A model generated the notes under the pieces. It searched no databases and was not told where the DNA came from. It saw nothing but the letters and a program-made list of their open reading frames with translations. The position numbers and the translations under genes are program-made. This document shows positions 1-64,000 of a stretch of DNA of 64,000 nucleotides, piece by piece (positions within the stretch are counted from its first letter, which is position 1; every line of letters starts with the position of its first letter). Source of the stretch: Candidatus Zixiibacteriota bacterium (lineage in GTDB: Bacteria > Zixibacteria > MSB-5A5 > GN15 > FEB-12); the NCBI GenBank assembly GCA_040756055.1, contig JBFLZR010000002.1, positions 460,411-524,410 on the forward strand, written 5' to 3'.

Positions 1-73
1 CACTAATTTTCATACCGGCCGCAAACCGCGAAGGCAGGCCTTCTGCGGTGCTCCTGCAGGCGGAAATGTGTAA

Positions 74-190
74 GTCGTTGATTATCAATGTGGGTTTGGG
101 TTGATTCTGGATGGTCTAAGTAACTATGGCGGGGATGTCCGGGCTGCGCTTGAAGCACACAATCCCAACGACACGGTAGAATTGTATTAA
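74..190 (+). pseudogene. possible C-terminal fragment of a PDZ-type protein
   Basis: This open stretch runs from an in-frame TAA at 71-73 to a TAA at 188-190 and has no start codon signal. It encodes about 38 residues ending in GGDVRAALEAHNPNDTVELY. That ending looks like the last helix and strand of a PDZ domain, where a helix is followed by a 'P-G-D-T-V-x-L' type turn. No other part of such a gene is readable in the same frame to the left, so it is either a decayed remnant or chance. The leftmost 70 bases hold nothing I can assign. Confidence 0.22.
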
Positions 191-285
191 CACATTTGGC
201 AAAATTTCATTACCTTTCCAGCTAATTGTGGAGTTAATACACCCCTCTCGGCCTTTGCCGAATAACTCGAAAGGAGATCAAGCGG

Positions 286-2238
286 ATGTCGATGGACCAG
301 GAGGCGCAGCGTGTAGCAGAGCGCAGCGAAGCATCGGGACCTCACGATGCTTATGAAAATTACGAGCTCCCCGTTGAAGGGTTTAAGGGAACGGCGGAGG
401 AGGTCGAGCGTCAATGGTATGAGAAGTGTTATGTGGGCCGCGGCGACACTATCAAGCAGCTCACCTGGCGCGCCGTCATAATGGGTTCGTTACTCGGGGG
501 AGTTTTATCCCTGACGAACATCTATATCGGTTTGAAAGCCGGATGGGGTTTTGGCGTGGCAATTACGGCGTGTATTCTTTCGTACGCCATCTGGACGATG
601 CTTTATAAGATAAAGATCGCTCGGACGCCGATGACGATTCTTGAGAACAACTGCATGCAGTCGACAGCGAGCGCGGCGGGTTATTCTACAGGAGGAACGC
701 TGGTTTCGGCCTTTGCCGCTTATATATTGCTTTATAATCAAACTCTTCCGCTGTCAATCATGCTGGGCTGGGTATTTTTTCTGGCGGTTCTCGGTGTGAC
801 GATGGCGGTTCCGATGAAGCGCCAGATGATTAATACCGAACAGCTTCGTTTCCCCAGTGGTATCGCGGCGGCGGAGACGCTGAAGGCGCTGCATGCCACC
901 GGGCAGAAAGGGATGCGCGCTGCGCGCGCACTCGGTATCGCCGGTTTTCTGGCGATGCTCAGCACGCTTTTATCCGACGGTCTCAGGCTTATCAGCGGCC
1001 GCTTTGAAGCCTGGCAGATTTCGACACTGGTTAACCGCGTGAATCTGGCAACGGTTGGTGAAGCCTGGATGGGTCGAACGGTAATGTTTATCTGGGATCC
1101 GATCTTTATCGCCGCCGGTATGTTCGTCGGAATGCGGGTGGCTACGAGTATTTTGGTGGGTTCGATTACCTGCTGGATGATTTTCGTTCCCTGGCTGCAG
1201 GCCTCCATACCGGAGGCTGCGGGGATTTCCGGTTTCAGAGATCTGGTTCAGTGGTCACTGTGGGGTGGCACGGCGTGTATGGTTACCTCTGGTATTATCT
1301 CGGTATTTTTCCAGTGGCGAAGCGCTCTTCGGGCATTCAAGGGCCTGGGTGATATGTTCAGCAAGCGCGGCGGCAAACAGCAGGATAAGATTACGGCCAT
1401 CGAGACTCCGGGTTCATGGTTCCTTCTCGGTCAGCTTCTATCACTAATCGCTCTCGCCTGGTTGGCGAAAGTCACCTTCGATATGCCTTACTGGCAGAGT
1501 GCGGTAGCTGTCATTTTAAGTTTTGCTCTGGCTCTGGTCGCTTGCCGTGTAACCGGTGAGACCGACACCACGCCGGTAGGCGCGATGGGGAAAATAACGC
1601 AGCTTACATTCGGCGCGATCTCACCCGGAAATCCGAGCATCAATTTGATGGCGGCCAATATCACGGCCGGTGCGGCAACGTCATCAGCGGATCTTCTCAC
1701 CGACCTCAAGAGCGGGTATCTTCTGGGGGCTCATCCGCGCAAGCAGTTCCTCGCGCAGTTTTCGGGAATCTTCATCGGAACGCTCGTGACGGTATTCGCC
1801 TTCCGTATACTGGTTCCCGACGCCAGCGTACTTGGCACGGATCAGTTCCCGGCTCCGGCGGCGCAAACCTGGAAAGGTGTTGCTGAAGCCATGGCTCTGG
1901 GCTTGAGCACGATGCACCCGGTGAAGGTGTGGAGTATGATAATCGGCGGTTTGCTCGGATTAATTTTGCCGGTGCTTTCGCGCACGTTCCCGAAGGCGAA
2001 GTGGATTCCGTCGCCGGCCGGTCTGGGATTGGCCTGGGTGTTCCACTGGTTCTACGGCCTGCTGTTCTTCCTCGGCGCCTTGATTGGGTGGGGCTGGCAG
2101 AAGAAGAACGCGAAGAACGCGGAAGAATTCCTCTTCCCCGTCGCCTCTGGTATTGTCGCCGGTGGCGCTCTCATGGGTGTTGTTTTGATTTTCTGGGAGA
2201 GCGGTTGGGAAATTCTTAAGCAGTTTATGGGCTGGTAA
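286..2238 (+). CDS. OPT family oligopeptide transporter
   Basis: A 650-residue integral membrane protein of the OPT (oligopeptide transporter) family, which moves short peptides or metal chelates across the inner membrane, probably with protons. After a soluble N-terminal segment of about 65 residues there are many hydrophobic segments. The first carries the family-typical run SLTNIYIGLKAGWGFG (about residues 75-90), and further on come RFPSGIAAAETLKAL and SPGNPSINLMAANITAGAA. Length fits prokaryotic OPT proteins. The start is set by AAAGGAG at 270-276, nine bases before ATG 286. It is followed directly by a strong terminator, so it is probably transcribed alone. The substrate cannot be told from sequence. 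Confidence 0.9.
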   Translation: MSMDQEAQRVAERSEASGPHDAYENYELPVEGFKGTAEEVERQWYEKCYVGRGDTIKQLTWRAVIMGSLLGGVLSLTNIYIGLKAGWGFGVAITACILSYAIWTMLYKIKIARTPMTILENNCMQSTASAAGYSTGGTLVSAFAAYILLYNQTLPLSIMLGWVFFLAVLGVTMAVPMKRQMINTEQLRFPSGIAAAETLKALHATGQKGMRAARALGIAGFLAMLSTLLSDGLRLISGRFEAWQISTLVNRVNLATVGEAWMGRTVMFIWDPIFIAAGMFVGMRVATSILVGSITCWMIFVPWLQASIPEAAGISGFRDLVQWSLWGGTACMVTSGIISVFFQWRSALRAFKGLGDMFSKRGGKQQDKITAIETPGSWFLLGQLLSLIALAWLAKVTFDMPYWQSAVAVILSFALALVACRVTGETDTTPVGAMGKITQLTFGAISPGNPSINLMAANITAGAATSSADLLTDLKSGYLLGAHPRKQFLAQFSGIFIGTLVTVFAFRILVPDASVLGTDQFPAPAAQTWKGVAEAMALGLSTMHPVKVWSMIIGGLLGLILPVLSRTFPKAKWIPSPAGLGLAWVFHWFYGLLFFLGALIGWGWQKKNAKNAEEFLFPVASGIVAGGALMGVVLIFWESGWEILKQFMGW

Positions 2239-2264
2239 TCACTTAAGCTCAAGCTGATTTTGTA

Positions 2265-2786
2265 TTATATGAACGGGCGGGTCCGAGTTCGGACCCGCTT
2301 TTTTATTTTGTTTGCTCGTTGTTCATGACCGGGAATAGTATTTCCCGCTTTGCGCGCAGTCGGGCCGCCGCCAAAAGCCACCTCATATTGGTCTTTGCTC
2401 AGGGCGTTGAGGATACCTTTTGCCACGGCCTCAGCGGACATTACATGGTCGTTTTCCTTCAATTTGCTGCGCATTTTGGACAGTTCTGTTATGGCCATTG
2501 GAGGCGCAATCTCGAATACGCGGACGGAAGTATTGCGAAGCTGGTGTCTGAGCGAAAGGGACCATGGGAGCGGCGAGGTTGATAGCGATCTCATCGTTAG
2601 AGTCTAGGATACTGTATCCTTCAATACCCACGGGGTCGGTCATAATTTCGGTTTGGGCGGGCGTTGTTATCAGAAAACATGCTTGGCCGTAGTGGGTGAA
2701 GGCGACGATTTCGGTTCGTCGGCGGCGCAGATCGAACAGGTCAGCGACAGAGCAAGCACACACACGAGTCGCACGTATCGAACCAT
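2265..2786 (-). pseudogene. mosaic remnant: exported MBL-fold protein start joined to SDR pieces
   Basis: Reading leftward, a good ribosome site (AAAGGAGG at 2791-2798) precedes ATG 2786 and a clear signal peptide, MVRYVRLVCVLALSLTCSIC plus AADEPK. After one frameshift the frame continues with THYGQACFLITTPAQTEIMT, the N-terminal strand pair of a metallo-beta-lactamase-fold hydrolase (usually GHACFLI...TDP). The HxHxDH motif that should follow is absent. Instead the frame runs into NDEIAINLAAP, a short-chain dehydrogenase (SDR) segment. After a missing stretch and another frameshift comes SLSLRHQLRNTSVRVFEIAPP, the SDR C-terminal part of the DltE-like type. So two unrelated genes have been cut and joined by deletion. 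It cannot encode a working enzyme. Confidence 0.65.
2277..2309 (+). terminator. rho-independent terminator after the OPT gene
   Basis: A perfect 10-bp stem (2277-2286 pairing with 2289-2298, GCGGGTCCGA/TCGGACCCGC) with a tiny loop is followed by T6-A-T4. It lies 38 bases after the OPT stop codon. It overlaps the 3' end of the decayed minus-strand gene mosaic. Confidence 0.85.
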
Positions 2787-2836
2787 CGGACCTCCTTTGT
2801 TACGTGCCTGAATGCGACTTATTACAGAGTATCCCT

Positions 2837-3115
2837 CTATTGAGCGTGATGAGACATAAGTTCTTCAAGGTCTTCGGGCGAGAACTTGTTGAGTTTTACT
2901 ACCCGTGCCTGCGCGCGATAGGCTCTGGGTACGATCATTTTGGCATCGCTTTTATCATCTACATCAACGATAATCCACGCCTTGTGCTCACCATCAAGGC
3001 ACCCGTACTCCGCATTTGTCAGAAAGTGGGAGCCGGTTTCATGGAGCACCTTGATGGCGCGAATGCACGCTGTCCTTTCGGCTTCGTGTTGAATTTCAAT
3101 CAAGAATCTTGGCAT
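2837..3115 (-). CDS. small conserved protein of unknown function
   Basis: A 92-residue soluble protein beginning MPRFLIEIQHEAERTACIRA. I place the start at ATG 3115 because AAAAGGAGG lies nine bases upstream; the frame extends to a GTG at 3136, but that lies inside the ribosome site. It has one compact alpha/beta-looking domain with conserved-looking blocks TGSHFLTNAEYGCLDGEHKA and IIVDVDDKSDA, then RAQARVVKLNKF. I recognise the general look of a family found next to unrelated genes in environmental bacteria, but no function is known to me. There is no signal peptide or membrane segment. It stands alone between the gene mosaic and the hydrolase gene. Confidence 0.75.
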   Translation of the reverse strand: MPRFLIEIQHEAERTACIRAIKVLHETGSHFLTNAEYGCLDGEHKAWIIVDVDDKSDAKMIVPRAYRAQARVVKLNKFSPEDLEELMSHHAQ

Positions 3116-3370
3116 ATCAGACTGCCTCCTTTTCACAATACGGTTAGGTCATCTTCAGCTCAAATTCCGGCATCACCGTCATGCCAATGATTTAGCCGAA
3201 AAACTTCGTATGGCCGGCCAAACCGGCTTTAAGATTCTCCTGATTGCCTGGTGTCGAGCAGGGTTGAATTAGATCCGTGCGTTGTCTGCAGGAGGATACG
3301 CCCGCATTTATAGAGATGTTTGACGTAAGATTTGCTGTTCTCGATAGACGGTTATCAACCCGGCCGGGAA

Positions 3371-4441
3371 TTATCGCGACGGGAATGTCAGGTGATAAAC
3401 CGTATCCCAGTCTTTGTACACCGAGAAGTATAACTCTTTCGATTTCAGGCAGTAAACAACGGACCAGGCGGTGCCAATCTGACTGACATCCTGCAGTATA
3501 TTCAACGCGCCTTTCCAGTCAGTCTTCCCGGCCGTTTTGTCAAAAGTCTCAGCGATACTCTGGTAGCGCCAGCAATTTTCCCGAAGCTCCATGTCCGGTA
3601 CCTTGAAAATGGGTTTGGTGGTCATTATCTGCCAGGTGGTGTCCTTGTAGATGGACTTCCATTGATTGTCGTTGTACTCGAGGATCACCGATTGCCCGGA
3701 GGCATCGGCAACCATCAGGTGGCTGCTCAGCGAGTTCTGATCGATATCGAAGGGAACGTAGTCCATAACCAGCTTGATCGCTTCATCGACAGTTTTTGTA
3801 CCATCGAGGATTTTGCGTATCAGGTAGGTGAGGTATACGCATTGTTTTCCTTCGGCAGGCGTGACCGTCGTATACGAGTTGCCGGCCACAGCGACCATGA
3901 GACCGTGTTCGTTGATGCCGTCGGTTGCGTAAAACGGCGCCAGGAGGAATTTATCTTTGAACATGCTTGACGCAAGCGGCAGAAGGTCTTTGTGACCGAA
4001 ACCGATGTCGATGGAACGGGAGAAGGCGATTGACGCGTAGCCGTTGGTCGGGTAGCACAGGCTGACGATGATTGACCCGACGGTCTGGTTGTCCCAGTTT
4101 CTTCCCGCGAAGGTCTCGTTTTCGGTGAATGTCGAGAAAACGCTGCAGTGACGCCATGTTTTGTCTATCAGCGGACGGTCTATCATTTCCCGGTTTTCTT
4201 TGTCATACAACTGCTGATATTCACCATAGTGAGTCATCAGATATAGACCATCCTGGGCAAAAGCGCCGGTCCCCTGTATTTTGAGCATGCTTTGAAGTGT
4301 TCGGGAGGTATCGGAGTCGGGTTGAGGCGATACTGTGAAGTTCAGGTCCTTGATTTCCTCCGCGGCCGCCGACAGACCCAAAATTGTGAGCGTCATGATG
4401 ATCAAATAGTAAAGGTACGTCTTATTCATACGGTTTGCCAC
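3371..4441 (-). CDS. exported linear amide C-N hydrolase, choloylglycine hydrolase family
   Basis: An Ntn-type hydrolase of the choloylglycine hydrolase / penicillin acylase family, which cleaves linear amide bonds. The start is uncertain. GTG 4441 has GAAGGGA six bases before it, while ATG 4429 or 4456 is possible. From 4441 a signal-anchor-like stretch (YLYYLIIMTLTILGLSAAAE) follows. The family nucleophile is the Cys in RHCSVF (about residue 99), preceded by a pro-segment of about 75 residues and followed by FAGRNWDN, which matches the 'C...F-G-R-N-x-D' block of bile salt hydrolases. NEHGLMVAVAGN is the next family block. Mature enzymes of this type start at the Cys, so processing after export is likely. 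The substrate could be a bile-salt-like amide, an acyl-homoserine lactone or another amide. Confidence 0.8.
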   Translation of the reverse strand: MANRMNKTYLYYLIIMTLTILGLSAAAEEIKDLNFTVSPQPDSDTSRTLQSMLKIQGTGAFAQDGLYLMTHYGEYQQLYDKENREMIDRPLIDKTWRHCSVFSTFTENETFAGRNWDNQTVGSIIVSLCYPTNGYASIAFSRSIDIGFGHKDLLPLASSMFKDKFLLAPFYATDGINEHGLMVAVAGNSYTTVTPAEGKQCVYLTYLIRKILDGTKTVDEAIKLVMDYVPFDIDQNSLSSHLMVADASGQSVILEYNDNQWKSIYKDTTWQIMTTKPIFKVPDMELRENCWRYQSIAETFDKTAGKTDWKGALNILQDVSQIGTAWSVVYCLKSKELYFSVYKDWDTVYHLTFPSR

Positions 4442-4545
4442 GTTATGTCCCTTCATTTGATGTTTCCCAAGTATACGTCGGGGAGTGCTTAATGTTGCAG
4501 GCTGGAAGAAATAGCGCGCGGCGGGCAAGGCTCATTGTCCAACCA

Positions 4546-4574
4546 TTGACAACGGAACGGTTAAATTGTATTCT
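4546..4574 (+). promoter_or_regulatory. sigma-70-type promoter for the MFS gene
   Basis: TTGACA at 4546-4551 matches the -35 consensus exactly. A 17-base spacer leads to TATTCT at 4569-4574 as -10. Transcription would start near 4581, about 20 bases before the ATG chosen for the exporter. Confidence 0.6.
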
Positions 4575-4601
4575 CGACGTAATGTAACGCGGACAACAGC
4601 G

Positions 4602-5951
4602 ATGCAGGCTACTTTGAATAGGATGGAAAAGACGTCTAATCAAAACACTAAATCCGGTATAGGCTTTATTCTCAGGGCGTTAGGTTCACGCAACTACCGG
4701 CTTTATTTTGCCGGTCAGGGGCTATCGCTCGTAGGAACATGGATTCAGCGAATAGCTCAAGCCTGGCTGGTATATCGATTGACTGACTCGGTGTTTTTGC
4801 TGGGAATTGTCGGATTCAGTACGCAGATACCCACGTTTCTGGCGGCGCCTTTTTCAGGCGTCATTGTTGACCGGAAGAATCGCTATCACATCCTGATCGT
4901 TTCTCAAATACTCGCGGCTACTCAGGCGCTGATTCTGGCCGTGCTGGTGTTGACCGACTTGATTCAGGTCTGGCACATTGTGGTTCTGGGGCTTTTCCTC
5001 GGAGTGATAAACGCGTTCGAGATGCCGTCGAGGCAGTCGCTTCTGGTGGAGATGATCGAGCATCGTGATGATCTGAGCAACGCCATCGCTCTCAACTCAA
5101 CCATGGTCAACGGAGCCCGTCTCATAGGGCCGACTATAGCCGGGTTTTTGATTGCGGCGGCTGGAGAAGGCGTGTGCTTTTTGCTCAATGCTCTGAGCTT
5201 CGTGGCGGTTATCGCCGCGCTTCTGGCGATGAAACTGCGGTTGGAAAAAACGAAAAGCAACGGGGGAAGCATTCTGGCTAATTTCGTAGAGGGGTTCAAG
5301 TACGCTTTTGGTTTTCCGCCCATCAGCGCGATTCTGCTTCTGCTGGCGCTGGTCAGTATAATGGGCATGCCCTATACCGTGCTGATGCCGGTCTTTGCCA
5401 GGGATATTCTTCACGGCGGACCGGACACGCTGGGGATACTGATGGGTTCCGTTGGCACGGGCGCCCTCGTTGGGGCGATATATCTGGCTTCGAGACGGAC
5501 AGTGGTTGGTCTCGGGAAAGTGATCACGTTCGCGGCGATCACGTTCGGCGCCGGGCTCATTCTGTTTTCGCTTTCGAGGCATTTGTGGATATCGATAGCG
5601 CTGTTGTTCTTTGTGGGGATGGGCATGATGTTGCAGATGGCGGCCAGCAACACGGTTTTGCAGACCATTGTCGATGATGACAAGCGCGGGAGGGTTATGA
5701 GTCTTTATGCTATGGCGTTTTTCGGGACGGTTCCGGTGGGAAGTCTCATGGCGGGCAGTCTGGGGGCAAGAATAGGCACACCGGCAACAGTGGCGATTGG
5801 CGGGGTGTGTTGTGTTATCGCGGGAATTCTGTTCTGGCTCAAACTTCCCGCCCTGAGGAAGCTGGTGCGTCCGATATATATCAAGAAGGGTATTCTTCCC
5901 GAAGTGGCCACCGGAATTCAGGAAGCGAGTTCGATCAACGAACGTCGGTAG
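4602..5951 (+). CDS. MFS transporter, EntS-like (DHA3) exporter
   Basis: A 449-residue major facilitator superfamily protein of the MFS_3/EntS type, predicted to export a small molecule through the inner membrane by proton antiport. About 12 hydrophobic segments are visible. Family blocks include SLVGTWIQRIAQAWLVYRLT near the first membrane segment, SGVIVDRKNRYHILI between segments 2 and 3, and MPSRQSLLVEMIEHRDDLSNA before segment 5. ATG 4602 is chosen because the promoter start point lies just upstream. ATG 4623 and a TTG at 4566 are alternatives, and no start has a clear ribosome site. It is divergent from the hydrolase gene. The substrate is unknown; relatives export siderophores or macrolides. 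Confidence 0.85.
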   Translation: MQATLNRMEKTSNQNTKSGIGFILRALGSRNYRLYFAGQGLSLVGTWIQRIAQAWLVYRLTDSVFLLGIVGFSTQIPTFLAAPFSGVIVDRKNRYHILIVSQILAATQALILAVLVLTDLIQVWHIVVLGLFLGVINAFEMPSRQSLLVEMIEHRDDLSNAIALNSTMVNGARLIGPTIAGFLIAAAGEGVCFLLNALSFVAVIAALLAMKLRLEKTKSNGGSILANFVEGFKYAFGFPPISAILLLLALVSIMGMPYTVLMPVFARDILHGGPDTLGILMGSVGTGALVGAIYLASRRTVVGLGKVITFAAITFGAGLILFSLSRHLWISIALLFFVGMGMMLQMAASNTVLQTIVDDDKRGRVMSLYAMAFFGTVPVGSLMAGSLGARIGTPATVAIGGVCCVIAGILFWLKLPALRKLVRPIYIKKGILPEVATGIQEASSINERR

Positions 5952-6118
5952 GTTAATTGCTCTGCCTCATGGTTATCATCTATCCAACGCGTCCCGGCAT
6001 ATCATTAGTCCTTCCTTAATATAAGCCACGCAAAATCAAGTACTTCGGCCAACTGTTTCCCGCTGGGGTTAACCGGCACGACGGTTGCGATTATGACTTG
6101 CAGAAATGGAGGTGAAGC

Positions 6119-6892
6119 ATGATTGCCGAGTTTATGAAACGGGTCATCGCTGTGCTCATGGTTGTGAGTCTGGTAGTCAGTGACGCTGTCGCCAGAAAAG
6201 CAGCGCCTCGTGAGAAGCATGGCTGGGAATTGACGATAAACGGCGGATACCGTTTCAGCGGATCCGCGAGCGATCTCGAGAGCGCCATGATAGTGGGACG
6301 GCTTAATGGAAGTCCGTGCGGGGACCTCGGGCAGATATTCTGTTATTCGGTCGATCTGCCGTACACCGACCAGAATCGTCTTGGCTACACCGTAACATTG
6401 AGTCGTGAAATCAAGCCCCGGCTTGGACTGCAGGCTGTTTATGGTTCAACGCAGATCGGTTCGACATCCGGTTATTACGATGGTGGCGATTTGGGGACGC
6501 AGTCAACCGATGCGGCGCTGGAAATCAATGGAATGAAGGTGACCACTTACGGGCTCGTTGCCCGGTTCAATCCAACCCGATTGATTTATTTCAGTTTGGG
6601 TCCGGCCGTGTACTCTTTAAAGTTTAAGGTGTCAACCGGAGGATCAGGATATTCTCCCGGAGTACAACATCACTCGGAAAGGCTGGGGTTGCTCGCCGGC
6701 GCCGGACTAACAGTTCCTGCAAGATCCGCTGTATTCGTACACCTGGGCGTTCAGTACAGACTCACCGGAGCGTTTGACGTTGGCCCAATCGACGCGAAAA
6801 ATCGACAGGGAGAGGTTCTGACGAAGTTGCCGCTCAGCAACGTTTCCCTGAATCATCTGATATTCCTCATCGGGTTAGGAATCAGAATCTGA
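6119..6892 (+). CDS. predicted outer-membrane beta-barrel protein
   Basis: A 257-residue exported protein. AATGGAGGTGA ends five bases before ATG 6119. The signal peptide is MKRVIAVLMVVSLVVSDAVARK-like, cut after about residue 26. The rest shows alternating polar/hydrophobic strands with aromatic ends (WELTINGGYRFSGS, LGYTVTLSREI, LGLQAVYGSTQIGS, TYGLVARFNP, VFVHLGVQYRLTGAFD, LIFLIGLGIRI). This is the pattern of an 8-10 strand OmpA/OmpW-like barrel. The segment CGDLGQIFC could form a disulfide in an external loop. I do not recognise a specific family. It is followed by two more exported small proteins. Confidence 0.65.
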   Translation: MIAEFMKRVIAVLMVVSLVVSDAVARKAAPREKHGWELTINGGYRFSGSASDLESAMIVGRLNGSPCGDLGQIFCYSVDLPYTDQNRLGYTVTLSREIKPRLGLQAVYGSTQIGSTSGYYDGGDLGTQSTDAALEINGMKVTTYGLVARFNPTRLIYFSLGPAVYSLKFKVSTGGSGYSPGVQHHSERLGLLAGAGLTVPARSAVFVHLGVQYRLTGAFDVGPIDAKNRQGEVLTKLPLSNVSLNHLIFLIGLGIRI

Positions 6893-7021
6893 GCAGGGAG
6901 GCAGGATAGCAATTTCTCTTCTTTGTTAGATTCTATCCACCGGGCGTTGGCCATACGGATATTTGGGCCACTGCGAATTTCTTCAATGTCAACCACTTGC
7001 GGTTAGATTGCCCGCCAGGAT

Positions 7022-7049
7022 TTTTCAGGCACGGTAGTTGTGATATACT
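7022..7049 (+). promoter_or_regulatory. possible promoter before the small lipoprotein gene
   Basis: TTTTCA (7022-7027), a 16-base spacer and TATACT (7044-7049) form a moderate sigma-70 match. It ends 29 bases before the lipoprotein ATG, leaving room for the AAAGGAGG ribosome site at 7062-7069. Confidence 0.4.
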
Positions 7050-7078
7050 GATATGAGATTAAGAAAGGAGGCCATTGA

Positions 7079-7345
7079 ATGATAAAGGTTCTACTGCTGG
7101 TTTGCGCTGTCGCATTCGTCATCGGTTGCTCGAGTTCAACCGGACCGGGCGAGACAGAGACTTTCGACCTCGGATATGGAGAGTCGGTGGCCAATTGCGA
7201 TCAGAAAGCTGCTGATGCCGTGTGTCGGGGACTTGGCTGGGACAAGGCGACCGGTTACGATTGCCGGACAGTCCCGGTGAACAGTCCGCTCGGTTATTGG
7301 GAGCAGGATGTGATGTTCAAGGTGACTTGCTGGAGGCCGTTGTAG
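7079..7345 (+). CDS. small lipoprotein of unknown function
   Basis: An 88-residue protein with a strong ribosome site (GAAAGGAGG) nine bases before ATG 7079. It has a lipoprotein signal: the hydrophobic MIKVLLLVCAVAFVIGC ends in a lipobox with Cys17 as the lipid anchor, followed by SSSTGPGE. The mature part (about 70 residues) has four cysteines (NCDQ, AVCRGLG, YDCRTV, VTCWRPL) that could pair in two disulfides. I know no family for it. It is 48 bases before the next exported protein gene and may share its transcript. Confidence 0.7.
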   Translation: MIKVLLLVCAVAFVIGCSSSTGPGETETFDLGYGESVANCDQKAADAVCRGLGWDKATGYDCRTVPVNSPLGYWEQDVMFKVTCWRPL

Positions 7346-7393
7346 TGGGCAACCGGCGACGAGAAGGAAATCATTTTAGGAAAGGGGGATATT

Positions 7394-8194
7394 ATGTTCA
7401 GGAGTTTGCGTGGATTGAAGCTGCCGGTGGTGTGCGTGATCACGTCGGTTATGCTCGCTGGAGTGTGTAACGCCCAAGCAACTGGCTCATCGCTGAAAGT
7501 GAATCAGAAAGTTCGTGTCACGGATGTGAAAGGCGGGGGATCGGAACTCGTGGGGTATATAGCCGGGTTGGACAAAGATACTCTGCGGTTGCGGACAAAG
7601 AGCGATGTAACGCTCAACCGGGTGGTTACCAACGACAGCGTGTCTTACGAGTTCCCGTACCTGGGCGCGCGGTATGAGGTAAATTCGAAGTCTATTGTAG
7701 GTGTATCGAACGACGGAAGCAGTGTCATAGTGCCGATTTCGCAGGTGAGTTATGCCGAGGTAACGCTGTTTGTCCAGGACCGGGCTGTCCCGGTGAGATT
7801 CAGCCGCGGCGATATCGAAAGGCGTCTTCCCATATACACTATTTACCCCCTGCCTCTGGGTGCACTACCGGTTGATTCCATTGCGAGTATCAAAGTATGG
7901 CACCCTGCCAACTCGACCGGGATTGTCCTGTTCGCCATGGCGGGAGGGGCGCTCGGATTGACTCTGGGGTTATCACAAGAGTCGAGATCCGAATCGGGAG
8001 ATATTTACTCATCGGATTATCTAAGCGGATTGGGAACTGCCATAGCTGTGGCAGGAGGATTCGTCGTCGGAGCTCTGGTTGGATCAGGGATCTGCGGTGG
8101 CAGGTGGCAGACAGTACCGCTTGACAGGCTCAAGGCCGGTCCGACGGTGTCGGCCACCAACGGCCCCGGTTTAGCTTGTTCGCTCAGGTTCTAA
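7394..8194 (+). CDS. exported protein of unknown function with a glycine-rich membrane segment
   Basis: A 266-residue protein starting at ATG 7394 after AGGAAAGGGGG. The N-terminus is a signal peptide (LKLPVVCVITSVMLAGVCNAQA). Residues about 35-65 (LKVNQKVRVTDVKGGGSELV then GYIAGLDKDTLRLRT) resemble a small beta-barrel of the kind seen in exported 'surface-patch' proteins of environmental bacteria. Another similar strand pattern follows to about residue 170. Residues about 178-240 hold two hydrophobic glycine-rich stretches (GIVLFAMAGGALGLTLGLS and GTAIAVAGGFVVGALVGSGI), like a glycine-zipper hairpin. Similar architecture is common near stress-response membrane proteins, but I assign no function. 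Confidence 0.65.
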   Translation: MFRSLRGLKLPVVCVITSVMLAGVCNAQATGSSLKVNQKVRVTDVKGGGSELVGYIAGLDKDTLRLRTKSDVTLNRVVTNDSVSYEFPYLGARYEVNSKSIVGVSNDGSSVIVPISQVSYAEVTLFVQDRAVPVRFSRGDIERRLPIYTIYPLPLGALPVDSIASIKVWHPANSTGIVLFAMAGGALGLTLGLSQESRSESGDIYSSDYLSGLGTAIAVAGGFVVGALVGSGICGGRWQTVPLDRLKAGPTVSATNGPGLACSLRF

Positions 8195-8260
8195 ATGAGG
8201 CGCCAGAGGCCAAGTGATCGATTACTTCCCTGATTCCGTGTGGTTGAGGGGGGGCGACAC

Positions 8261-8293
8261 AAAAAAAGTGTGGGAAGCCGTTGCTTCCCACAC
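8261..8293 (-). terminator. rho-independent terminator reading leftward
   Basis: An 11-bp perfect stem (8268-8278 with 8283-8293, GTGTGGGAAGC/GCTTCCCACAC) with a 4-base loop is followed on the minus strand by T7 (8261-8267). No T run follows on the plus strand, so it acts leftward. The only minus-strand reading frames it could serve are those at 8355-8612. Confidence 0.75.
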
Positions 8294-8354
8294 CGGCGTG
8301 TTATACCATCATTGTTGTAGACAGTCCCTCAGCCGGAGAGCACTGTTTATACCG

Positions 8355-8612
8355 TTACGGAGTGCAAGGTTTCGTGCTGACTTCGCACGTTATCTTGCTG
8401 CCGTTCGGCGTAAACTTCTCGCAACAAACCACCCAGTAGTATCCACAATACATGAGACCAAGGCAAATAATGTGCCCGATATTGTGTCAAACCGATTCAG
8501 TCGATAGCTTATAGTGTTTGTATTTCGGATGTAGATTAAACAGCGTAAACCACAGAACAACAACAACTAAACCAGAGAGATAGGCGGCGGTGGGAATCGG
8601 AACCTGAGACAT
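8355..8612 (-). pseudogene. two-part small membrane/cysteine-rich frame interrupted by one TGA
   Basis: On the minus strand ATG 8612 opens a 41-residue frame with one membrane segment (LSGLVVVVLWFTLFNL) and a basic tail. It ends at TGA 8487-8489. The same frame continues without another stop for 43 more residues: a second hydrophobic stretch (IGHIICLGLMYCGYYWVV), then a cysteine-rich tail (CCEKFTPNGSKITCEVSTKPC), ending TAA 8355-8357. An ATG at 8453 could start the second part alone. A leftward terminator stands 62 bases downstream. The simplest reading is an 85-residue two-helix protein broken by a nonsense change. Two small genes or a recoded TGA are alternatives. No good ribosome site is visible. 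Confidence 0.4.
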
Positions 8613-8972
8613 TGACCGAGTACCGAATTAATACGATTTGCCAAGCGTTATTAAGTCAGCATCTTTTGGCACAAATTTGGAAAAGACAGTACAACGACAG
8701 TGTGTCTACAACAATCTTTTTGACGCCATATCGGCGTTTAGCTTTCGGAGGAGCCGAGAATTCTATGTTTTTCGCGGTTGCCGGCTTGCTGGTGTTCGAG
8801 AAACCAGACAATTTCTTCTAAAGGTGGACGTTTACGTTGTTTCGAACTCCAGCCTGCCATCAACCGCGACAGCATAATCCTGAGAATTTTTAGGAAATCT
8901 TGCCGTATGGCTGGACAACGGGCGTAGTATTTGAGAAGAATCTTGGCGGGGGGACATTGATAGGAGGATAGA
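8613..8972. other. gap without a supported gene
   Basis: I find no convincing start, ribosome site or family match on either strand in most of this stretch. A minus-strand frame covering 8738-8950 has a plausible protein-like tail rich in Arg/Lys/Glu but no start signal. The last 11 bases are the ribosome site of the next plus-strand gene (AGGAGG at 8962-8967). Confidence 0.5.
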
Positions 8973-10181
8973 TTGGCATACGCAAAACGAATGGCAGTGA
9001 TAGTCCTGGCGGCCCTTGCTTCAGGGATGCAGCCGGACGGCGCGCGAGGCGCGGGTGCAGCGTTTGATGACACCGACTGGGTTGTCCGGTATCAAGAAAC
9101 GTTCGATGGGGATTATACGGCGATGGACAGCCAGCAGTTCGGGACGGACGGCTGGTTAACATATCAGCTGATAAACGGCGGTGCGATATATGTTGCCAAC
9201 GGTTATGCCTGGCTCAATGCGCCGGATTTCTGGAACGCGGCACTGATACACAGCACGGATATTTTGCCGGAAGAATACAAAATTCGAACGAAAATAGGCT
9301 ATATAAATTACGACTTGATGAATTATGAGCCAGCCGATTATGTCGACCCAGATTTCAACACCCACGGCGGTCTGTATGAGAACGGCGTTTATTTTTTGAC
9401 AATCACCAACGGTCTTTGCTCCGGTAACGAATGCGCCGAACTGTGGTGGCATTATCATCGGAAGATGGTTATTGATGTGGATAACCACCTCGATTATGGC
9501 GGTGGCGAGACATTTCACCCGGTGTACATGGTTTACATGGCGCCGGAGACGAATGCGGGAGGTAATCTTCTCAGAACCTGGGACGGAGACTCCTGGGACG
9601 ACTCTCCCTGGAATTGGAATGTGGCTTACACGTATGAATACGACACCTGGTATTACGCCGAGCTGGAAAAAACCGGAGGATTCATAATCCTGAGGCTCTA
9701 TGATGGGAACCAGAATATTCTCGAAGAGACCACGCCGGTGCCGCTGTCCAATGTCTTTGCGATGGACGAACCGGATTACTTTTATGTCGGCGAGCCGCAC
9801 ACGGATGACTATGAGGGGGACGTAAGAATCGACGAGATCACCCTGTTGGAACCGGAGGATCCAGCGGACGTAAGCGGCGACACCGCGGGTGATGAACTCC
9901 CGGCTGAATTCAATGTATCACAGAACTATCCAAATCCGTTCAATCCCGAGACGACGATTGAATATAATCTGCCTGTTCGCAGTCATATCAAGATCGAGGT
10001 ATACAACATTTCCGGGCAACTGGTGAAGAGTCTTGTGAACGCCGAGTTTCCGGCCGGGTCATATACGGTTAGCTGGGACGGAAGATCTGCGGATGGTAGA
10101 TTGGTGGCCTCGGGAGTGTATTTATATCGCTTCGAGACTGACAACCACGTACAGACCAAGAAGATGATGCTGCTTCGATAG
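8973..10181 (+). CDS. secreted protein with concanavalin-like domain and type IX-style C-terminal signal
   Basis: A 402-residue exported protein. The start is TTG 8973, five bases after AGGAGG; ATG 8991 is the alternative. A signal peptide covers about residues 1-27. Residues about 30-300 are rich in Trp, Tyr and Asp (GDYTAMDSQQFGTDGWLTYQ; CAELWWHYHRKMVIDVDNHL; TWDGDSWDDSPWNWN). They look like a beta-sandwich of the concanavalin A/LamG-like kind, perhaps carbohydrate-binding; no catalytic residues can be named. Residues about 318-402 start SQNYPNPFNPETTIEYNLP and end KKMMLLR. This is the FlgD-Ig-like / Por secretion C-terminal domain that sends proteins through type IX secretion in FCB-group bacteria. 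No secretion machinery is in this window. Confidence 0.8.
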   Translation: MAYAKRMAVIVLAALASGMQPDGARGAGAAFDDTDWVVRYQETFDGDYTAMDSQQFGTDGWLTYQLINGGAIYVANGYAWLNAPDFWNAALIHSTDILPEEYKIRTKIGYINYDLMNYEPADYVDPDFNTHGGLYENGVYFLTITNGLCSGNECAELWWHYHRKMVIDVDNHLDYGGGETFHPVYMVYMAPETNAGGNLLRTWDGDSWDDSPWNWNVAYTYEYDTWYYAELEKTGGFIILRLYDGNQNILEETTPVPLSNVFAMDEPDYFYVGEPHTDDYEGDVRIDEITLLEPEDPADVSGDTAGDELPAEFNVSQNYPNPFNPETTIEYNLPVRSHIKIEVYNISGQLVKSLVNAEFPAGSYTVSWDGRSADGRLVASGVYLYRFETDNHVQTKKMMLLR

Positions 10182-10470
10182 TCCAATCGCGGCAAGAATT
10201 GCTTACGAGGCTATTTTTCATCGCAAGCCACACCAGATGAAAAGGTGGGCTGGATCTGCGTTAGAACGGCCCCGTCGGCCCGACCTTTGTCACTTCCCCG
10301 CTACCGTAATACCTTGACCCATTTGCCGTGAACGCTTATTTTGGGTCTTGACTTTCCGTATTATTCCGAGCGTGAAGGCACTTCGGGAGGAAGACTTTAT
10401 TTTAGGGCGGCAATTATTTTGCCCATTGATAGACGCAAGTTCCTGAAACTCCGTATAAACAGAGAATTGA

Positions 10471-11781
10471 GTGACGCCAGTGGATAAACGACGAACATAT
10501 TTCTTGATATTGTTAGCAGTTCCCTCGCTCTTATTGTCGGGGTGCTCCGGCGGATCGGGCGAAGCCCGAAACGGGCGTGATAAGCTTATTCCCGCTGTTG
10601 AAGCCGTGCAGGCCCAGCAGGGGTCTCTTCCTTTAATCGAAAGACTCAGCGGCGTAGTCAAGGCGAAGAATCAGGTGGAGTTGTTCGCTGAGGTTAGCGC
10701 GATTGTTAAGGCCGTGCACGTGCAGAACGGCGACGAGGTTGACAGGGGACAGCCGCTGGTGAGTTTGCGGGACACGGAATTTCAGGAGAGGTTAAAGCAG
10801 GCGCAGGCGGCCTACCAGATAGCGCTGGCCCAGGCTCGTCAAGCCGAGGCCAGGCTGACCGAGGCTCAGTCGGAATTTCGACGAATGCAGGCGCTGGCGG
10901 AGAAAAACTTGACCAGCGACGCGGAATTTGAGACGGCACAGACACAGGCAGTTTCAGCCGAGGCCGATGTGGCTCTTGCACGGGCGCGAGTCGATCAGGC
11001 GGCTGCCACCGTTGCCGAAAGAGAAGAAGCGGTGGCGCAGACCGTGATAAGGGCGCCGGTGGCCGGCACAGTCGGCAACCGCAACGCCGAAGTTGGAATG
11101 ACGGTTGGGCCGGGTTCGCGTCTGATTACGCTGGGACAACTCGACACGGTTCGAGTGGATATCGTGCTCAGTGACCGCATGCTTACTTATATCGAAACCG
11201 GCCAGCGCACGGAAATACGTTCGGCGAGCATACCATCGGGGCTGCTTACCTCCAAATTAAAGCGTATCTCCCCTTTCCTTCATCCGGTCACGCACAGCAC
11301 CGAGGCGGAAATAGAGTTGGCCAATCCGGGCCATGCTCTAAAGTCGGGCATGTTCGTGACGGTTGATGTTTACTACGGTGAGAGCGAGCGGGCAACGCTG
11401 GTTCCCCTGTCCGCCCTTTATGAAAACCCGCTCACAGGCTCTACCGGTGTCTATGTTTGCCGCGATACCCTGAATCGTGTTCCGATTGAGGGTGTCGAAG
11501 TGGGAAAATCGAGCAGTCTGACCGAACCGGTGCCGTTTGAATTCATTCCGGTTGACATTGTCGCCAAGGGTCGGATGAGCGCCGGTGTGGCTGGAGTCGA
11601 ATCCGGCAGCTGGGTGATAACTCTCGGTCAGGATTTGCTGGGAGGAGAGCCGGGCGACGCGCGGGTTCGCGCGGTCAATTGGAACTGGGTGGAGCATCTT
11701 CAGAATCTTCAACGTGAAGACCTTTTAGACGAACTTGTGCAAAAACAGCAGGCTACCGGCAGTGACTCCGGCGGCATCTAA
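10471..11781 (+). CDS. RND efflux adaptor (membrane fusion lipoprotein)
   Basis: A 436-residue periplasmic adaptor of the HlyD/MdtA/AcrA family, linking an RND pump to an outer-membrane channel. The start is GTG 10471 (GTG 10480 is possible). A lipoprotein signal ends LLLSGC (Cys about residue 25). A lipoyl-like half-domain (LFAEVSAIVKAVHVQNGDEV, about 70-90) is followed by a coiled-coil hairpin of about 100 residues rich in Ala, Gln and Glu. Then come the second lipoyl half (TVIRAPVAGTVGNRNAEVGM), a beta-barrel domain and a membrane-proximal domain. The gene is 29 bases upstream of its RND permease. No outer-membrane factor is in this operon, so one must come from elsewhere. Confidence 0.9.
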   Translation: MTPVDKRRTYFLILLAVPSLLLSGCSGGSGEARNGRDKLIPAVEAVQAQQGSLPLIERLSGVVKAKNQVELFAEVSAIVKAVHVQNGDEVDRGQPLVSLRDTEFQERLKQAQAAYQIALAQARQAEARLTEAQSEFRRMQALAEKNLTSDAEFETAQTQAVSAEADVALARARVDQAAATVAEREEAVAQTVIRAPVAGTVGNRNAEVGMTVGPGSRLITLGQLDTVRVDIVLSDRMLTYIETGQRTEIRSASIPSGLLTSKLKRISPFLHPVTHSTEAEIELANPGHALKSGMFVTVDVYYGESERATLVPLSALYENPLTGSTGVYVCRDTLNRVPIEGVEVGKSSSLTEPVPFEFIPVDIVAKGRMSAGVAGVESGSWVITLGQDLLGGEPGDARVRAVNWNWVEHLQNLQREDLLDELVQKQQATGSDSGGI

Positions 11782-11810
11782 AACAACCATTCCGGGTAGC
11801 GGCTGAAGCC

Positions 11811-14800
11811 ATGAATATAACCAGATTAGCGGTTCATCGTCCCATTGCCACCACGATGGCGTTTTCGATTATCATCATCCTGGGGATAATGGGATTTCGT
11901 TTTCTTCCGGTGGATCTTCTCCCTCCGATAGAGTATCCCCTGCTGAGCATTGTTACCAGCTATCCGAATGTGGGGCCTGAAGAGGTTGAGACGATCATAA
12001 CCGACCGGGTGGAAAACGCTATTGCCAGCGTGCCGAATATCGAGGAAGTTCGTTCGCAATCCGAAGAGGGGCGCAGCAGGGTTACGCTGGAATTCTCGCA
12101 GGGAACGAATATCGATGAGGCGGCCAATGATGTTCGGGCGGCGCTGGACCGGATAAGGGATGATCTCCCGCCTGAGGTTGAATCGCCGCAGTTGTGGAAA
12201 TTCGATCCGGACAATTTCCCGGTTGTGATTATGGGGGCGCAGTCGGATCGCAGCATGGAAGAGCTTACGCGCCTGCTGGAGCGCGAAATATCGCAAAGGT
12301 TCGAGCAGATTCCAGGAGTGGGTTCGATAGATGTCTGGGGCGGGGTGTACCGGGAGATTCAGGTCCGCCTGAAACGCGACCGTCTGGCATCGAGCAGACT
12401 CTCCGCCACCGACGTTGAGCAGGCCCTGGCTCGGGAAAACATAACGCTTCCGGGCGGAGACATGCGGGAGGGCATCAGTGATACTTATGTTCGCACACTG
12501 GGTGAATTTCAGTCGCTGGAGCAGATTGCCGCTACGATTATAACGGTCGTGGACGGCAGACCCATCAGGGTTGGCGATGTAGCCGAGGTTGTCGACGGTT
12601 ATGAGGATATCAACCGGGTGGTTCAGATTGATGGCCGTCCGATGGTGCGGTTGGGGGTTCGCAAGCAGTCCGGAGCCAACACGGTGGCGGTGGCTGAGGC
12701 GGCGCGGGCGGTCATGGAGCAGATCAATCGCGAGCGCGATGATATTGATTTGATCATGGTGATCGACCAGAGTGATTTCATTAAAAGTTCTATCGACAAC
12801 GTAAAACAGTCGGCTTTATTCGGTGGTCTTCTGGCTATTCTGGTCCTGTACCTGTTTCTAAGGAATGGTTCCACGACTATCATTATCGCTCTGTCAATTC
12901 CGATTTCGATGATCGCCACTTTCGGTTTGTTATTTTTCAATGGGATTTCTCTCAATCAGATGAGTTTCGGCGGGTTGGCGCTGGGGATAGGCCTTATCGT
13001 CGATAATTCGATCGTGGTCCTGGACAATATTGTCAGACGGCGCGAGGAGGGCAAGTCGCCTGAAGAAGGCGCGCTGGTAGGCACCCGTCAGGTGACGGGC
13101 GCGATCGTGGCATCGACCCTGACCACCTCGGTAATCTTCCTGCCGGTGGTGTTCATGCAGACCATCTCAGGTATGTTGTTCAAAGAGCTGGCAATGGTTG
13201 TGGTTTTCTCGCTGCTTTGTTCTCTTTTTGTCGCGCTTACGCTGGTGCCGATGTTGAGCAGCCGCTATCTGAAAATGAACAATAACGGCAAATCCGGCCG
13301 TTCGCGAATCACGACATGGACTCAGAGGCTGGAGGTTTCCTATTCTCATCTAATCGGTCGGGTGCTCAGTCACAAGAAGGTTGTATTCGGTTCGGCTGGC
13401 ACGCTTCTGGTAATAACGCTACTGCTGTGGCAGCTGTTACCCGTAGAACTCGCTCCGCAGACCGACGCCAACGAGATCAGCATTGAGCTGGAGATGGCAC
13501 AGGGGACCAACATTGCGGTCGTGAACAATTACCTTCATGAGATGGAGGCAATAGTTCGAGAAATTGTTCCGATGGACCAGGTTCAGCACATATCGATTCA
13601 GATCCGTCCGGGGGACGCCGAGATAGAGATAGCGCTTCATGACAGCGACACGCGCACGGTGAACAGCTTTGACCTAGCCGACAAAATTCGTCGGAGTATT
13701 TCCGGGTTGGTCCCGGGAACAAATGTCAGGGTGAGCGCGCAATCAGGACTGTGGATGCTTCGGAGGTTGTTCGGCTCCGGAGGGTCGGAAGCGGTTCAGA
13801 TAGAGCTGAGAGGTTATGACCTGGCCATGGCGGATCGTCTCGCACAGGATATCCGCGCGATCATAGAAGACGTTGACAAGGTTGCCGATGTACGAATTAG
13901 CCGCCGCGAAGGGCGTCCGGAGCAGAACCTTATAATCGATCGGGAGAAAATCGCCGACCTGGGGTTGTCGGTCAGCGAAATTGCCCGCATAATTCAGACT
14001 AACGTAGGTGGAGGTCGAGCCGGTGTGTTCAGGGAGAAGGGTGAGGAGTTTCCCATTACCGTGCGACTTCAACCGCAGGACCGTCTGAGTACGCTGGACC
14101 TGAGCAATGTATCGGTGCGCAGCGCCGGCGGTCAGGTGATTCCGGTTTCGGCGGTGGTATCGGTGGACCGTCGTCGCAGTCCCACCGAGATTGAGCGGGT
14201 CGATGGGCAGCGCGTCACATATATCACGGCCAACCTCGAGAGCGGGGCGGCGCTCGGTGATGTGGTGGAGAAACTCCAGGACAGGCTCTACAGTGTGCCC
14301 TTGCCGGAAGGGTTTTCGTTGATTTTCAGCGGCGAGTACGAAGAGCAGCAGGAGGCACAGTATGATTTCTTCCTTTCGGTGGTGATGGCTCTAATTCTGA
14401 TCTATATGGTCATGGCGGCGCAGTTCGAACGGTTTTTAGATCCTTTGATCGTGATGGTGGCGGTGCCGATGGCGATCATCGGCGTGGTGCCGACTCTGCT
14501 GTTGACCGGTACATCATTGAATATGCAGAGCCTGATGGGAATCATCATGTTGATTGGAATAGTGGTGAACAACGCCATAGTACTGGTTGATTACATAAAT
14601 TTGATGCGTCGTGAGTATGGTCTGGAGATTCGCGAGGCGGTGGTTCAGGCGGGTAAACTCAGGCTTCGACCGATCATGATGACCACCGGCACAACCGTTC
14701 TGGGTATGCTTCCTTTAGCTTTTGGCGCCGGCTCCGGCGGTGAGATTCAGGCGGCACTGGCCCGTGCGGTTATCGGCGGACTATTTGTATCGACACTGAT

Positions 14801-14897
14801 AACGCTGGTGCTTATTCCTGTCGCTTATATCAGTTTTTATAACCTCGTTGAGAAGTTGAAATCATCATCGGATAAAGCACCAGAACTGGTAGTTTAA
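11811..14897 (+). CDS. RND multidrug-type efflux permease (HAE1/AcrB family)
   Basis: A 1028-residue proton-driven inner-membrane pump. It begins with one membrane helix (PIATTMAFSIIIILGIMGF), then two large periplasmic loops alternating with two six-helix bundles, which is the normal duplicated RND fold and length. Helix 4 carries LGIGLIVDNSIVVLDNIVRR, the proton-relay region with acidic residues. The first porter region starts PIEYPLLSIVTSYPNVGPEE. The second half ends with helices RLRPIMMTTGTTVLGMLPLA and VIGGLFVSTLITLVLIPVAY. The acidic 'VDNS..LDN' pattern and lack of metal-binding methionines place it with hydrophobic or drug exporters, not heavy-metal pumps. Its substrate is unknown. 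Confidence 0.92.
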   Translation: MNITRLAVHRPIATTMAFSIIIILGIMGFRFLPVDLLPPIEYPLLSIVTSYPNVGPEEVETIITDRVENAIASVPNIEEVRSQSEEGRSRVTLEFSQGTNIDEAANDVRAALDRIRDDLPPEVESPQLWKFDPDNFPVVIMGAQSDRSMEELTRLLEREISQRFEQIPGVGSIDVWGGVYREIQVRLKRDRLASSRLSATDVEQALARENITLPGGDMREGISDTYVRTLGEFQSLEQIAATIITVVDGRPIRVGDVAEVVDGYEDINRVVQIDGRPMVRLGVRKQSGANTVAVAEAARAVMEQINRERDDIDLIMVIDQSDFIKSSIDNVKQSALFGGLLAILVLYLFLRNGSTTIIIALSIPISMIATFGLLFFNGISLNQMSFGGLALGIGLIVDNSIVVLDNIVRRREEGKSPEEGALVGTRQVTGAIVASTLTTSVIFLPVVFMQTISGMLFKELAMVVVFSLLCSLFVALTLVPMLSSRYLKMNNNGKSGRSRITTWTQRLEVSYSHLIGRVLSHKKVVFGSAGTLLVITLLLWQLLPVELAPQTDANEISIELEMAQGTNIAVVNNYLHEMEAIVREIVPMDQVQHISIQIRPGDAEIEIALHDSDTRTVNSFDLADKIRRSISGLVPGTNVRVSAQSGLWMLRRLFGSGGSEAVQIELRGYDLAMADRLAQDIRAIIEDVDKVADVRISRREGRPEQNLIIDREKIADLGLSVSEIARIIQTNVGGGRAGVFREKGEEFPITVRLQPQDRLSTLDLSNVSVRSAGGQVIPVSAVVSVDRRRSPTEIERVDGQRVTYITANLESGAALGDVVEKLQDRLYSVPLPEGFSLIFSGEYEEQQEAQYDFFLSVVMALILIYMVMAAQFERFLDPLIVMVAVPMAIIGVVPTLLLTGTSLNMQSLMGIIMLIGIVVNNAIVLVDYINLMRREYGLEIREAVVQAGKLRLRPIMMTTGTTVLGMLPLAFGAGSGGEIQAALARAVIGGLFVSTLITLVLIPVAYISFYNLVEKLKSSSDKAPELVV

Positions 14898-14944
14898 ACG
14901 CCTTTGCCCCAAACAAACCTTTCCCCTATTGACCACTGCTACTT

Positions 14945-15721
14945 TCACTCGAACAGTTCATCGAAGAATAGTCTCATGTGCTGCCAGGAGCGGCGGTCGG
15001 CAGAGGCGTTGTAGGCAGCGCCTTTTGAGGGATCGTTGCCGGAATTCGCGTTGGTGAAAGCGTGTACCGCCCCCGAATAGGCAATGAACTGGAAATCGAC
15101 CTTGGCCGGGCGCATCTCGTTGAAGAAGTTAATTACCTGATCGTCAGGCACGTACGGATCATCGGCGCCGTGGCAGACGAGGATTTTGCATCGTATGTTA
15201 TCAGCGTCGGACGGGTCGGGTGTGTCGAGATTGCCGTGGAAGCTGACGACACCGTCGATATCGGCTCCCGAGCGGGCCAGCTCGAGCACCGTGCCGCCAC
15301 CAAAGCAATACCCGATAGCAGCAACGCGGGAGGTGTCGCACATTTCATTGGTAAGCAGGACACGGAGCCCGGCAGCCGCGCGGTCGCGCATGAGTTGCCG
15401 GTCGCTTCGATAGATGCCGGCCTGTTTGGCGGCTTCTTGCGTGGTTTGAGGCCGGATACCCTTGCCATACATATCCACCGCGAAGGCTAAATAACCCATC
15501 TCGGCCAGTTGGCGGCAGCGCATTTTGGCGTAATCGTTCAGTCCGGTCCATTCGTGCACGACCAGGACTCCGGGGCGGACGCCTTCAAGACTGTTGTCCC
15601 AGGCGAGCAAACCCTCCAGTTCCACATCGCCGTGGTAATATGTAACGGGTTGAGTCATTATTTCTCCCTTGACGGCAACGGCGAACGTCAACAATAGTAC
15701 CAGAAGCATTGATGGTTTCAC
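14945..15721 (-). CDS. exported dienelactone hydrolase family protein
   Basis: A 258-residue alpha/beta hydrolase of the dienelactone hydrolase family, which opens lactone or ester substrates. The start GTG 15721 follows AAAAAAGGAGATACT. Unlike the classical cytosolic enzyme it has a signal peptide (SMLLVLLLTFAVAVKGE). The catalytic triad is visible: Cys in GYCFGGG (about 147), Asp in HGADDPYVP (about 193) and His in SGAVHAFTN (about 226). Early blocks HEWTGLNDYAKMRCRQLAEM and AFAVDMYGKG are also typical. It is convergent with the RND permease gene (gap 47 bases, no clear terminator). The natural substrate cannot be named. Confidence 0.87.
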   Translation of the reverse strand: MKPSMLLVLLLTFAVAVKGEIMTQPVTYYHGDVELEGLLAWDNSLEGVRPGVLVVHEWTGLNDYAKMRCRQLAEMGYLAFAVDMYGKGIRPQTTQEAAKQAGIYRSDRQLMRDRAAAGLRVLLTNEMCDTSRVAAIGYCFGGGTVLELARSGADIDGVVSFHGNLDTPDPSDADNIRCKILVCHGADDPYVPDDQVINFFNEMRPAKVDFQFIAYSGAVHAFTNANSGNDPSKGAAYNASADRRSWQHMRLFFDELFE

Positions 15722-15925
15722 AGTATCTCCTTTTTTGAGCGAGGCGCATGTTTAGTGTAAGAGGGTTCTACGGTTGTGCTCTCATAATTCACATACGTTG
15801 GACGGTAAAGGTATTATGGACACAATTGAGAATAACGGGGCGGGGCGCTGTACTGAGATTATACCGGGCACTTTTTTGGCGGTGTAATTGTTTAACAGCA
15901 AAATCCACAAAGGTATTACAGGGCT

Positions 15926-16924
15926 GTGAATAGCGACGTACTTTTATTCATAATCGGGCTTATAGTACTGGTCGGCGGTGGGGAGTTGCTGGTGAGAAGC
16001 GCTTCACGCCTGGCTGTAGCGGCCGGGCTGTCATCGCTGGTTATCGGGCTGACCATTGTGGCTGTCGGCACGAGCGCTCCGGAGTTGGCGGTTGGAGCGG
16101 CGGGCGCGTATGTCGGCAAGGTCGATGCCGGTTTCGGAAATGTCATCGGCAGCAATATATTCAACATTCTCTGTGTATTGGGGTTGGTGGCTCTGTTTTC
16201 CTCCCCTGCCGTAGAGAAGAGGTCTCTTCGCTTTGACATCCCGTTTATGATCGCGGCATCGGTGGCCACGTGGATTTTCGTTTCGGACTATCGTATCAGC
16301 CACTTCGAAGCCGCTCTGCTTTTCGCGGCGGCTGTCGCATTTCTGATTGTGAATTTCCTGCTTGTCAGGCGCGAAGCGGCAACCAACAGGACCAATCGAC
16401 GCAGAAGTGAATCGAGTCATAAAGAGCGGAGCGCAAAATATATCACCGTTGAGGTGGCGCTTCTTTTGGCGGGAGTGATTGCCCTCGGCTTGGGCGCGCA
16501 TTGGGTTGTTAAGGGGGCGACCGGGCTGGCGCGTGCTTTTGGCATGAGCGAGTTATTGATTGGCCTGACGCTTATAGCTGGGGGAACTTCGCTTCCGGAA
16601 CTGGTCACTTCGCTGGTAGCTGTGCGCCGGGGAGAGAAGGATATCGCCGTCGGGAATATTTTTGGAAGCTGCATATTCAATGTGTTAGTGGTCCTGCCGG
16701 TAATGGCGGCCCTTACAACGGGAGACATGGAATTTTCTTCGGGGGCGGCGCTGTTCGATGTACCGGTTATGGTAGCGGCGGCGGTAGCGTGTATACCTCT
16801 GGCGATATCGGGAAGGCGCGTGTCAAAAGCGGAGGGCGCCGGGCTTTTGGTTTTTTATATTGGCTACATTGCCGTAATTTTTGCAAAATACAACATACCT
16901 GATAGTGCTCTATCCTCGGGCTAA
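15926..16924 (+). CDS. Ca2+/Na+ (CaCA family) exchanger
   Basis: A 332-residue membrane protein of the calcium/cation antiporter superfamily (YrbG-like), predicted to export Ca2+ in exchange for Na+ or H+. The two inverted alpha repeats are clear: GLTIVAVGTSAPELAVG (about residues 41-57) with GNVIGSNIFNILCVLG, and GLTLIAGGTSLPELVTSL (about 213-230) with AVGNIFGSCIFNVLV. The conserved Glu of each 'PEL' is the ion-binding residue. Between them is a basic hydrophilic loop (about 145-175, RREAATNRTNRRRSESSHKE). The start GTG 15926 has only a weak ribosome site. The stop TAA overlaps the ATG at 16924, so the next antiporter is translationally linked. Confidence 0.9.
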   Translation: MNSDVLLFIIGLIVLVGGGELLVRSASRLAVAAGLSSLVIGLTIVAVGTSAPELAVGAAGAYVGKVDAGFGNVIGSNIFNILCVLGLVALFSSPAVEKRSLRFDIPFMIAASVATWIFVSDYRISHFEAALLFAAAVAFLIVNFLLVRREAATNRTNRRRSESSHKERSAKYITVEVALLLAGVIALGLGAHWVVKGATGLARAFGMSELLIGLTLIAGGTSLPELVTSLVAVRRGEKDIAVGNIFGSCIFNVLVVLPVMAALTTGDMEFSSGAALFDVPVMVAAAVACIPLAISGRRVSKAEGAGLLVFYIGYIAVIFAKYNIPDSALSSG

Positions 16925-16938
16925 TGGAGGGAGTTGCG

Positions 16939-18123
16939 ATGCGTAAAGTCTTTATATTTTCGATTCTTCTTGTTGCGGGATTACTGGCATCACAGTACCT
17001 GGATATATTCGGCTCATACGCCCCCGCCACACGGGAGACGATTCGTGTCCTGACTATGTGGATCCTGGGATTTATCATGATCCACGTCGGTTACGAGTTC
17101 GAGATCGACAAGACGCGTCTCAAAGATTATGCTGTTGATTACGGTGTTGCGGCTACGGCCGCGGCTTTTCCGTGGATTTTCTGCACGCTTTATTTCCTGA
17201 TTTTCATGTACCCGGCCGGGTCGTTGAGTGATTTTGACGCATGGAAGGAGGCGCTTCTGGCCGGGCGGTTCGCCGCGCCGACATCAGCGGGTGTACTGTT
17301 TTCCATGCTCGCGGCAGCCGGGCTCTCGGCGACGTGGTATTTCCGCAAGATTCGTATACTCGCCATATTTGATGACCTCGATACGGTTCTTCTGATGATA
17401 CCGCTCAAGATGCTCATCGTGGGACTGCGGTGGCAGCTTGGCGTTATCGTGCTGGTGATGGTGGTGCTTCTGTGGTTGGCGTGGAAATATCTCCACAAAT
17501 TCCGCATACCGGTCACCTGGCGGTGGGTGCTGGGTTATGCCGCCGCAATCACGATCGTATCAGAGGTAATATACCGGTTGTCTAAGACGTTCGATGATGT
17601 GGTGCCGATCCATATCGAGGTGCTGCTTCCGGCCTTCGTTCTCGGGTGTATGATGGCTCACCCGAGAGGACAGGATCCGCATCTCGACGATACCCGTGAC
17701 GGACATCAGGAGGGCCCGGAGAGTCCGCAGGAACAGAAGGTATCGACGATAATATCGGGTGCTTTTATGGTACTGGTGGGGCTGGCGATGCCGCCGATCG
17801 TGGTTGCCGGCGGTAGCTGGCTGTGGATCGCGGCACACGTTGTGTTTATCACCACGCTGGCAAATATCGGCAAGATGTTTCCTCTGTTTGTTTACCGCAG
17901 GGAGGCGCACTGGAAGGAGCGCCTGGCGTTGTGTGTGGGTATGTGGCCGCGCGGGGAGGTCGGCGCCGGGGTGTTGATCATTTCGCTGAGCTACGGTATC
18001 GGTGGTGAGATGGTGACGGTAGCCGCTCTTTCGCTGGCGTTGAATCTTCTTTTGACCGGAGTGTTTATTTACATAGTCAAGCGTCTTCTGGCATCGGCCC
18101 CCCCGAAGCTTCGGAACGTTTGA
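16939..18123 (+). CDS. cation/proton antiporter-like membrane protein
   Basis: A 394-residue integral membrane protein resembling the CPA2 / Kef-type sodium (or potassium) proton antiporters. ATG 16939 is chosen because GGAGGGAG lies five bases upstream; ATG 16924, which overlaps the previous stop, is in the same frame. About ten hydrophobic segments are visible. Two blocks support the class: an acidic pair within a helix (IFDDLDTVLLMIPLK, about 140-155) where antiporters carry their ion-binding aspartates, and MWPRGEVGAGVLIISL near the end, like the 'RGE' of Kef proteins. A charged, His/Asp-rich loop (DPHLDDTRDGHQEGPESPQE) lies on one side. It probably works with the preceding exchanger in cation homeostasis. 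Confidence 0.75.
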   Translation: MRKVFIFSILLVAGLLASQYLDIFGSYAPATRETIRVLTMWILGFIMIHVGYEFEIDKTRLKDYAVDYGVAATAAAFPWIFCTLYFLIFMYPAGSLSDFDAWKEALLAGRFAAPTSAGVLFSMLAAAGLSATWYFRKIRILAIFDDLDTVLLMIPLKMLIVGLRWQLGVIVLVMVVLLWLAWKYLHKFRIPVTWRWVLGYAAAITIVSEVIYRLSKTFDDVVPIHIEVLLPAFVLGCMMAHPRGQDPHLDDTRDGHQEGPESPQEQKVSTIISGAFMVLVGLAMPPIVVAGGSWLWIAAHVVFITTLANIGKMFPLFVYRREAHWKERLALCVGMWPRGEVGAGVLIISLSYGIGGEMVTVAALSLALNLLLTGVFIYIVKRLLASAPPKLRNV

Positions 18124-18134
18124 AGATTAACACT

Positions 18135-18905
18135 TCAGGGGACCAGATAGAAAGCATCGTAGGTGCCCGACGCAGTGTATCCCAATTTTTCCGCCAGAGT
18201 GCATGATTCAACATTGGCAGCATCCCAGTGCGGCTCACGATTGTTCTCGAGACACTCTTTAATCAGGGCGCAGGCCAGAGCCGTGGCCACTCCTTTTGTT
18301 CGGTAATCCGGCACAACATAGATGCTCACTTCAATGGCAGCATGGCTGATCAGAGAAGCGTATGCTACGCCGCACAAAGTGTTCCCGTCGGTTAGACAAT
18401 AGCCCATGCCTCTGTTTAGAAAGTCGTCTATGGAGTCGTAGGTCGAGATATCGAGGAAATGGTCCGGTTCTGTGGAGATCCTTACCAGAAGATCTCTATC
18501 GATACTGACAATCCGCGACCGGAACGGTGACTTGTCCAGCAAGCCCTTTATGTGTCTCATAGTGAGAGTACAAGATGAAAAACTGTAGCGAGGGAAACGT
18601 CGAAGTTTGCTCCCGTGAATCTTCATAGCGGTTTCAACCCAATCAGAAGGGCAGGTCATGATCAGCGAATGCACCGGCAGATTCCTGATCATAGCCTCTC
18701 CCCCCTCTCCGTGAACAGAACCCGCAAAATAGCAGAACGGGCCGATTCTCAGCATAAAGACGGTCGGGTTGATGAGATTATCGGTAAAGGCTTCGCCCAT
18801 CTGACCATCGATTACACTATCGATGGCGATATCGACCCGGGTCACATTTTTGAAAGCCCGGGCGAGTAGGTCGCGATTGGATTTACTGAGTTCGAAAGGA
18901 TGCAT
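18135..18905 (-). CDS. GNAT family N-acetyltransferase
   Basis: A 256-residue protein of the PF12746-like GNAT type. The N-terminal half is variable (about residues 1-145). The C-terminal acetyltransferase fold is clear, with acetyl-CoA-binding core IYVVPDYRTKGVATALACAL (R-x-x-G-x-A, about residues 210-225) and the last helix-strand CTLAEKLGYTASGTYDAF. ATG 18905 is four bases after the TetR stop codon, so the two genes form one unit. A GTG at 18920 overlapping the TetR gene is a weaker start. It probably acetylates a small amine or toxic molecule; the substrate may also be what the TetR regulator senses. Confidence 0.82.
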   Translation of the reverse strand: MHPFELSKSNRDLLARAFKNVTRVDIAIDSVIDGQMGEAFTDNLINPTVFMLRIGPFCYFAGSVHGEGGEAMIRNLPVHSLIMTCPSDWVETAMKIHGSKLRRFPRYSFSSCTLTMRHIKGLLDKSPFRSRIVSIDRDLLVRISTEPDHFLDISTYDSIDDFLNRGMGYCLTDGNTLCGVAYASLISHAAIEVSIYVVPDYRTKGVATALACALIKECLENNREPHWDAANVESCTLAEKLGYTASGTYDAFYLVP

Positions 18906-18909
18906 AGAG

Positions 18910-19527
18910 TTACCTGTCACCTTTCGAAACCACGGCTTCGACCAGTTTCGCGATTGCCCAACTCATCACCTCCCGGCTCTGCCGTTTCGTGAGCTGACAG
19001 ACATCGCGAAGAGCAACATAGGATTCTATACTTGTCATGGCGGCGAGAGCGAAGCCGAGTTTCTTAAATTCGTCATCAGAAATCTTTCCCTGTATTGGGC
19101 GCAAGGCTTCATCGATTAGTTCCAGTCTCTGGTCGCCTCGGAGAACGAAGCGGTCCTTGTGAGTCATCCACTCTTCCTGACAGGCGCGCAGCAGAGAACG
19201 ATACAGCGTTTCATTCTTGATGATCTGGTCGTAGATGTATTGCTGCGCGCGGACGGAGCGTTCGGACGGCGAGTTCGGATTGGTTTGTGCGAGCACTTTT
19301 TCGGCCGGGACCGATTCGCGGCTCAGCACGGCTTCAATCAGCAATCGTTCACGATTGGGGAAATAGCGATACGCCGTAGCCCGCGAGATCATGGCGGCAT
19401 CGGCCACTTCATCGATAGTCGGTTGTTTGCCTTCGCGCAGCAGTTGCCAGGCGGCGGCAACCAGAGCGTTGCGGGTGCGAAGCTTCTGGTTGGCCCTGCC
19501 GGTCTTCATGTTGACTTGTGATACCAT
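18910..19527 (-). CDS. TetR/AcrR family transcriptional regulator
   Basis: A 205-residue repressor. The N-terminal helix-turn-helix is typical: RNALVAAAWQLLREGKQPTI then DEVADAAMISRATAYRYFPN (about residues 20-60). The ligand-binding part that follows is variable. The start at ATG 19527 coincides with the expected transcription start of the promoter upstream, so the message may be leaderless. ATG 19509 (MKTGRA) is an internal alternative, but neither has a Shine-Dalgarno site. It is followed by the GNAT gene in the same unit and probably controls both through the palindrome in its own promoter. Confidence 0.88.
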   Translation of the reverse strand: MVSQVNMKTGRANQKLRTRNALVAAAWQLLREGKQPTIDEVADAAMISRATAYRYFPNRERLLIEAVLSRESVPAEKVLAQTNPNSPSERSVRAQQYIYDQIIKNETLYRSLLRACQEEWMTHKDRFVLRGDQRLELIDEALRPIQGKISDDEFKKLGFALAAMTSIESYVALRDVCQLTKRQSREVMSWAIAKLVEAVVSKGDR

Positions 19528-19533
19528 ATGCCT

Positions 19534-19562
19534 ATTATAAGACATATGTCTCATAAAGTCAA
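19534..19562 (-). promoter_or_regulatory. near-consensus promoter with palindromic operator, tetR-GNAT
   Basis: On the minus strand TTGACT (19557-19562), a 17-base spacer and a perfect TATAAT (19534-19539) form a strong sigma-70 promoter. The spacer contains the 12-bp perfect palindrome AGACATATGTCT (19540-19551), right against the -10 box. A TetR dimer bound there would block RNA polymerase, so autorepression is the likely mode. Confidence 0.75.
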
Positions 19563-19708
19563 GAGGTTTTTACAGCCGGTTTTGGGGTTAATAATTCTCT
19601 GTCGCCGGGGCCGGTTCAGACCACGCTGGACAGGCCCGGAGGGGGCAACATTTGTGACCGGCGTGCGTAGACTAAGACAGTAAATGTAGGTTTAAAAGGA
19701 GCATTTGT

Positions 19709-21565
19709 ATGTATCGCCGTATGGTAGCCATTATTATGGGCATTTTGATTGTCACTTCGGGTATCACTTCCCCGGCACAGGAGTTAACTGATCCTTATGA
19801 AATTCTGACGGGTTACTTCGAAGCCACAGGGGGACTGGAGCGACTATTGGCCGAGAAGATGTCCTACAGCGAGGGTAGCGTATCCCTCGGTGGGATGGAA
19901 GGTGTTGTCAAATCGTGGACTCAAGTTCCCGGATTGAGTCGCCTTGAGGTAACTTTGGACCCGTTGAACATAATACAGGGTGACAATGGTGAGTACCCCT
20001 GGGTGGTGGATCAGAATGGAAAGTTACAGCTGATAACGAATCTTAACGACGCGACCCTGAAAAGGCGCAAGGTGCGAAACCTCATTCAGCAGTATGCTTA
20101 CGCTGACCGAAACTCGGAGATATTTGATGTCAGCTTTCAGGGGGTGGAGCAGGTGGACGGCAGGAGTTGCTATGTCGTCAGGGTCGCGAACAATATCAAT
20201 GTTGACAGCTATACCTGCCATATTAACACCACGACTTTCCTCTTGGAAAAAGCCGTTTTTATTGAGGACGAGGAAAGCCGCGATGTTCTTTACGGCGACT
20301 ATCGCGAGATTGACGGCATCGTGGTGCCATTCCGGGTGACTCAGGTCGACCATTCTACCCGTGAGCCCCAGGAAATCATCGTCACACAATACGTGTCCAA
20401 CCCCGATATCGATCCTTCGACTTTCGAACCTCCCACTGAAAGTGACCGGGATTGGGAGTTTGTCAACGGCGATGCTGCCGAGAATATTCACTTTGAATTT
20501 ATCGAGGGGCATATTTTTGTCCCTGTGAACGTACGCGGTAAAGAGCGGTTGTGGGTTCTCGACACCGGCGCGGGAATGACAGTGCTGAACAGGGCGTTTG
20601 CCGATGAGCTTGGCCTTGAGGTCGGGGGCGGCATGAAGGGAAAGGGCGCCGGCGGCACCGTCGATGTCGCTTTCACCACGCTTCCAGCTTTCAGCGTCGA
20701 GGGCATTCGATTCAACGAGCAGACTGCGGCCGTAATTGATATGAGTGAGCTGATGCGATGGGTCGGTGTGGACGCGGTCGGGATTCTAGGCTGGGATTTT
20801 CTCTCTCGTTTCGTGACCAGGGTCGATTACGCCAATGAGTTGTTATCGTTTTACGACCCCGAAAAGTTTCAGTATACCGGTGACGGACATGTGGTCGATA
20901 TGCATGTCAAGAACAGCCTCTTTTCGGCCACGGCGACGCTTGATGGAGTCCATACCAAACCATGGGTACTGGATCTCGGGGCGTCCGTCACCCATCTTGA
21001 CGGCAGCTATGCTTTGCGGGAGGGCTATACGGAGCGAGATGGCGTTCTCAGCCTGGGACACGGCGCCGCGAATGAGTACCGGAAAAAGTCTATAATCTGT
21101 GACAGCCTGACATTTGCGGGATTCACCGTGTATAAACCGGAAGTCTGTTTTTCATGGGGCGGGACTGATACCGCATTCACAGCCGACGATTTAGGTGAGC
21201 TTGGCAATTCCCTGTTTCGTAATTTCGTGCTGTATTGCGACTATCTGGGCGAGCGGCTCATTGTAGAAACGGGCGCCAAGTTCAATCAACCCTGGCCGGT
21301 GGATAATTCCGGTTTGCAGATCGTCTATAACGAGGCAAATGAGATTGAGGTGATTTATGTCTCCCCCGGCACTCCGGCGGAGAAAGCCGGCTTTGCTAAA
21401 GGCGACATTCTGAGGTCGGTCAATGGAGTCGGTGTGGAGTTTTTTGACGGATTACTCGCTCTGCGGGAGCTTCTTCGCTCCACCCCCGGCACGGCGTACA
21501 CTCTCAAAGTTGATAGGACCGGAGAGAGCAAGGAAATGAAGCTCGTGCTGGCCAGTCTTCTGTAA
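19709..21565 (+). CDS. exported two-lobe retropepsin-like aspartyl protease with PDZ domain
   Basis: A 618-residue exported protein starting at ATG 19709 after AAAAGGAGC. Signal peptide residues are about 1-24. Residues about 25-240 form a lipoprotein-carrier-like (LolA/outer-membrane sorting type) beta-rich region. Then come two aspartyl protease lobes. The first has LWVLDTGAGMTVLNRAFADE (D-T-G at about 287-289) and AVGILGWDFLSRF. The second has KPWVLDLGASVTHLDGSYAL, where the active D-T-G is D-L-G. The C-terminus (about 535-618) is a PDZ domain with VSPGTPAEKAGFAKGDILRS. Similar proteins are periplasmic or surface proteases. Whether the second lobe still contributes a catalytic Asp is open. 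It has its own transcript, with a hairpin after the stop. Confidence 0.8.
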   Translation: MYRRMVAIIMGILIVTSGITSPAQELTDPYEILTGYFEATGGLERLLAEKMSYSEGSVSLGGMEGVVKSWTQVPGLSRLEVTLDPLNIIQGDNGEYPWVVDQNGKLQLITNLNDATLKRRKVRNLIQQYAYADRNSEIFDVSFQGVEQVDGRSCYVVRVANNINVDSYTCHINTTTFLLEKAVFIEDEESRDVLYGDYREIDGIVVPFRVTQVDHSTREPQEIIVTQYVSNPDIDPSTFEPPTESDRDWEFVNGDAAENIHFEFIEGHIFVPVNVRGKERLWVLDTGAGMTVLNRAFADELGLEVGGGMKGKGAGGTVDVAFTTLPAFSVEGIRFNEQTAAVIDMSELMRWVGVDAVGILGWDFLSRFVTRVDYANELLSFYDPEKFQYTGDGHVVDMHVKNSLFSATATLDGVHTKPWVLDLGASVTHLDGSYALREGYTERDGVLSLGHGAANEYRKKSIICDSLTFAGFTVYKPEVCFSWGGTDTAFTADDLGELGNSLFRNFVLYCDYLGERLIVETGAKFNQPWPVDNSGLQIVYNEANEIEVIYVSPGTPAEKAGFAKGDILRSVNGVGVEFFDGLLALRELLRSTPGTAYTLKVDRTGESKEMKLVLASLL

Positions 21566-21586
21566 TTTGCCTACCAGTGGATTTTA

Positions 21587-21614
21587 TGCGGCTGGCAGGG
21601 TGCTGCCAGCCGCA
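21587..21614 (+). terminator. GC-rich hairpin after the protease gene
   Basis: A 12-bp stem (21587-21598 with 21603-21614, TGCGGCTGGCAG/CTGCCAGCCGCA) starts 21 bases after the stop. No run of T follows, so it may be a weak or rho-assisted terminator or an RNA-stabilising end. Confidence 0.5.
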
Positions 21615-21947
21615 TCCCCAGACCCGTATCTCTCTATTTAACAACACGTTATCACATTTGTTGCCGGTGTGGCCGGAAGCGGGCAAAGCCAAGTGTTCTG
21701 GTTGACTTTCGACCACCCACAATGCATGGTTATAGCAGGCAGGGGGATTATGAAGGTCGCGGATGCCCAAATGACTTTTCATCCGACAGGATCGTCCTGG
21801 ATTTCCGACGTCCTATTCATTTCACACCGCACTGATGGGGCTGTCCGCAGTAATCTGATAGAAGCCAATTTCGTTAAAACCGGCTATCATTGATCTTTTC
21901 GTGATCGGTGACCCTTGTTTGTTGGAGAAAGCAAAGGAGAGTAGAAA
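21615..21947. other. gap before the histidine kinase gene
   Basis: No gene is supported here. A 74-codon plus-strand frame (21669-21893) lacks a ribosome site and protein-like features. The last bases contain the kinase ribosome site AAAGGAGA (21933-21940). Confidence 0.5.
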
Positions 21948-24900
21948 TTGCGAGCGTGGATTGGAAAGAACAGAGAGGTTAGCCTTTACCTGGCTTTGAC
22001 CGTAGCTTCGGTAATCATTATCGGGGCGATGTTGTTTGCTCTTCGCTCGGCTACGGAGCTGCATGACACGCTGTATCCGCTGGCCGACGCGTCCATGGAG
22101 CTCGCGATTGAAGCTTCCCTTGCCCACATGTACCTTGAGCAGGGTGTAACGAAAGACGATTCCGTCGAGCTGGAGAAGTCCTGGTATCATCTTGACCGCC
22201 TGGACAAATACGCGCTGGCTATGCTGGAAGGCGGAACGGTTGACAATCTCTATTTCAGACCGGTGGGCAGCGCCGAGCTTCGTCATCGGATAACGTATCT
22301 GCGCACGGTGATTATGCAGTACCGGACAGCGGCTCTGGCGCGACTGGATTCGGATCCACAGTCGCAGGCCGGCCTGGCGAACCGCGCGGTGCACGAGGAC
22401 GTATTCCGGGAACTTATGGAGCGGACCGCCGAGGCTGAAGCTGAATTCCGTCGTCAGATGACAAACGACATCACCAATTTCAGACACGCAAAAATAGCGA
22501 TAATTGCGGTAACCCTGATCTTCTCTCTGCTGGCGGCGTTCGCGTTCCATAAATACATGGTTGAGCGCAAGCGGGACGAACAGCGGATTTTGCACCTCAA
22601 CCTGGTACTTCGGGCCGTCCGCAATGTTAGCCACCTTATAACCGTCGAGAAAGACAAGAGCGCTCTTTTGAAAAGGACCTGTGACCTTCTCGTTGAAACT
22701 CGCGGTTTTCACAATGCGTGGATCACGCTCGTGGATGAGCACGGCAAACCGAAATTGTATGCCGAGGCGGGCCTGAAGGAGCAGTTCAGCCGCGCCCGGG
22801 AATATCTGGACCGAGGCAGGTTACTCCCCTGCTGCGTGAGAGTCAAGGATCTGCAGGGCCTTCTTGCGATCGAAAATCCCATTGCAGAGTGTGCCGAGTG
22901 TCCTCTGGCGCAGCAGTATACCGGAAGGGGAGGAATGGCGGTGCGTCTGGAGCACAACAATATCCTGTACGGTTTTCTGGTCGTTTCCACACCCCGCGTT
23001 TATGTGACCAGCATCGAGGAGCGCTCTCTGCTTCAGGAGATCGCCGATGATATCGCACTAACGGTGCACCTGTTGGCGGTGGAAGACAAGCGTCTGGAAA
23101 CAGAAAAGGCTCTCAGGGAGAGTGAAACTCGCTATCGTAACCTTTTCGAGTTGGCCGGTGACGCGATTTTTCTGATGGACGAAGAACGATTCATCGACTG
23201 CAATGCCAGGGCGCTGCAGCTGTGCGGCTGCTCAAAGGAAATGATGCTCGGCTCTTCACTGTTGGGGTGTTCTCCCGAGCGGCAACCTGACGGCAGCGCT
23301 TCTTCGGCAATTCTGCGGGAGCGGACAGAAAGAGCTTGGAAGGGCGAATCGGTATTCATGGAATGGCGACTGACTAAAAGAGACGGAGGGGTAATCGACG
23401 CTGAGATCAATCTGAGCAGGATTGATATGGGCAGGACGCACTGTCTGCTGGCGACAGTGCGCGATGTTACGGAGCGGAGAAAGGCCGAAAAGGCCCTCGC
23501 TGCCTCCGAGGAGAAATACCGCAACCTTGCCGAGGGCCTGGATCAGGTAATCTACCGTGCTGATCCGGTGAATTTTACCGACCAATATGTAAACAAAGCC
23601 ATCGAAAAGATATATGGATACACCGCCGAGGAATGGTATGAAAATCCCCAGTTGTGGTTCGAACGCGTATATCCTGAGGACAAAGAGTGGGTAAAGGATG
23701 GTTATAGCAAGCTTTACGCGGAGGGAAAATCGAACACGGCCGAGTACCGAATTGTGCGCAAGGATGGGACGGTTCGGTGGGTTGAAGACCGGGTTGGTTT
23801 TGAAAAGGACGAAAACGGAAAAGCCATAGCGGTTTGCGGAGTCCTGACGGATATAACGGAGCGCAAGAGGGCGCAGGAGATTCTTCGCGCCTCTGAGCAG
23901 CGCTTTCAGGATATTGCCTTGAGTTCGGCCGACTGGATCTGGGAGATGGATATGGAAGACAGGTACGTGTTCGCTTCGGGGCGAGTCAAACAGCTCTTGG
24001 GGTACGAACCGGAAGAGTTGATCGGAAAGACACCCTATGACTTCATGCCTGACCACGAAAGGCAGCGTGTGGCAACTGTGCTGAGCGACGCCAAAAGATC
24101 CAGGTCGCCCATTGTCAATCTGGAGCGCCCGATCACGACCAAGGACGGGTCCGAAGTCTGCGTGTTGAGCAATGCCGTTCCGATATTTGACCCAAGTGAC
24201 AACCTGATCGGATACCGGGGGGTGACAAGAGATATCACCAAGCAGAAGCGGGCTGAAAAGGAGATTGCTCAATACACCGCGCAGCTTGAAAAAGCCAATA
24301 TCGAGCTGAAGAAAAGCAAGGGGGAACTCGAGGAGTTTATATATACCGTTTCGCATGATTTGAAAGCGCCGGTGGTATCGATATCGGGATTTACGGGTCT
24401 GATCAGTCAGCAGGCGCATGAGAAATTAGACAAGACTTCGAGTAAGTACCTTCAACGAATAGCCGCCAACGCCGAGGTGATGGAGCGCCTGATTGCCGAC
24501 CTGCTGGAGCTTTCGCGCATCGGCAGGATGGACGGGGAAATGAGCCGGGTGAACACAAACGATCTGCTTACCGAGGTCTTCGATGCATTTTCCGTGGCGG
24601 CGCAGGGGCGAAAGATAGTCCTGTCTAAGAACGGGGCGTTGCCCGACATCTACGGGTGGCGTGACCGCGTAAGACAGATGTTGTCGAACCTGATTGACAA
24701 CGCCATAAAGTATATGCCCATACGCGAGGATGCTCAAGTGCGAGTCGGTTTCGATTCGAATATTCAATGTCCGAACGGCTGTTCGGGCGCTTTTTACGTT
24801 AGTGACAACGGCAGCGGCGTACCGACGGAATTCAGGCACAAGCTGTTCCAGGCTTTTCAGAGGATTCAGCAAGATGGCGTAGAGGTCGAAGGCAATGGTG

Positions 24901-25079
24901 TCGGCCTGAGTATCGTCAAGCGCATTGCCGAGGCGCACGGAGGGCAGGTTTGGTTTGACGCGGGGGGCGACGGGGGCGCAACGTTCTATATCAATTTGCC
25001 GCTGGCGGACGAGAGAAGTGAATTGACCGGCACCGAGGCCGATGCTTTGCCGGGTGAAAAATCTCACAGAAACCTGTAA
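21948..25079 (+). CDS. membrane-bound hybrid-sensor histidine kinase with GAF and three PAS domains
   Basis: A 1043-residue sensor kinase. It starts at TTG 21948, seven bases after AAAGGAGA. Order: membrane helix 1 (about 13-32), periplasmic helical sensor (about 33-182), membrane helix 2 (about 183-202), GAF (about 220-375), PAS 1 (about 390-510), PAS 2 with PAC (about 520-640), PAS 3 (about 645-770), coiled coil, HisKA with phospho-acceptor His in TVSHDLKAPV (about 806), and ATPase. The ATPase shows N-box LIDNAIKYM, G1 SDNGSGVP and G2 EGNGVGLSIVKRIAEAHGG. The GAF holds a cysteine cluster (LLPCCVRV and AECAECPLA). There is no receiver domain, and no response regulator gene is adjacent, so its partner is elsewhere. 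'Hybrid' applies only to sensing modules. Confidence 0.92.
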   Translation: MRAWIGKNREVSLYLALTVASVIIIGAMLFALRSATELHDTLYPLADASMELAIEASLAHMYLEQGVTKDDSVELEKSWYHLDRLDKYALAMLEGGTVDNLYFRPVGSAELRHRITYLRTVIMQYRTAALARLDSDPQSQAGLANRAVHEDVFRELMERTAEAEAEFRRQMTNDITNFRHAKIAIIAVTLIFSLLAAFAFHKYMVERKRDEQRILHLNLVLRAVRNVSHLITVEKDKSALLKRTCDLLVETRGFHNAWITLVDEHGKPKLYAEAGLKEQFSRAREYLDRGRLLPCCVRVKDLQGLLAIENPIAECAECPLAQQYTGRGGMAVRLEHNNILYGFLVVSTPRVYVTSIEERSLLQEIADDIALTVHLLAVEDKRLETEKALRESETRYRNLFELAGDAIFLMDEERFIDCNARALQLCGCSKEMMLGSSLLGCSPERQPDGSASSAILRERTERAWKGESVFMEWRLTKRDGGVIDAEINLSRIDMGRTHCLLATVRDVTERRKAEKALAASEEKYRNLAEGLDQVIYRADPVNFTDQYVNKAIEKIYGYTAEEWYENPQLWFERVYPEDKEWVKDGYSKLYAEGKSNTAEYRIVRKDGTVRWVEDRVGFEKDENGKAIAVCGVLTDITERKRAQEILRASEQRFQDIALSSADWIWEMDMEDRYVFASGRVKQLLGYEPEELIGKTPYDFMPDHERQRVATVLSDAKRSRSPIVNLERPITTKDGSEVCVLSNAVPIFDPSDNLIGYRGVTRDITKQKRAEKEIAQYTAQLEKANIELKKSKGELEEFIYTVSHDLKAPVVSISGFTGLISQQAHEKLDKTSSKYLQRIAANAEVMERLIADLLELSRIGRMDGEMSRVNTNDLLTEVFDAFSVAAQGRKIVLSKNGALPDIYGWRDRVRQMLSNLIDNAIKYMPIREDAQVRVGFDSNIQCPNGCSGAFYVSDNGSGVPTEFRHKLFQAFQRIQQDGVEVEGNGVGLSIVKRIAEAHGGQVWFDAGGDGGATFYINLPLADERSELTGTEADALPGEKSHRNL

Positions 25080-25276
25080 TCGACTGCCGACCGCGAACCC
25101 TGCCGGGTTGGAATACTTTAGAATAAACAAGCCATAGAGAAGTATACTTAGCAGCAGAGGAATTTGGGAGGTTCGCTGACTCATGGTCAGGAGCATTTGT
25201 ATAAACATGAACTTGACATTCCGGCTCGGTGTGCGCAAGTTTATTGACAGCTTACCCACTCGTTGGCAGGAAAGAG

Positions 25277-25555
25277 ATGAGTATTCGCAGCAAATTGGTT
25301 GATTTCATTACGAATGATCATATTCAGACCGCCACTGTCAGCGGACTGTGTATCATAGCGCTGGCTTTTGTTTTCAAAAGAGTGCTTCACGTTGAGGGCA
25401 CTAATTTCGAATCGGCTCTTCCCGGTTTCGTTTTTACGGCATTCGCGGTGGCGAAGGTTAAGTCAAAAAAGCCAATTCTGACACGTCCTCTTCTGTGGAA
25501 CATAATTGCCATCGCGGTGACCGGACTGGTAATTCTGAGACGGGTCTATTTTTAA
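25277..25555 (+). CDS. small membrane protein of unknown function
   Basis: A 92-residue protein with ATG 25277 preceded by GGAAAGAG. Two or three hydrophobic stretches are visible: TATVSGLCIIALAFVFKRVL (about 18-37), ALPGFVFTAFAVAKV (about 46-60) and WNIIAIAVTGLVIL (about 73-86). A basic KVKSKKPILTRP loop lies between the last two. I do not recognise a family. It sits after the kinase gene with about 200 bases between, so co-regulation is uncertain. Confidence 0.55.
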   Translation: MSIRSKLVDFITNDHIQTATVSGLCIIALAFVFKRVLHVEGTNFESALPGFVFTAFAVAKVKSKKPILTRPLLWNIIAIAVTGLVILRRVYF

Positions 25556-25608
25556 GAACGCATCAACTATCACTGCAGAAGCGGCTCCGTGTCGGCAAGT
25601 AACGGCTT

Positions 25609-26298
25609 ATGCCAGACAGCAATTACGACAAGAGACTAATCGAGGAGATGAATCGGTACTACGATGCCCGGGCTCCCTGGCATGATGAGTACATGAGTTA
25701 TGCTTCCAACGCGGAGATGAAGAGGGCTCTCTCCCCGATAATCAAAACATTCGAAGAGGTTATTGTTGGCCGAAAGGTGCTCGAGATTGCGTGCGGAACC
25801 GGCAACTGGACTCAGGTGCTGGCCAAGAGAGCCAGGTCGGTAACCGCGATAGACATCAGTCCGAGAGTTTTGGAGATAGCTGCCGGTAAGTTGGCGGGCT
25901 GCAAAAACGTATCTTTGGTGCAAGCAGACGCCTACGATCTGGGTAATGTTAAGGGGAGCTTCGATGTCGCGTTTTCGGCAGACTGGTGGTCCCATATCCC
26001 AAGACAGACTATCCCGCTGTTTATGGACGCCTTGACGGCTAAGCTTCACGACAAGTCGAAGATCATATTCATTGATATGACGATGATAGACTATTTCCGG
26101 CAGGAACCCAGCGTCGAGGATGAGCACGGCAACCGGGTGAGCCTGCGCGTCTTACCCGATGGGTCGGAATACAGGGTTATAAAGAACTTCCCGGACGAGA
26201 CGGAGTTGAGGCATGCTCTCGAACCATACGGGAAAAGGATTGTCTATTATGATTTTCCGCAGCTCGTGAGATGGATGGCGGTTATTGTCAGGCCCTGA
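25609..26298 (+). CDS. class I SAM-dependent methyltransferase
   Basis: A 229-residue soluble enzyme with a Rossmann-like fold. Motif I, VLEIACGTGNWTQVLAKRA (about residues 60-78), binds S-adenosylmethionine. Motif II is the acidic loop VTAIDISPRVLEIA (about 83-96), and VQADAYDLGN (about 104-113) is the adenine-binding part. DVAFSADWWSHIPR follows at the motif IV position. Acceptors of this type are usually small molecules; none can be named. The ribosome site before ATG 25609 is poor. Confidence 0.85.
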   Translation: MPDSNYDKRLIEEMNRYYDARAPWHDEYMSYASNAEMKRALSPIIKTFEEVIVGRKVLEIACGTGNWTQVLAKRARSVTAIDISPRVLEIAAGKLAGCKNVSLVQADAYDLGNVKGSFDVAFSADWWSHIPRQTIPLFMDALTAKLHDKSKIIFIDMTMIDYFRQEPSVEDEHGNRVSLRVLPDGSEYRVIKNFPDETELRHALEPYGKRIVYYDFPQLVRWMAVIVRP

Positions 26299-26436
26299 GG
26301 TCGGAGACATTTATCCGGGAATTCCGGCAAGACACTCACCAACAGGGCCGGAAGTTCTTATCCGGTAACTAGTTGGGGACGCATTTATGACGGCATCAAG
26401 TATGTCGAACCGGACGCTGCCAGGTGTGAATTACAG

Positions 26437-26465
26437 TTGATTAAATCCACCCTTGATAATATCTT
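26437..26465 (+). promoter_or_regulatory. promoter for the DUF47-PiT operon
   Basis: TTGATT (26437-26442), a 17-base spacer and TATCTT (26460-26465) make a fair sigma-70 promoter, giving a leader of about 75 bases before ATG 26550. Confidence 0.5.
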
Positions 26466-26467
26466 TG

Positions 26468-26503
26468 GCTGATTTTCACGAGGATAAGATTCCAAAAATC
26501 AGC
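26468..26503 (+). repeat. inverted repeat in the DUF47-PiT leader
   Basis: GCTGATTTT (26468-26476) and AAAATCAGC (26495-26503) are perfect inverted copies 18 bases apart. They lie directly downstream of the predicted -10 box. They could be an operator for a dimeric regulator or a leader hairpin. Confidence 0.4.
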
Positions 26504-26549
26504 AGGACACCAAAGCACAAGATTCACTCAAGGTTCGAGAAGATTCGAT

Positions 26550-27179
26550 ATGTTCAAGAGATGGTTACCGAAGACTGGCGCCTTTTTCGAGTTTTTTGAG
26601 CAACACAGTCATCTGTCGAAAGAGGCCTGCGCCGAACTCCATGCACTGGCAACCAATCCCGACGGGTTGGAGAGCCGGGTGAAACGGATCAAAGAGATCG
26701 AACACCGGGCGGACGAAATAGCCCACCTTTGTATCGACACGCTTCACAACACTTTCATAACGCCGATTGACCGCTCGGATATTCATCGCCTGATTCGTCG
26801 TCTGGATGACATTATCGACGCGGTTGACTCCGTAGCCGCGCGCATGCTGATGTACCGCATGACGGAGATTCGTCCCGAGATGCGGGACCTGACACAAACG
26901 CTGGTTGAGGCGGTGGATGAGATCGCGCAGGCAATTGAGGATCTGCCGTTTTTGAGCAAAAGGGCGGATAGTATTCAGGAGTCCTGCTGGGAGGTGTACG
27001 AGGCCGAATCCCGGGGAGACGCGCATCTTAGAACCGCCCTGGTATCTTTGTTTGACACCCAGACGGATCCGATGGTGGTTATCAAATGGAAGGAGATTTT
27101 TGAGGGTCTCGAGAGAGCCACGGACCGTTGCCAGGAGGCGGCACACATAATATCCGGCATTGTGATTGAGGCTTCGTAG
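26550..27179 (+). CDS. DUF47 / PhoU-like phosphate transport regulator
   Basis: A 209-residue all-helical protein of the DUF47 (PF01865) family, related to PhoU. Key segments are IKEIEHRADEIAHLCIDTLH (about 49-68) and FITPIDRSDIHRLIRRLDDI then IDAVDSVAARM (about 70-100), whose acidic residues bind metals in PhoU-like folds. The stop is three bases before the PiT start, the usual genome arrangement. Family members are thought to control or gate the partner Pit transporter. Mutual activity here is inferred from that pairing. Confidence 0.9.
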   Translation: MFKRWLPKTGAFFEFFEQHSHLSKEACAELHALATNPDGLESRVKRIKEIEHRADEIAHLCIDTLHNTFITPIDRSDIHRLIRRLDDIIDAVDSVAARMLMYRMTEIRPEMRDLTQTLVEAVDEIAQAIEDLPFLSKRADSIQESCWEVYEAESRGDAHLRTALVSLFDTQTDPMVVIKWKEIFEGLERATDRCQEAAHIISGIVIEAS

Positions 27180-27181
27180 GT

Positions 27182-28213
27182 ATGACTCCATTGCTCTGGG
27201 TTGTATTCGGGGCTGTCGGGGTCGCCCTTATTTTCGACGTCATCAATGGTTTTCACGACGCCGCCAATTCTATTGCCACGGTTGTTTCGACACGAGTCCT
27301 CAGCCCCACGGTAGCGGTGTTTTGGGCGGCATTTTTCAATTTCGTGGCCATGTTCATATTCGCGCCGAGGGTGGCCGACACGGTGGCGAAAATCGTGCGA
27401 ATTGACGGATCCGACAGTGTATATGTTTATGTGGTTTTGTGCGGCCTGTTGGGAGCTATCATCTGGGACCTTATTACCTGGTGGCTGGGACTGCCCACAT
27501 CATCATCACACGCGCTTATCGGCGGTGTGGCCGGGGCGGGGCTGGCTTACAAGGGACCGGACGTTATTCGCTGGGATAATATCTGGAAAACGGTAAAATT
27601 CATCCCGCTGGCCCCGGTGATTGGGTTGATACTGGCATTCATCATAATGATAGCGGTTTTTTGGCTATTTCGGCGATGGCGACCGACGGCGGTCGATCGC
27701 CTCTTTCGCAGGGGGCAGCTTATCTCGGCGGCTCTGTATTCACTCGGACACGGAGGCAATGACGCTCAGAAGACGATGGGCATAATCATGGCGCTGCTTA
27801 TCGCGGGTGGCATTATGAGCCCTGACACCGAACTATCACTGACAAACTGGGATACGGCCTGGATTATCCTGTCCTGCCATCTGGCTATGGGTATTGGCAC
27901 GGCCTTTGGTGGTTGGCGAATCGTGAAGACGATGGGTATGAAAATCGCGAAGCTGCGGCCGGTGGGCGGTTTCTGCGCGGAGACATCGGGCGCGGCCACT
28001 CTATTCATGGCCACTCATATGGGCGTTCCGGTCTCCACCACGCACACCATCACGGGCGCTATCGTTGGTGTCGGCGCGACCACCAAGTTGTCGGGAATCA
28101 AGTGGGGGGTCGCGCAGCGAATCGTGTGGGCATGGGTTCTCACCATTCCGGCTGCCGGATTGATTGCCGCGGGATGTTTTCTGCTGCTGCACTATTTGCT
28201 GACGTCCGTATAA
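27182..28213 (+). CDS. pit: PiT family inorganic phosphate transporter
   Basis: A 343-residue inner-membrane phosphate transporter (low-affinity, metal-phosphate/proton or sodium symport). The two inverted PD001131-type repeats are visible: FDVINGFHDAANSIATVVST (about residues 17-36) and LGHGGNDAQKTMGI (about 196-209). Another typical block is GLPTSSSHALIGGVAGAGLA (about 103-122), echoed by GVPVSTTHTITGAIVGVG (about 281-298). About ten membrane helices are present and the length is normal for the short bacterial form. It starts two bases after the DUF47 stop and is clearly co-transcribed. Confidence 0.93.
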   Translation: MTPLLWVVFGAVGVALIFDVINGFHDAANSIATVVSTRVLSPTVAVFWAAFFNFVAMFIFAPRVADTVAKIVRIDGSDSVYVYVVLCGLLGAIIWDLITWWLGLPTSSSHALIGGVAGAGLAYKGPDVIRWDNIWKTVKFIPLAPVIGLILAFIIMIAVFWLFRRWRPTAVDRLFRRGQLISAALYSLGHGGNDAQKTMGIIMALLIAGGIMSPDTELSLTNWDTAWIILSCHLAMGIGTAFGGWRIVKTMGMKIAKLRPVGGFCAETSGAATLFMATHMGVPVSTTHTITGAIVGVGATTKLSGIKWGVAQRIVWAWVLTIPAAGLIAAGCFLLLHYLLTSV

Positions 28214-28332
28214 TTGACGTCGACACTTCATCAGTATGGAAGGCCGATCTATTCGAAACGAAGAAAATGATGTCGTGTAAATAGACAATACGGGTCTTGG
28301 GAGGGTCAATCAGTCAGTAAGGAGGGTATGTT

Positions 28333-29310
28333 ATGAAGGTCTTCGTTACCGGCGCGACGGGATTCATCGGGGGCCATCTCCTGCGGCGATTAGCGCAAAC
28401 CGATCATCAGATAAGCTGCCTTGTTCGAAGCACCAGCAACACAGCGTCGCTTGAAAGACAGAACATAACCCGCGTTATCGGCGACGTAACCGACCGGGAA
28501 TCATTTCAGGTGGCCCTGCGCGGTCATGACTGCGTGATCAATCTGGCCAATGTTTACTCGTTCTGGGAACCGGATCCGTCTGTTTACCGCAAGGTGAATA
28601 TCGCTGGCACGCTGAACGTCATGGAGGCCGCTTTGGAGGCGAGGGTATCCAAGATTGTTCATGTCAGCACGGGTGGTATCTATGGCAGGCCGAAGGACGT
28701 GCCATTTACCGAAGACAGCGAGGTGGGTCCGAAACGGTTCAGCGAGTATTTCGAGACAAAATTCCTTTCGGACGAGATGGTCTGGAAGATGTACAGGGAA
28801 CGGGGGCTTCCTCTGGTAATGGTATACCCGATGGCAGTTTTGGGTCCGGGCGACCCCAAGGCGACAGGAGAGTATATCCTTCGGTTGATACAAAGGCGTC
28901 TCCCGGCCCGGGTGTTCGAGAATAAGGTGTTTACTTTTGTACATGTCAGGGATGTAGCGGAGATTATCTACCGGGCAGCAACAAAGGAAAACAATATCGG
29001 AGAAAAGTATATCGCCGGACTATTTCAGCACTCGTTTGGAGATATTAATCGCATGATCAGTGAGATTTCCGGAGTGCCTCTTCCCCGCCTGGTCATGCCC
29101 GATTTTCTGGTAATGCCGAACGCGTGGTCATTGACCATGATAGCGGATATCATCAAGCGGCCGCCGTTGTGGGGCATGGCGATCGACCAGATGCGGGTGA
29201 TGAAGTGCGAGTTTCGCGGCGACGGCAGCAAGGCGGAACGGGAGCTCGGTATTGAATACACGCCCGTTCGTGACGCCTTGGCGGAGGCGATCGCGTCGTA
29301 CCGCCAATAG
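28333..29310 (+). CDS. NAD-dependent epimerase/dehydratase (extended SDR)
   Basis: A 325-residue oxidoreductase of the extended SDR family, similar to dihydroflavonol reductase-like bacterial proteins. The nucleotide-binding loop GATGFIGGHLLRR is at about residues 7-19. The catalytic Tyr and Lys are in EYFETKFLSDE (Y-x-x-x-K, about 136-140), and VSTGGIYG carries the catalytic Ser/Thr region. A ribosome site AAGGAGGG precedes ATG 28333. The substrate is unknown. A DinB-like gene follows after 53 bases. Confidence 0.88.
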   Translation: MKVFVTGATGFIGGHLLRRLAQTDHQISCLVRSTSNTASLERQNITRVIGDVTDRESFQVALRGHDCVINLANVYSFWEPDPSVYRKVNIAGTLNVMEAALEARVSKIVHVSTGGIYGRPKDVPFTEDSEVGPKRFSEYFETKFLSDEMVWKMYRERGLPLVMVYPMAVLGPGDPKATGEYILRLIQRRLPARVFENKVFTFVHVRDVAEIIYRAATKENNIGEKYIAGLFQHSFGDINRMISEISGVPLPRLVMPDFLVMPNAWSLTMIADIIKRPPLWGMAIDQMRVMKCEFRGDGSKAERELGIEYTPVRDALAEAIASYRQ

Positions 29311-29363
29311 TCGCAGTTCATGTCGTATCTAATTCGGTTAGACAGAGCACCGGGGCGTAAGAA

Positions 29364-29870
29364 ATGGATGGAATTATGGATGACGCATGTAAAGAAATAA
29401 TCTGGCAGCAGTTCGGAGCGGCTATTGGCGCGCTGGAGAAGGCCATCGAAGCCTGTCCCGATGAACTCTGGAGCGATCGTTCAAAACAGCCGGAGTTCTG
29501 GTATCTGGCCTTTCATACGCTGTTCTGGCTGGATTTCTATTTGTCGCAGCCGGTTGATGAATTCGCTCCCCCTTCTCCGTTTGGTCTGGAAGAGCTGGAC
29601 CCAGCGGGAAAACTGCCGCCAAGAGCTTACACCAAAGATGAACTCCTGATTTATCTCGCCTACGCACGTGACAAGTGCAGGGCAACGATTCAGAACATGA
29701 CCGACGCACGGACCGAGACACGGTACAAGTTCGGACGGGTTGACATGACAACAGCCGAGCTGCTCTTGTACAATATGCGCCACGTGCAGCATCATGCGGC
29801 GCAATTGAACCTGATACTTCGTCAGACCATAGACTCGGCTCCCGGGTGGGTTTTCAGGGCGAAGAACTGA
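29364..29870 (+). CDS. DinB superfamily protein
   Basis: A 168-residue four-helix-bundle protein of the DinB/YfiT-like superfamily, many of which are metal-dependent transferases (thiol or bacillithiol type). The likely metal ligands are the His in YLAFHTLFWLDFYL (about 50) and those in MRHVQHHAAQLN (about 142-147), which fit the H...HxxxH layout. ATG 29364 and ATG 29376 are both possible starts; no strong ribosome site decides. Its function is not known. Confidence 0.78.
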   Translation: MDGIMDDACKEIIWQQFGAAIGALEKAIEACPDELWSDRSKQPEFWYLAFHTLFWLDFYLSQPVDEFAPPSPFGLEELDPAGKLPPRAYTKDELLIYLAYARDKCRATIQNMTDARTETRYKFGRVDMTTAELLLYNMRHVQHHAAQLNLILRQTIDSAPGWVFRAKN

Positions 29871-29939
29871 CTGCGGCCGTCAATTTTGTATTGGATTAAT
29901 CTTGACGGCTGACACTCGGTCGCGTATTATCCTGCGCTG

Positions 29940-30194
29940 ATGGATACTATTACGCTTCTGGGATTGGTGGCGGGGACACTGACCACCGCGTCTTTCGTGC
30001 CGCAGCTGGCGAAGGTACTTCGCACGCGGTCGACCGGGGACATCTCCCTGGCCATGTATATTGTCATCAGTCTCGGCATCTTTCTGTGGCTGCTGTACGG
30101 ATTGTTGATCGCATCATACCCGGTGATTCTGGCCAATGCTTTCACTCTGATTATTGCGGGAACTATCCTGATTCTCAAAATCAGATACCGGTAA
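29940..30194 (+). CDS. SemiSWEET sugar transporter
   Basis: An 84-residue protein with three membrane helices, the size of the bacterial half-SWEET transporters that work as dimers and pass sugars by facilitated diffusion. Helix 1 carries TTASFVPQLAKVLRTRSTGDIS (a PQ-loop: Pro-Gln, about residues 21-22), then SLAMYIVISLGIFLWLLYGL as helix 2 and a third helix near the C-terminus. The PQ motif and the pattern of Ser/Thr before it are characteristic. No clear ribosome site precedes ATG 29940. Confidence 0.88.
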   Translation: MDTITLLGLVAGTLTTASFVPQLAKVLRTRSTGDISLAMYIVISLGIFLWLLYGLLIASYPVILANAFTLIIAGTILILKIRYR

Positions 30195-30362
30195 AGCGGG
30201 CGGCAAAGCTCCGCAGTCATCGCGCATCGAAAATTTTCGCCATAAAAAGTTTTATAAGAAAAAGGGCTGTCCGTCTTTTACATTGAATCGATCCTGTTGT
30301 TCGATCGGCAGACAACATCGCCCACGACACCAGTGAATAATAGAATAGAAAAGAGGTGGCAA

Positions 30363-30839
30363 ATGACACGCATTTGGGGGGTTCTAAGTGTAATCCCGTT
30401 GCTTATCGTAATCGGATGCGGTCGGGCAGATCAGCAAAGTGTTCCGGCTGAGCTGTCGGCCGCTATTGATGCTTTTTATCGGGCAATCGAGGCCGGCGAC
30501 ATTGAGGCCCGGATCGCGATGTTTGACGACAGCGCTATTATGATGCCCAGTCACTGGACAATGTACAAGGGTAAGGACGCGATTGTGGAGATGATGCGCG
30601 CCGGCGAAGGCTGGGTTTTCAAGATCCGTGACAGAAAGATTGTGGATATTGATGTTGACGGTCATATTGCTTATACGGTCAACTCATATTATTATACCTG
30701 GCACGCCGAAGACGCGGAGCCACAGTGGCACAAGACCAAGAATATACATATCTGGAAGAAAGACGCCTTCGGCCAGTGGAAACTTCATGCCGATATCTGG
30801 AACAGCGATGTACCCATGGACAAGTTTTCGCAGGAGTAG
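30363..30839 (+). CDS. lipoprotein with NTF2/SnoaL-like domain
   Basis: A 158-residue exported protein. ATG 30363 follows AAGAGGTGG; the frame runs further upstream to a TTG at 30297, but that segment is not protein-like. The lipobox VIGC places Cys about residue 19. The mature part is an NTF2-like cone (DUF4440/SnoaL type): AAIDAFYRAIEAGDIEARIA then MFDDSAIMMPSHWTMYKGKD, ending with WKLHADIWNSD. Such domains bind or transform small hydrophobic molecules or act as structural units. No catalytic residues can be assigned. Confidence 0.8.
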   Translation: MTRIWGVLSVIPLLIVIGCGRADQQSVPAELSAAIDAFYRAIEAGDIEARIAMFDDSAIMMPSHWTMYKGKDAIVEMMRAGEGWVFKIRDRKIVDIDVDGHIAYTVNSYYYTWHAEDAEPQWHKTKNIHIWKKDAFGQWKLHADIWNSDVPMDKFSQE

Positions 30840-30866
30840 GTGAATGACGGAGTTTTCGAGTACAAT

Positions 30867-31703
30867 ATGAAACTGACCGTGCTGGTGGATAACAACACGT
30901 TCATTGACAAGTATTTTGTCGGTGAACCGGCGGTGTCGTACTTCATCGAGTGTGAGGGCAAAAAGATACTTTTCGACGCCGGTTATTCCAATATACTGAT
31001 TACAAACGCACAACGGCTTGGAATCGATCTGGCGAGTATCGACTATCTCACTTTCTCCCACGGTCACTCTGACCACATCGGCGGACTCCCGCACCTTTTG
31101 CAGTTATTCACCGAAGACCGTTCAATGTCGACCGGTCAAAGCGAACCGATACTTCTGACGCACCCCGATACCTTGCTGCGAGCGGCCTTCGAGCAGACAG
31201 AATCAGCGGCTGTGGTGCTCCGCGAAGATGATCTGACGAAATATTGTCAGATCCGGACAACGAGAAAACCATACTGGATTACGGACAGACTTGTTTTTCT
31301 CGGCGAGATTCCCAGGGCGAACGACTTTGAGGCGAGAGTCCCGTTCGGGAAAATTGTCAAAAACAACATCGAAGAAGATGATTTCATCATCGAGGATTCG
31401 GCGCTGGCCTATAAATCGGATGACGGCCTGTTTATAATCACCGGTTGTTCGCATTCGGGAATCTGCAATATAGTTGAGTATGCCAGAGACGTGTGCGGTG
31501 AAAAAAGGGTGGTTGACATTATCGGGGGCTTCCATCTGCTCAGCCCTTCAAACGAGACTCTCCGGCGCACGGGGGAATATATGGGAAGGCTGAAACCCCG
31601 GAAAGTGCACGTCTGTCATTGTACCGATCTTAAGTCGAAGCTGGCTTTAGCTAAAGTTGTGGATGTCGAAGAGGTAGGTGTCGGGCTGGTTTTGGAGCAC
31701 TGA
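30867..31703 (+). CDS. MBL-fold metallohydrolase
   Basis: A 278-residue metallo-beta-lactamase-fold enzyme. The metal-binding signature is FSHGHSDHIGG (H-x-H-x-D-H, about residues 60-68). Other ligands are probably the His in GCSHSGICNIVEYA and the C-terminal HVCHCTDLKSK. It resembles the family that includes RFAP-synthase-like proteins of the pterin pathway, which are often misnamed, so I leave the function open. ATG 30867 is chosen by alignment to the usual start MKLTVLVDN; a GTG at 30840 overlapping the preceding stop region is an alternative. Confidence 0.85.
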   Translation: MKLTVLVDNNTFIDKYFVGEPAVSYFIECEGKKILFDAGYSNILITNAQRLGIDLASIDYLTFSHGHSDHIGGLPHLLQLFTEDRSMSTGQSEPILLTHPDTLLRAAFEQTESAAVVLREDDLTKYCQIRTTRKPYWITDRLVFLGEIPRANDFEARVPFGKIVKNNIEEDDFIIEDSALAYKSDDGLFIITGCSHSGICNIVEYARDVCGEKRVVDIIGGFHLLSPSNETLRRTGEYMGRLKPRKVHVCHCTDLKSKLALAKVVDVEEVGVGLVLEH

Positions 31704-31717
31704 ACGGCCGTTACATT

Positions 31718-32893
31718 CTATCTTTCGTCGCGGATCACGACACCATCGTGGATTACCATCAGAATATCAGCCAGGTTGTTGATGTCTTCGAGCGGGTTGC
31801 TGTTAACAACAAGGATATCGGCAATCTTGCCGATTTCCAGTGTTCCAATCTCATCCTCTAAGTTGCAAACCCTGGCGGCGTTCTTGGTGCCGGCAACTAT
31901 GATGTCCATCTCCGACATCCCCGAGCGCCGCATAAGGTTCATTTCATCCAGCGGCATACCAATCTGGAAAACAGCATCGTAGCCGTCGTAATCGGTGCCA
32001 AGCGCAACCTCTCCCCCGGCCTGAACGAATTTGCGAAGGTTGATAATAGCCGCGTCGACCGTACCATATCCCACTTTCTGCCAGAGTTCGAGTGTGGGGA
32101 CCCAGTAGATAGTGTCGGTGATCATCTGGTCTACAGTGCTATCGGGGAGAAAATCTGTAATCATGTGGGCCATATCATCGGCGCCGGCCTCGAGCGCGCG
32201 CCCGAGGTCATACGAAACGAGAACATGAGCCGACACCAGAGTGCCGTGTTCATGGGCGACTTCGACGATGGCCGAAGCTTCATCGTGTGAAAGTGAGGGT
32301 ATTTCCATACCGAAGCTCTCGCCTGATTCCATGCTTATCTTTATGATATCAGCGCCCTCGGCAAGCAGTTGAGCGGTTTTCTGCCGGGCGTCATCGACGG
32401 AATATACCGGAAGCATACATGATGCCCCCCAGGGCACATAGGGGTAGCCGTTCGGAACGCTGATCATCGGGCCGGCCGCAACCAGTCGGGCGCAGGCGGG
32501 ATTCTCACGGACACTGTCGCGCCAGACAAAGAGGGTTGGGCCGCAGAGGTCGCGAACGGTGGTGACGCCGCCGCGCGCCCATGCTTCGAGGTTGGTTCGA
32601 TTGAAGCCGCTGTGAATGTGAGCGTTGAAAAACCCCGGAAGGACATAAGCTCCTGAGAGGTCGATTATTGGCAGACTGGCAGGAATCGGTGTTGAGCCGA
32701 CCGAGCCGACAGCGGTTATGCGGCCGTTTTCGACCACCAGAGCGGCATCGGAAACCGGAGCACTGCCGGTACCATCGATGAGGGTAAAGTTGATAAAAGC
32801 GAACCTGTCGCCGATTTCATCGGGCGAGGTCGCGTTGTTGCAGGATCCGAAGATGACAAAGGCCAGCAGGAGTATCAGCCCGCTGTTTTTCAT
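31718..32893 (-). CDS. lipoprotein amidohydrolase (imidazolonepropionase-like)
   Basis: A 391-residue exported enzyme of the amidohydrolase superfamily. ATG 32893 follows GAGGAG by eight bases. The lipobox is FGSC (Cys about 18). Metal ligands are visible: HxH in FFNAHIHSG (about 91-93), Lys in IIKISMESG (about 182-185), His in LVSAHVLV (about 214) and Asp in LGTDYDGYD (about 314). This is the set for a binuclear-zinc amidohydrolase. The C-terminal barrel cap LEIGKIADILVVNSNPLEDI is also standard. It likely cleaves a peptide-like or cyclic amide substrate in the envelope. It is convergent with the MBL gene (14-base gap). Confidence 0.88.
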   Translation of the reverse strand: MKNSGLILLLAFVIFGSCNNATSPDEIGDRFAFINFTLIDGTGSAPVSDAALVVENGRITAVGSVGSTPIPASLPIIDLSGAYVLPGFFNAHIHSGFNRTNLEAWARGGVTTVRDLCGPTLFVWRDSVRENPACARLVAAGPMISVPNGYPYVPWGASCMLPVYSVDDARQKTAQLLAEGADIIKISMESGESFGMEIPSLSHDEASAIVEVAHEHGTLVSAHVLVSYDLGRALEAGADDMAHMITDFLPDSTVDQMITDTIYWVPTLELWQKVGYGTVDAAIINLRKFVQAGGEVALGTDYDGYDAVFQIGMPLDEMNLMRRSGMSEMDIIVAGTKNAARVCNLEDEIGTLEIGKIADILVVNSNPLEDINNLADILMVIHDGVVIRDER

Positions 32894-33113
32894 GTCGATT
32901 GCTCCTCGGAAAAGGGTCCGGTTTGAATAGCCGATAGATAAACGTTCGATATGAGTCATTTGTTTACACGGGACCCATAGCGTAGTTTCTGCCTTCAGAG
33001 GAGGTGGTCGAATAACGACATGATCGAAGAGTAGCCGGATTATAAACTTGACTGCCGACGGCGCGATGCGGATAATGAATTCAGTTTCTCCCATGAAGAA
33101 GAAGGGTAATTTC

Positions 33114-33830
33114 ATGTCAATCAACCAGGCATCACGGGTTCTCTCGGCGCTTTCAATCGCGGTGGCGATTTTCCTGGTCGCTATTGTCCTGCCGAGGATG
33201 ATTTTCGAGTCGGGTCCGGCTCGCTTAGCGACTACCCAGGGACTGGAGTTGATACTGTCGCTTGTCGCAATCGCGGTTTTGGGCAAAGGGAAATTCAGCG
33301 AGTACGGTTTTTGTTTGCCGAAAGGCGGGTATCAGTGGATGTTGATAGCCGCGACGGCTCCGCTTCTGGGGATAGCGGCAACGATCGCCGTTCTGGGGCT
33401 GGGAGGATCCGGCAGCCCGGTGGCAAAAAGCCTCACTTTTCCTCAGATTGTATTGTTCGTGTGGATCCTGTCAAGCACGATAGAAGAAGTATTTACGCGG
33501 GGGTTTCTCCAGGGCCATCTGGCGCCTCTATCCGGCAGGTATTTGGAGTTTCCTTTATTCAAGATTGAAATTCCTGTTTTGGTCAGCGCGGTGTTTTTCT
33601 CGGCGATGCACTTGGTGCTGGCGTTCAGTGGCGCTGACGCAGTCACGACGGTTGTGACCCTGTTGTTTACGTTCGCGATAGGTCTCATAGCCGGGCATCT
33701 GAGGTCGCTCACGGGTAGTCTTATTCCGGCAATAGTGGTGCATATGCTGGCCAATATTGGCGGGATGATCGGCGGGATCTTGTACGCCGTGTTCTGCATG
33801 CTCACCGGGCGGCCGTTGCCGGGGGTGTAG
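33114..33830 (+). CDS. CPBP (Abi) family intramembrane metalloprotease
   Basis: A 238-residue membrane protein of the CAAX-prenyl-protease-2/Abi family. The three signature motifs are present: EEVFTRGFLQG (E-E-x-x-x-R, about residues 123-133), FFSAMHLVLAFSG (F-x-x-x-H, about 163-175) and VVHMLANIGG (H-x-x-x-N, about 214-223). About seven membrane segments are visible. ATG 33114 has GAAGGGT seven bases upstream; further upstream starts in frame (ATG 33093 and others) are less protein-like. The substrate is unknown; family members do peptide processing or self-immunity. Confidence 0.82.
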   Translation: MSINQASRVLSALSIAVAIFLVAIVLPRMIFESGPARLATTQGLELILSLVAIAVLGKGKFSEYGFCLPKGGYQWMLIAATAPLLGIAATIAVLGLGGSGSPVAKSLTFPQIVLFVWILSSTIEEVFTRGFLQGHLAPLSGRYLEFPLFKIEIPVLVSAVFFSAMHLVLAFSGADAVTTVVTLLFTFAIGLIAGHLRSLTGSLIPAIVVHMLANIGGMIGGILYAVFCMLTGRPLPGV

Positions 33831-33884
33831 GGCCTGGTACCGCCAGCGCACAGTTCAATTCGACTTTTGAGGTTTCCCATCCGA

Positions 33885-33914
33885 TAAAAAAAAGCCTCCC
33901 CTGTTCGGGGAGGC
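33885..33914 (-). terminator. rho-independent terminator of the M16 peptidase operon
   Basis: An 8-bp stem GCCTCCCC/GGGGAGGC (33894-33901 with 33907-33914) with loop TGTTC is flanked by a nine-base run of A on the plus strand (33885-33893), which is T9 on the minus strand. It is 23 bases after the end of the inactive peptidase gene. The CPBP gene on the other strand ends nearby and might use it weakly. Confidence 0.8.
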
Positions 33915-33936
33915 TTCATCATAAAGCGTAATGACA

Positions 33937-35445
33937 CTACTTGATTTCGAGTGTCATAGGATCGCGAAGCGGGATGATCGTAATCTCGCCGAAGTCCGAG
34001 AAGTGTTCGGAGTGTTTGTCCGAACCTTGTTCGGCAGCTTCGGGGTCGCCGACAACGAGATAGACAAGTTTGTCGGGATGCAGATATTTTTGCGCCGCCG
34101 CCAGAACATCATCGGGGGTTACCGCCTCGAAGTTCTTTTCGTAATCCTGCCAATAATTATCGGGTCTTCCCGTGTAATCATCCGAGGCAAAAGTGTTGAC
34201 AATGAGGTTCTTGCCGCTAAACGGGTTGACGAGATTTCCGATAAATGAGGCTTTAGAGTTCTCGACAATTTCAGGATCGCACTTTTCCTCTCGGATACGT
34301 TTGATTTCCTTCACCATGAGGCCCGTGCCAAAGGCGGCCGTTTCGTGCTTGGTTTGAAACCAGGCCCGGAAGGTACCGGGATACAGAACCGGGCGGTCGA
34401 ATCGGCTGCCCACACTGTAGGATAATCCCTCATCGGAACGTACACGTCGGACTATACGCGAAGTGAATCCGCCGCCTCCAAGGATATCGTTCATGACTGC
34501 CAGCGCGAATTCATCCGGGATATCTCTCGTCACTCCCAAATGACCAATAAGAACACGCGATTGGTTGACATCCTCTTTCTTGAGCATGTAGACGCCCGGT
34601 TTCGGCTCGGGAATGTTTTCAGTGATTTCCGGAAGGGTGAGTTCGTGATCGCCCCATCCTTCGAGCATGCTGTCCAGTTTGGCCAGGATTTCATCGGTCT
34701 TGAAGTCACCGGAGACGGCGAAGATGAAATTGCCGGGGAAGAAATATTTCTGGTGAAATTCTATCATATCCTCGCGGGTGATGGAATTGACTGAACCTTC
34801 GGTTTGCCGAAGTGGTGTCGTGCACGGGTGATTACCGTACATGAGAAATTCCCATTCGCGTCTTTCTATATCCGAAGTCGAAGCATTGCGCTGTTCCAGT
34901 TCGGACAGGATGTCGGTGCGGTAACGATCCAGGGCCTGCTGGTCGAACACCGGGGTACGGATGACTTTGGAGAGCAGGCCGAGGCCTTCATCGATATCTT
35001 TCGACAGGCAGAAAAGGCTGGCCTCTCCCCTGTCATCTTCCATACGTATGGAGATTTCGCCGGCAAGGTAAGCCAGACGTTCATCGAGAGCGCTTGCGGT
35101 CATACCTTCGACCCCGCCGTTTCGCATGAGATACGCCGTCATATTGGCCAGACCGGCTTTTTCGACCGGATCATACATGGAGCCGGTTTTCACGATGATA
35201 GCAAGATCGAAGGTGGGCATTTCCGGATTTTCGATAACGTAGGCAGTCGCGCCGCACTTCAGGGTATGGCGAAAGTCCTGGGGTTTGGGTGGTTGATATT
35301 GCAGTTTTTCGTATTTCAGTTTTTCGGGGTGGTCGACGATATCGGCCGCAGTCACACTGGCGACGAAGGCCAGCAGAATGGTCATCGCCAGGATGGCTGC
35401 CACTGCCGCCAGTCGACCTGATGACATATAGTATGATTTATTCAT
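33937..35445 (-). CDS. exported M16-family protein lacking the zinc motif
   Basis: A 502-residue exported protein with the insulinase/pitrilysin (M16) fold, start ATG 35445 after ACAGGAGACAAAATT. The signal peptide reads RLAAVAAILAMTILLAFVASV. The helix that should hold HxxEH reads AGLANMTAYLMRNGG, so the zinc ligands are gone. The remaining M16 blocks are kept, for instance DQQALDRYRTDILSELEQRN, EFHQKYFFPGNFIFAVSGDF and GGGGFTSRIVRRVRSDEGLS. This matches known pairs where one partner is catalytic and the other only shapes the chamber. It follows the active partner after 25 bases. Confidence 0.87.
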   Translation of the reverse strand: MNKSYYMSSGRLAAVAAILAMTILLAFVASVTAADIVDHPEKLKYEKLQYQPPKPQDFRHTLKCGATAYVIENPEMPTFDLAIIVKTGSMYDPVEKAGLANMTAYLMRNGGVEGMTASALDERLAYLAGEISIRMEDDRGEASLFCLSKDIDEGLGLLSKVIRTPVFDQQALDRYRTDILSELEQRNASTSDIERREWEFLMYGNHPCTTPLRQTEGSVNSITREDMIEFHQKYFFPGNFIFAVSGDFKTDEILAKLDSMLEGWGDHELTLPEITENIPEPKPGVYMLKKEDVNQSRVLIGHLGVTRDIPDEFALAVMNDILGGGGFTSRIVRRVRSDEGLSYSVGSRFDRPVLYPGTFRAWFQTKHETAAFGTGLMVKEIKRIREEKCDPEIVENSKASFIGNLVNPFSGKNLIVNTFASDDYTGRPDNYWQDYEKNFEAVTPDDVLAAAQKYLHPDKLVYLVVGDPEAAEQGSDKHSEHFSDFGEITIIPLRDPMTLEIK

Positions 35446-35470
35446 AATTTTGTCTCCTGTGGCAGATGCC

Positions 35471-37267
35471 TTAGTTTCCTTCGGCGGCTTTCAATTCGGC
35501 CAGTTTCTTGTTGGCGACGCCGAGCAGTTTCTCCGTCATTTCCTTTTCTTTCGGGTCTTCGATTTTGTCGAGCTGCATCGAAACCATAGCTATCATCTGC
35601 TGAAGTTTGGTAGCATCAGTCATGGAATTGATCATGGTAACCTTCTGGTTAAACTGATCATCCTCACCAGCCTCCTGCATCTCCTGACCGCCGGCTGTCT
35701 CTTTGCTGTTTATTATCAGGACGTTTCGCTGGTCGTCGGCGAAATACTTGTTGGCGACGCGCATGATGTCATCGGCTGTCACCAGTTCCATTTTCTTGAG
35801 CCCGTTGTTGGCTTCGGTCCAGTCGCCATAGGCGGCGTTCTGACCAAGATAGAACAGAATGCCTATTCCGGACATGATATCCATGAATCGGATTTTCTGT
35901 ACCATCAGTTGGTTTTTGACTTTCTGGAGTTCTTCTTCGGCAACCGGGTTGGTTTTCAGGTCTTCAATCATCTCATACATGGCCTCTTCGAGTTGTTCGG
36001 CCCTGACGCCCGATACCGCCTCGGCTGACATCTGGAAAGCTCCCGCGTATTTTCTGGAGTCCTGATTGGCGCCGACCGCGAGATCATCACCCGGCATCAT
36101 GCGGCCACCGCCGCCACCGGAGCTTTTAGCGATACCTTTTTCATCGACGAGCTTTTTGTAAAGACGTCCCGTTTTGCCGCTCATGATTCCGGCCAGAACC
36201 TCAAGCGGGTAGCTGTCGGGATGTTTCCACGCCACGGTGTGATACCAGATCTCGGCTTTGGGACTGGACTCCGCTTCGGCAAGCAACCGCTTTTCCCCGT
36301 ATTGTTTCTCTTCAAGAGTGGTAACATCAGGCGGATCCACTTTGCCGCGCGGGATACGCTCGAAATACTCCTTTACCATCTTGATCATCTTGTCCGGCTC
36401 GAGATCGCCGACCAGGATCATGACCAGATTATTCGGGGCGTAGTAGGTTTCAAAGTATTGATCGGCCTGAGCGCGGGTGATACTACCCAGATCAGACGGC
36501 CAGCCTATTACGTCCCAGTGGTACGACGATGATTTCCAGAACATGGAAAGAAAATCTTCTTCGATGAGTCCGGTCGGGGTTGACTCGACCCCGAGGCGTC
36601 GTTCTTCGCGGACAACATCGCGCTCCGAGTAGAATTCTCTGAAGACGGGGTTATTGAAACGGTCCGATTCGAGCCACATATAGAGTTCGATTTTGTTTTT
36701 CGGCAAGCGAACAAGATATCCGGTCATATCTTCGCTGGTGAAGGCGTTGAGAAAGAAGCCGCCGTTTTTGGAGTAGAGTTCATCGAGCTGGTCTTTGATG
36801 ATGAGTTGTCTTTGTTCGAGGATGAGGCTGTCGAAGACCTTTTCGATTTCGCGGTAGCGGGGAGTCTTGGAAACGGGGTCGTAGAGGTCGTCGATCTCGC
36901 CCCGCCGCAGTTGTTCGCGCATGATTCGTTCTTCGGTTCTCATCAGAGCGCGCAGGGAATCAAGCTGCGCCATTATTTCACGGTCGCGAACGATGTCTTT
37001 GGTTCCTATTGTTTCCGTGCCTTTGAACATCATGTGTTCGAACAGGTGGGATATACCGGTGATACCGGTAATTTCGTTGGCCGAGCCGACCTTGGCGAAT
37101 ATGGAGGCCATTATCGTTGGTGATTCGTGGCGCTCGACCATAAGGACCTGCATGCCGTTATCGAGCCGGTATTCTTTGGCGTCGATATTCTGGGCGGTCG
37201 CCGTGGAGATACTGAAAACCAGCATCAGCACGGTAATCAGGACCGCAGATACAAAGCATTTTCGCAT
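35471..37267 (-). CDS. exported active M16 zinc peptidase
   Basis: A 598-residue periplasmic peptidase. ATG 37267 follows CAGGAGAGG; signal peptide about residues 1-25. The inverted zinc motif HLFEH is at about residues 74-78. The third ligand Glu lies in ERDVVREERRLG (about 221-222). The spacing between them is longer than in most M16B enzymes because of an inserted, highly charged helical stretch (about 95-165, LRALMRTEERIMREQLRRGE and following). Second-half blocks GAFQMSAEAVSG and ELQKVKNQLMVQKIRF are typical. It probably degrades short peptides together with the inactive partner downstream. Confidence 0.9.
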   Translation of the reverse strand: MRKCFVSAVLITVLMLVFSISTATAQNIDAKEYRLDNGMQVLMVERHESPTIMASIFAKVGSANEITGITGISHLFEHMMFKGTETIGTKDIVRDREIMAQLDSLRALMRTEERIMREQLRRGEIDDLYDPVSKTPRYREIEKVFDSLILEQRQLIIKDQLDELYSKNGGFFLNAFTSEDMTGYLVRLPKNKIELYMWLESDRFNNPVFREFYSERDVVREERRLGVESTPTGLIEEDFLSMFWKSSSYHWDVIGWPSDLGSITRAQADQYFETYYAPNNLVMILVGDLEPDKMIKMVKEYFERIPRGKVDPPDVTTLEEKQYGEKRLLAEAESSPKAEIWYHTVAWKHPDSYPLEVLAGIMSGKTGRLYKKLVDEKGIAKSSGGGGGRMMPGDDLAVGANQDSRKYAGAFQMSAEAVSGVRAEQLEEAMYEMIEDLKTNPVAEEELQKVKNQLMVQKIRFMDIMSGIGILFYLGQNAAYGDWTEANNGLKKMELVTADDIMRVANKYFADDQRNVLIINSKETAGGQEMQEAGEDDQFNQKVTMINSMTDATKLQQMIAMVSMQLDKIEDPKEKEMTEKLLGVANKKLAELKAAEGN

Positions 37268-37333
37268 GAACCTCTCCTGGGTGATTATGTATTTTGTTTG
37301 CTGCTAACACTTTCTCGAATAAAGTGATTTGGC

Positions 37334-37362
37334 ATTATAAGAGAAATCGCACAGGAAATCAA
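37334..37362 (-). promoter_or_regulatory. promoter of the M16 peptidase pair
   Basis: On the minus strand TTGATT (37357-37362), a 17-base spacer and a perfect TATAAT (37334-37339). It lies 67 bases before the ATG of the active peptidase gene. Confidence 0.65.
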
Positions 37363-37507
37363 GAGCAGGTTAATCCAGTGCCGTTTATCGACTTCACAAG
37401 ACTGTCGCATACTTCATTGACCGGCGAAACAGAACAAAAACAGGGTCGTAGACAATACCACAGGCTGGTTCGTCATTGAGTTAAAGGAGCTATTTGAGGA
37501 GGTGTGT

Positions 37508-37888
37508 GTGGAAGGTGACAGACGCACCGAGAGAAGGATATTACTTATCTGCGTGATGTTGTTCGCGGTCGGCGCGGTCGGGTGGGTTGGCTTTCGTGGT
37601 CAAATGGCCGGTTACATCTTTGCGCACGTAGGTGCGGTTGGTGTTGTGGGGCTTCTGGGGGTGGCAATGGGATTCATTGCGAAAAAGAAGGGGCGCGATT
37701 TCATCACAGCGTTTCTGCTCGGTTGGTTGGTTCCGATAGTTCTTGGAGTGGCCGCCGTGTTCGCGGTGTGTCTGGTCGGTGGACCGGGCACGCCAATTTA
37801 TTGTGGCGGATCAGTGAGCCTGGCGGTGTCAGTTTTGATGATCGTTGTTTACTCGCTTCTTCGCAGGAAGACCGGCCAGCCGGCGTAA
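37508..37888 (+). CDS. small membrane protein of unknown function
   Basis: A 126-residue protein. The start is GTG 37508, five bases after GAGGAGG; an earlier GTG at 37502 lies inside the ribosome site. Four hydrophobic stretches are visible (ILLICVMLFAVGAVGWVGF, YIFAHVGAVGVVGLLGVAMG, FITAFLLGWLVPIVLGVAAV, SVSLAVSVLMIVVYSLL), with a KKKGRD loop after the second. I do not recognise a family. It stands alone. Confidence 0.6.
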   Translation: MEGDRRTERRILLICVMLFAVGAVGWVGFRGQMAGYIFAHVGAVGVVGLLGVAMGFIAKKKGRDFITAFLLGWLVPIVLGVAAVFAVCLVGGPGTPIYCGGSVSLAVSVLMIVVYSLLRRKTGQPA

Positions 37889-38166
37889 GGGTTATTGATA
37901 ACGGGCCGGGGTGTTCAGAATTCATACAAAATGGCTGCCGGAGTCTATTATTCTTTCCGAGGGCTTGATTATTTCCTTGTTCGAGCTTATCTTTCAGGTA
38001 GTCATCGGAGGGACATCACTGCCAAAGCTCCTCGCATTTGATTTCATGGATTTTGCCACTCCTCAGGGATGAGAAGGCTGATTGATGGTCTGTATTCGGC
38101 AGGTGGATGCCGTACAAGTTCTGAGAGGCGTCGCCGGTGAGATGAATATGACAGAGGTATGAAGAC

Positions 38167-38670
38167 GTGAACTCGCGAAAGTACATTGGCAGATGTTTGG
38201 AATCTTCGCGAAGATTCATGGTGAGGTATGTTTTACGGTCAGTGTTTTTTCTGATGCTGCTATCATTTGCCTGGCAGGGCTGCGCCACCAATTATCATGC
38301 CCCCTATCGGTTCATTGGATCATCGTCCGAAGACTCTCGAGAAGGGATTGACCCTGAGTTGCATGCGGGCGTGCAGTCACCTGCTGAGGATTCTGTTGAA
38401 GTGTCCGGGCCGGCGGTTCTCTCGTCCGCCGAGCAGACTCCGCTGGCGTCTTATCCTTCGGAGAGTCAAGGCCAGCCGGATGAAGAATTATCCACTCGGT
38501 GTGCTCTCAGCCGTGCGCTCGAGGGAAAGATCGAGGCCGGTTTGGCGCTGGCTATCTTCTTGTTGGTCCCCAATCGCTATTTCAAAGCGGTCGCAATGGC
38601 GGCGGCTCCGTTTATCGAGGATTGGATTCTAAATGGGGTGGACTGGCTCTTTGAGACGCCATCGCCCTGA
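38167..38670 (+). CDS. exported protein of unknown function, possibly a lipoprotein
   Basis: A 167-residue protein. The N-terminal part is basic, then VRYVLRSVFFLMLLSFAWQG with a following Cys, like a lipoprotein signal with an imperfect lipobox. A polar, low-complexity middle (about 45-105, rich in Ser, Glu, Pro) leads to a hydrophobic region IEAGLALAIFLLVPNRYFKA near the end and a short WILNGVDWLFETPSP tail. GTG 38167 and ATG 38218 are both possible starts. I recognise no family. It precedes the metal-efflux cluster by 170 bases. Confidence 0.5.
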   Translation: MNSRKYIGRCLESSRRFMVRYVLRSVFFLMLLSFAWQGCATNYHAPYRFIGSSSEDSREGIDPELHAGVQSPAEDSVEVSGPAVLSSAEQTPLASYPSESQGQPDEELSTRCALSRALEGKIEAGLALAIFLLVPNRYFKAVAMAAAPFIEDWILNGVDWLFETPSP

Positions 38671-38842
38671 GTTTTGTATTCTCACCAATTTCAGAGACCA
38701 TAAGAAGCTGGCGGGGAAGGTTATGCTATTGTCGTCCAGTTGGTTGGAGCTGCAGCCGTTTTTCCGGGAAGCCTCGCCGATTTTTCGGCACCATTTTGGT
38801 TGTCATCTGTTGTATAAATCACGTAACACTTTTTGAGATCTT

Positions 38843-39244
38843 ATGAGACTACTTGAAGGCAGCATGACAATTCTGGCCGGACTGATACTGGCTCTCAGCC
38901 CGATTCTCCAGATACAGACAGCCTCAGCATCAATTCCGGCAGTGTCCGGCAAGGCTTGCGATACATCGGCCTGCTGTTGTTGCTCGATGGAATCTCCCGG
39001 TGTGGACGATCGGCCAGTTGAAAGCGGTTGCCAGTGCAGCATTTCGGATTCGCAAGAACCGTTTGATGTCGATACTAATGCCAAGGATAGCCGTGTCAGT
39101 CGTGACGTTCAGTATAGATACGAATCCTTGTTGCTTGATCGGTTTGTCCCCCTCTACAGACCGGGTGTTGTTTACTCGGCAGTTACATATGACGCCGGCA
39201 AGTCTCCGCCGGCTTACATCCTTGCCTGTTCATTTCTGATTTAG
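38843..39244 (+). CDS. cysteine-rich exported protein next to the metal efflux genes
   Basis: A 133-residue protein with a signal peptide (MTILAGLILALSPILQIQTA, about residues 8-27). The mature N-terminal part has a dense cysteine cluster: CDTSACCCCS (Cys 39, 44-47) and CQCS (Cys 63, 65), then a charged middle and one more Cys near the end. The position just upstream of the Cu/Ag efflux operon and the cysteine content suggest periplasmic metal binding or sensing. That is inference; I know no family. The ribosome site is weak. Confidence 0.55.
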   Translation: MRLLEGSMTILAGLILALSPILQIQTASASIPAVSGKACDTSACCCCSMESPGVDDRPVESGCQCSISDSQEPFDVDTNAKDSRVSRDVQYRYESLLLDRFVPLYRPGVVYSAVTYDAGKSPPAYILACSFLI

Positions 39245-39337
39245 TCATCAGCATAGGCACCGGCCTGCAACTGCAGAGTTGAAGTGCGTCTTTTCGTTTT
39301 TCACTGATAAGCAACATTAACGAAGGAGTAATTTATC

Positions 39338-40594
39338 ATGACCAGACCGTGGATAGCGGCGCTGGTGCTGCTGATGTTTGTAATAACAGGCGGTTCGGCG
39401 AGGGGCAATCAGGCAGTTCTCGATTCATTGATAGCGGAGGCACTGGCCAATAATCCATCTTTGAAGGCGGCGGCTTTCGAAGCCAATGGATCGAGGTTCA
39501 GCGCGAACGCGGCCGGGACGCTACCGGACCCCGAGTTTTCGATCGGCCTGATGAATCTTCCCCGTACTTCGCTGGCCCTCGATGAAGTGCCGATGTCGGG
39601 TGTTTCGCTCGGGTTTTCACAAATGGTGCCCTGGCCGGGCAAGCTGAAGGCCGCGTCCCGAATTGCCCGGATCGACCAGCAGCGCGACGAGGTATCGATA
39701 GCGGCTGTGCGCAACCGGGTGATTCGCGAAGTGACCGATGCCTACTACGATTATTCGTACTGGAAACTCGGCGAAGGTTTAATTGACGACAATCTTGAAC
39801 TGACAAAAGCGACCGTCGCCGTAACCGAGGAGCGCTACGCCAACGGTGACGCCACGGCTCATGATGTTCTAATGGCGCAGACGACCGCTTCGCGCCTCGA
39901 AATACGTCTTCTGACCGCCCGTCAGATGCAGCAGTCGGCAATACTTGAATTATGCCGCGTTGTTGGGGATTCCTCGGACGCGGAGGATCTTTCTCCCTAT
40001 TTACCGGTGCCGGCAGTCGTTTTCGATGATACATCGACAATATCAAGCAATCCGTACCTTCTGGACGCTGATCTTGCCACAGACCGGGCGAGAGTGAAGC
40101 GCAGTTTGTCGCGCTCGCAGTATTGGCCCGACATTATGCTGGGTGTGGATTATCTCGCGCGCAAGGCAGTGCCAGGAGATATGTCGCCCGGTACGGACTG
40201 GGTTTCGGTGCATGTCGGCCTCAGCGTACCGTTGTGGTTTTTCAGCAAGCAGAAAAACAACGTGCGGGCATCGGAGCAAATGATACTCTCATCGCAACAG
40301 CAGCAAAGGGCGGTGTCCGACAGGCTCCGTGAGCAGGTCGAAGACGGCCGGTTGAATGTGAGGGTTTTGATGGAAAGCTTGCAGAAGTATGACAATGCCA
40401 TTGTGCCTCAGGCAAAGGCCGGCTACGATGCCGCGGAAATTGCCTATGAGGTAGGAAAAATAGATTTCAACGCCCTCTTAGCGGCGCAGGTGCAGCTTCT
40501 CGATGTTCAACTGGAACGTCTGGATCTGGTTCGGCGGATCAACCGGGCCAAAGCGATGCTGAGTGAGTTGTACGGGAACGAAAGTGAAAGGTAA
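39338..40594 (+). CDS. cusC: TolC-family outer-membrane efflux protein (CusC-like)
   Basis: A 418-residue outer-membrane channel of the TolC family. A signal peptide (RPWIAALVLLMFVITGGSAR) follows ATG 39338, which has AGGAG ten bases upstream. The duplicated OEP repeats are visible: NPSLKAAAFEANGSRFSANAA then LPDPEFSIGLMNLP, and the second half RSQYWPDIMLGVDYLARK-like strand with long helices after it. It lacks a lipobox, unlike E. coli CusC. First gene of the metal pump operon; its stop lies five bases before the adaptor start. It provides the outlet for the CusBA pair. Confidence 0.88.
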   Translation: MTRPWIAALVLLMFVITGGSARGNQAVLDSLIAEALANNPSLKAAAFEANGSRFSANAAGTLPDPEFSIGLMNLPRTSLALDEVPMSGVSLGFSQMVPWPGKLKAASRIARIDQQRDEVSIAAVRNRVIREVTDAYYDYSYWKLGEGLIDDNLELTKATVAVTEERYANGDATAHDVLMAQTTASRLEIRLLTARQMQQSAILELCRVVGDSSDAEDLSPYLPVPAVVFDDTSTISSNPYLLDADLATDRARVKRSLSRSQYWPDIMLGVDYLARKAVPGDMSPGTDWVSVHVGLSVPLWFFSKQKNNVRASEQMILSSQQQQRAVSDRLREQVEDGRLNVRVLMESLQKYDNAIVPQAKAGYDAAEIAYEVGKIDFNALLAAQVQLLDVQLERLDLVRRINRAKAMLSELYGNESER

Positions 40595-40598
40595 TACC

Positions 40599-42146
40599 AT
40601 GAAAACGATAATATTAGCAGTAGCGTGCTTGGTAATTGGTTTCGCCGCGGCATATTTCTGGCGAGAAGGAAGTCGTCCGGTTGAGGCGGCGGTCAACGAT
40701 AGTGAATCAGTGCTTTACACTTGCGGGATGCACCCGGAGGTGATATCGACCGAGCCGGGTACGTGCCCTATCTGCGGCATGGATCTGGTGGTGAAGAAGG
40801 GTGATGCCAAGGCAAGTGGGTTGGTACAAATCGACCCCACGACCCGGCAAAACATGGGTCTAGTTACGACGGAAGCGTCTCTCCAATCGCTGTCGAAGAG
40901 AGTGAGGGCGTTCGGGAAAGTGATGATCGCTGACCCGAACCATTATGATGTCAACCTGAAGGTCGGTGGATGGGTGGAGAAGCTTTTCGTCAATGAGACC
41001 GGTGAACGGGTCTTCAAAGGTCAACCGCTTCTTGAGATTTATTCTCCGCAGCTGGTGACCGCCCAGCGTGAGTACCTGACAGCCCTGGCGAGTTCAAAGT
41101 CGGCTGATAATCTGAAGTCGCTTCTCGAACTATCGGAAAGCCGTCTGAAAAACTGGGATATCACCGAAGACCAGCTTAACGACCTCAGGGAAGCCGGCAA
41201 GGTGAGTCGCACGATGACAATCCGGGCGCCATCGGACGGCTTCGTTATCAAAAAGTTCGTTAACGAAGGTATGGAGGTTGCGCCCGGCGCGACCTTGTAC
41301 GAAATAGCCGATCTATCCACTGTCTGGGTCTCGGCTTATGTCTACGAGCAGGATCTCCCCTATGTGGCTTTGAAGCAGGATGCTGAAGTCACTACTCCGG
41401 GACTTCCAGGGCGGATCTTCGATTCGCGGGTTATCTATGTCTCCCCCTCCCTCAACCCCAAAGGGCAGGTACAGATACGGCTGGAAATGGCCAATCCGCA
41501 CTTTGAGTTGAGACCCGAGATGTACGCCGAAGTGGAGCTGCAGCATCGGTCACGGCATGCCGCTCTGGTTGTACCGCGTTCGGCAGTCATCAATTCAGGG
41601 AAACGTCAGGTTGTTTATGTAGCCTCGACGGATGACACGTTCGAGCCACGGACGGTTACTACCGGTGCCGTTGATGAGAACGACATGATTGAGATCGTCA
41701 GCGGCATAGGGGCCGGGGAAAAAGTGGTAACATCGGGGCAGTTCCTTCTGGACTCCGAATCGCGCCTCAGTGAAGCTGTCGGGCAGATGGGCGGTCACCA
41801 GCACGGTTCTCAGGCGACTGTCGGGGACAATACAGTTGCGATGACATCGGATGACCAGAGCACGATGGACCAATCTATGGAAGGCCATGATCACGCTCAG
41901 CAGACATCGGATCCACACAATATCCATACCTGCCCCATGCCGCAGGATTACGATGTTCTCCATTATGGTCCGGGCAAGTGTCCGAAGTGCGGCATGGCGC
42001 TGGTTCCGGTCAGTGAAACGGATATCGGTGATGTTTGGGTTTGCCCGATGCCCCAGGACAGCGTGGCTCAGAGGGAGCCGGGAGTCTGTCCGGTCTGTGG
42101 CATGAAGCTGATCAAGTATGAACCGGGAGCAAGCCATGATCACTAA
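40599..42146 (+). CDS. cusB: heavy-metal RND adaptor CusB-like with three metal-binding domains
   Basis: A 515-residue periplasmic adaptor anchored by one N-terminal helix (TIILAVACLVIGFAAAYFW). ATG 40599 follows AAAGG. Residues about 40-65 form a heavy-metal-binding domain (YTCGMHPEVISTEPGTCPIC then GMDL). The adaptor core follows, with lipoyl and barrel parts (TIRAPSDGFVIKKFVNEGM). After a His/Met-rich linker (GHQHGSQ; MDQSMEGHDHAQQ) come two more domains of the same type: HTCPMPQDYDVLHYGPGKCP then KCGMALVPV, and WVCPMPQDSVAQREPGVCP then VCGMKLIKY. Tail GASHDH. Three copies, two of them C-terminal, is unusual. It overlaps cusA by 11 bases. Confidence 0.9.
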   Translation: MKTIILAVACLVIGFAAAYFWREGSRPVEAAVNDSESVLYTCGMHPEVISTEPGTCPICGMDLVVKKGDAKASGLVQIDPTTRQNMGLVTTEASLQSLSKRVRAFGKVMIADPNHYDVNLKVGGWVEKLFVNETGERVFKGQPLLEIYSPQLVTAQREYLTALASSKSADNLKSLLELSESRLKNWDITEDQLNDLREAGKVSRTMTIRAPSDGFVIKKFVNEGMEVAPGATLYEIADLSTVWVSAYVYEQDLPYVALKQDAEVTTPGLPGRIFDSRVIYVSPSLNPKGQVQIRLEMANPHFELRPEMYAEVELQHRSRHAALVVPRSAVINSGKRQVVYVASTDDTFEPRTVTTGAVDENDMIEIVSGIGAGEKVVTSGQFLLDSESRLSEAVGQMGGHQHGSQATVGDNTVAMTSDDQSTMDQSMEGHDHAQQTSDPHNIHTCPMPQDYDVLHYGPGKCPKCGMALVPVSETDIGDVWVCPMPQDSVAQREPGVCPVCGMKLIKYEPGASHDH

Positions 42147-45100
42147 GCTGATAGAGTCATCGATTCAGCATCGGTGGCTGGTGCTGGCAGTGGCGGTCGC
42201 CATACTTGCTCTCGGGGCCTGGGCGGCCAATGTGATTACGGTAGATGCCATCCCCGACCTTTCGGATACGCAGGTGATTATTCAGACGGAGTATTCCGGT
42301 CAGCCGCCGCGCGTTGTCGAAGACCAGGTGACCTATCCTTTGTCGACGGCGATGCTATCGGTGCCGGGGGCTACATTCGTACGCGGTTTTTCGCATTTCG
42401 GCATGTCGTACGTTTATGTGATTTTCGAGGATGGTACGGACATCTACTGGGCGCGCAGCCGCGTGCTGGAATATCTCTCGCAGATGGCAGGGCGACTTCC
42501 GGCCGGTGTATTGCCGCAACTCGGTCCGGATGCAACCGGGATAGGCTGGGTGTATCAGTACGCGCTGGTGGACACAACTGACACCCATGATTTGTCGCAG
42601 CTTCGCTCAATTCAGGACTGGTACCTTAAGTACGAGTTGAGTTCGCTCGATGGAGTCGCCGAGGTTGCTTCAGTCGGAGGGTTTGTCAGGCAGTACCAGG
42701 TGGAAGTGGACCCAGCCAAGCTGGAGCACTATGGCATCGCGCTGGGTCACGTGATAAACGCCGTGAAGCGCTCGACAGGCGCTGTCGGAGGTCGGCTGCT
42801 GGAGCTTGGAGAGACCGAGTTTGTTGTCCGTTCCCAGGCCTATATCGGTGACCTCGATGATTTGAGGCAAACGCCGGTTCATATTCCGCCGGACGGTCCG
42901 CCGGTCTTTCTTTCGTCGGTGGCCCAGGTACACATGGGTCCGGAAATCCGACGGGGGGTGGCGGAACTCGATGGTAAGGGCGAGACAGTGGGCGGCATTG
43001 TCGTGATTCGTTACGGCGAGAACGCCCGCGATGTCATTAACCGGGTCAAGGAGCGACTCGAAGACCTCAAGGGTGGGCTGCCGCCGGGGGTTGAAGTCGT
43101 GCCGGTATATGACAGGTCAGCCCTGATCGACAGGGCTACCGGCAATCTCACCGATACGCTGATCAAAGAGATTCTAATAGTGGTGCTGGTGACGCTTCTG
43201 TTTCTGCTCCACGTGCGCTCGACACTAATCGCTGTCGTTACTTTGCCCGCCGGCGTCGGACTGTCTCTTCTGCTGATGCATTGGCTCGGCATCAACGCCA
43301 ACATCATGTCGCTGGGCGGCATAGCGATCGCTATTGGCGTGATGGTGGATGCATCGCTGGTAACGGTGGAAAACGCCCACAAACATCTTGAGCGCTTCGG
43401 CGAGAGCAAACCTCGCGACAAAATTATACTGGATGCGGTGAAAGAGGTCGGCCCGGCGCTATTTTTTTCACTTCTTATTATCACGGTATCCTTTCTGCCC
43501 ATTCTGGCGCTGGAAGGTCAATCGGGAAGGTTGTTCAAACCGCTGGCGTACACGAAAACATTCGCCATGGCGGCATCGGCCCTTATATCGATTACGATAA
43601 TCCCCGCGCTGGTGGCTATATTTCTCAAAGGGAGGATACAGTCCGAGTCGCGTAATAGACTGTCACAGTTCTTTATAAGAATCTACCGGCCGGTCATCAA
43701 CTTCGCGCTCAGAAGGCGATGGTGGGTAATTGGTGTATCGGTCGTGATCCTCGTGGCCACGATATTTCCGATGATGAGGCTCGGATCGGAGTTTATGCCT
43801 GCCCTTTACGAGGGAGACATGTTGTATATGCCCACCACGCTTCCGGGAATATCCATAACCAAGGCGCGGGAACTTCTGCAGCAGACCGACCGCATAATCG
43901 CATCGTTTCCCGAGGTGGAGCGGGTGTTCGGCAAGGTCGGACGGGCAGAGACCGCAACTGATCCGGCGCCGCTTACGATGCTGGAGACAACAATCACGCT
44001 CAGGCCCCTCGATGAATGGCGGCCCGGGATGACGCCGCAGAAGTTGATTGATTCTCTCGATGCGGCTGTTCAGTTCCCCGGCTTGACCAATGCCTGGACG
44101 ATGCCGATCCGCGCCCGCATCGACATGCTGGCGACAGGCATCAAGACTCCCATCGGAATCAAGGTTATGGGGCCGAATCTGGATAGTCTCAACGCCATCG
44201 CCCAACGTATTGAGGCGGTGGTTAAGCCGCTTGCAGGAACACGTTCGGTTTACGCGGAAAGAATCACCGGCGGCAATTATCTCGATATCGATATTGATCG
44301 CTTCAAGACGGCGGCTTACGGCATTAGTATCGAGGATGTCAATCAGACTATCGCGTCGGCGGTCGGTGGCATGAATGTCGCCTATAATATCGAAGGGCGT
44401 GAACGTTACCCTATCAACGTACGGTACCTTCGATCGCTGCGAGACGATCCCGAAGCGATTTCAAGAGTGCTCATCGGAACAAAGGACGGCCGGAATGTGC
44501 CGCTCGGGCAGATCGCACAGCTCAGGTTCTCCAAGGGTGCGGTCATGATCAAGTCGGAAAACGCCCGACCAACCAACTGGATTTTCGTTGATCTCGAGGG
44601 TACCGATGTCGGCTCGTATGTAGAGATGGCACGTACCGAGGTGGCGCAGAAAGTGAGTCTTCCCCAGGGCTACTCGCTGGTCTGGTCAGGACAGTACGAG
44701 AACATTCAGCAGGTTGCCGCAAGACTGAAGGTCATCGTGCCGATGGTACTCTTCGTGATTCTCCTTCTGCTGTACTTGCACTTCAAGAACTTCGCCGACA
44801 CGCTCATTGTCATGCTGTCACTTCCTTTCGCGCTGGTGGGCGGAATCTGGCTGATCTATCTATACGGCTACAATACATCGATCGCCGTCTGGGCTGGTTT
44901 TATCGCGCTTGCGGGACTGGCGGCTGAGACGGGTATTGTGATGCTGGTATATCTGGAAGAAGCGGTCGCGCGTTACCGATCCGAAGGACGATTGAACAGC
45001 TATGTGGATTTGAAGAAGGCGACGATTGAGGGCGCGGTCGAAAGAGTACGGCCCAAGTTAATGACAGTTGGTACGACGCTTCTGGCGCTGATTCCCATCA

Positions 45101-45264
45101 TGGTCGGACACGGTACCGGTTCGGAAGTAATGCAGCGGATAGCGGCCCCGATGGTGGGCGGATTGATTTCATCGACGGTCTTAACGTTAATCGTGGTCCC
45201 GATTCTGTTTCTGATCGTGAACCGGGTGAAGCTTAATTTTGCGGAGGAATCGCGAGAGAGTTAG
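42136..45264 (+). CDS. cusA: heavy-metal (Cu/Ag type) RND efflux permease
   Basis: A 1042-residue HME-RND pump; ATG 42136 lies inside the end of cusB, after GGGAG. Helix 4 has AIAIGVMVDASLVTVENAHK, the HME signature with the essential Asp (first) and Glu (in VEN). Methionines placed as in CusA (for example the Met in EGDMLYMPTTLPGIS and in RIDMLATGIKTPIGIKVMG) support transport of Cu(I)/Ag(I). Porter and helix-bundle order is normal. It is the last gene of the operon, and its stop codon overlaps the stop of the convergent propeller gene by four bases. Confidence 0.92.
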   Translation: MITKLIESSIQHRWLVLAVAVAILALGAWAANVITVDAIPDLSDTQVIIQTEYSGQPPRVVEDQVTYPLSTAMLSVPGATFVRGFSHFGMSYVYVIFEDGTDIYWARSRVLEYLSQMAGRLPAGVLPQLGPDATGIGWVYQYALVDTTDTHDLSQLRSIQDWYLKYELSSLDGVAEVASVGGFVRQYQVEVDPAKLEHYGIALGHVINAVKRSTGAVGGRLLELGETEFVVRSQAYIGDLDDLRQTPVHIPPDGPPVFLSSVAQVHMGPEIRRGVAELDGKGETVGGIVVIRYGENARDVINRVKERLEDLKGGLPPGVEVVPVYDRSALIDRATGNLTDTLIKEILIVVLVTLLFLLHVRSTLIAVVTLPAGVGLSLLLMHWLGINANIMSLGGIAIAIGVMVDASLVTVENAHKHLERFGESKPRDKIILDAVKEVGPALFFSLLIITVSFLPILALEGQSGRLFKPLAYTKTFAMAASALISITIIPALVAIFLKGRIQSESRNRLSQFFIRIYRPVINFALRRRWWVIGVSVVILVATIFPMMRLGSEFMPALYEGDMLYMPTTLPGISITKARELLQQTDRIIASFPEVERVFGKVGRAETATDPAPLTMLETTITLRPLDEWRPGMTPQKLIDSLDAAVQFPGLTNAWTMPIRARIDMLATGIKTPIGIKVMGPNLDSLNAIAQRIEAVVKPLAGTRSVYAERITGGNYLDIDIDRFKTAAYGISIEDVNQTIASAVGGMNVAYNIEGRERYPINVRYLRSLRDDPEAISRVLIGTKDGRNVPLGQIAQLRFSKGAVMIKSENARPTNWIFVDLEGTDVGSYVEMARTEVAQKVSLPQGYSLVWSGQYENIQQVAARLKVIVPMVLFVILLLLYLHFKNFADTLIVMLSLPFALVGGIWLIYLYGYNTSIAVWAGFIALAGLAAETGIVMLVYLEEAVARYRSEGRLNSYVDLKKATIEGAVERVRPKLMTVGTTLLALIPIMVGHGTGSEVMQRIAAPMVGGLISSTVLTLIVVPILFLIVNRVKLNFAEESRES

Positions 45265-46325
45265 TTTCCACCGAGGAGGTATGCCGGCCGCGACGCGTTT
45301 TCGACGAGAAGCGAAATCTCGCGGGTGGACATATCGTAAATGAATATGCCTTCTCCCCTGCTTAAGAGCAGGCGGTTGTCGGTAAGCCAGCAGAACTCGT
45401 TGCCCGATATTTCGTGAATATCGACCGGGTTGTCTCTCGCGAGCACATACCCGTTGGGAGGGTAGCCCGGCATGTAGAATATACCGATACAACTGTCGCC
45501 CGGGCTCCACTGAACCCGGCAGCCGCTCTTGGGCTTCGCCGGTAACGAGGCGAGCTTCGCAGGTGAGCCGTCGGCAAGACTATAAAGCATGAGATTGTCT
45601 ATGGATTGGCTGTCGACAGTCTCTACCGTAAGAAACGCGATGAACTCGTCGTCAGTGGAGAAACATGGATCGAAAAGCCAGCGGGCGTTGGCGATAATCC
45701 TGTCCTCGCCCGTTTCAGCATTCGACAGGTGCAAGCGCTGCTCGAATGTCTTGCCCAGCCCGATGTCATCGATATAGGCTACCAGTCTGCCACCGGATGA
45801 AATACCCGCCTCCATAAGCCGGGTTCCCAGCATATAATCCAGTTCAACTTTTGTCCGGCTGGCGATATCGTACTCGAAGAACCTCGAAACATCATAGCCA
45901 GAAGACCAGTAGTATAGAAGCTTATGCGCAGAGGTCCACCTGACGGGATTGAGCCATTCGCCTTCGGGCTCGATCTGCGCGATAGTATCCAAGGTCGTGA
46001 GATCGACAAACACTATGGAGTAAATCTCAGTCTGCGGTATTTCTTCATCATCTTCGTAATAACCCGGCGATTCAACCATGCCGGCCACCCGTGTGTAGGC
46101 GAGATATTTAAGGTCAGGCGAGAAGGTGAATTCAGCGATCTGGCCACCGGTGCCGGTAATTTTCTCGATATTGCTGCCGTTAAGGTCGGCGGTGTAAATA
46201 TCTCCGTTTTGCAGATAGGCGATTCTGTTGCGGAAATTGCCGCTCCCTTGGTCGGCGGCTGTAACCGGGATGGAACCGAACAACAGAAAAATCGACAGCG
46301 TGGCTATTGATATTGACCTGAACAT
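45261..46325 (-). CDS. exported TolB-like beta-propeller protein
   Basis: A 354-residue exported protein. ATG 46325 follows AAAGGGAGG; the open frame continues upstream but has no start signal there. Signal peptide ISIATLSIFLLFGSIPVTAA. The rest has repeated blades of TolB/DPP-IV N-terminal type, with the 'D-x-x-x-I-A-x-T' pattern: NRIAYLQNGDIYTADLNGSN, FSPDLKYLAYTRVAGM, FSTDDEFIAFLTVETV, WSPGDSCIGIFYMPGY and LTDNRLLLSRGEGIFIYDMS. Such proteins read as reporter or ligand-binding propellers. I assign no specific substrate. Convergent with cusA. Confidence 0.75.
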   Translation of the reverse strand: MFRSISIATLSIFLLFGSIPVTAADQGSGNFRNRIAYLQNGDIYTADLNGSNIEKITGTGGQIAEFTFSPDLKYLAYTRVAGMVESPGYYEDDEEIPQTEIYSIVFVDLTTLDTIAQIEPEGEWLNPVRWTSAHKLLYYWSSGYDVSRFFEYDIASRTKVELDYMLGTRLMEAGISSGGRLVAYIDDIGLGKTFEQRLHLSNAETGEDRIIANARWLFDPCFSTDDEFIAFLTVETVDSQSIDNLMLYSLADGSPAKLASLPAKPKSGCRVQWSPGDSCIGIFYMPGYPPNGYVLARDNPVDIHEISGNEFCWLTDNRLLLSRGEGIFIYDMSTREISLLVENASRPAYLLGGN

Positions 46326-46707
46326 AAAATTGGCCTCCCTTTCTTGCGTATTCTTGCCAGGAGGATTACGTATACATGATATCCTACAGCGACGGCATTT
46401 CACAGACAACTATTATTTGCGGTGGTGAATTTCGGGGTCTTGCCGGCGTCGACCTAAGCGCAAGTATTATTACAAGTTATGGCATTTGACCTGCCTCGGC
46501 GGCACAGGCCAGGCAAAATGGATGATTCGGGATTTGATACAGCATAAAACGCGATTTAGTATAAGCGGCTTGTGAGATTAATCAGTGAACGCGTTTTTAT
46601 CGTTTTTATTATGGAGATAATTTTTGCATGGTTAGTGAAGCGGTGAATCTGCCGGCAAAAAAACGAAACAAATCGAGGCTATTCGACGAAAACAGAGGTG
46701 GGTGACT
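46326..46707. other. gap with a possible promoter for the next operon
   Basis: No gene is visible. On the plus strand TTGATA (46534-46539), a 17-base spacer and TAGTAT (46557-46562) form a moderate sigma-70 match about 145 bases before the lipoprotein gene. The left end is the upstream region of the divergent propeller gene. Confidence 0.4.
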
Positions 46708-47991
46708 ATGAGCAAGCGTCAGAACTGTCAATCATTGAAAGTCGCACTATCCGCTTTCACGGTCGTAGCTATCTTCAGCCTGTTCGCAATCGGGTGTGAT
46801 GACTATTCGCACAACTCAATCACAAACACTCCCCCCGCGAATTATGTTACACTGCTGGCCTACCGGACATTCGGCGGCCTCGGGTATGACTGGGGGGCTG
46901 CTATCACGACAACCGCCGAAGGCGATTATGTCATCACCGGTTCCACTAATTCCAATGGCTACGGTGACAACACGGTCTATCTTGCCAAAGTCAATTCATC
47001 GGGCAGCCTGGTCTGGTACAACTGGGCTGGCGGCTGGGGTGACGACAACGGTATGGCGGTGGCAATGGCCCCCGATGGGAATATAATCGTAGCCGGTTAT
47101 ACGACATCCTACGATGTGATTGAGGGTACCAAGATCGATCCGAATTCGGGCAAACCGGTCGATGATTACAGTTTCTTTCTGGCGAAGGTTCTTCCCGATG
47201 ACGGCGAGAAGGCGTGGGAGAGCGCCTTTGGCGATACGGCCTATGTTGAGAGAGGTTATGCGCTGGCGCTGTCGTCTGACGCGTACTATGTGGCGGGCTA
47301 TCAGCATAGAGGTGAATCGTTGGAAGACGTATATATCGTCAAGGCGGACCTCAATGGCGATTCGGTATGGCAGAAGGCTTTCGGTACTGATAATCTCGAT
47401 CGCGCGCTCTCGATGGTTCGCACGACCGACGACAATTTTGTTGTCGGTGGATACACCAAGCCGACCGGTACGAACAAGTCCAGCGCTTATCTCTTGAAGA
47501 TCAATCCCGATGGTGACCAGTTGTGGGAAAGGATTCACACCGACAGCGATTATGGCCTGACTGTCTATTCCGTTGTGGGGACTTCCGATGGCGGTCTGGT
47601 GGCGGCCTGCGCCGCAATGCCGGTTTCGACAGAGGTGGGGACGAGCAATGCTCTCTATGTGATAAGAATGCATGCCGACGGCACGGTAGTCTGGAAGCAA
47701 GGTTATCCCCAATCCGGCATCAACGAGCCCAGAACGATAATCGAAAGCGCGGACGGCGGTTTTCTGGTTATGGGTCAGTATTATGCCGGACACAAACCTC
47801 TCATCGCGAAAATCGACGCCGAGGGAAAATTCGTTTGGAGCGATGATGCCGGCGGCGTGGTGGGATACGGGATGTCCATGGCGTCATTCCCAGGCGGATA
47901 TGTGGTGACCGGTTCGACCACATATCCGAATCATGAGATCCTGAATGATGTAATGTTTTTCATCTTCGAAGAGGATTTGACAAATCTCTAA
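46708..47991 (+). CDS. lipoprotein with beta-propeller-like repeats
   Basis: A 427-residue exported lipoprotein. ATG 46708 lies seven bases after GAGGTGG. The lipobox FAIGC puts the anchor Cys at about residue 30. The mature part repeats a 45-60 residue unit, about six or seven times, containing 'T-x-D-G/E-x-x-x-V-x-G-Y/S' and 'V/A-K-V/I-x-x-x-G': TTAEGDYVITGSTNSNGYGD, MAPDGNIIVAGYTTSYD, ALSSDAYYVAGYQHRGE, TTDDNFVVGGYTKPTG, TSDGGLVAACAAMPVS, SADGGFLVMGQYYAGHK. This fits a seven-bladed propeller. It is 64 bases upstream of the TonB-dependent receptor gene and may be its surface partner. Confidence 0.75.
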   Translation: MSKRQNCQSLKVALSAFTVVAIFSLFAIGCDDYSHNSITNTPPANYVTLLAYRTFGGLGYDWGAAITTTAEGDYVITGSTNSNGYGDNTVYLAKVNSSGSLVWYNWAGGWGDDNGMAVAMAPDGNIIVAGYTTSYDVIEGTKIDPNSGKPVDDYSFFLAKVLPDDGEKAWESAFGDTAYVERGYALALSSDAYYVAGYQHRGESLEDVYIVKADLNGDSVWQKAFGTDNLDRALSMVRTTDDNFVVGGYTKPTGTNKSSAYLLKINPDGDQLWERIHTDSDYGLTVYSVVGTSDGGLVAACAAMPVSTEVGTSNALYVIRMHADGTVVWKQGYPQSGINEPRTIIESADGGFLVMGQYYAGHKPLIAKIDAEGKFVWSDDAGGVVGYGMSMASFPGGYVVTGSTTYPNHEILNDVMFFIFEEDLTNL

Positions 47992-48055
47992 TAATCACAC
48001 GATACGCTCCCGGTGGGCGGGAGTCGCCGTTTCATAACCTGATTAGGGGAAAATC

Positions 48056-50467
48056 ATGCGCGAAGGACAGATAAAGTATCTATTAGCATCACTGATAATA
48101 ATCGGTCTGACCGCGATACCTGCGGGTCTGCTGGGAGCTTCGGCAGCGGCTCAGCAAAACACCATCACCGGCAGGGTGGTGGATATCGACGATGGCGAGC
48201 CTCTTACCGGAGTGAGCCTGAAGATTCTTGACCGGCCACTGGGGACTATCACCGATACGCTGGGCTATTTTACAATCGGCGGCCTCGAAGACGGTGTTTA
48301 TCGTCTCCGGGTCAGTCATGTCGGCTATGAGACGAAAGTTCTCGACAGTATTCACTTAAGCGGCGCAAGAGCCATTACGCTGAATATAGAGCTGGTGAAG
48401 AAACCGGTATCGATTAAAGGTGTCACGGTGACTCCGGGCCAGTTTTCGATACTGAGTGATGAACCGGCAGCCACGCAACTTCTCCCGCGCGAGGTTATTG
48501 AAACGCGGCCCCAGCTCGCGGAAGACCTCTTTAGGGCGGTGCAGAGACTTCCCGGCATAGCCTACAACGATTTTTCGGCGAAGTTCAATGTCCGGGGCGG
48601 CGAGCAGGACGAGGTGTTGATAAATCTCGATGGTATGGAGCTGTACGAACCGTTTCATTTGAAGGATGTCGATGGCGGGGTTATCAGTGTGATTGATGTC
48701 GCCGCGATGGAAGGCGTGGATTTGATGGCGGGAGGTTACCCGGCCAACTATGGTGACCGGATGAGCGGCGTTTTCAATATCAAGTCGAAAAACACCGCTG
48801 CCGACACGAAACGCATTTCGCTTGGTTTGAGCCTCATGAACGCGCGTTTCTTGAGCGAAGGGACCTTTTCCGACAACAAAGGCTCGTGGCTGGTGTCGGC
48901 GCGACGGGGATATCTCGACCTGCTTCTTGATCTGTCTGGCGCCGATGATCAGCTTCGCCCGCAATACTATGACATCTTTTCCAAGCTGCGATACAAACTG
49001 AATCAACAGCAAATTCTCACATTGAATTTCCTGAGGGCCGATGATAATCTGGAGTATCTCGGCACGAAGGTTGACGACGAAAACAACGAGGGCGATACTC
49101 TTTATTCTTCGTACGGCAGCACGTATCTGTGGCTCACCCTTGATTCATACATGTCGTCCAAACTGGCAGGCAAGACCATAACCTCGTTCGGATCCGTCAG
49201 TCAGAACCGCGAGGGTCAGGTGTACGACGAGGTAGCATCGATGCCTGAAATGCAGGTTGATGATAACCGCAGTTTCGATGTCTTCGGCGCCAGGACCGAC
49301 TGGGAATTTGAGGCTCACCGGAACCTTCTGTTCAAGGCGGGTCTCGACCTGAGGCATGTCTCGGCGGATTACGATTATTCGAGCTACCTGTATGACTACC
49401 GTTATAATCCCGGAGGTTATCCTTTATATATTGTCGAGGGAATCGACTCCAACAAGGTGTCCATTAATCCTTCGGGCGACAGATTCAGCGGGTATTTCGC
49501 CACCAGGGTGCGTCCGGTCGGTTTTGCCACAGCCGAGGTCGGGGTGCGCTACGACCGGGCATCGTACTCCGATGACGAGCATTTTTCGCCGCGCGCCAAT
49601 CTCGCTCTCAATTTGTCACAGAAAACCACTCTCAGGTGCGGCTGGGGACATTTTTACCAGATGGAAAGGATCGATGAGATCAGCGTTCAGGATGGTCAGA
49701 CCGATTTTCACAAGGCTGAAAAAGCCAGGCACATAGTGCTGGGGCTCGATCACAATTTCGCGACCGGTGAAAATCTGAGACTGAATGTCTTCTACAAAAA
49801 GTACTCCGCTCTGGCTCCCGCCTATCGAAACACTTTCGGCGAACTGGTAACTTTCCCGGAACTGGAGGAGGACCGGGTTGAAGTGACGTTCAATGGCAAG
49901 ACCGCCAAGGGGGTGGAGCTGTATGTGAAGAAGGACGTTGGTGAAAAGCTGAGCTGGTGGTTCAGTTATTCGCTTTCGGAGGTACGTGACGACATAAAGA
50001 GTCTCTATTATTTCAGCGAGGGCGTGACGGTCAATTACAACGAGGAGTTTTATTTCCCTTATGACCAGCTTCACACGATGTACCTCGACCTGAATTATCG
50101 CTTCAACACCAAATGGCAGTTCAATGTGGCCTGGCAATATCATACCGGCTGGCCATTTACCGGTGTTTCACTGGTTCAGCGCGATATTGGAGACCAGACG
50201 GTATTCTACCTGGAGGCGGACGATCCGTGGCGGTCCAAGCACGATCCGTTCAAGCGGCTGGATTTGAGACTGAACCGCAAGTTTTTCATGTCAAAGGGGA
50301 CGATTACCGCTTTCATCGAAGTGATAAATGTCACGGGCGCGGAGAATATCCGCAATTACGAGTATGTTCTCGTGGATAATGACGGTGTTCTTTCGATTGA
50401 GAAGCATACCGAGAAGTGGTTCGGTACCCTGCCGTCGTTCGGCATCGCTTATGACTACACGTTCTAG
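48056..50467 (+). CDS. TonB-dependent outer-membrane receptor
   Basis: An 803-residue receptor. ATG 48056 follows GGGGAAAA. After the signal peptide (about 1-33) come a carboxypeptidase-regulatory-like domain (ITGRVVDIDDGEPLTGVSL, IGGLEDGVYRLRVSHVGYET, about 36-115), then the plug (LPREVIETRPQLAEDLFRAV; FNVRGGEQDEVLINLDGMEL; YPANYGDRMSGVFNIKSK) and a 22-strand barrel ending in YDYTF with the terminal Phe that barrel assembly needs. The plug and N-terminal domain are typical of SusC-like and related transporters of the FCB group. The ligand is unknown; the adjacent lipoprotein suggests a receptor-lipoprotein pair. Confidence 0.88.
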   Translation: MREGQIKYLLASLIIIGLTAIPAGLLGASAAAQQNTITGRVVDIDDGEPLTGVSLKILDRPLGTITDTLGYFTIGGLEDGVYRLRVSHVGYETKVLDSIHLSGARAITLNIELVKKPVSIKGVTVTPGQFSILSDEPAATQLLPREVIETRPQLAEDLFRAVQRLPGIAYNDFSAKFNVRGGEQDEVLINLDGMELYEPFHLKDVDGGVISVIDVAAMEGVDLMAGGYPANYGDRMSGVFNIKSKNTAADTKRISLGLSLMNARFLSEGTFSDNKGSWLVSARRGYLDLLLDLSGADDQLRPQYYDIFSKLRYKLNQQQILTLNFLRADDNLEYLGTKVDDENNEGDTLYSSYGSTYLWLTLDSYMSSKLAGKTITSFGSVSQNREGQVYDEVASMPEMQVDDNRSFDVFGARTDWEFEAHRNLLFKAGLDLRHVSADYDYSSYLYDYRYNPGGYPLYIVEGIDSNKVSINPSGDRFSGYFATRVRPVGFATAEVGVRYDRASYSDDEHFSPRANLALNLSQKTTLRCGWGHFYQMERIDEISVQDGQTDFHKAEKARHIVLGLDHNFATGENLRLNVFYKKYSALAPAYRNTFGELVTFPELEEDRVEVTFNGKTAKGVELYVKKDVGEKLSWWFSYSLSEVRDDIKSLYYFSEGVTVNYNEEFYFPYDQLHTMYLDLNYRFNTKWQFNVAWQYHTGWPFTGVSLVQRDIGDQTVFYLEADDPWRSKHDPFKRLDLRLNRKFFMSKGTITAFIEVINVTGAENIRNYEYVLVDNDGVLSIEKHTEKWFGTLPSFGIAYDYTF

Positions 50468-50487
50468 GGTTTAGCTTCGCCGCCAGC

Positions 50488-51965
<1,478 letters not shown>

Positions 51966-51988
<23 letters not shown>

Positions 51989-52364
51989 CGACTCCCAAGA
52001 CCCGGGTAATGGTTTCGCTGATTGATTCCGGGGTGAACGGTTTGCGCAGGTATTCCCTGACGCCTTTTTGCTTCAATTCTTCGATTCTGGCGGAGCTTCC
52101 GTCGGTTGAGATAACGACTACAGGAATGTCCTTGAGCAGACCGTCTTCCGCCATCGTATTGAGCAGTTCAATTCCTGTCATGACGGGCATGTTTAAGTCG
52201 CTGAATACGATGTCAACCCAGTTGTCTGCCAGGCAGTCCAACGCTTCCTTGCCGTTGGCGGCTTCGAAAATCTCGTTGATTTCCAGTTTCGTGAGCCGTA
52301 ATGTCTTGGCTACGATCGAGCGGATCGTTTTGGAATCATCCACCACGAGAATATTATAAGCCAT
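51966..52364 (-). CDS. CheY-type response regulator (second copy)
   Basis: A 132-residue single receiver domain. ATG 52364 follows GGAGATAAT. The acidic pocket is VVDDSKTIR, the phospho-acceptor Asp in IVFSDLNMPVMTG and the Lys in YLRKPFTPE. It has no output domain. It is adjacent to the HDOD gene and overlaps the second cheX gene. It may carry the signal to a different target than the first cheY copy. Confidence 0.92.
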
Positions 52365-52368
52365 GGTA

Positions 52369-53244
52369 TTATCTCCTTGCCACTGCAGGGGACGCAGTCG
52401 CCCCTGAAAACATATTCTCGGCATTTTTTATTGACAGTAGAAGCTGGCTGCAGGCCGCCTCCATCACCTGACTGGTCAATTTAAGTCTAAGAATAGATTT
52501 ATAGCACATCCGATACTGAAGGCCGTCACGTCCCAGGCCGAATCCCTCCATCAGACACATGGCATCCGAGATGTGTACGATATCGATGCCTTCCTGGGGC
52601 TCAGGAGCGCCCTCCGGATTGTGATGCCACCTGATATCATCCACAATCGACTGCGGGAATCTCCACTTTTCGGCAATTAGCGCCCCCACCTCGGCGTGAT
52701 CGGTTCCGAGCAGTTTACTTTCAGCCTCCTCGAAAGCGATGTCATCACCTTCGGCCAGATGCTGAAGCTCCTCGAAGTAATCATCGACAAAACCCTGCAT
52801 GGCTATTTTACCGATATCATGGATGAGTCCGCTGGTGAAGATGGCGCCGGAGTCTTTGATATTGAGAAGCCGACAGAGGTTTTCCGCCATCAGAGCAACG
52901 GCAATAGAGTGGCGCCAGAGATCTTCGGCGGACAGATCGTAACCGCGCGCCGGGGTTTTGAGGCTCGAAAATACGAGCGACGACAGTGCGATCTGAAACA
53001 TCCATTTCGTACCTATTCGAAAGTCGGCCTCTGTCACGGTTGTCACCGGTCTGGTAAAGCCAAGGAAGGCTGAATTGGCCGCCTTGAGGACATTCGCAGT
53101 AAGGGCGGGGTCGAGCTGGATAATTTTAGCCATCTCGGCCGGGTCCGCCTCGGGATCATCGAGCAGTGACATCAGTTTATGCGCCACGGCTGGTAAGGTC
53201 GTAAAAGACGTTACTCTGGCTACTATTCTGTCTCTTATACTCAC
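52369..53244 (-). CDS. HDOD domain protein
   Basis: A 291-residue protein of the HDOD (HD-related output domain) family. Here the HD motif is largely kept: LIHDIGKIAMQGF (about residues 143-155) plus an upstream His-like segment LWRHSIAVALMAE, and a downstream DHAEVGALIAEKW with HHNPEG. Start ATG overlaps the cheD stop by four bases (ATGA). HDOD proteins often act in signalling next to cyclic-nucleotide or chemosensory systems, where they bind or regulate rather than hydrolyse. Here it may be an output or accessory protein of the array. Confidence 0.87.
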   Translation of the reverse strand: MSIRDRIVARVTSFTTLPAVAHKLMSLLDDPEADPAEMAKIIQLDPALTANVLKAANSAFLGFTRPVTTVTEADFRIGTKWMFQIALSSLVFSSLKTPARGYDLSAEDLWRHSIAVALMAENLCRLLNIKDSGAIFTSGLIHDIGKIAMQGFVDDYFEELQHLAEGDDIAFEEAESKLLGTDHAEVGALIAEKWRFPQSIVDDIRWHHNPEGAPEPQEGIDIVHISDAMCLMEGFGLGRDGLQYRMCYKSILRLKLTSQVMEAACSQLLLSIKNAENMFSGATASPAVARR

Positions 53245-53720
53245 AGTTCCTGAATTCCCTTCGACGTTTTCACGGTTACTTTGCCTGTATCGACGTTGAA
53301 GTGCACCGTCCTGGAGATGCTTCCCCCAACATCTTCACTCTTAATCAGGATATTGTTTTTCCACAGAATTTTGCGCAGGATTAGATAGTTTCTTTCGCCG
53401 ATGTTGAATATTTTTTTTTGATCCATCAAAGAGGATCCGCCGGCCGCCTTGACAATCAGGCGGTCTTTGACGGCGCCGAGATCGAACACCAATCGCAGCA
53501 GTTCGGTCACACCCGTATCAGCAAACATAGCCGGCGTCTTCTTGGCTTTTTCCGGCGACACTTTCGAAAGCGGAAGCATATAGTGAATCATCCCTGCGAC
53601 TTTAGCTATCGGATCGTACACCGTAACACAAATACACGACCCCAGTGAATAAGTTACCAGTTCATCGTTAGCATCATCAGAAACATAAATCTCGGAAATC
53701 CCAACCACTTTTTGCGGCAT
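53241..53720 (-). CDS. cheD: CheD chemoreceptor glutamine deamidase
   Basis: A 159-residue receptor deamidase that converts receptor glutamines to glutamates. Catalytic Cys is in SLGSCICVTVYDP and catalytic His in GMIHYMLPLS; the conserved Thr region follows (KKTPAMFADTGV). It also binds CheX/CheC-type proteins in known systems. ATG 53720 follows AAGGG. Its stop overlaps the start of the HDOD gene. Confidence 0.9.
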   Translation of the reverse strand: MPQKVVGISEIYVSDDANDELVTYSLGSCICVTVYDPIAKVAGMIHYMLPLSKVSPEKAKKTPAMFADTGVTELLRLVFDLGAVKDRLIVKAAGGSSLMDQKKIFNIGERNYLILRKILWKNNILIKSEDVGGSISRTVHFNVDTGKVTVKTSKGIQEL

Positions 53721-53724
53721 GGCG

Positions 53725-54558
53725 TCAGACCCTTACATATATCGATGGCTTGATACATTTAAGGTGCTTTGCAAATGAGGAAACGCTTTCAGCGTGGCCC
53801 ACGATAAGGTATCCTCCGGGTCTGAGAAGTCGTTCGAACTCGGAGACGAGTTTCGAGCGCATCTCTGGTCCGAAATAGATCATGACGTTGCGGCACATGA
53901 TCAAATCGACGTTCGGTTTTATCGGATAAGGTGAGCGTGAGAGATTGAACTGTCGATACAGTATCATCTTTTTCAATCTCTCGTTCACGGTGTAAACACA
54001 GTCATCCTCCGGTCCCTGCCGCGTGAAATATCTGGTTCTGAGCTCTTTCGGTACCGGCTGCACCGTCTGGCCGGGATAGACACCCCGCCGTGCGGTCTTG
54101 AGTACTTCGGTATTGATGTCAGTGGCCAGTATTCTGACTTCGACGGGTCTGCTCTCGAGCGTCTCACTCAATTCAATCGCCAGGGTGTACGGTTCTTCAC
54201 CGGTGGATGCGGCGGTGGACCAGATTCGAAGCAGACGGGCACCATCGCGAGCCCACTGATCCACGACGCCTCTAATAAAGTTGAAGTGATCGGGCTCCCG
54301 GTAGAAGCTGGTCGTATTGGTTGAGATAGCGTCAACCAGCCGCTGCAGTTCGACCCCGGTCCGGTCCTCGAGAACGTACACGAGGTAGTCTTCGACGTCT
54401 CTCAGTTCAAGCATCCGCATTCTTTTGGCAATCCGGGACCTGACAAGCGTCTCCTTGCCGCTGTTAAGGGAGATCCCCCATCTCTCGAGCACAAGTTGGC
54501 AAATCTTCGCGAAGGTTCGGGGCTTTAATGTTATGGCAGTGGTTGACACGGTATCCAT
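53725..54558 (-). CDS. cheR: CheR chemoreceptor methyltransferase
   Basis: A 277-residue methyltransferase that methylates receptor glutamates from SAM. The N-terminal helical domain (about 10-80) holds RWGISLNSGKETLVRSRIAK-like basic residues that touch the receptor. The SAM domain has RIWSTAASTGEEPYTLAIEL (about residues 108-127), VRILATDINTEVLKTARRG (about 136-154) and VDLIMCRNVMIYF (about 216-228). Length is normal. Eight bases after the first cheY gene. Confidence 0.93.
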   Translation of the reverse strand: MDTVSTTAITLKPRTFAKICQLVLERWGISLNSGKETLVRSRIAKRMRMLELRDVEDYLVYVLEDRTGVELQRLVDAISTNTTSFYREPDHFNFIRGVVDQWARDGARLLRIWSTAASTGEEPYTLAIELSETLESRPVEVRILATDINTEVLKTARRGVYPGQTVQPVPKELRTRYFTRQGPEDDCVYTVNERLKKMILYRQFNLSRSPYPIKPNVDLIMCRNVMIYFGPEMRSKLVSEFERLLRPGGYLIVGHAESVSSFAKHLKCIKPSIYVRV

Positions 54559-54566
54559 AATCGCGA

Positions 54567-54935
54567 CTAACTCCCGGCCGGCAGGAATTTCTCCAGCTTA
54601 GCCGTAATATCTTTTGGCGTAAAAGGCTTGATCAGAAAGTCGTTGGCGCCCGCTTTGATGGCTTCGATTACTTTCTGCTTCTCGCCTTCGGTGGTGACCA
54701 TTACGATAGGCGCCGACACGTTGTCGGCGCGCAGCTTCTTGAGAGCATCGATACCCGACATCCGCGGCATATTCCAGTCCATAAGAATGAGACCGATATC
54801 GGTGTTCGCTGCGACGGCCTCGATGGCCTCCTGGCCGTCGGCTGCCTCAACAATCTCTTTTATGTTGAGGCGTTTGAGCACTCCGATGATGATCTTCCGC
54901 ATGATCTGCGAGTCATCTACTACCAACACTTGCAT
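54567..54935 (-). CDS. cheY: CheY-type response regulator (first copy)
   Basis: A 122-residue receiver. ATG 54935 follows AGGAGG by six bases, inside the end of the upstream cheX gene. Acidic pair LVVDDSQIMRK, phospho-acceptor Asp in LILMDWNMPRMSG, Thr in IVMVTTEGEK and Lys in FLIKPFTPK are all in place. This copy is adjacent to cheR and cheX and is the most likely main output of the array. Confidence 0.93.
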   Translation of the reverse strand: MQVLVVDDSQIMRKIIIGVLKRLNIKEIVEAADGQEAIEAVAANTDIGLILMDWNMPRMSGIDALKKLRADNVSAPIVMVTTEGEKQKVIEAIKAGANDFLIKPFTPKDITAKLEKFLPAGS

Positions 54936-55416
54936 TAGCAACCTCCTGTTCGTGCGAAGGTGTCCGCTTGAGCGTTATGGCCAGGGAAAAGTTGCCCAGT
55001 TCTGTTTCGAAAGGCACTTCGAAAAAGACGGAACTCTTGGAGCTGACGTTGTTCAGGATGCTTCCTCTTACCACGCTCGGCAGGCTGAGGGTGATGGAGT
55101 GTCCCTCGATTTTTGTCTTGGCGGAACCGGCCACGATGTTCACCAGTTCGCCCACTCCATCAATTATCGAGGCATCGACGGTTCTGAATTCCGCGCCGAC
55201 CATTCTGCCGACCACCTTCAATGCCGTCTGCACGGGAAACTTGACCGCCACCACTCCCTTTACCGTTCCCGATAGACCGATAACGCCTATGATGTCCGGC
55301 GGACCGGAATCATCGCGAATAACACATGGTTCGCCTGGCTTGACCGCACAGCCAAGCATACTTTCAAAAAGCTCATTTACCGATTGAATGAACGGGTTAA
55401 CATCTTCAGCCTTCAT
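54913..55416 (-). CDS. cheX: CheX chemotaxis phosphatase (first copy)
   Basis: A 167-residue CheX-type CheY-P phosphatase. The active-site helix GVGELVNIVAGSAKTKIEG carries the Glu and Asn of the E-x-x-N site; GVVAVKFPVQTALKVVGRMV comes before it. Start ATG 55416 overlaps the FapA stop by 11 bases. The stop overlaps the downstream cheY by 23 bases, so the phosphatase and its substrate are translated together. Confidence 0.88.
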   Translation of the reverse strand: MKAEDVNPFIQSVNELFESMLGCAVKPGEPCVIRDDSGPPDIIGVIGLSGTVKGVVAVKFPVQTALKVVGRMVGAEFRTVDASIIDGVGELVNIVAGSAKTKIEGHSITLSLPSVVRGSILNNVSSKSSVFFEVPFETELGNFSLAITLKRTPSHEQEVANASVGSR

Positions 55417-56863
55417 TAGTCACCTCTTCCTTTTCTTCGATTTCAGACATCAACGCAACTTCATTTTTCAATTTGTCAAAATGGGCTATGAACGGCCCGG
55501 CCAGAGTATGCTTCACCTGGTATTGGGAGTCACAAATCCTGATAATCAATCCCGGGTAGGCGATCTTGAGGATTTTGACCTGTACCGAGTGGCTTTGACG
55601 AATTTTGTCCAGTAGGTCCTTTTTCTGCGAATCCAGATTCTCGAGTTCCTCCTGCCCTTCGACGATCTTGAATTGAATTGTCGTCATGGACTCCCTCTGG
55701 GCGGCCGTCAATAAACGCAGGTTCTGATTGAGTCGGCGGTAGCCCTGTTCGAGTTTCTTTATGGCCTCTTTAATTCTGGTGACTTCGACGCTGTTGGCAC
55801 GTAGCGCAGCCTGCAACTCAGGATCCACACCTGCTACGAGCAGGGTGGTCGCTCCTTCCTTTGACCCCGCCTCGCCGACAGTGATACCTCGAGTTCCCCA
55901 CAATTCGCTGCCGATTACTCTGCCTTCGCAGCAATGTATCTCGCCTTTGCTTATGACGATGCTCTGCACAATTTCTCTGTTCACTACCGTATTTTCGCCG
56001 GATTCAAGCACGGCGTTTTGTACGTACTTGGCGTAGATATTTCGTCCGGCCTTTATTTTATTGGAAGATTTGCCTATGATTCCTTCCTTCGCTGTCACAT
56101 CCCCTCCTGCCAGTATATCTGAAGCGTAGGTGATGCCCCGGATTTCGATATCACCGGTAGCTTCGACCTTAAAATCAGAATCAACATCTCCGTTAACAAC
56201 AACGTGTCCGTTGTGCTGGACATTGCCGCTCTCGGTTCCAACACCGTGCTTGACAGTAAATACCTGGTCAACATTGAGGGTCTGACTGACGAGTGTGACG
56301 CGTCCTGAGGATCGTGCTCGGTATCCCCCGACTTCGCCGTCCCAGCACACGTTTGGACCGCCGCGCAAAGTGATCTGCTTTGGCTTTGGGACGGTAATTG
56401 TCTTGCCGTAGACATCTTTTCCGTCCTTGCCCGGTATCGGTGAGTGGACCTTCACCAGTAGCTGGCCCTCATCGACGGATGGATTTTCGATCTTCTGATG
56501 AAAGTCGATCCGTTTGGTTTCGGGGTCTATGTAATAGCCCTCTTTGAAATAGTCTTCCGTCCATTCCAATTTGGCGTCCATCGGCATTACGGGCGGCTTT
56601 CCTGCCACCACCGGCAGGTTGGTGATTCCTTCATTCGCTGATCGAGCCTCGTTAAGAGCTTCTTCCAGTAATAGCATATCCGGTTCGGCCGTTACATTCA
56701 TCTGCTTGAGACGGACCTGTATTCTGTCCATTGACTGGGTGCTGGCGGCGAATTCTGCCGAACAGGATAGATAGACAGTCATCTTGTCTTCGGTCACGGT
56801 CAGTTCGTATTCGACCGGCGCGGCTTCAGCTTGCTGCGAGCCATTTTCTGTAGCTTCTTCCAT
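55406..56863 (-). CDS. FapA (DUF342) family protein
   Basis: A 485-residue cytoplasmic protein. After an N-terminal domain (about 10-170) there is a right-handed beta-helix-like region of short turns (FKVEATGDIEIRGITYASDI, LAGGDVTAKEGIIGK, IKAGRNIYAKYVQNAVLESG, EIHCCEGRVIGSELWGTRG). Then comes a long coiled coil (about 345-430, TRIKEAIKKLEQGYRRLNQN and following). This is the FapA architecture; Vibrio FapA proteins couple to signalling, and many relatives sit in chemosensory operons. Its position between the receptor and cheX suggests a scaffold or sensor. ATG 56863 has only a weak ribosome site. Confidence 0.82.
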   Translation of the reverse strand: MEEATENGSQQAEAAPVEYELTVTEDKMTVYLSCSAEFAASTQSMDRIQVRLKQMNVTAEPDMLLLEEALNEARSANEGITNLPVVAGKPPVMPMDAKLEWTEDYFKEGYYIDPETKRIDFHQKIENPSVDEGQLLVKVHSPIPGKDGKDVYGKTITVPKPKQITLRGGPNVCWDGEVGGYRARSSGRVTLVSQTLNVDQVFTVKHGVGTESGNVQHNGHVVVNGDVDSDFKVEATGDIEIRGITYASDILAGGDVTAKEGIIGKSSNKIKAGRNIYAKYVQNAVLESGENTVVNREIVQSIVISKGEIHCCEGRVIGSELWGTRGITVGEAGSKEGATTLLVAGVDPELQAALRANSVEVTRIKEAIKKLEQGYRRLNQNLRLLTAAQRESMTTIQFKIVEGQEELENLDSQKKDLLDKIRQSHSVQVKILKIAYPGLIIRICDSQYQVKHTLAGPFIAHFDKLKNEVALMSEIEEKEEVTNEG

Positions 56864-56884
56864 TGTTGCCCCGTTCAGCCGTCA

Positions 56885-56909
56885 GGGTGCGGGTGTGTCG
56901 TCCGCACCC
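56885..56909 (-). terminator. hairpin between the receptor and FapA genes
   Basis: An 8-bp stem GGGTGCGG/CCGCACCC (56885-56892 with 56902-56909) lies in the 105-base space after the receptor stop. There is no T run, so it is more likely a partial attenuator or RNA-stability element lowering expression of the genes downstream of the receptor. Confidence 0.4.
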
Positions 56910-56968
56910 CGATCGGCGCATGATGTCTGCGCGTGAAGCTTTATCAATTCCTTCACGCCCGTCGGGAA

Positions 56969-58771
56969 TTAGAACTCAACGAGTTCTTCTTCCAGCGGTA
57001 TCACCTCCTCCGGTGAGCGTCCGGCTTTCGGTGGCACTGTTGTTCTGGTCATCCCTTTTGCCGGTCTACCCGGATCCCTCTGTTCCAGTCTCGGGCGAGC
57101 AGCCTTTTGGAGGGCGCTCTTGTCAACTTGCTGCGGTCGGGCATGTCCGGAGGAACCATCGCTGATCTTGAAAGCGTTGACTGTTTTCAGCAACTGGTCG
57201 GCCTGTTCGTTGAGTTCCTGCGAAGCGCTGGCGGACTCCTCCGCGTTGGCGGCGTTCTGTTGGGTTACGGAATCGAGTTGGCCCACGGCGACGTTCACCT
57301 GTTCGATTCCCTGTGCCTGCTCTCCGGAAGCGGCGGCGATCTCAGCCACGAGGTCATTTACCTTGGTGGATCCATCGGTAATTTCATCGAGAGATTTCGC
57401 AACCTCGGCGCTAATGGCCACACCGTTGTTAGCGTTGCTGACCGACTCTTCGATCATATTGGCGGTATTCTTCGAGGCTTCGGCTGATCTCTGGGCCAGA
57501 TTTCGAACTTCCTCAGCCACCACGGCAAAGCCTTTGCCTGCCTCTCCGGCGCGAGCGGCCTCGACGGCGGCATTGAGAGCAAGCAGGTTGGTCTGGAAGG
57601 CTATCTCATCGATAGTCTTGAGAATCTTTGCCGTCTGGTCGGACGACACCTTGATTTTTTCGACGGCCTCTTTCATTCTCACCATGGCCTTGTTGCCCTG
57701 AAGGGCAGCCTCGCGAGCCGAAGTAGCCAACACTTTGGCCTGATTGGCATTTTCGGCGTTCTGCTTGGTCATGCTCGACATCTGTTCCAGGCTGCTGGAG
57801 ATTTCCTGCAGCGAGCCGGCCTGCTCGGAAGCACCTTGCGCCAGGCTCTGGCTGCCGGAACTGATCTGCGCGCTGGCCGAAGCTACTTGCTCCGCGATCT
57901 GCGCAGTCATGCGGAGTGGATCGACGATTAACTGGAGGGTATTGTTCATGCCCTGTACGATCTTGGTGAAATCCCCGCGATGCTTTGATTCGTCGGCACG
58001 CAACATGAGGTCGCCATCGGCGGCGGCGTCCGCCAGCATGTTGGCGTCATTTACCAACAGATTGACCGCATCAATACAAGCGTTCAGGTTGTTCTTTATA
58101 TCATTGAAGTCGCCCTTATATTCATCGGTAATCTTTTCCGGAATATCTCCCTGGGCGATCTTATCGACATAGTCAGCAGCCACCTTCAAAGGGTTCACCA
58201 CTGCGTCGAGTAGCGCGTTCACTCCCTCGCGCAGTTTTTTATAGTCACCTGTGGAGTGGCCAATCTCGGCGCGATCATCGAGTCTGCCGTCGATGGCGCT
58301 ATCGATGAGGCGACCTACTTCGGCGAGCGTTTCCTTCTGTTCGGCCTGACTCAGGATAACCTCGATACCTCCGAGAGGGTTGCCGTCTTCGTCGAAGACA
58401 GCGGAGCAACTGGCGGCAATCGGAATCTTCTTACCATCACGGGTCTCCATCACGGTTTCACCGATGATGGCTTCTCCGGTCCGCATGCAGTTCTTAATGG
58501 TACAGTTGCTGGTTCCACACAGCGGTGTTTTGGCCAGCTCGGCGCAGGTCATTCTACCGACCACCTCTTCCCTCGACCAGCCTGAGGCCTTCAAGGCCGC
58601 GTCGTTGATGCGCTGGATGATGAGATTCGGATCGGTGACGAACATCGGAGCGGCCACAGAAGCAAGAATATTTTCGAGCTCCCATACTTTTCTCGCCGCG
58701 TTGGCCGTCGTTTTACCCTTCGCTTTGCTCTTGACGGCACGTCCTGACTTGGGTTCTGACTTTCGAGACAT
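56969..58771 (-). CDS. soluble methyl-accepting chemoreceptor with PAS and HAMP domains
   Basis: A 600-residue receptor without any membrane segment, so cytoplasmic. ATG 58771 follows TAAAAGGAG. A PAS domain (about residues 28-140) includes the cysteine pattern [20 protein letters not shown] (C-x4-C-x4-C). HAMP-like repeats follow (about 150-275, [37 protein letters not shown]), then the signalling coiled coil. Its hairpin tip, [20 protein letters not shown] then [17 protein letters not shown], binds CheA and CheW. The methylation helices contain Gln/Glu pairs. A flexible tail of about 65 residues ends in EEELVEF, which could be a docking tail for CheR/CheD. Confidence 0.92.
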
Positions 58772-58814
58772 TTCAATTCTCCTTTTAGTCTATTTATTCT
58801 CTTGCTCTTTTTCG

Positions 58815-59396
58815 TTACTGTGCCGATTCAGCGGCTTCTTCGGCAACCATGCCGCCTTCGACAGCCGGTGGCGCCTGATCGACTTTGTCCGCAATCGCGA
58901 CATCGCTGGCCGTAAGGACCTTGTCGATATCGAGTAGAATTTTTACTTCATTCTTAACCTTCCCCATACCAAGAATGAAATCGGTATTTACGTTGCCTCC
59001 GAAACTCGGCGCTTCCTCGATGTCGCCATCCTGGATGTCCAGAACTTCAGACACGGCATCGACGAGGATTCCCATTTGAACGGAACTGTCCTTCCCCACG
59101 ACCTCCACCACGATAATACAGGTTTCTTCGGTGTCAGCCCTGTTGTCCATACCGAACTTGGAGCGAAGGTCCAGTACCGGTATGACTTTACCTCTTAGAT
59201 TGATGACGCCGCGGATATAAGGCGGCGTTCTTGGCACCTTAGTGATATCCATCAATCCAATAATTTCACGGACCTTGAGGATCTCCAGGCCGTATTCCTC
59301 CGCGGCCAGACGGAAGGTAAGGTATTTGCCGGCCTTACTTTCCGCACCTGATGAGGCCGCTCTGAGGGCTCCGTTTACATCCTGTGCCCTTGCCAT
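58815..59396 (-). CDS. cheW: CheW coupling protein
   Basis: A 193-residue scaffold linking receptor to CheA. ATG 59396 follows AAAAGGAGG. The SH3-like double barrel has YLTFRLAAEEYGLEILKVRE (about 24-43), TKVPRTPPYIRGVINLRGKV (about 53-72; the RGVINLRG block is diagnostic) and FILGMGKVKNEVKILLDIDK near the end. A C-terminal acidic tail of about 25 residues follows. Confidence 0.94.
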   Translation of the reverse strand: MARAQDVNGALRAASSGAESKAGKYLTFRLAAEEYGLEILKVREIIGLMDITKVPRTPPYIRGVINLRGKVIPVLDLRSKFGMDNRADTEETCIIVVEVVGKDSSVQMGILVDAVSEVLDIQDGDIEEAPSFGGNVNTDFILGMGKVKNEVKILLDIDKVLTASDVAIADKVDQAPPAVEGGMVAEEAAESAQ

Positions 59397-59460
59397 TAAG
59401 TTTTTCCTCCTTTTGCCACGTTGGCTTTGCTGTATTTTAGATCCTGTGCTGTTTGCCGCA

Positions 59461-61701
59461 CTACGTCTGTTCCATTGCCGTGGTGGTGGGCACGGTGCCT
59501 GCTTTGGTCAGACTCCCGTGTCCGGTCATACCGGCAAGCTCCATCAGTCCACTTATATCGATAATCAATCCTACATTACCGTTCGAGAGAATAGCGCCGC
59601 CCGATATCCATTTCTGTGTCATAAATATCGGACCGAGGCTTTTGATGACTGTTTGTCTTTGGCCGAGAAGTTCATCGACTATCAACCCTACGACTTTTTC
59701 GCTCTCCTCCACCACGACAACGACGCCTTCGGTAAACTCGCTGCTTTCCGGCTCCAGGCCGAACAGATCGGCGGTTTTCACCAGTGGCAGCGGCTTGCCG
59801 CGCCAGTCGATCATCTGACTGCGCCCACAGACGGTGAAGATCATATCCGGTGTCAGATTCAAAGACTCGATTATCGACATGGTGGGTACGATGTACCGGT
59901 GCTGGGCTATGCGGACCAGCATGCCGTCGATAATCGCGAGCGTGAGAGGCAGCTTGATGGTGAATTTCGTGCCGTCACCCGGCGAAGATTCAATCTCGAC
60001 GTGTCCGCGCATGGAGTCGATGTTTTTCTTAACGACGTCCATGCCGACGCCGCGCCCGGATATGTCCGTTACCTTTGCAGCGGTTGAGAAACCAGGAAGC
60101 ATAATCAGGTTATAGATTTCACGGTCGGTGAGATCCCGTCCGGTCGGAACGAGTCCTTTTTCCCTGCCTTTGGCCAAAATCTTGTCTTTATCGAGCCCGC
60201 GTCCGTCGTCCTCGATCTCCATGCAGATATTGCCCCCCTTGTGGTAGGCTCTTATCCAGAGATTGCCCTGAAGCGGTTTCCCCACCCGGGCTCGCTCATC
60301 GGCGGTTTCCAAACCGTGGTCGATAGAGTTGCGGACCATGTGCATGAGAGGATCACCGATCTTTTCGACGATGCTGCGGTCGACTTCGGAATCCTCACCG
60401 GAAAGATGCAGGTTGACGTTTTTGCCGGATCTTTTCGAGAGATCCCTCACCGCGCGGGCAAGTTTCTGGAAGGTGGATTGTACCGGCACCAGTCTCATGG
60501 CCATTCCCATTTCCTGGAGTTCGCGCGTAATCTTGTTCAGGTGAGAGATGTTTTTTATTACCTGGGTGGACGCGACGGCCAGTATCTCTTCGTTCTGACT
60601 TATCATCGATTCGGCTATTACCAGTTCGCCGATGGTGTCCACGAGTCGATCCAGACGACGGGTGTCGATTTTCACCTGTTCTTTTACGGTGGTTCCGCGG
60701 CGGGAACGCTCCTGATCCCTCAGGGCGTGAATTACCGCTTTCGAAGAGACCTTCCCCTGTTTGACCAGAGTCTGACCGATCTTTTCATCGGGTGATTGTT
60801 TTCTTGCCAGCGCGTCGTCGATATCGGCCTGGGACAACGCACCCATGTCGACAAGAACGTCACCCACCCGATCGGACAATTCCGCTTCAATAGAGTCGAG
60901 GTCAGTATCATTCTCAGCGTTCGCGATCAGGTACTTGAGCTTCTCAATCAGTGAAATTACATTGCCGGCGGCATCGAAAGATTCACCGGATCGCATAACA
61001 TCCCTGACGCCGGTTAACATCGCCCGCATGGCATCAATGGAACTCAGGATGGCGTCAGCTATCTGTCCTTGAATGATTACTGTTCCCTTCCGGGCAAGAT
61101 CAAGGAGTGTTTCCGACTCGTGGGCCAGCATGGAAATCGGCTTTAGTTCGAGAAAGCCGGCGGCGCCCTTGATAGTGTGAAAGCTTCGGAAAATGGCATT
61201 AATTGCCTCGGCGTTACCGGTGTCGGATTCGAGATCCATGAGCATTTGTTCCGCGGTAGCGCAGTGCTCTTCGGCCTCGATAACAAAATCCTCAATCAGC
61301 GAGGTGTTGGTGCTGTCGACGGTTATAAGCAACGGCTCGGACTTTGCTTCGTCTGCCTGCGGAATTTCGGTCTTTTGAGTAGCCTGATCCGGACCGAAAC
61401 CATCCGGAAACTTGACTTCGGACAGGTCGCGTTTTTCGACGATAATTTGCTGGAGGGCGTTAAGGGCTTCGCCGACATTCGTCAGACAGTCCGACCGGTC
61501 AGGGACATCGTTGAGAATTATCTTCTCCAACTGCTCGGCGCATTTCTGCGTCGCCGATTTGACCGCATCGGGGCTATCTTCCACGTGTGTGAGGAGGGTG
61601 AGGAAGTCTTCGTGCAACCTGGCCAGCGCCGGTAAATCATCGACCGATGCCAGTACCAAATCAGATGCAAGCGATTCGACCCGTGTTTCCAACTGGTCCA
61701 T
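59461..61701 (-). CDS. cheA: CheA histidine kinase with an MshEN-like insert
   Basis: A 746-residue chemosensory kinase, first gene of the operon. Residues 1-130 are an extra helical region. The phosphotransfer domain carries the acceptor His175 in FRSFHTIKGAAGFL. Between it and the dimerisation helices is an inserted tandem repeat at about 278-330, RVGDVLVDMGALSQADIDDA and KIGQTLVKQGKVSSKAVIHA. This matches the 24-residue pattern of MshEN (GspE N-terminal) domains. Then come dimerisation (DTRRLDRLVDTIGELVIAES), ATPase (H-box HMVRNSIDHGLE, N/G1 EIEDDGRGLD, G2 SGRGVGMDVV) and a CheW-like regulatory domain. It has no receiver. It autophosphorylates and passes phosphate to CheY and CheB. Confidence 0.93.
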   Translation of the reverse strand: MDQLETRVESLASDLVLASVDDLPALARLHEDFLTLLTHVEDSPDAVKSATQKCAEQLEKIILNDVPDRSDCLTNVGEALNALQQIIVEKRDLSEVKFPDGFGPDQATQKTEIPQADEAKSEPLLITVDSTNTSLIEDFVIEAEEHCATAEQMLMDLESDTGNAEAINAIFRSFHTIKGAAGFLELKPISMLAHESETLLDLARKGTVIIQGQIADAILSSIDAMRAMLTGVRDVMRSGESFDAAGNVISLIEKLKYLIANAENDTDLDSIEAELSDRVGDVLVDMGALSQADIDDALARKQSPDEKIGQTLVKQGKVSSKAVIHALRDQERSRRGTTVKEQVKIDTRRLDRLVDTIGELVIAESMISQNEEILAVASTQVIKNISHLNKITRELQEMGMAMRLVPVQSTFQKLARAVRDLSKRSGKNVNLHLSGEDSEVDRSIVEKIGDPLMHMVRNSIDHGLETADERARVGKPLQGNLWIRAYHKGGNICMEIEDDGRGLDKDKILAKGREKGLVPTGRDLTDREIYNLIMLPGFSTAAKVTDISGRGVGMDVVKKNIDSMRGHVEIESSPGDGTKFTIKLPLTLAIIDGMLVRIAQHRYIVPTMSIIESLNLTPDMIFTVCGRSQMIDWRGKPLPLVKTADLFGLEPESSEFTEGVVVVVEESEKVVGLIVDELLGQRQTVIKSLGPIFMTQKWISGGAILSNGNVGLIIDISGLMELAGMTGHGSLTKAGTVPTTTAMEQT

Positions 61702-61930
61702 TTTTTACCTCTCGGATAAATGTCCAGCCACACTTGGTCATCTTACTAACGAAAACGACTAGCGATAAAAACCTGAGTCCTTCTTAGCCGGGGAATTTTG
61801 CTCTTTGGTTCACTGTTGTTCGCCGGGCTGTCTTCAAAGAACCAGTATATCTCTCATGTCGCGCATAGTACCCTCCACCGAGATGTCTTCAAGGTGGACC
61901 TATGTGCCTTATGCAGAGTCTTCGTCACTT

Positions 61931-61969
61931 GAAACAAGAACTTAACGATTTTCTAACGAATTCTTAACA
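61931..61969 (+). promoter_or_regulatory. tandem 11-bp direct repeats, PhoB/PhoP-box-like
   Basis: TTAACG (61942-61947), CTAACG (61953-61958) and TTAACA (61964-61969) recur exactly every 11 bases, with a weaker GAAACA (61931-61936) one step before. This geometry is that of PhoP/OmpR-family boxes. It lies in the 610-base gap between the divergent cheA operon and the DUF5916 gene. The rest of the gap (61702-61930 and 61970-62311) shows no gene that I can support, and I found no clear promoter elements. Confidence 0.45.
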
Positions 61970-62311
61970 ATCAAGACACTTTTCTTGCATCCCCACCGTC
62001 CAACTGCTCAGCATTGAGAAAGGCTCAATTGAACAAACTAACCGGTGTCGCGATAATCACTTATCGAGCCGAACCTGACGGCCCATTATTAATGTGGAGA
62101 ACTCTGGCGTGGCATTTCCTTGAGACGTAATGTCGGACGACTTGCCGGGATCTGCGACGGCAAAGATTGCGAGGGCCGCAACCGTTGCCGGCTGTGTCTC
62201 GTAAGGCTAAAAAGAGCAGAAAGTTGACGTCAACAGTGGGCGGTCTTTCGCCGATTGTGTAGTGAGTCGCGAAGGACCGAGTTTTTCAGTACCGAAACAT
62301 GGAGATCCAGC

Positions 62312-64000
62312 ATGTCAAGAGTATGCGTAGCGGTCGTGTGTCTGCTTCTGATAGCATCGACCTCACAACCTTCCTCGGTGATAACCGAAAGCGATTTCGT
62401 TCCACAATTCAATCCGACACTGAAAGCTCATCGCGTAAATGGTGAGATTAAAATCGATGGTCAGTTAAATGACGCCGGATGGCGGGGGGCACTGCCGGCC
62501 GGCAATTTCACCGAACACTCTCCCGGCGATGAGATCGCTCCGCCGGTTCGGACGGAAGCTTTCGTGGCATACGACGAGGACAATCTTTATCTGGCGGCTG
62601 TCTGCTATGCGGATTCGAGCAAGGTGCGCGCCAGCATGTGCGAGCGAGAACGCATCTTCGATGATGACAATATCGGGTTCTTTTTCGACCCGTATGGCGA
62701 CGCCACCAGGGCATATATCATTAACATAAATCCCCACGGCATACCGTACGACGCTCTGTGGTCAGCCAGCTACGGAGAAGATGACAATTTTGACCTGATG
62801 TTCGAATCGAGAGGAATTGTGACTGACTCGGGTTATCAGGTGGAACTGGCTATTCCCTTCTCAAGTCTTCGCTTTCCCAACAAGCCGGTGCAGCAGTGGC
62901 GGTTCGATTTTTACCGCCATCACCTTCGCGAAGTACACTATTCGATGTCGTGGGCCACATATGATCAGAACCAATCGTGCTGGCCGTGTCAATGGGGTAC
63001 GGTTACCGGCATCGAAAACGTAAAACCGGGCAAAGGACTGGAGCTTTTGCCCAGTTTCGTGGCGCATCAGTCAGGATCGGTGGCGGACGCCACTTTTCCT
63101 GATACCTCGTTTGCCAACGGAGATATCTACGGTGATTTGTCCATCGGCGGCAAATATGCCGTATCTTCGAATGTAGTGGTCGAGGGAGCTTACAACCCTG
63201 ATTTCAGCCAGATCGAAGCGGATGCCTCGCAGGTGGATGTCAATACAACCTACGCGCTGCAGTACGAGGAGAAGCGCCCCTTCTTTCAGGAAGGGATGGA
63301 CCTCTTCCTGACCTATTTTAACGCTGTCTATACCCGATCAATCAACAATCCGGATTATGCGGCCAAGGCCTCGGCCAGATTCGGTCGTACGGCATTTGCG
63401 GCGCTCTCGGCCCACGATGAGCAGAGCCTGAGTATTCTTCCTTTCGAAGAGCACTCGTCGTATGTTCCCCTTAGCAAGACCCTGACGAATATGTTTTCGC
63501 TCAGACAGTCGATCGGCGCCAGCAGCTACATTCGGGGCCTGATGACTGACCAGCGCGTGGACGGCGGCGGTTCGGGAACGCTATCGAGTTTCGACACGAA
63601 GTTGCATTTGAACAAATCGGTTTCACTGCGCGGTCAGTTCATGGCAACCCACACCGAGGAACCGGATGATACGTCGATGACCAGTCATCTGGAAGACGGC
63701 GCTACTTTTGACGACGGCAAGCACACGGTTGCTTTTGACGGTGAATCGTACTGGGGCATCGGCGCTCTGGCGGGGGTCATGTACAATGTAAAGAATTTCT
63801 ATGCTTACAGTCGCGTTTACGAAAGAACACCCACCTATCGCGCCGCCAATGGTTTTCAGCCGCGCAATAATGATCGGCGCTGGATGACCGAGGCCGAATA
63901 TACGATCCGCCCATCCGGAACGATTTTCAGCAGTATCGAACCGGGGGTGGACTTCGCGCGGATATGGAATTTTGACGGTTTGCGCAAGGATGAATGGATA
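62312..64000 (+). CDS. DUF5916 outer-membrane protein, N-terminal part (cut by window end)
   Basis: A reading frame of 563 codons, open at the window end. ATG 62312 follows GGAGATCC; the signal peptide is RVCVAVVCLLLIASTS. Residues about 35-230 match a carbohydrate-binding-family-9-like sandwich (GEIKIDGQLNDAGWRGAL; FVAYDEDNLYLAAVCYAD; DDNIGFFFDPYGDATRAYI; YQVELAIPFSSLRFP). From about 270 the DUF5916 barrel begins (GDLSIGGKYAVSSNVVVEGA; NPDFSQIEADASQVDVNTTY; EEKRPFFQEGMDLF), with repeated strands to the edge. Such proteins are common in FCB-group bacteria and are thought to sit in the outer membrane, but their role is unknown. Confidence 0.85.
   Translation, partial: MSRVCVAVVCLLLIASTSQPSSVITESDFVPQFNPTLKAHRVNGEIKIDGQLNDAGWRGALPAGNFTEHSPGDEIAPPVRTEAFVAYDEDNLYLAAVCYADSSKVRASMCERERIFDDDNIGFFFDPYGDATRAYIININPHGIPYDALWSASYGEDDNFDLMFESRGIVTDSGYQVELAIPFSSLRFPNKPVQQWRFDFYRHHLREVHYSMSWATYDQNQSCWPCQWGTVTGIENVKPGKGLELLPSFVAHQSGSVADATFPDTSFANGDIYGDLSIGGKYAVSSNVVVEGAYNPDFSQIEADASQVDVNTTYALQYEEKRPFFQEGMDLFLTYFNAVYTRSINNPDYAAKASARFGRTAFAALSAHDEQSLSILPFEEHSSYVPLSKTLTNMFSLRQSIGASSYIRGLMTDQRVDGGGSGTLSSFDTKLHLNKSVSLRGQFMATHTEEPDDTSMTSHLEDGATFDDGKHTVAFDGESYWGIGALAGVMYNVKNFYAYSRVYERTPTYRAANGFQPRNNDRRWMTEAEYTIRPSGTIFSSIEPGVDFARIWNFDGLRKDEWI

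Follow-up and report, generated by a model that had tools for sequence, protein, structure and literature searches.

A putative copper-sensing leader peptide encoded upstream of the cusCBA efflux operon in Candidatus Zixiibacteriota

Background

CutF of Rhodobacter capsulatus is described as an exported protein that senses copper while still nascent and opens an RNA stem over cutO; according to the same source, the most common neighbour of CutF-like proteins is an outer membrane efflux protein (OEP), often annotated as CusC (PMC9973294). CruR of Bordetella pertussis is reported to sense copper through a CXXC motif and to pause at RAPP, with the spacing of the motifs being important (PMC9426467), and a 2025 study demonstrated this arrest in vitro (PMC12992588). 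CzcI, encoded before czcCBA in Cupriavidus, is a small protein that has been suggested to be a metal-sensing regulator, as summarized in PMC9973294.

Here we analyse a leader ORF that precedes cusC in a 64,000-nucleotide stretch of a Candidatus Zixiibacteriota contig (hereafter the window). An earlier note on this DNA had proposed that the product is a periplasmic metal scavenger, sensor or chaperone feeding the Cu/Ag pump. Comparative sequence analysis suggests that the leader probably serves as a built-in sensor of copper rather than as a helper of the pump, and that its own synthesis sets the amount of pump that is made.

Results and discussion

The leader ORF and its operon

The leader, the pump genes and the RNA elements between them are arranged on one strand of the window as follows.

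38843..39244, + strand: leader ORF (uORF), 133 amino acids, ATG start, TAG stop
38843..38929, + strand: Sec signal peptide, residues 1-29, cleavage at ASA/S assigned by eye
38957..38983, + strand: first cysteine cluster C39-x4-CCCC, residues 39-47; C45 is invariant in the family
39029..39037, + strand: C63-x-C65, the CxC motif that is invariant in the family alignment
39038..39205, + strand: linker of 56 residues, conserved in the family in length but not in sequence
39206..39244, + strand: C-terminal arrest-like motif PPAYILACSFLI with the stop codon, delineated by family conservation
39246..39264, + strand: anti-start-region element directly 3' of the stop codon, with 39246-39253 and 39257-39264 as the pairing bases
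39323..39328, + strand: Shine-Dalgarno sequence AAGGAG of cusC, read from the sequence
39338..40594, + strand: cusC, outer membrane efflux protein (OEP; PF02321)
39361..39376, + strand: pairing partner of the anti-start element in early cusC codons, from duplex prediction and folding
40599..42146, + strand: cusB, HlyD_D23 adaptor with three HMBD stretches (Pfam profiles)
42118..45264, + strand: cusA, CusA/CzcA family RND pump, above the TIGR00914 cut-off

The signal peptide reported previously is borne out, as judged by eye, by a hydrophobic stretch at the N-terminus and an AxA-like site around residue 29; such a stretch is present in all 23 members of the leader family that were examined. The C-x4-CCCC and C-x-C clusters (C39, C44-47, C63/C65) are likewise confirmed, as is the placement of the leader stop codon 93 nt before the cusC ATG (39338) on the same strand. 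A further cysteine (C129, in addition to positions 39, 44-47, 63 and 65) and the conserved C-terminal end of the protein, SPPAYILACSFLI, had been absent from the earlier description. Another in-frame ATG is located 7 codons downstream of the start at 38843. On the 5' side of the leader, an ORF on the same strand (38167-38670) encodes a lipoprotein-like product of 167 residues without a Pfam match.

Within the window, the pump is by similarity of the Cu/Ag type: CusA scores 1173 bits against Escherichia coli CusA compared to 565 bits against ZneA, and the alignment of the window pump retains methionines that we take to correspond to M573, M623 and M672 of E. coli CusA, with the numbering and roles being assumed.

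The statement that no family is known for the leader holds for Pfam and NCBIfam: the window protein matches neither, and 26 aligned relatives yield only weak, chance-like matches, each in a single member. It does not hold at the level of function, where a published class of CutF-like proteins and CruR exists. CusF is a small periplasmic copper protein of cus operons, and its profile (PF11604) has no match in the leader or its family. The AlphaFold model of the leader has a mean pLDDT of 50.3, with the signal helix alone predicted confidently from a shallow alignment of 7 rows; the model was rejected as a structure-search query on account of its poor quality.

The leader family is tied to cusC

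A family profile was built from three members of the genus and searched in 132 genomes of the phylum. At E<=3e-5, it recovered 20 matches in 20 genomes, each spanning the whole length or most of it, and three of these are the query rows. In 19 of the 20 (again including the query rows), cusC lies directly 3' on the same strand; the exception is an orphan leader (L028), where the next gene is on the opposite strand. The 11 weakest profile matches (E 0.0015 to 0.075) were excluded; of the 10 that were viewed (L039-L048), none is located beside CusC. A search of named genomes with the single leader protein retrieved no relative because the sequence between the motifs diverges fast. A scan with a tail pattern returned 6 loci, five of them titled Zixibacteria and one 'bacterium'; given that this pattern fits only 6 of the 30 members of the family itself, the scan is weak evidence for the absence of the tail elsewhere. 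The family probably belongs to the phylum of the window, Candidatus Zixiibacteriota.

The cusC-less leader of L028 (1438-1890, the same place as 4754-5167 of L119) is intact and, as in L053, retains TTATCTACTCTTAGA, the half of the RNA stem that adjoins the stop. This leader is possibly a remnant of a pump operon that was lost.

A search in the opposite direction, with CusC as the starting point, gave 116 CusC-like places (summed per-genome counts), of which 30 strong (E<=1.3e-60), 3 partial and 39 of the other 83 were examined. One strong CusC gene (L069) lies at a contig end, and 29 have upstream DNA; a cysteine-rich exported ORF is found directly upstream of 27 of these, with the full tail in 22, a tail two residues short in L059 and another tail in L073-L076. 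The link to metal efflux that the earlier note had drawn from one locus is upheld from both sides, that is, by the position of the leaders before cusC and by the presence of leaders before strong CusC genes. Two strong CusC genes (L077, L078) lack a leader upstream; that of L078 follows a frame (1-1071) that by eye resembles a metal P-type ATPase and so may not be the first gene of its operon. Each of the partial CusC genes (L029, L035, L117) is likewise preceded by a leader; in two of these cases, it was the leader that first led to the locus, and L117 may represent the opposite end of the L069 gene, which is from the same genome.

Among the 39 weaker OEP loci that were examined out of the 83 such places, none has the leader tail; L080, L110 and L113 of this set have little upstream DNA. 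Other exported cysteine-rich ORFs with a different layout, some of them with PP near the end, precede more divergent outer-membrane efflux genes of the phylum at L081, L085, L090 and L115. Cysteine-rich frames at L097 and L109 were set aside, their start not being hydrophobic.

The distance between the leader stop and cusC is 68-93 nt in 27 of 30 loci and 21, 146 and 149 nt in the remainder.

Conservation of cysteines, tail and spacing

Three cysteines (C45, C63 and C65) and P123 are invariant in all 27 aligned members (26 of class A and L028); the earlier note had named in advance non-conserved cysteines, or a lack of association with metal efflux genes elsewhere, as outcomes that would count against it. 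Apart from C45, the first cysteine cluster is variable across the family. The best-conserved stretch is formed by the last 12 residues, PP-L-Y-[ILV]-x-N-x-S-F-L-I-stop. In a comparison of 23 of the 30 loci (omitting L059, the near-copies L062 and L063 and four class B members), the median identity is 58% for the tail and 8.9% for the linker, compared to 5.5% for shuffled linkers, and yet the linker length stays within 55-58 residues in all 23. The tail codons swap between synonyms, which points to selection acting on the peptide rather than on the RNA in this region; the stop codons vary as well (TGA 13, TAA 13, TAG 4).

In all 26 class A members, 67-70 residues separate the last CxC from the C-terminus, with 68 in the window. 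The class B leaders (L073-L076), the tails of which close with PLLC or PLIC where class A has SFLI, have closely similar distances of 69, 69, 69 and 72 residues. Linkers of constant length and diverged sequence look like a ruler. PP is present in the last 15 residues of 22 of the 30 family members and missing from 8. The leader tail matches no known arrest motif.

RNA pairing between the leader stop and the cusC start region

At most loci, the sequence that directly follows the leader stop codon can base-pair with the start region of cusC; in L050, for instance, UCUCCUUCG is complementary to CGAAGGAGA. The first duplex test, in which the stop codon plus 22 bases was paired with cusC positions -22..+16, covered 26 of the 30 loci, leaving out three near-copies (L062, L063, L075) and L074 with its 21-nt gap. 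Cognate duplexes have a mean of -14.4 kcal/mol compared to -9.1 (sd 0.53) for permuted partners, a difference reached in 0 of 2000 permutations (n=26). The window itself failed in this test, with a duplex of -7.6 kcal/mol, equal or better values for 23 of 25 non-cognate 3' partners, and 0.0 expected pairs with the -22..+16 target. The cusC target was widened to -25..+45 after this failure, that is, by a post hoc choice; with the wider target, the cognate mean is -16.3 compared to -10.6 (sd 0.56) for permuted partners (0 of 5000), and the window duplex becomes the strongest of the 26 (-27.5), surpassing those with all 25 other partners. The stem partner in the window is situated in the coding sequence and not on the Shine-Dalgarno sequence; both the MFE and the centroid structures contain the stem (z -1.98, with 10 of 200 shuffled sequences folding at least as stably). 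Control segments give weaker signals (-40..-16, marginal at 51/2000; -28..-4, 381; +25..+47, 208).

When the 22 post-stop bases are shuffled, the expected pairing with the first target drops on average from 10.2 to 4.3 base pairs, with 12 of the 26 loci at or below 3/60 shuffles individually, and that with the wider one drops from 11.5 to 6.0 base pairs, with 9 of the 26 at or below 2/50. In the wider-target ensemble, pairing in the window is moderately above that of the shuffles, 4 of 50 of which are as high. Pairing is weak in L059 and L054, and L051, L057 and L066 pair little in the ensemble. At L051 and L066, the post-stop GCGATACG can pair either with a nearby copy, forming a hairpin, or with the region of the cusC start codon, an alternative that by eye looks like a two-state switch.

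When a ribosome halted at the leader stop codon is modelled in a simple way, the start region opens by a mean of only +0.05 across 29 loci, compared to +0.02 for shuffled sequences; for a wider region, 14 of 26 loci open and 1 closes, with values for the window of 0.53 free and 0.49 parked. The Shine-Dalgarno window opens little on average, in part because many of the stems target the start codon or early codons. When folded without the later cusC codons, the gap in the window has no special stability (z 0.30; z -0.96), and no terminator-like site was found in it.

Proposed mechanism and alternatives

The conserved tail, the fixed distance from CxC to the end and the cognate RNA pairing together argue for a nascent-chain regulator comparable to CutF and CruR, and we consider it probable that the leader is a cis-acting copper (or silver) sensor that acts during its own synthesis. 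The signal peptide would take the nascent chain through SecYEG, presumably in a cotranslational manner. With the ribosome at the final codons, CxC would be 58 residues (counted from PP) to 68 residues (counted from the end) away from the peptidyl-transferase centre. This is about the length that crosses the ribosome tunnel plus SecYEG, such that CxC should lie roughly where the chain emerges in the periplasm, which suggests sensing on the periplasmic side. Metal bound at CxC would then hold the chain back and the ribosome would pause on the PP-x-Y...F-L-I-stop tail, covering the post-stop mRNA that otherwise pairs with the cusC start region; once this region is freed, the pump would be made. 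The direction of control, with metal switching cusCBA on, is that expected under this scheme.

Of the three roles suggested in the earlier note, that of a sensor fits best. A function as scavenger or chaperone for the pump is a poor fit, given the conservation of the last 12 residues, the fixed Cys-to-end distance, the lack of a confidently predicted fold and the pairing of the post-stop mRNA with the cusC start region. CusF-type chaperones occur in cus operons, and the leader is exported, rich in cysteines and adjoins cusC, so a mature cysteine-rich protein that hands Cu/Ag to CusB or CusC as the functional product deserves consideration; nevertheless, conservation peaks toward the stop codon with the linker near the shuffled level, neither CusF nor any other metal-binding family matches, AlphaFold is confident on the signal helix alone (a weak point, given its 7-row alignment), and the cognate RNA pairing is left unexplained, which makes this reading rather improbable. 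A spurious or untranslated ORF is hardly credible: a crude scan did find many family start codons without an upstream Shine-Dalgarno sequence, but the protein-level conservation combined with synonymous change speaks against this.

Two further readings retain a sensing leader and differ in how it acts or in what it senses. The leader could be of the CruR kind, with metal releasing an arrest and with Rho-dependent or other attenuation of transcription, such that metal possibly lowers expression; CruR of B. pertussis works in this manner (PMC9426467), and the window has an alternative hairpin into which the 3' end of the uORF extends. The family gaps are, however, short (68-93 nt at 27 of 30 loci) compared to 162 nt in cruR-bfrG, the window gap contains no terminator-like site, and efflux is expected to rise with metal; furthermore, pairing of the stop-adjacent strand with the start region at most loci suggests control at the level of translation. 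On balance, we regard the CruR kind as unlikely. The signal peptide, the cysteines and the tail would all be compatible with a leader that senses the state of secretion or redox conditions, with the cysteines serving as disulfide or oxidation sensors rather than as copper ligands, and arrest peptides encoded before Sec and YidC genes are widespread (PMC10987492); with a CusC-type efflux gene and not a Sec gene downstream of 19 of the 20 leaders, we consider this very unlikely, the Cu/Ag type of the pump having been assessed for the window.

A bolder form of the preferred reading, a metal-sensing nascent chain, is that Zixibacteria have their own class of metal-sensing arrest peptides, combining a new stall sequence that ends at the stop codon, a ruler of 67-70 residues and a co-evolving anti-start strand; this is a tentative proposal, to which we assign somewhat less than an even chance. 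The ruler would place CxC just outside SecYEG, so that the transcript would read periplasmic copper directly, and the stalled ribosome would mask the anti-start strand, switching cusCBA on. The preferred reading offers a case, in a phylum that has received little study, of a copper-efflux pump governed by a nascent chain. As the Cys-to-end distance is fixed, the question of how metal binding outside the membrane reaches the ribosome becomes testable through a single length. The tail adds a candidate for an arrest sequence that is not of the RAPP type, and the combination of fixed distance, tail and anti-start strand provides a signature for finding more such sensors.

Comparison with known systems

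The leader shares with CutF-like proteins a small exported ORF with a Cys motif and PP near the end, and a metal gene downstream on the same strand across a short gap (PMC9973294); a stem over the start of that gene, as predicted for CutF-like proteins, may be a further common trait. Read against the rules given in that paper, the window leader has 133 residues (rule, <150), a Sec-type signal (hydrophobic segment and AxA, by eye), PP within the last 15 residues (P122-P123 of 133) and a same-strand metal gene at a gap below 1000 nt (cusC at 93 nt); the stem-loop is strongly predicted family-wide and appears in the window only with the extended, post hoc target. The leader differs from the CutF-like proteins in the 10 residues that follow PP and end in ...SFLI-stop, in the location of CxC 67-70 residues from the end, and in a stem formed by the stop-adjacent strand that often reaches the start codon or early codons. 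The published filter would miss the eight of the 30 leaders in which the last 15 residues contain no PP. The separation from the 29 published CutF-like clusters is by description and rules (PMC9973294), the main text of which does not name Zixibacteria.

Like CruR, the leader is the first gene of a copper operon and has an export signal and a Cys motif whose spacing to a proline motif near the C-terminus is conserved (PMC9426467, PMC12992588). Unlike CruR, where CXXC is 45 residues from RAPP, it has CxC with 56 residues to PP and no RAPP (PMC9426467). Membership in the DUF2946/CruR family was rejected: PF11162 matches none of the 27 members at E<=1 and has no match in the genome of the window. 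Weak DUF2946 matches occur in two genomes of the phylum (L125, L126), one of them reaching the family cut-off.

Of 40 plasmid matches listed, 10 were examined; none of these loci has the leader tail, and 3 have a Cys-containing uORF with a signal-like start and an RPP-motif ending. These Vibrio/Shewanella plasmid leaders (L127 882-1271, L130 815-1228, L133 845-1234), unannotated or 'hypothetical', resemble the leader in their signal-like N-terminus, Cys cluster and position before a CusC-like gene. They differ in ending with RPPSV, RPPSA and RPPIFFVK and in spacing, with 39-40 residues from the last Cys to PP and 44-46 to the end.

CzcI, compared here by description, is similarly a small protein encoded before an RND metal efflux operon, and is said, in contrast to the leader, to lack a C-terminal proline motif (PMC9973294). 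Among the matches listed in literature searches on CutF, CruR/DUF2946, copper uORFs or arrest peptides, and Zixibacteria, no title or abstract beginning describes the leader family. Judged by its sequence features, the family is a new form of putative copper-sensing uORF, with a tail and a Cys-to-end distance of its own.

Follow-up and report, generated by a model that had tools for sequence, protein, structure and literature searches.

A predicted cyclic di-GMP receptor domain of the MshEN type within the CheA kinase of a Candidatus Zixiibacteriota bacterium

Introduction

The known connections between cyclic di-GMP (c-di-GMP) and bacterial chemotaxis use separate adaptors or receptors, such as MapZ–CheR1 and the PilZ chemoreceptors, and the locus described here raises the question of whether the messenger can also be sensed within the chemotaxis kinase CheA itself. 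The window, a stretch of 64,000 nucleotides of a Candidatus Zixiibacteriota genome, encodes a CheA for which the original prediction, made from the sequence, had proposed a c-di-GMP-binding tandem repeat between the phosphotransfer and dimerisation domains. If true, sensing within the only CheA of a flagellated cell would wire the messenger to chemotaxis as directly as possible; research on c-di-GMP would gain a defined target, and research on chemotaxis a kinase that takes a small-molecule input of its own besides its receptors. Such kinase-internal gain control by c-di-GMP would be a control point for which we found no experimental description.

MshEN domains were listed together with CheA, alongside CheX, receiver, and HD-GYP partners, in the main text of Wang et al. 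2016 (PMC5013675), and a 2021 paper in mBio counts chemotaxis proteins among the MshEN proteins that are still uncharacterised. No study of a c-di-GMP-binding CheA was found in the open-access literature, most subscription papers being outside the scope of the search. The MshEN–CheA pairing is thus already known from the 2016 listing; what is added here is the cross-phylum conservation of the domain, its tandem doubling, a lineage-specific Lys/Arg, and the context of a sole CheA.

Domain Architecture of the CheA Protein

The CheA protein consists of 746 residues, and a Pfam scan identifies Hpt (residues 135-227), H-kinase_dim (342-402), HATPase_c (450-587), and CheW (593-721) domains. The P1 signature FHTIKG lies at residues 174-179, and P1 with its HxxKG motif, P3, P4, and P5 follow one another in the order of a CheA. 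The scan returned no family match for P2, a domain that is optional rather than defining and that many true CheAs lack. The features of the gene, all on the minus strand, are as follows.

59461-61701, minus strand: CheA, with an N-terminal helical domain, P1 (Hpt, HTIKG with His175), MshEN_N, P3, P4, and P5 (ORF, Pfam, AlphaFold2)
60922-61305, minus strand: P1 phosphotransfer domain, residues ~133-260 (Pfam Hpt; AlphaFold2 helices)
60712-60870, minus strand: MshEN_N-type putative c-di-GMP-binding domain, residues 278-330 (NF053729; fold match to MshE/PilF c-di-GMP complexes; conservation in all close orthologues found)
60799-60870, minus strand: MshEN motif 1, RVGDVLVDMGALSQADIDDALARK, residues 278-301, with Lys at the usual Gln position (motif match)
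60784-60798, minus strand: spacer QSPDE, five residues, 302-306 (period of 29, as in MshE)
60712-60783, minus strand: MshEN motif 2, KIGQTLVKQGKVSSKAVIHALRDQ, residues 307-330 (motif match)
60496-60678, minus strand: P3 dimerisation domain, residues 342-402 (Pfam H-kinase_dim; the only such domain of the genome)
59539-60354, minus strand: P4 ATPase (450-587) and P5 CheW-like (593-721) domains (Pfam)

In the full-length AlphaFold2 model (mean pLDDT 81), low-confidence linkers at residues 266-275 and 334-344 flank the MshEN domain between P1 and P3, and because of this low confidence they are probably flexible. Residues 1-90 (61434-61701, minus strand) are predicted with confidence (pLDDT 91-97) to form a four-helix domain, which is without a Pfam match and occurs in the close orthologues too.

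The Tandem Motif and Its Family

The predicted span, 60712-60870, corresponds exactly to the 53 residues 278-330, and the two near-copies described there are borne out as two 24-residue motifs separated by a five-residue spacer. Both RVGDVLVDMGALSQADIDDALARK and KIGQTLVKQGKVSSKAVIHALRDQ fit the relaxed 24-residue motif of Wang et al. 2016 (PMC5013675), and the motif-to-motif period of 29 equals that of Vibrio cholerae MshE. The extra residue that had been read before the Gln of motif 1 proved mistaken: position 24 is a Lys in place of Gln, and the Gln that was seen is position 25, within the spacer; the constant period of 29 residues and the orthologues leave no freedom in the register. In 20,000 shuffles of the CheA sequence, single motifs arose at 0.0026 per protein and the tandem arrangement not once.

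Among the family models, the NCBIfam model NF053729, an MshE-related c-di-GMP domain, aligns over the full length of the model with residues 278-330 at 44.5 bits (E 9.5e-12; cut-off 38 bits), and the NfrB family model also matches the segment. The profile search that had been suggested therefore succeeded with NF053729 but not with Pfam PF05157, a model of 90 positions that gives no match to this CheA at E-values up to 1. PF05157 covers a longer domain comprising MshEN_N and part of MshEN_C, and a match to it is not defining for MshEN_N, because the receptor as published is defined by 53 residues and can do without the remainder. Weak Pfam matches on the segment (phasin, DUF4388, and TRCF; E 0.02-0.07) lie below their cut-offs and were not used. 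A phmmer search of PDB sequences retrieved Thermus PilF (3.4e-11) and V. cholerae MshE (1.9e-4).

Position 1 is occupied by Arg278 and Lys307, which fit the extended Arg/Lys/Leu consensus (PMC11731258), and position 3 by Gly280 and Gly309; position 24 is Gln330 in motif 2 and Lys301 in motif 1. Apart from Lys301, the departures from the consensus are conservative, with Val, Ile, and Lys at tolerant positions, and a Lys at position 24 is permitted by the relaxed motif given in the main text of PMC5013675. Residues 278-330 almost certainly belong to the MshEN family of c-di-GMP receptors.

Predicted Fold

An AlphaFold2 model of residues 265-346, built with 51 sequences, shows four helices at the expected places, with moderate confidence (pLDDT 72 overall, ~80-85 in the core). 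The fold check proposed at the outset agreed with the assignment: when the model was compared with the PDB by Foldseek, all 11 of the top 11 matches, including 5htl, 8pfa, and 8pdk, were MshE or Thermus PilF GSPII domains, at a probability of ~1.0 and an rmsd of 1.7-2.1 A over 51-55 columns, and most of the matched entries had been crystallised with c-di-GMP. The small size of the domain keeps the Foldseek E-values weak, the best being 0.04, and the sequence result therefore carries equal weight. VIA-align gave Z-scores of up to 8.7 for the same MshE/PilF entries, with unrelated chains at ~4 and below.

Conservation of the Contact Positions

In a tree of the CheA core, the window CheA belongs to a clade of 17 members that has full support, and all 17 carry the domain. 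The original prediction had tied ligand binding to the retention of Arg, Gly, and Gln positions in orthologues; Arg278, both glycines, the basic start of motif 2, and Gln330 are each kept in 17/17 clade members, but the motif-1 Gln varies, position 24 being K in ten, R in four, and Q in three. Among 35 more distant CheAs, 34 have Gln there, and the motif-2 Gln is present in 52/52. Over these 52 CheAs, the polar contact positions (1, 3, and 24) have an entropy of 0.66 bits versus 2.18 bits for the other non-core positions (permutation p 0.0004). Exposed ligand-contact residues are thus kept while neighbouring exposed positions drift, which is the trace expected of a live ligand site; if the bundle served only for structure or docking, there would be little reason for the contact residues to persist.

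Distribution among Relatives

A survey of other CheAs, as had been proposed, found the same domain in the same place in several phyla: Hydrogenedentota, Fibrobacterota, Planctomycetota, Armatimonadota, Omnitrophota, Muiribacteriota, and Riflebacteria, in addition to the Candidatus Zixiibacteriota that make up most of the nearest named relatives. NF053729 matches 51/51 homologous CheA segments. Among the 110 genomes of the phylum that are at least 80% complete, ~15 encode this CheA with a strong match across the domain and P3, and a few more encode weaker forms. In other members of the phylum the CheA is shorter, and a low-complexity linker replaces the domain; this is also the state of the CheAs of 585-655 residues within the same family and order, which rules out a domain general to all CheAs. 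Because related CheAs exist without it, the domain is not essential to the CheA enzyme.

Many Hydrogenedentota CheAs carry two domains in tandem, with periods of ~31 residues. Two MshEN domains, and hence four motifs before P3, were observed at L113, L059, L056, L075, and other Hydrogenedentota and Planctomycetota CheA loci, where the spacer is ~7 residues rather than 5.

Over the whole quick CheA tree, the presence of the domain requires 11 changes, at least four of them forced by the starred branches, frequencies in this tree being biased because the sample was picked with a domain-containing query. A single simple gain is at odds with these 11 changes, and gain and loss are not separable. 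A divergent CheA in the same family (locus L014, genome G015) has a decayed MshEN region with no motif match and 39.7 bits to the local model, a sequence pattern that makes loss of binding likely there. The three genomes of the same genus that were searched (G001-G003) gave no CheA match of this type, and chemotaxis genes seem to be patchy within the genus. The CheA at L042 (DYGG01000015.1, a metagenome-assembled genome titled Ignavibacterium sp.) is identical in score and motifs to that of G030 (L013), which is of the same order as the window, and the label probably misnames the organism.

Chemosensory Cluster and Cellular Context

The CheA gene belongs to a chemosensory cluster, the remainder of which (50491-59396, minus strand; Pfam) has nearly the same order at L042 and at L055, the latter in Hydrogenedentota. 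Its genes, identified by Pfam and all on the minus strand, are as follows.

58818-59396, minus strand: CheW
56972-58771, minus strand: PAS-HAMP chemoreceptor
55409-56863, minus strand: FapA
54916-55416, minus strand: first CheX
54567-54941, minus strand: CheY
53728-54558, minus strand: CheR
53244-53720, minus strand: CheD
52372-53244, minus strand: HDOD protein
51969-52424, minus strand: receiver
51518-51988, minus strand: second CheX
50491-51663, minus strand: CheB

The order is thus CheA-CheW-chemoreceptor-FapA-CheX-CheY-CheR-CheD-HDOD-receiver-CheX-CheB. L042 matches it closely from FapA onward, and the similar order at L055 reads CheW, CheX, CheY, CheD, CheR, CheD, HDOD, receiver, and CheX. 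The HDOD protein and FapA lie within the chemotaxis cluster; both recur at L042, and HDOD also at L055.

A search for the P3 domain found one CheA in the genome; at a genome completeness of 97.7%, a missed second copy is unlikely though possible. The genome also contains four GGDEF matches, one PilZ match, and the flagellar genes FlhA and FliD, so that the cell has both a c-di-GMP system and a flagellum between which the kinase could form a link. NF053729 matches five other places in the genome, one of them below the cut-off, and PilB-like ATPases are among them. Also among them are two ORFs on contigs C9 and C2 of the genome (L036, 403 residues, on C9; L037, 290 residues, on C2), which carry MshEN-type motifs above the NF053729 cut-off. 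Their proteins, which presumably resemble DUF4388 proteins, are possible further c-di-GMP receptors to judge from these motifs.

Predicted Ligand Binding and Proposed Mechanism

Published measurements on other MshEN domains bear on whether the CheA version could bind. Gly replacement in the MshE motifs abolishes binding, according to the main text of PMC5013675, and in other work Ala for Gly costs ~10-fold and Ile for Leu at two stacking positions 2.4-fold (PMC12002112). In PilF GSPII-B, a Lys at position 1 is associated with very high affinity, and PilF with Glu in place of the motif-1 Gln still has a KD of 950 nM (PMC11731258); the motif-1 Lys of CheA therefore need not abolish binding. A Lys close to the phosphates may even help; we found no tested MshEN domain with Lys at the motif-1 Gln position in the literature. 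The four-helix subdomain binds without MshEN_C, as seen with an isolated MshEN N-subdomain and with a rebuilt PilF 9-65 at 695 nM (PMC12002112). In NfrB, c-di-GMP is bound by an MshEN domain that seems to switch on an enzyme of an unrelated kind (PMC8669469). We consider it likely that the CheA domain binds c-di-GMP, and, given binding, there is a somewhat better than even case that it adjusts the phosphorylation of P1.

Taken as a whole, the best explanation, and a probable one, is that an MshEN_N receptor domain in CheA binds c-di-GMP and adjusts the kinase; the domain identity, the predicted fold, and the conserved contact residues are observed, whereas we infer that the ligand is bound, how tightly, and in which direction and by what means the kinase responds. 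Residues 278-330 would bind one c-di-GMP, half per motif, and the domain would sit on flexible linkers between P1, which bears the phosphorylated histidine, and the P3 helices, in the usual place of P2. Binding would fold or dock the domain and, most likely, change the reach or the orientation of P1 with respect to the P4 ATPase in the partner subunit, altering autophosphorylation and phosphotransfer to CheY. As c-di-GMP rises, a flagellated cell could then retune or switch off chemotactic steering with no separate adaptor, and suppression of steering when c-di-GMP is abundant would agree with the familiar switch from motile to sessile life. With the domain in the sole CheA, the "settle down" messenger may therefore act directly on the kinase that controls swimming.

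Other readings of the same domain are less probable. The ligand might be bound while the kinase chemistry is unaffected, the domain bringing CheA or the array to a place or partner such as the pole or the pilus machinery. MshEN domains are best known from type IV pilus ATPases, and the MshEN-bearing PilB-like ATPases of this genome and the probably flexible linkers would suit such a tether; however, a tether could sit anywhere, and in the inspected family members its place is between P1 and P3, so that we regard this reading as unlikely. Alternatively, ligand binding may have been lost and the domain retained as a docking module, for instance as a P2 stand-in that holds CheY or CheB. The missing Pfam match for P2 and the Lys/Arg at the motif-1 Gln in most of the clade could be understood in this way, and non-binding relatives exist: the XpsE GSPII domain does not bind c-di-GMP, according to the main text of PMC5013675, and neither does PilF GSPII-A, where an extra N-terminal helical turn and contacts with its C-terminal subdomain also matter (PMC12002112). 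The main text of PMC5013675 gives XpsE many key changes (G11V, L29R, R38G, G40L, L54H, and Q61V), however, against one non-conservative change in CheA, and near-invariant exposed contact residues among freely varying exposed positions speak for a ligand, which makes a pure docking role quite improbable. A chance likeness of a helical linker without MshEN ancestry could draw on the PF05157 miss, but it is refuted by the shuffles, the curated NF053729 model, the fold match, and the 51 matching homologues, and we give it next to no credence.

Extending the preferred reading, in which c-di-GMP adjusts the kinase, beyond this genome is more tentative. It is possible, at somewhat less than an even chance, that a CheA family across several little-studied phyla is directly gated by c-di-GMP and sets chemotaxis gain inside the kinase, with one domain in Zixibacteria and tandem pairs, with four motifs and potentially two ligands, in Hydrogenedentota.

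Comparison with Known Systems

The CheA domain resembles those of V. cholerae MshE (5htl) and Thermus PilF GSPII-B (8pdk) in its two 24-residue motifs and four-helix bundle, and MshE also in its five-residue spacer, and it superimposes on them with an rmsd of 1.7-1.8 A over 53 columns at 26-31% identity. Unlike them, it has no following MshEN_C, its host is a histidine kinase rather than a pilus or secretion ATPase, and the motif-1 Gln is replaced by Lys. The MshEN–CheA proteins of Wang et al. 2016 show the same pairing, which is listed only; experiments with the CheA form are absent from the main text (PMC5013675). A regulatory MshEN add-on to an unrelated enzyme is also found in E. coli NfrB, a glycosyltransferase–MshEN protein (PMC8669469), although NfrB is a membrane polysaccharide synthase with MshEN in its C-terminal part. 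According to PMC6370697 and PMC6454048, c-di-GMP also acts on chemotaxis signalling through MapZ–CheR1 in Pseudomonas aeruginosa and the PilZ chemoreceptor Cbp1 in Azorhizobium; in contrast to the CheA described here, these systems use PilZ domains, and their targets are a methyltransferase and a receptor rather than the kinase.
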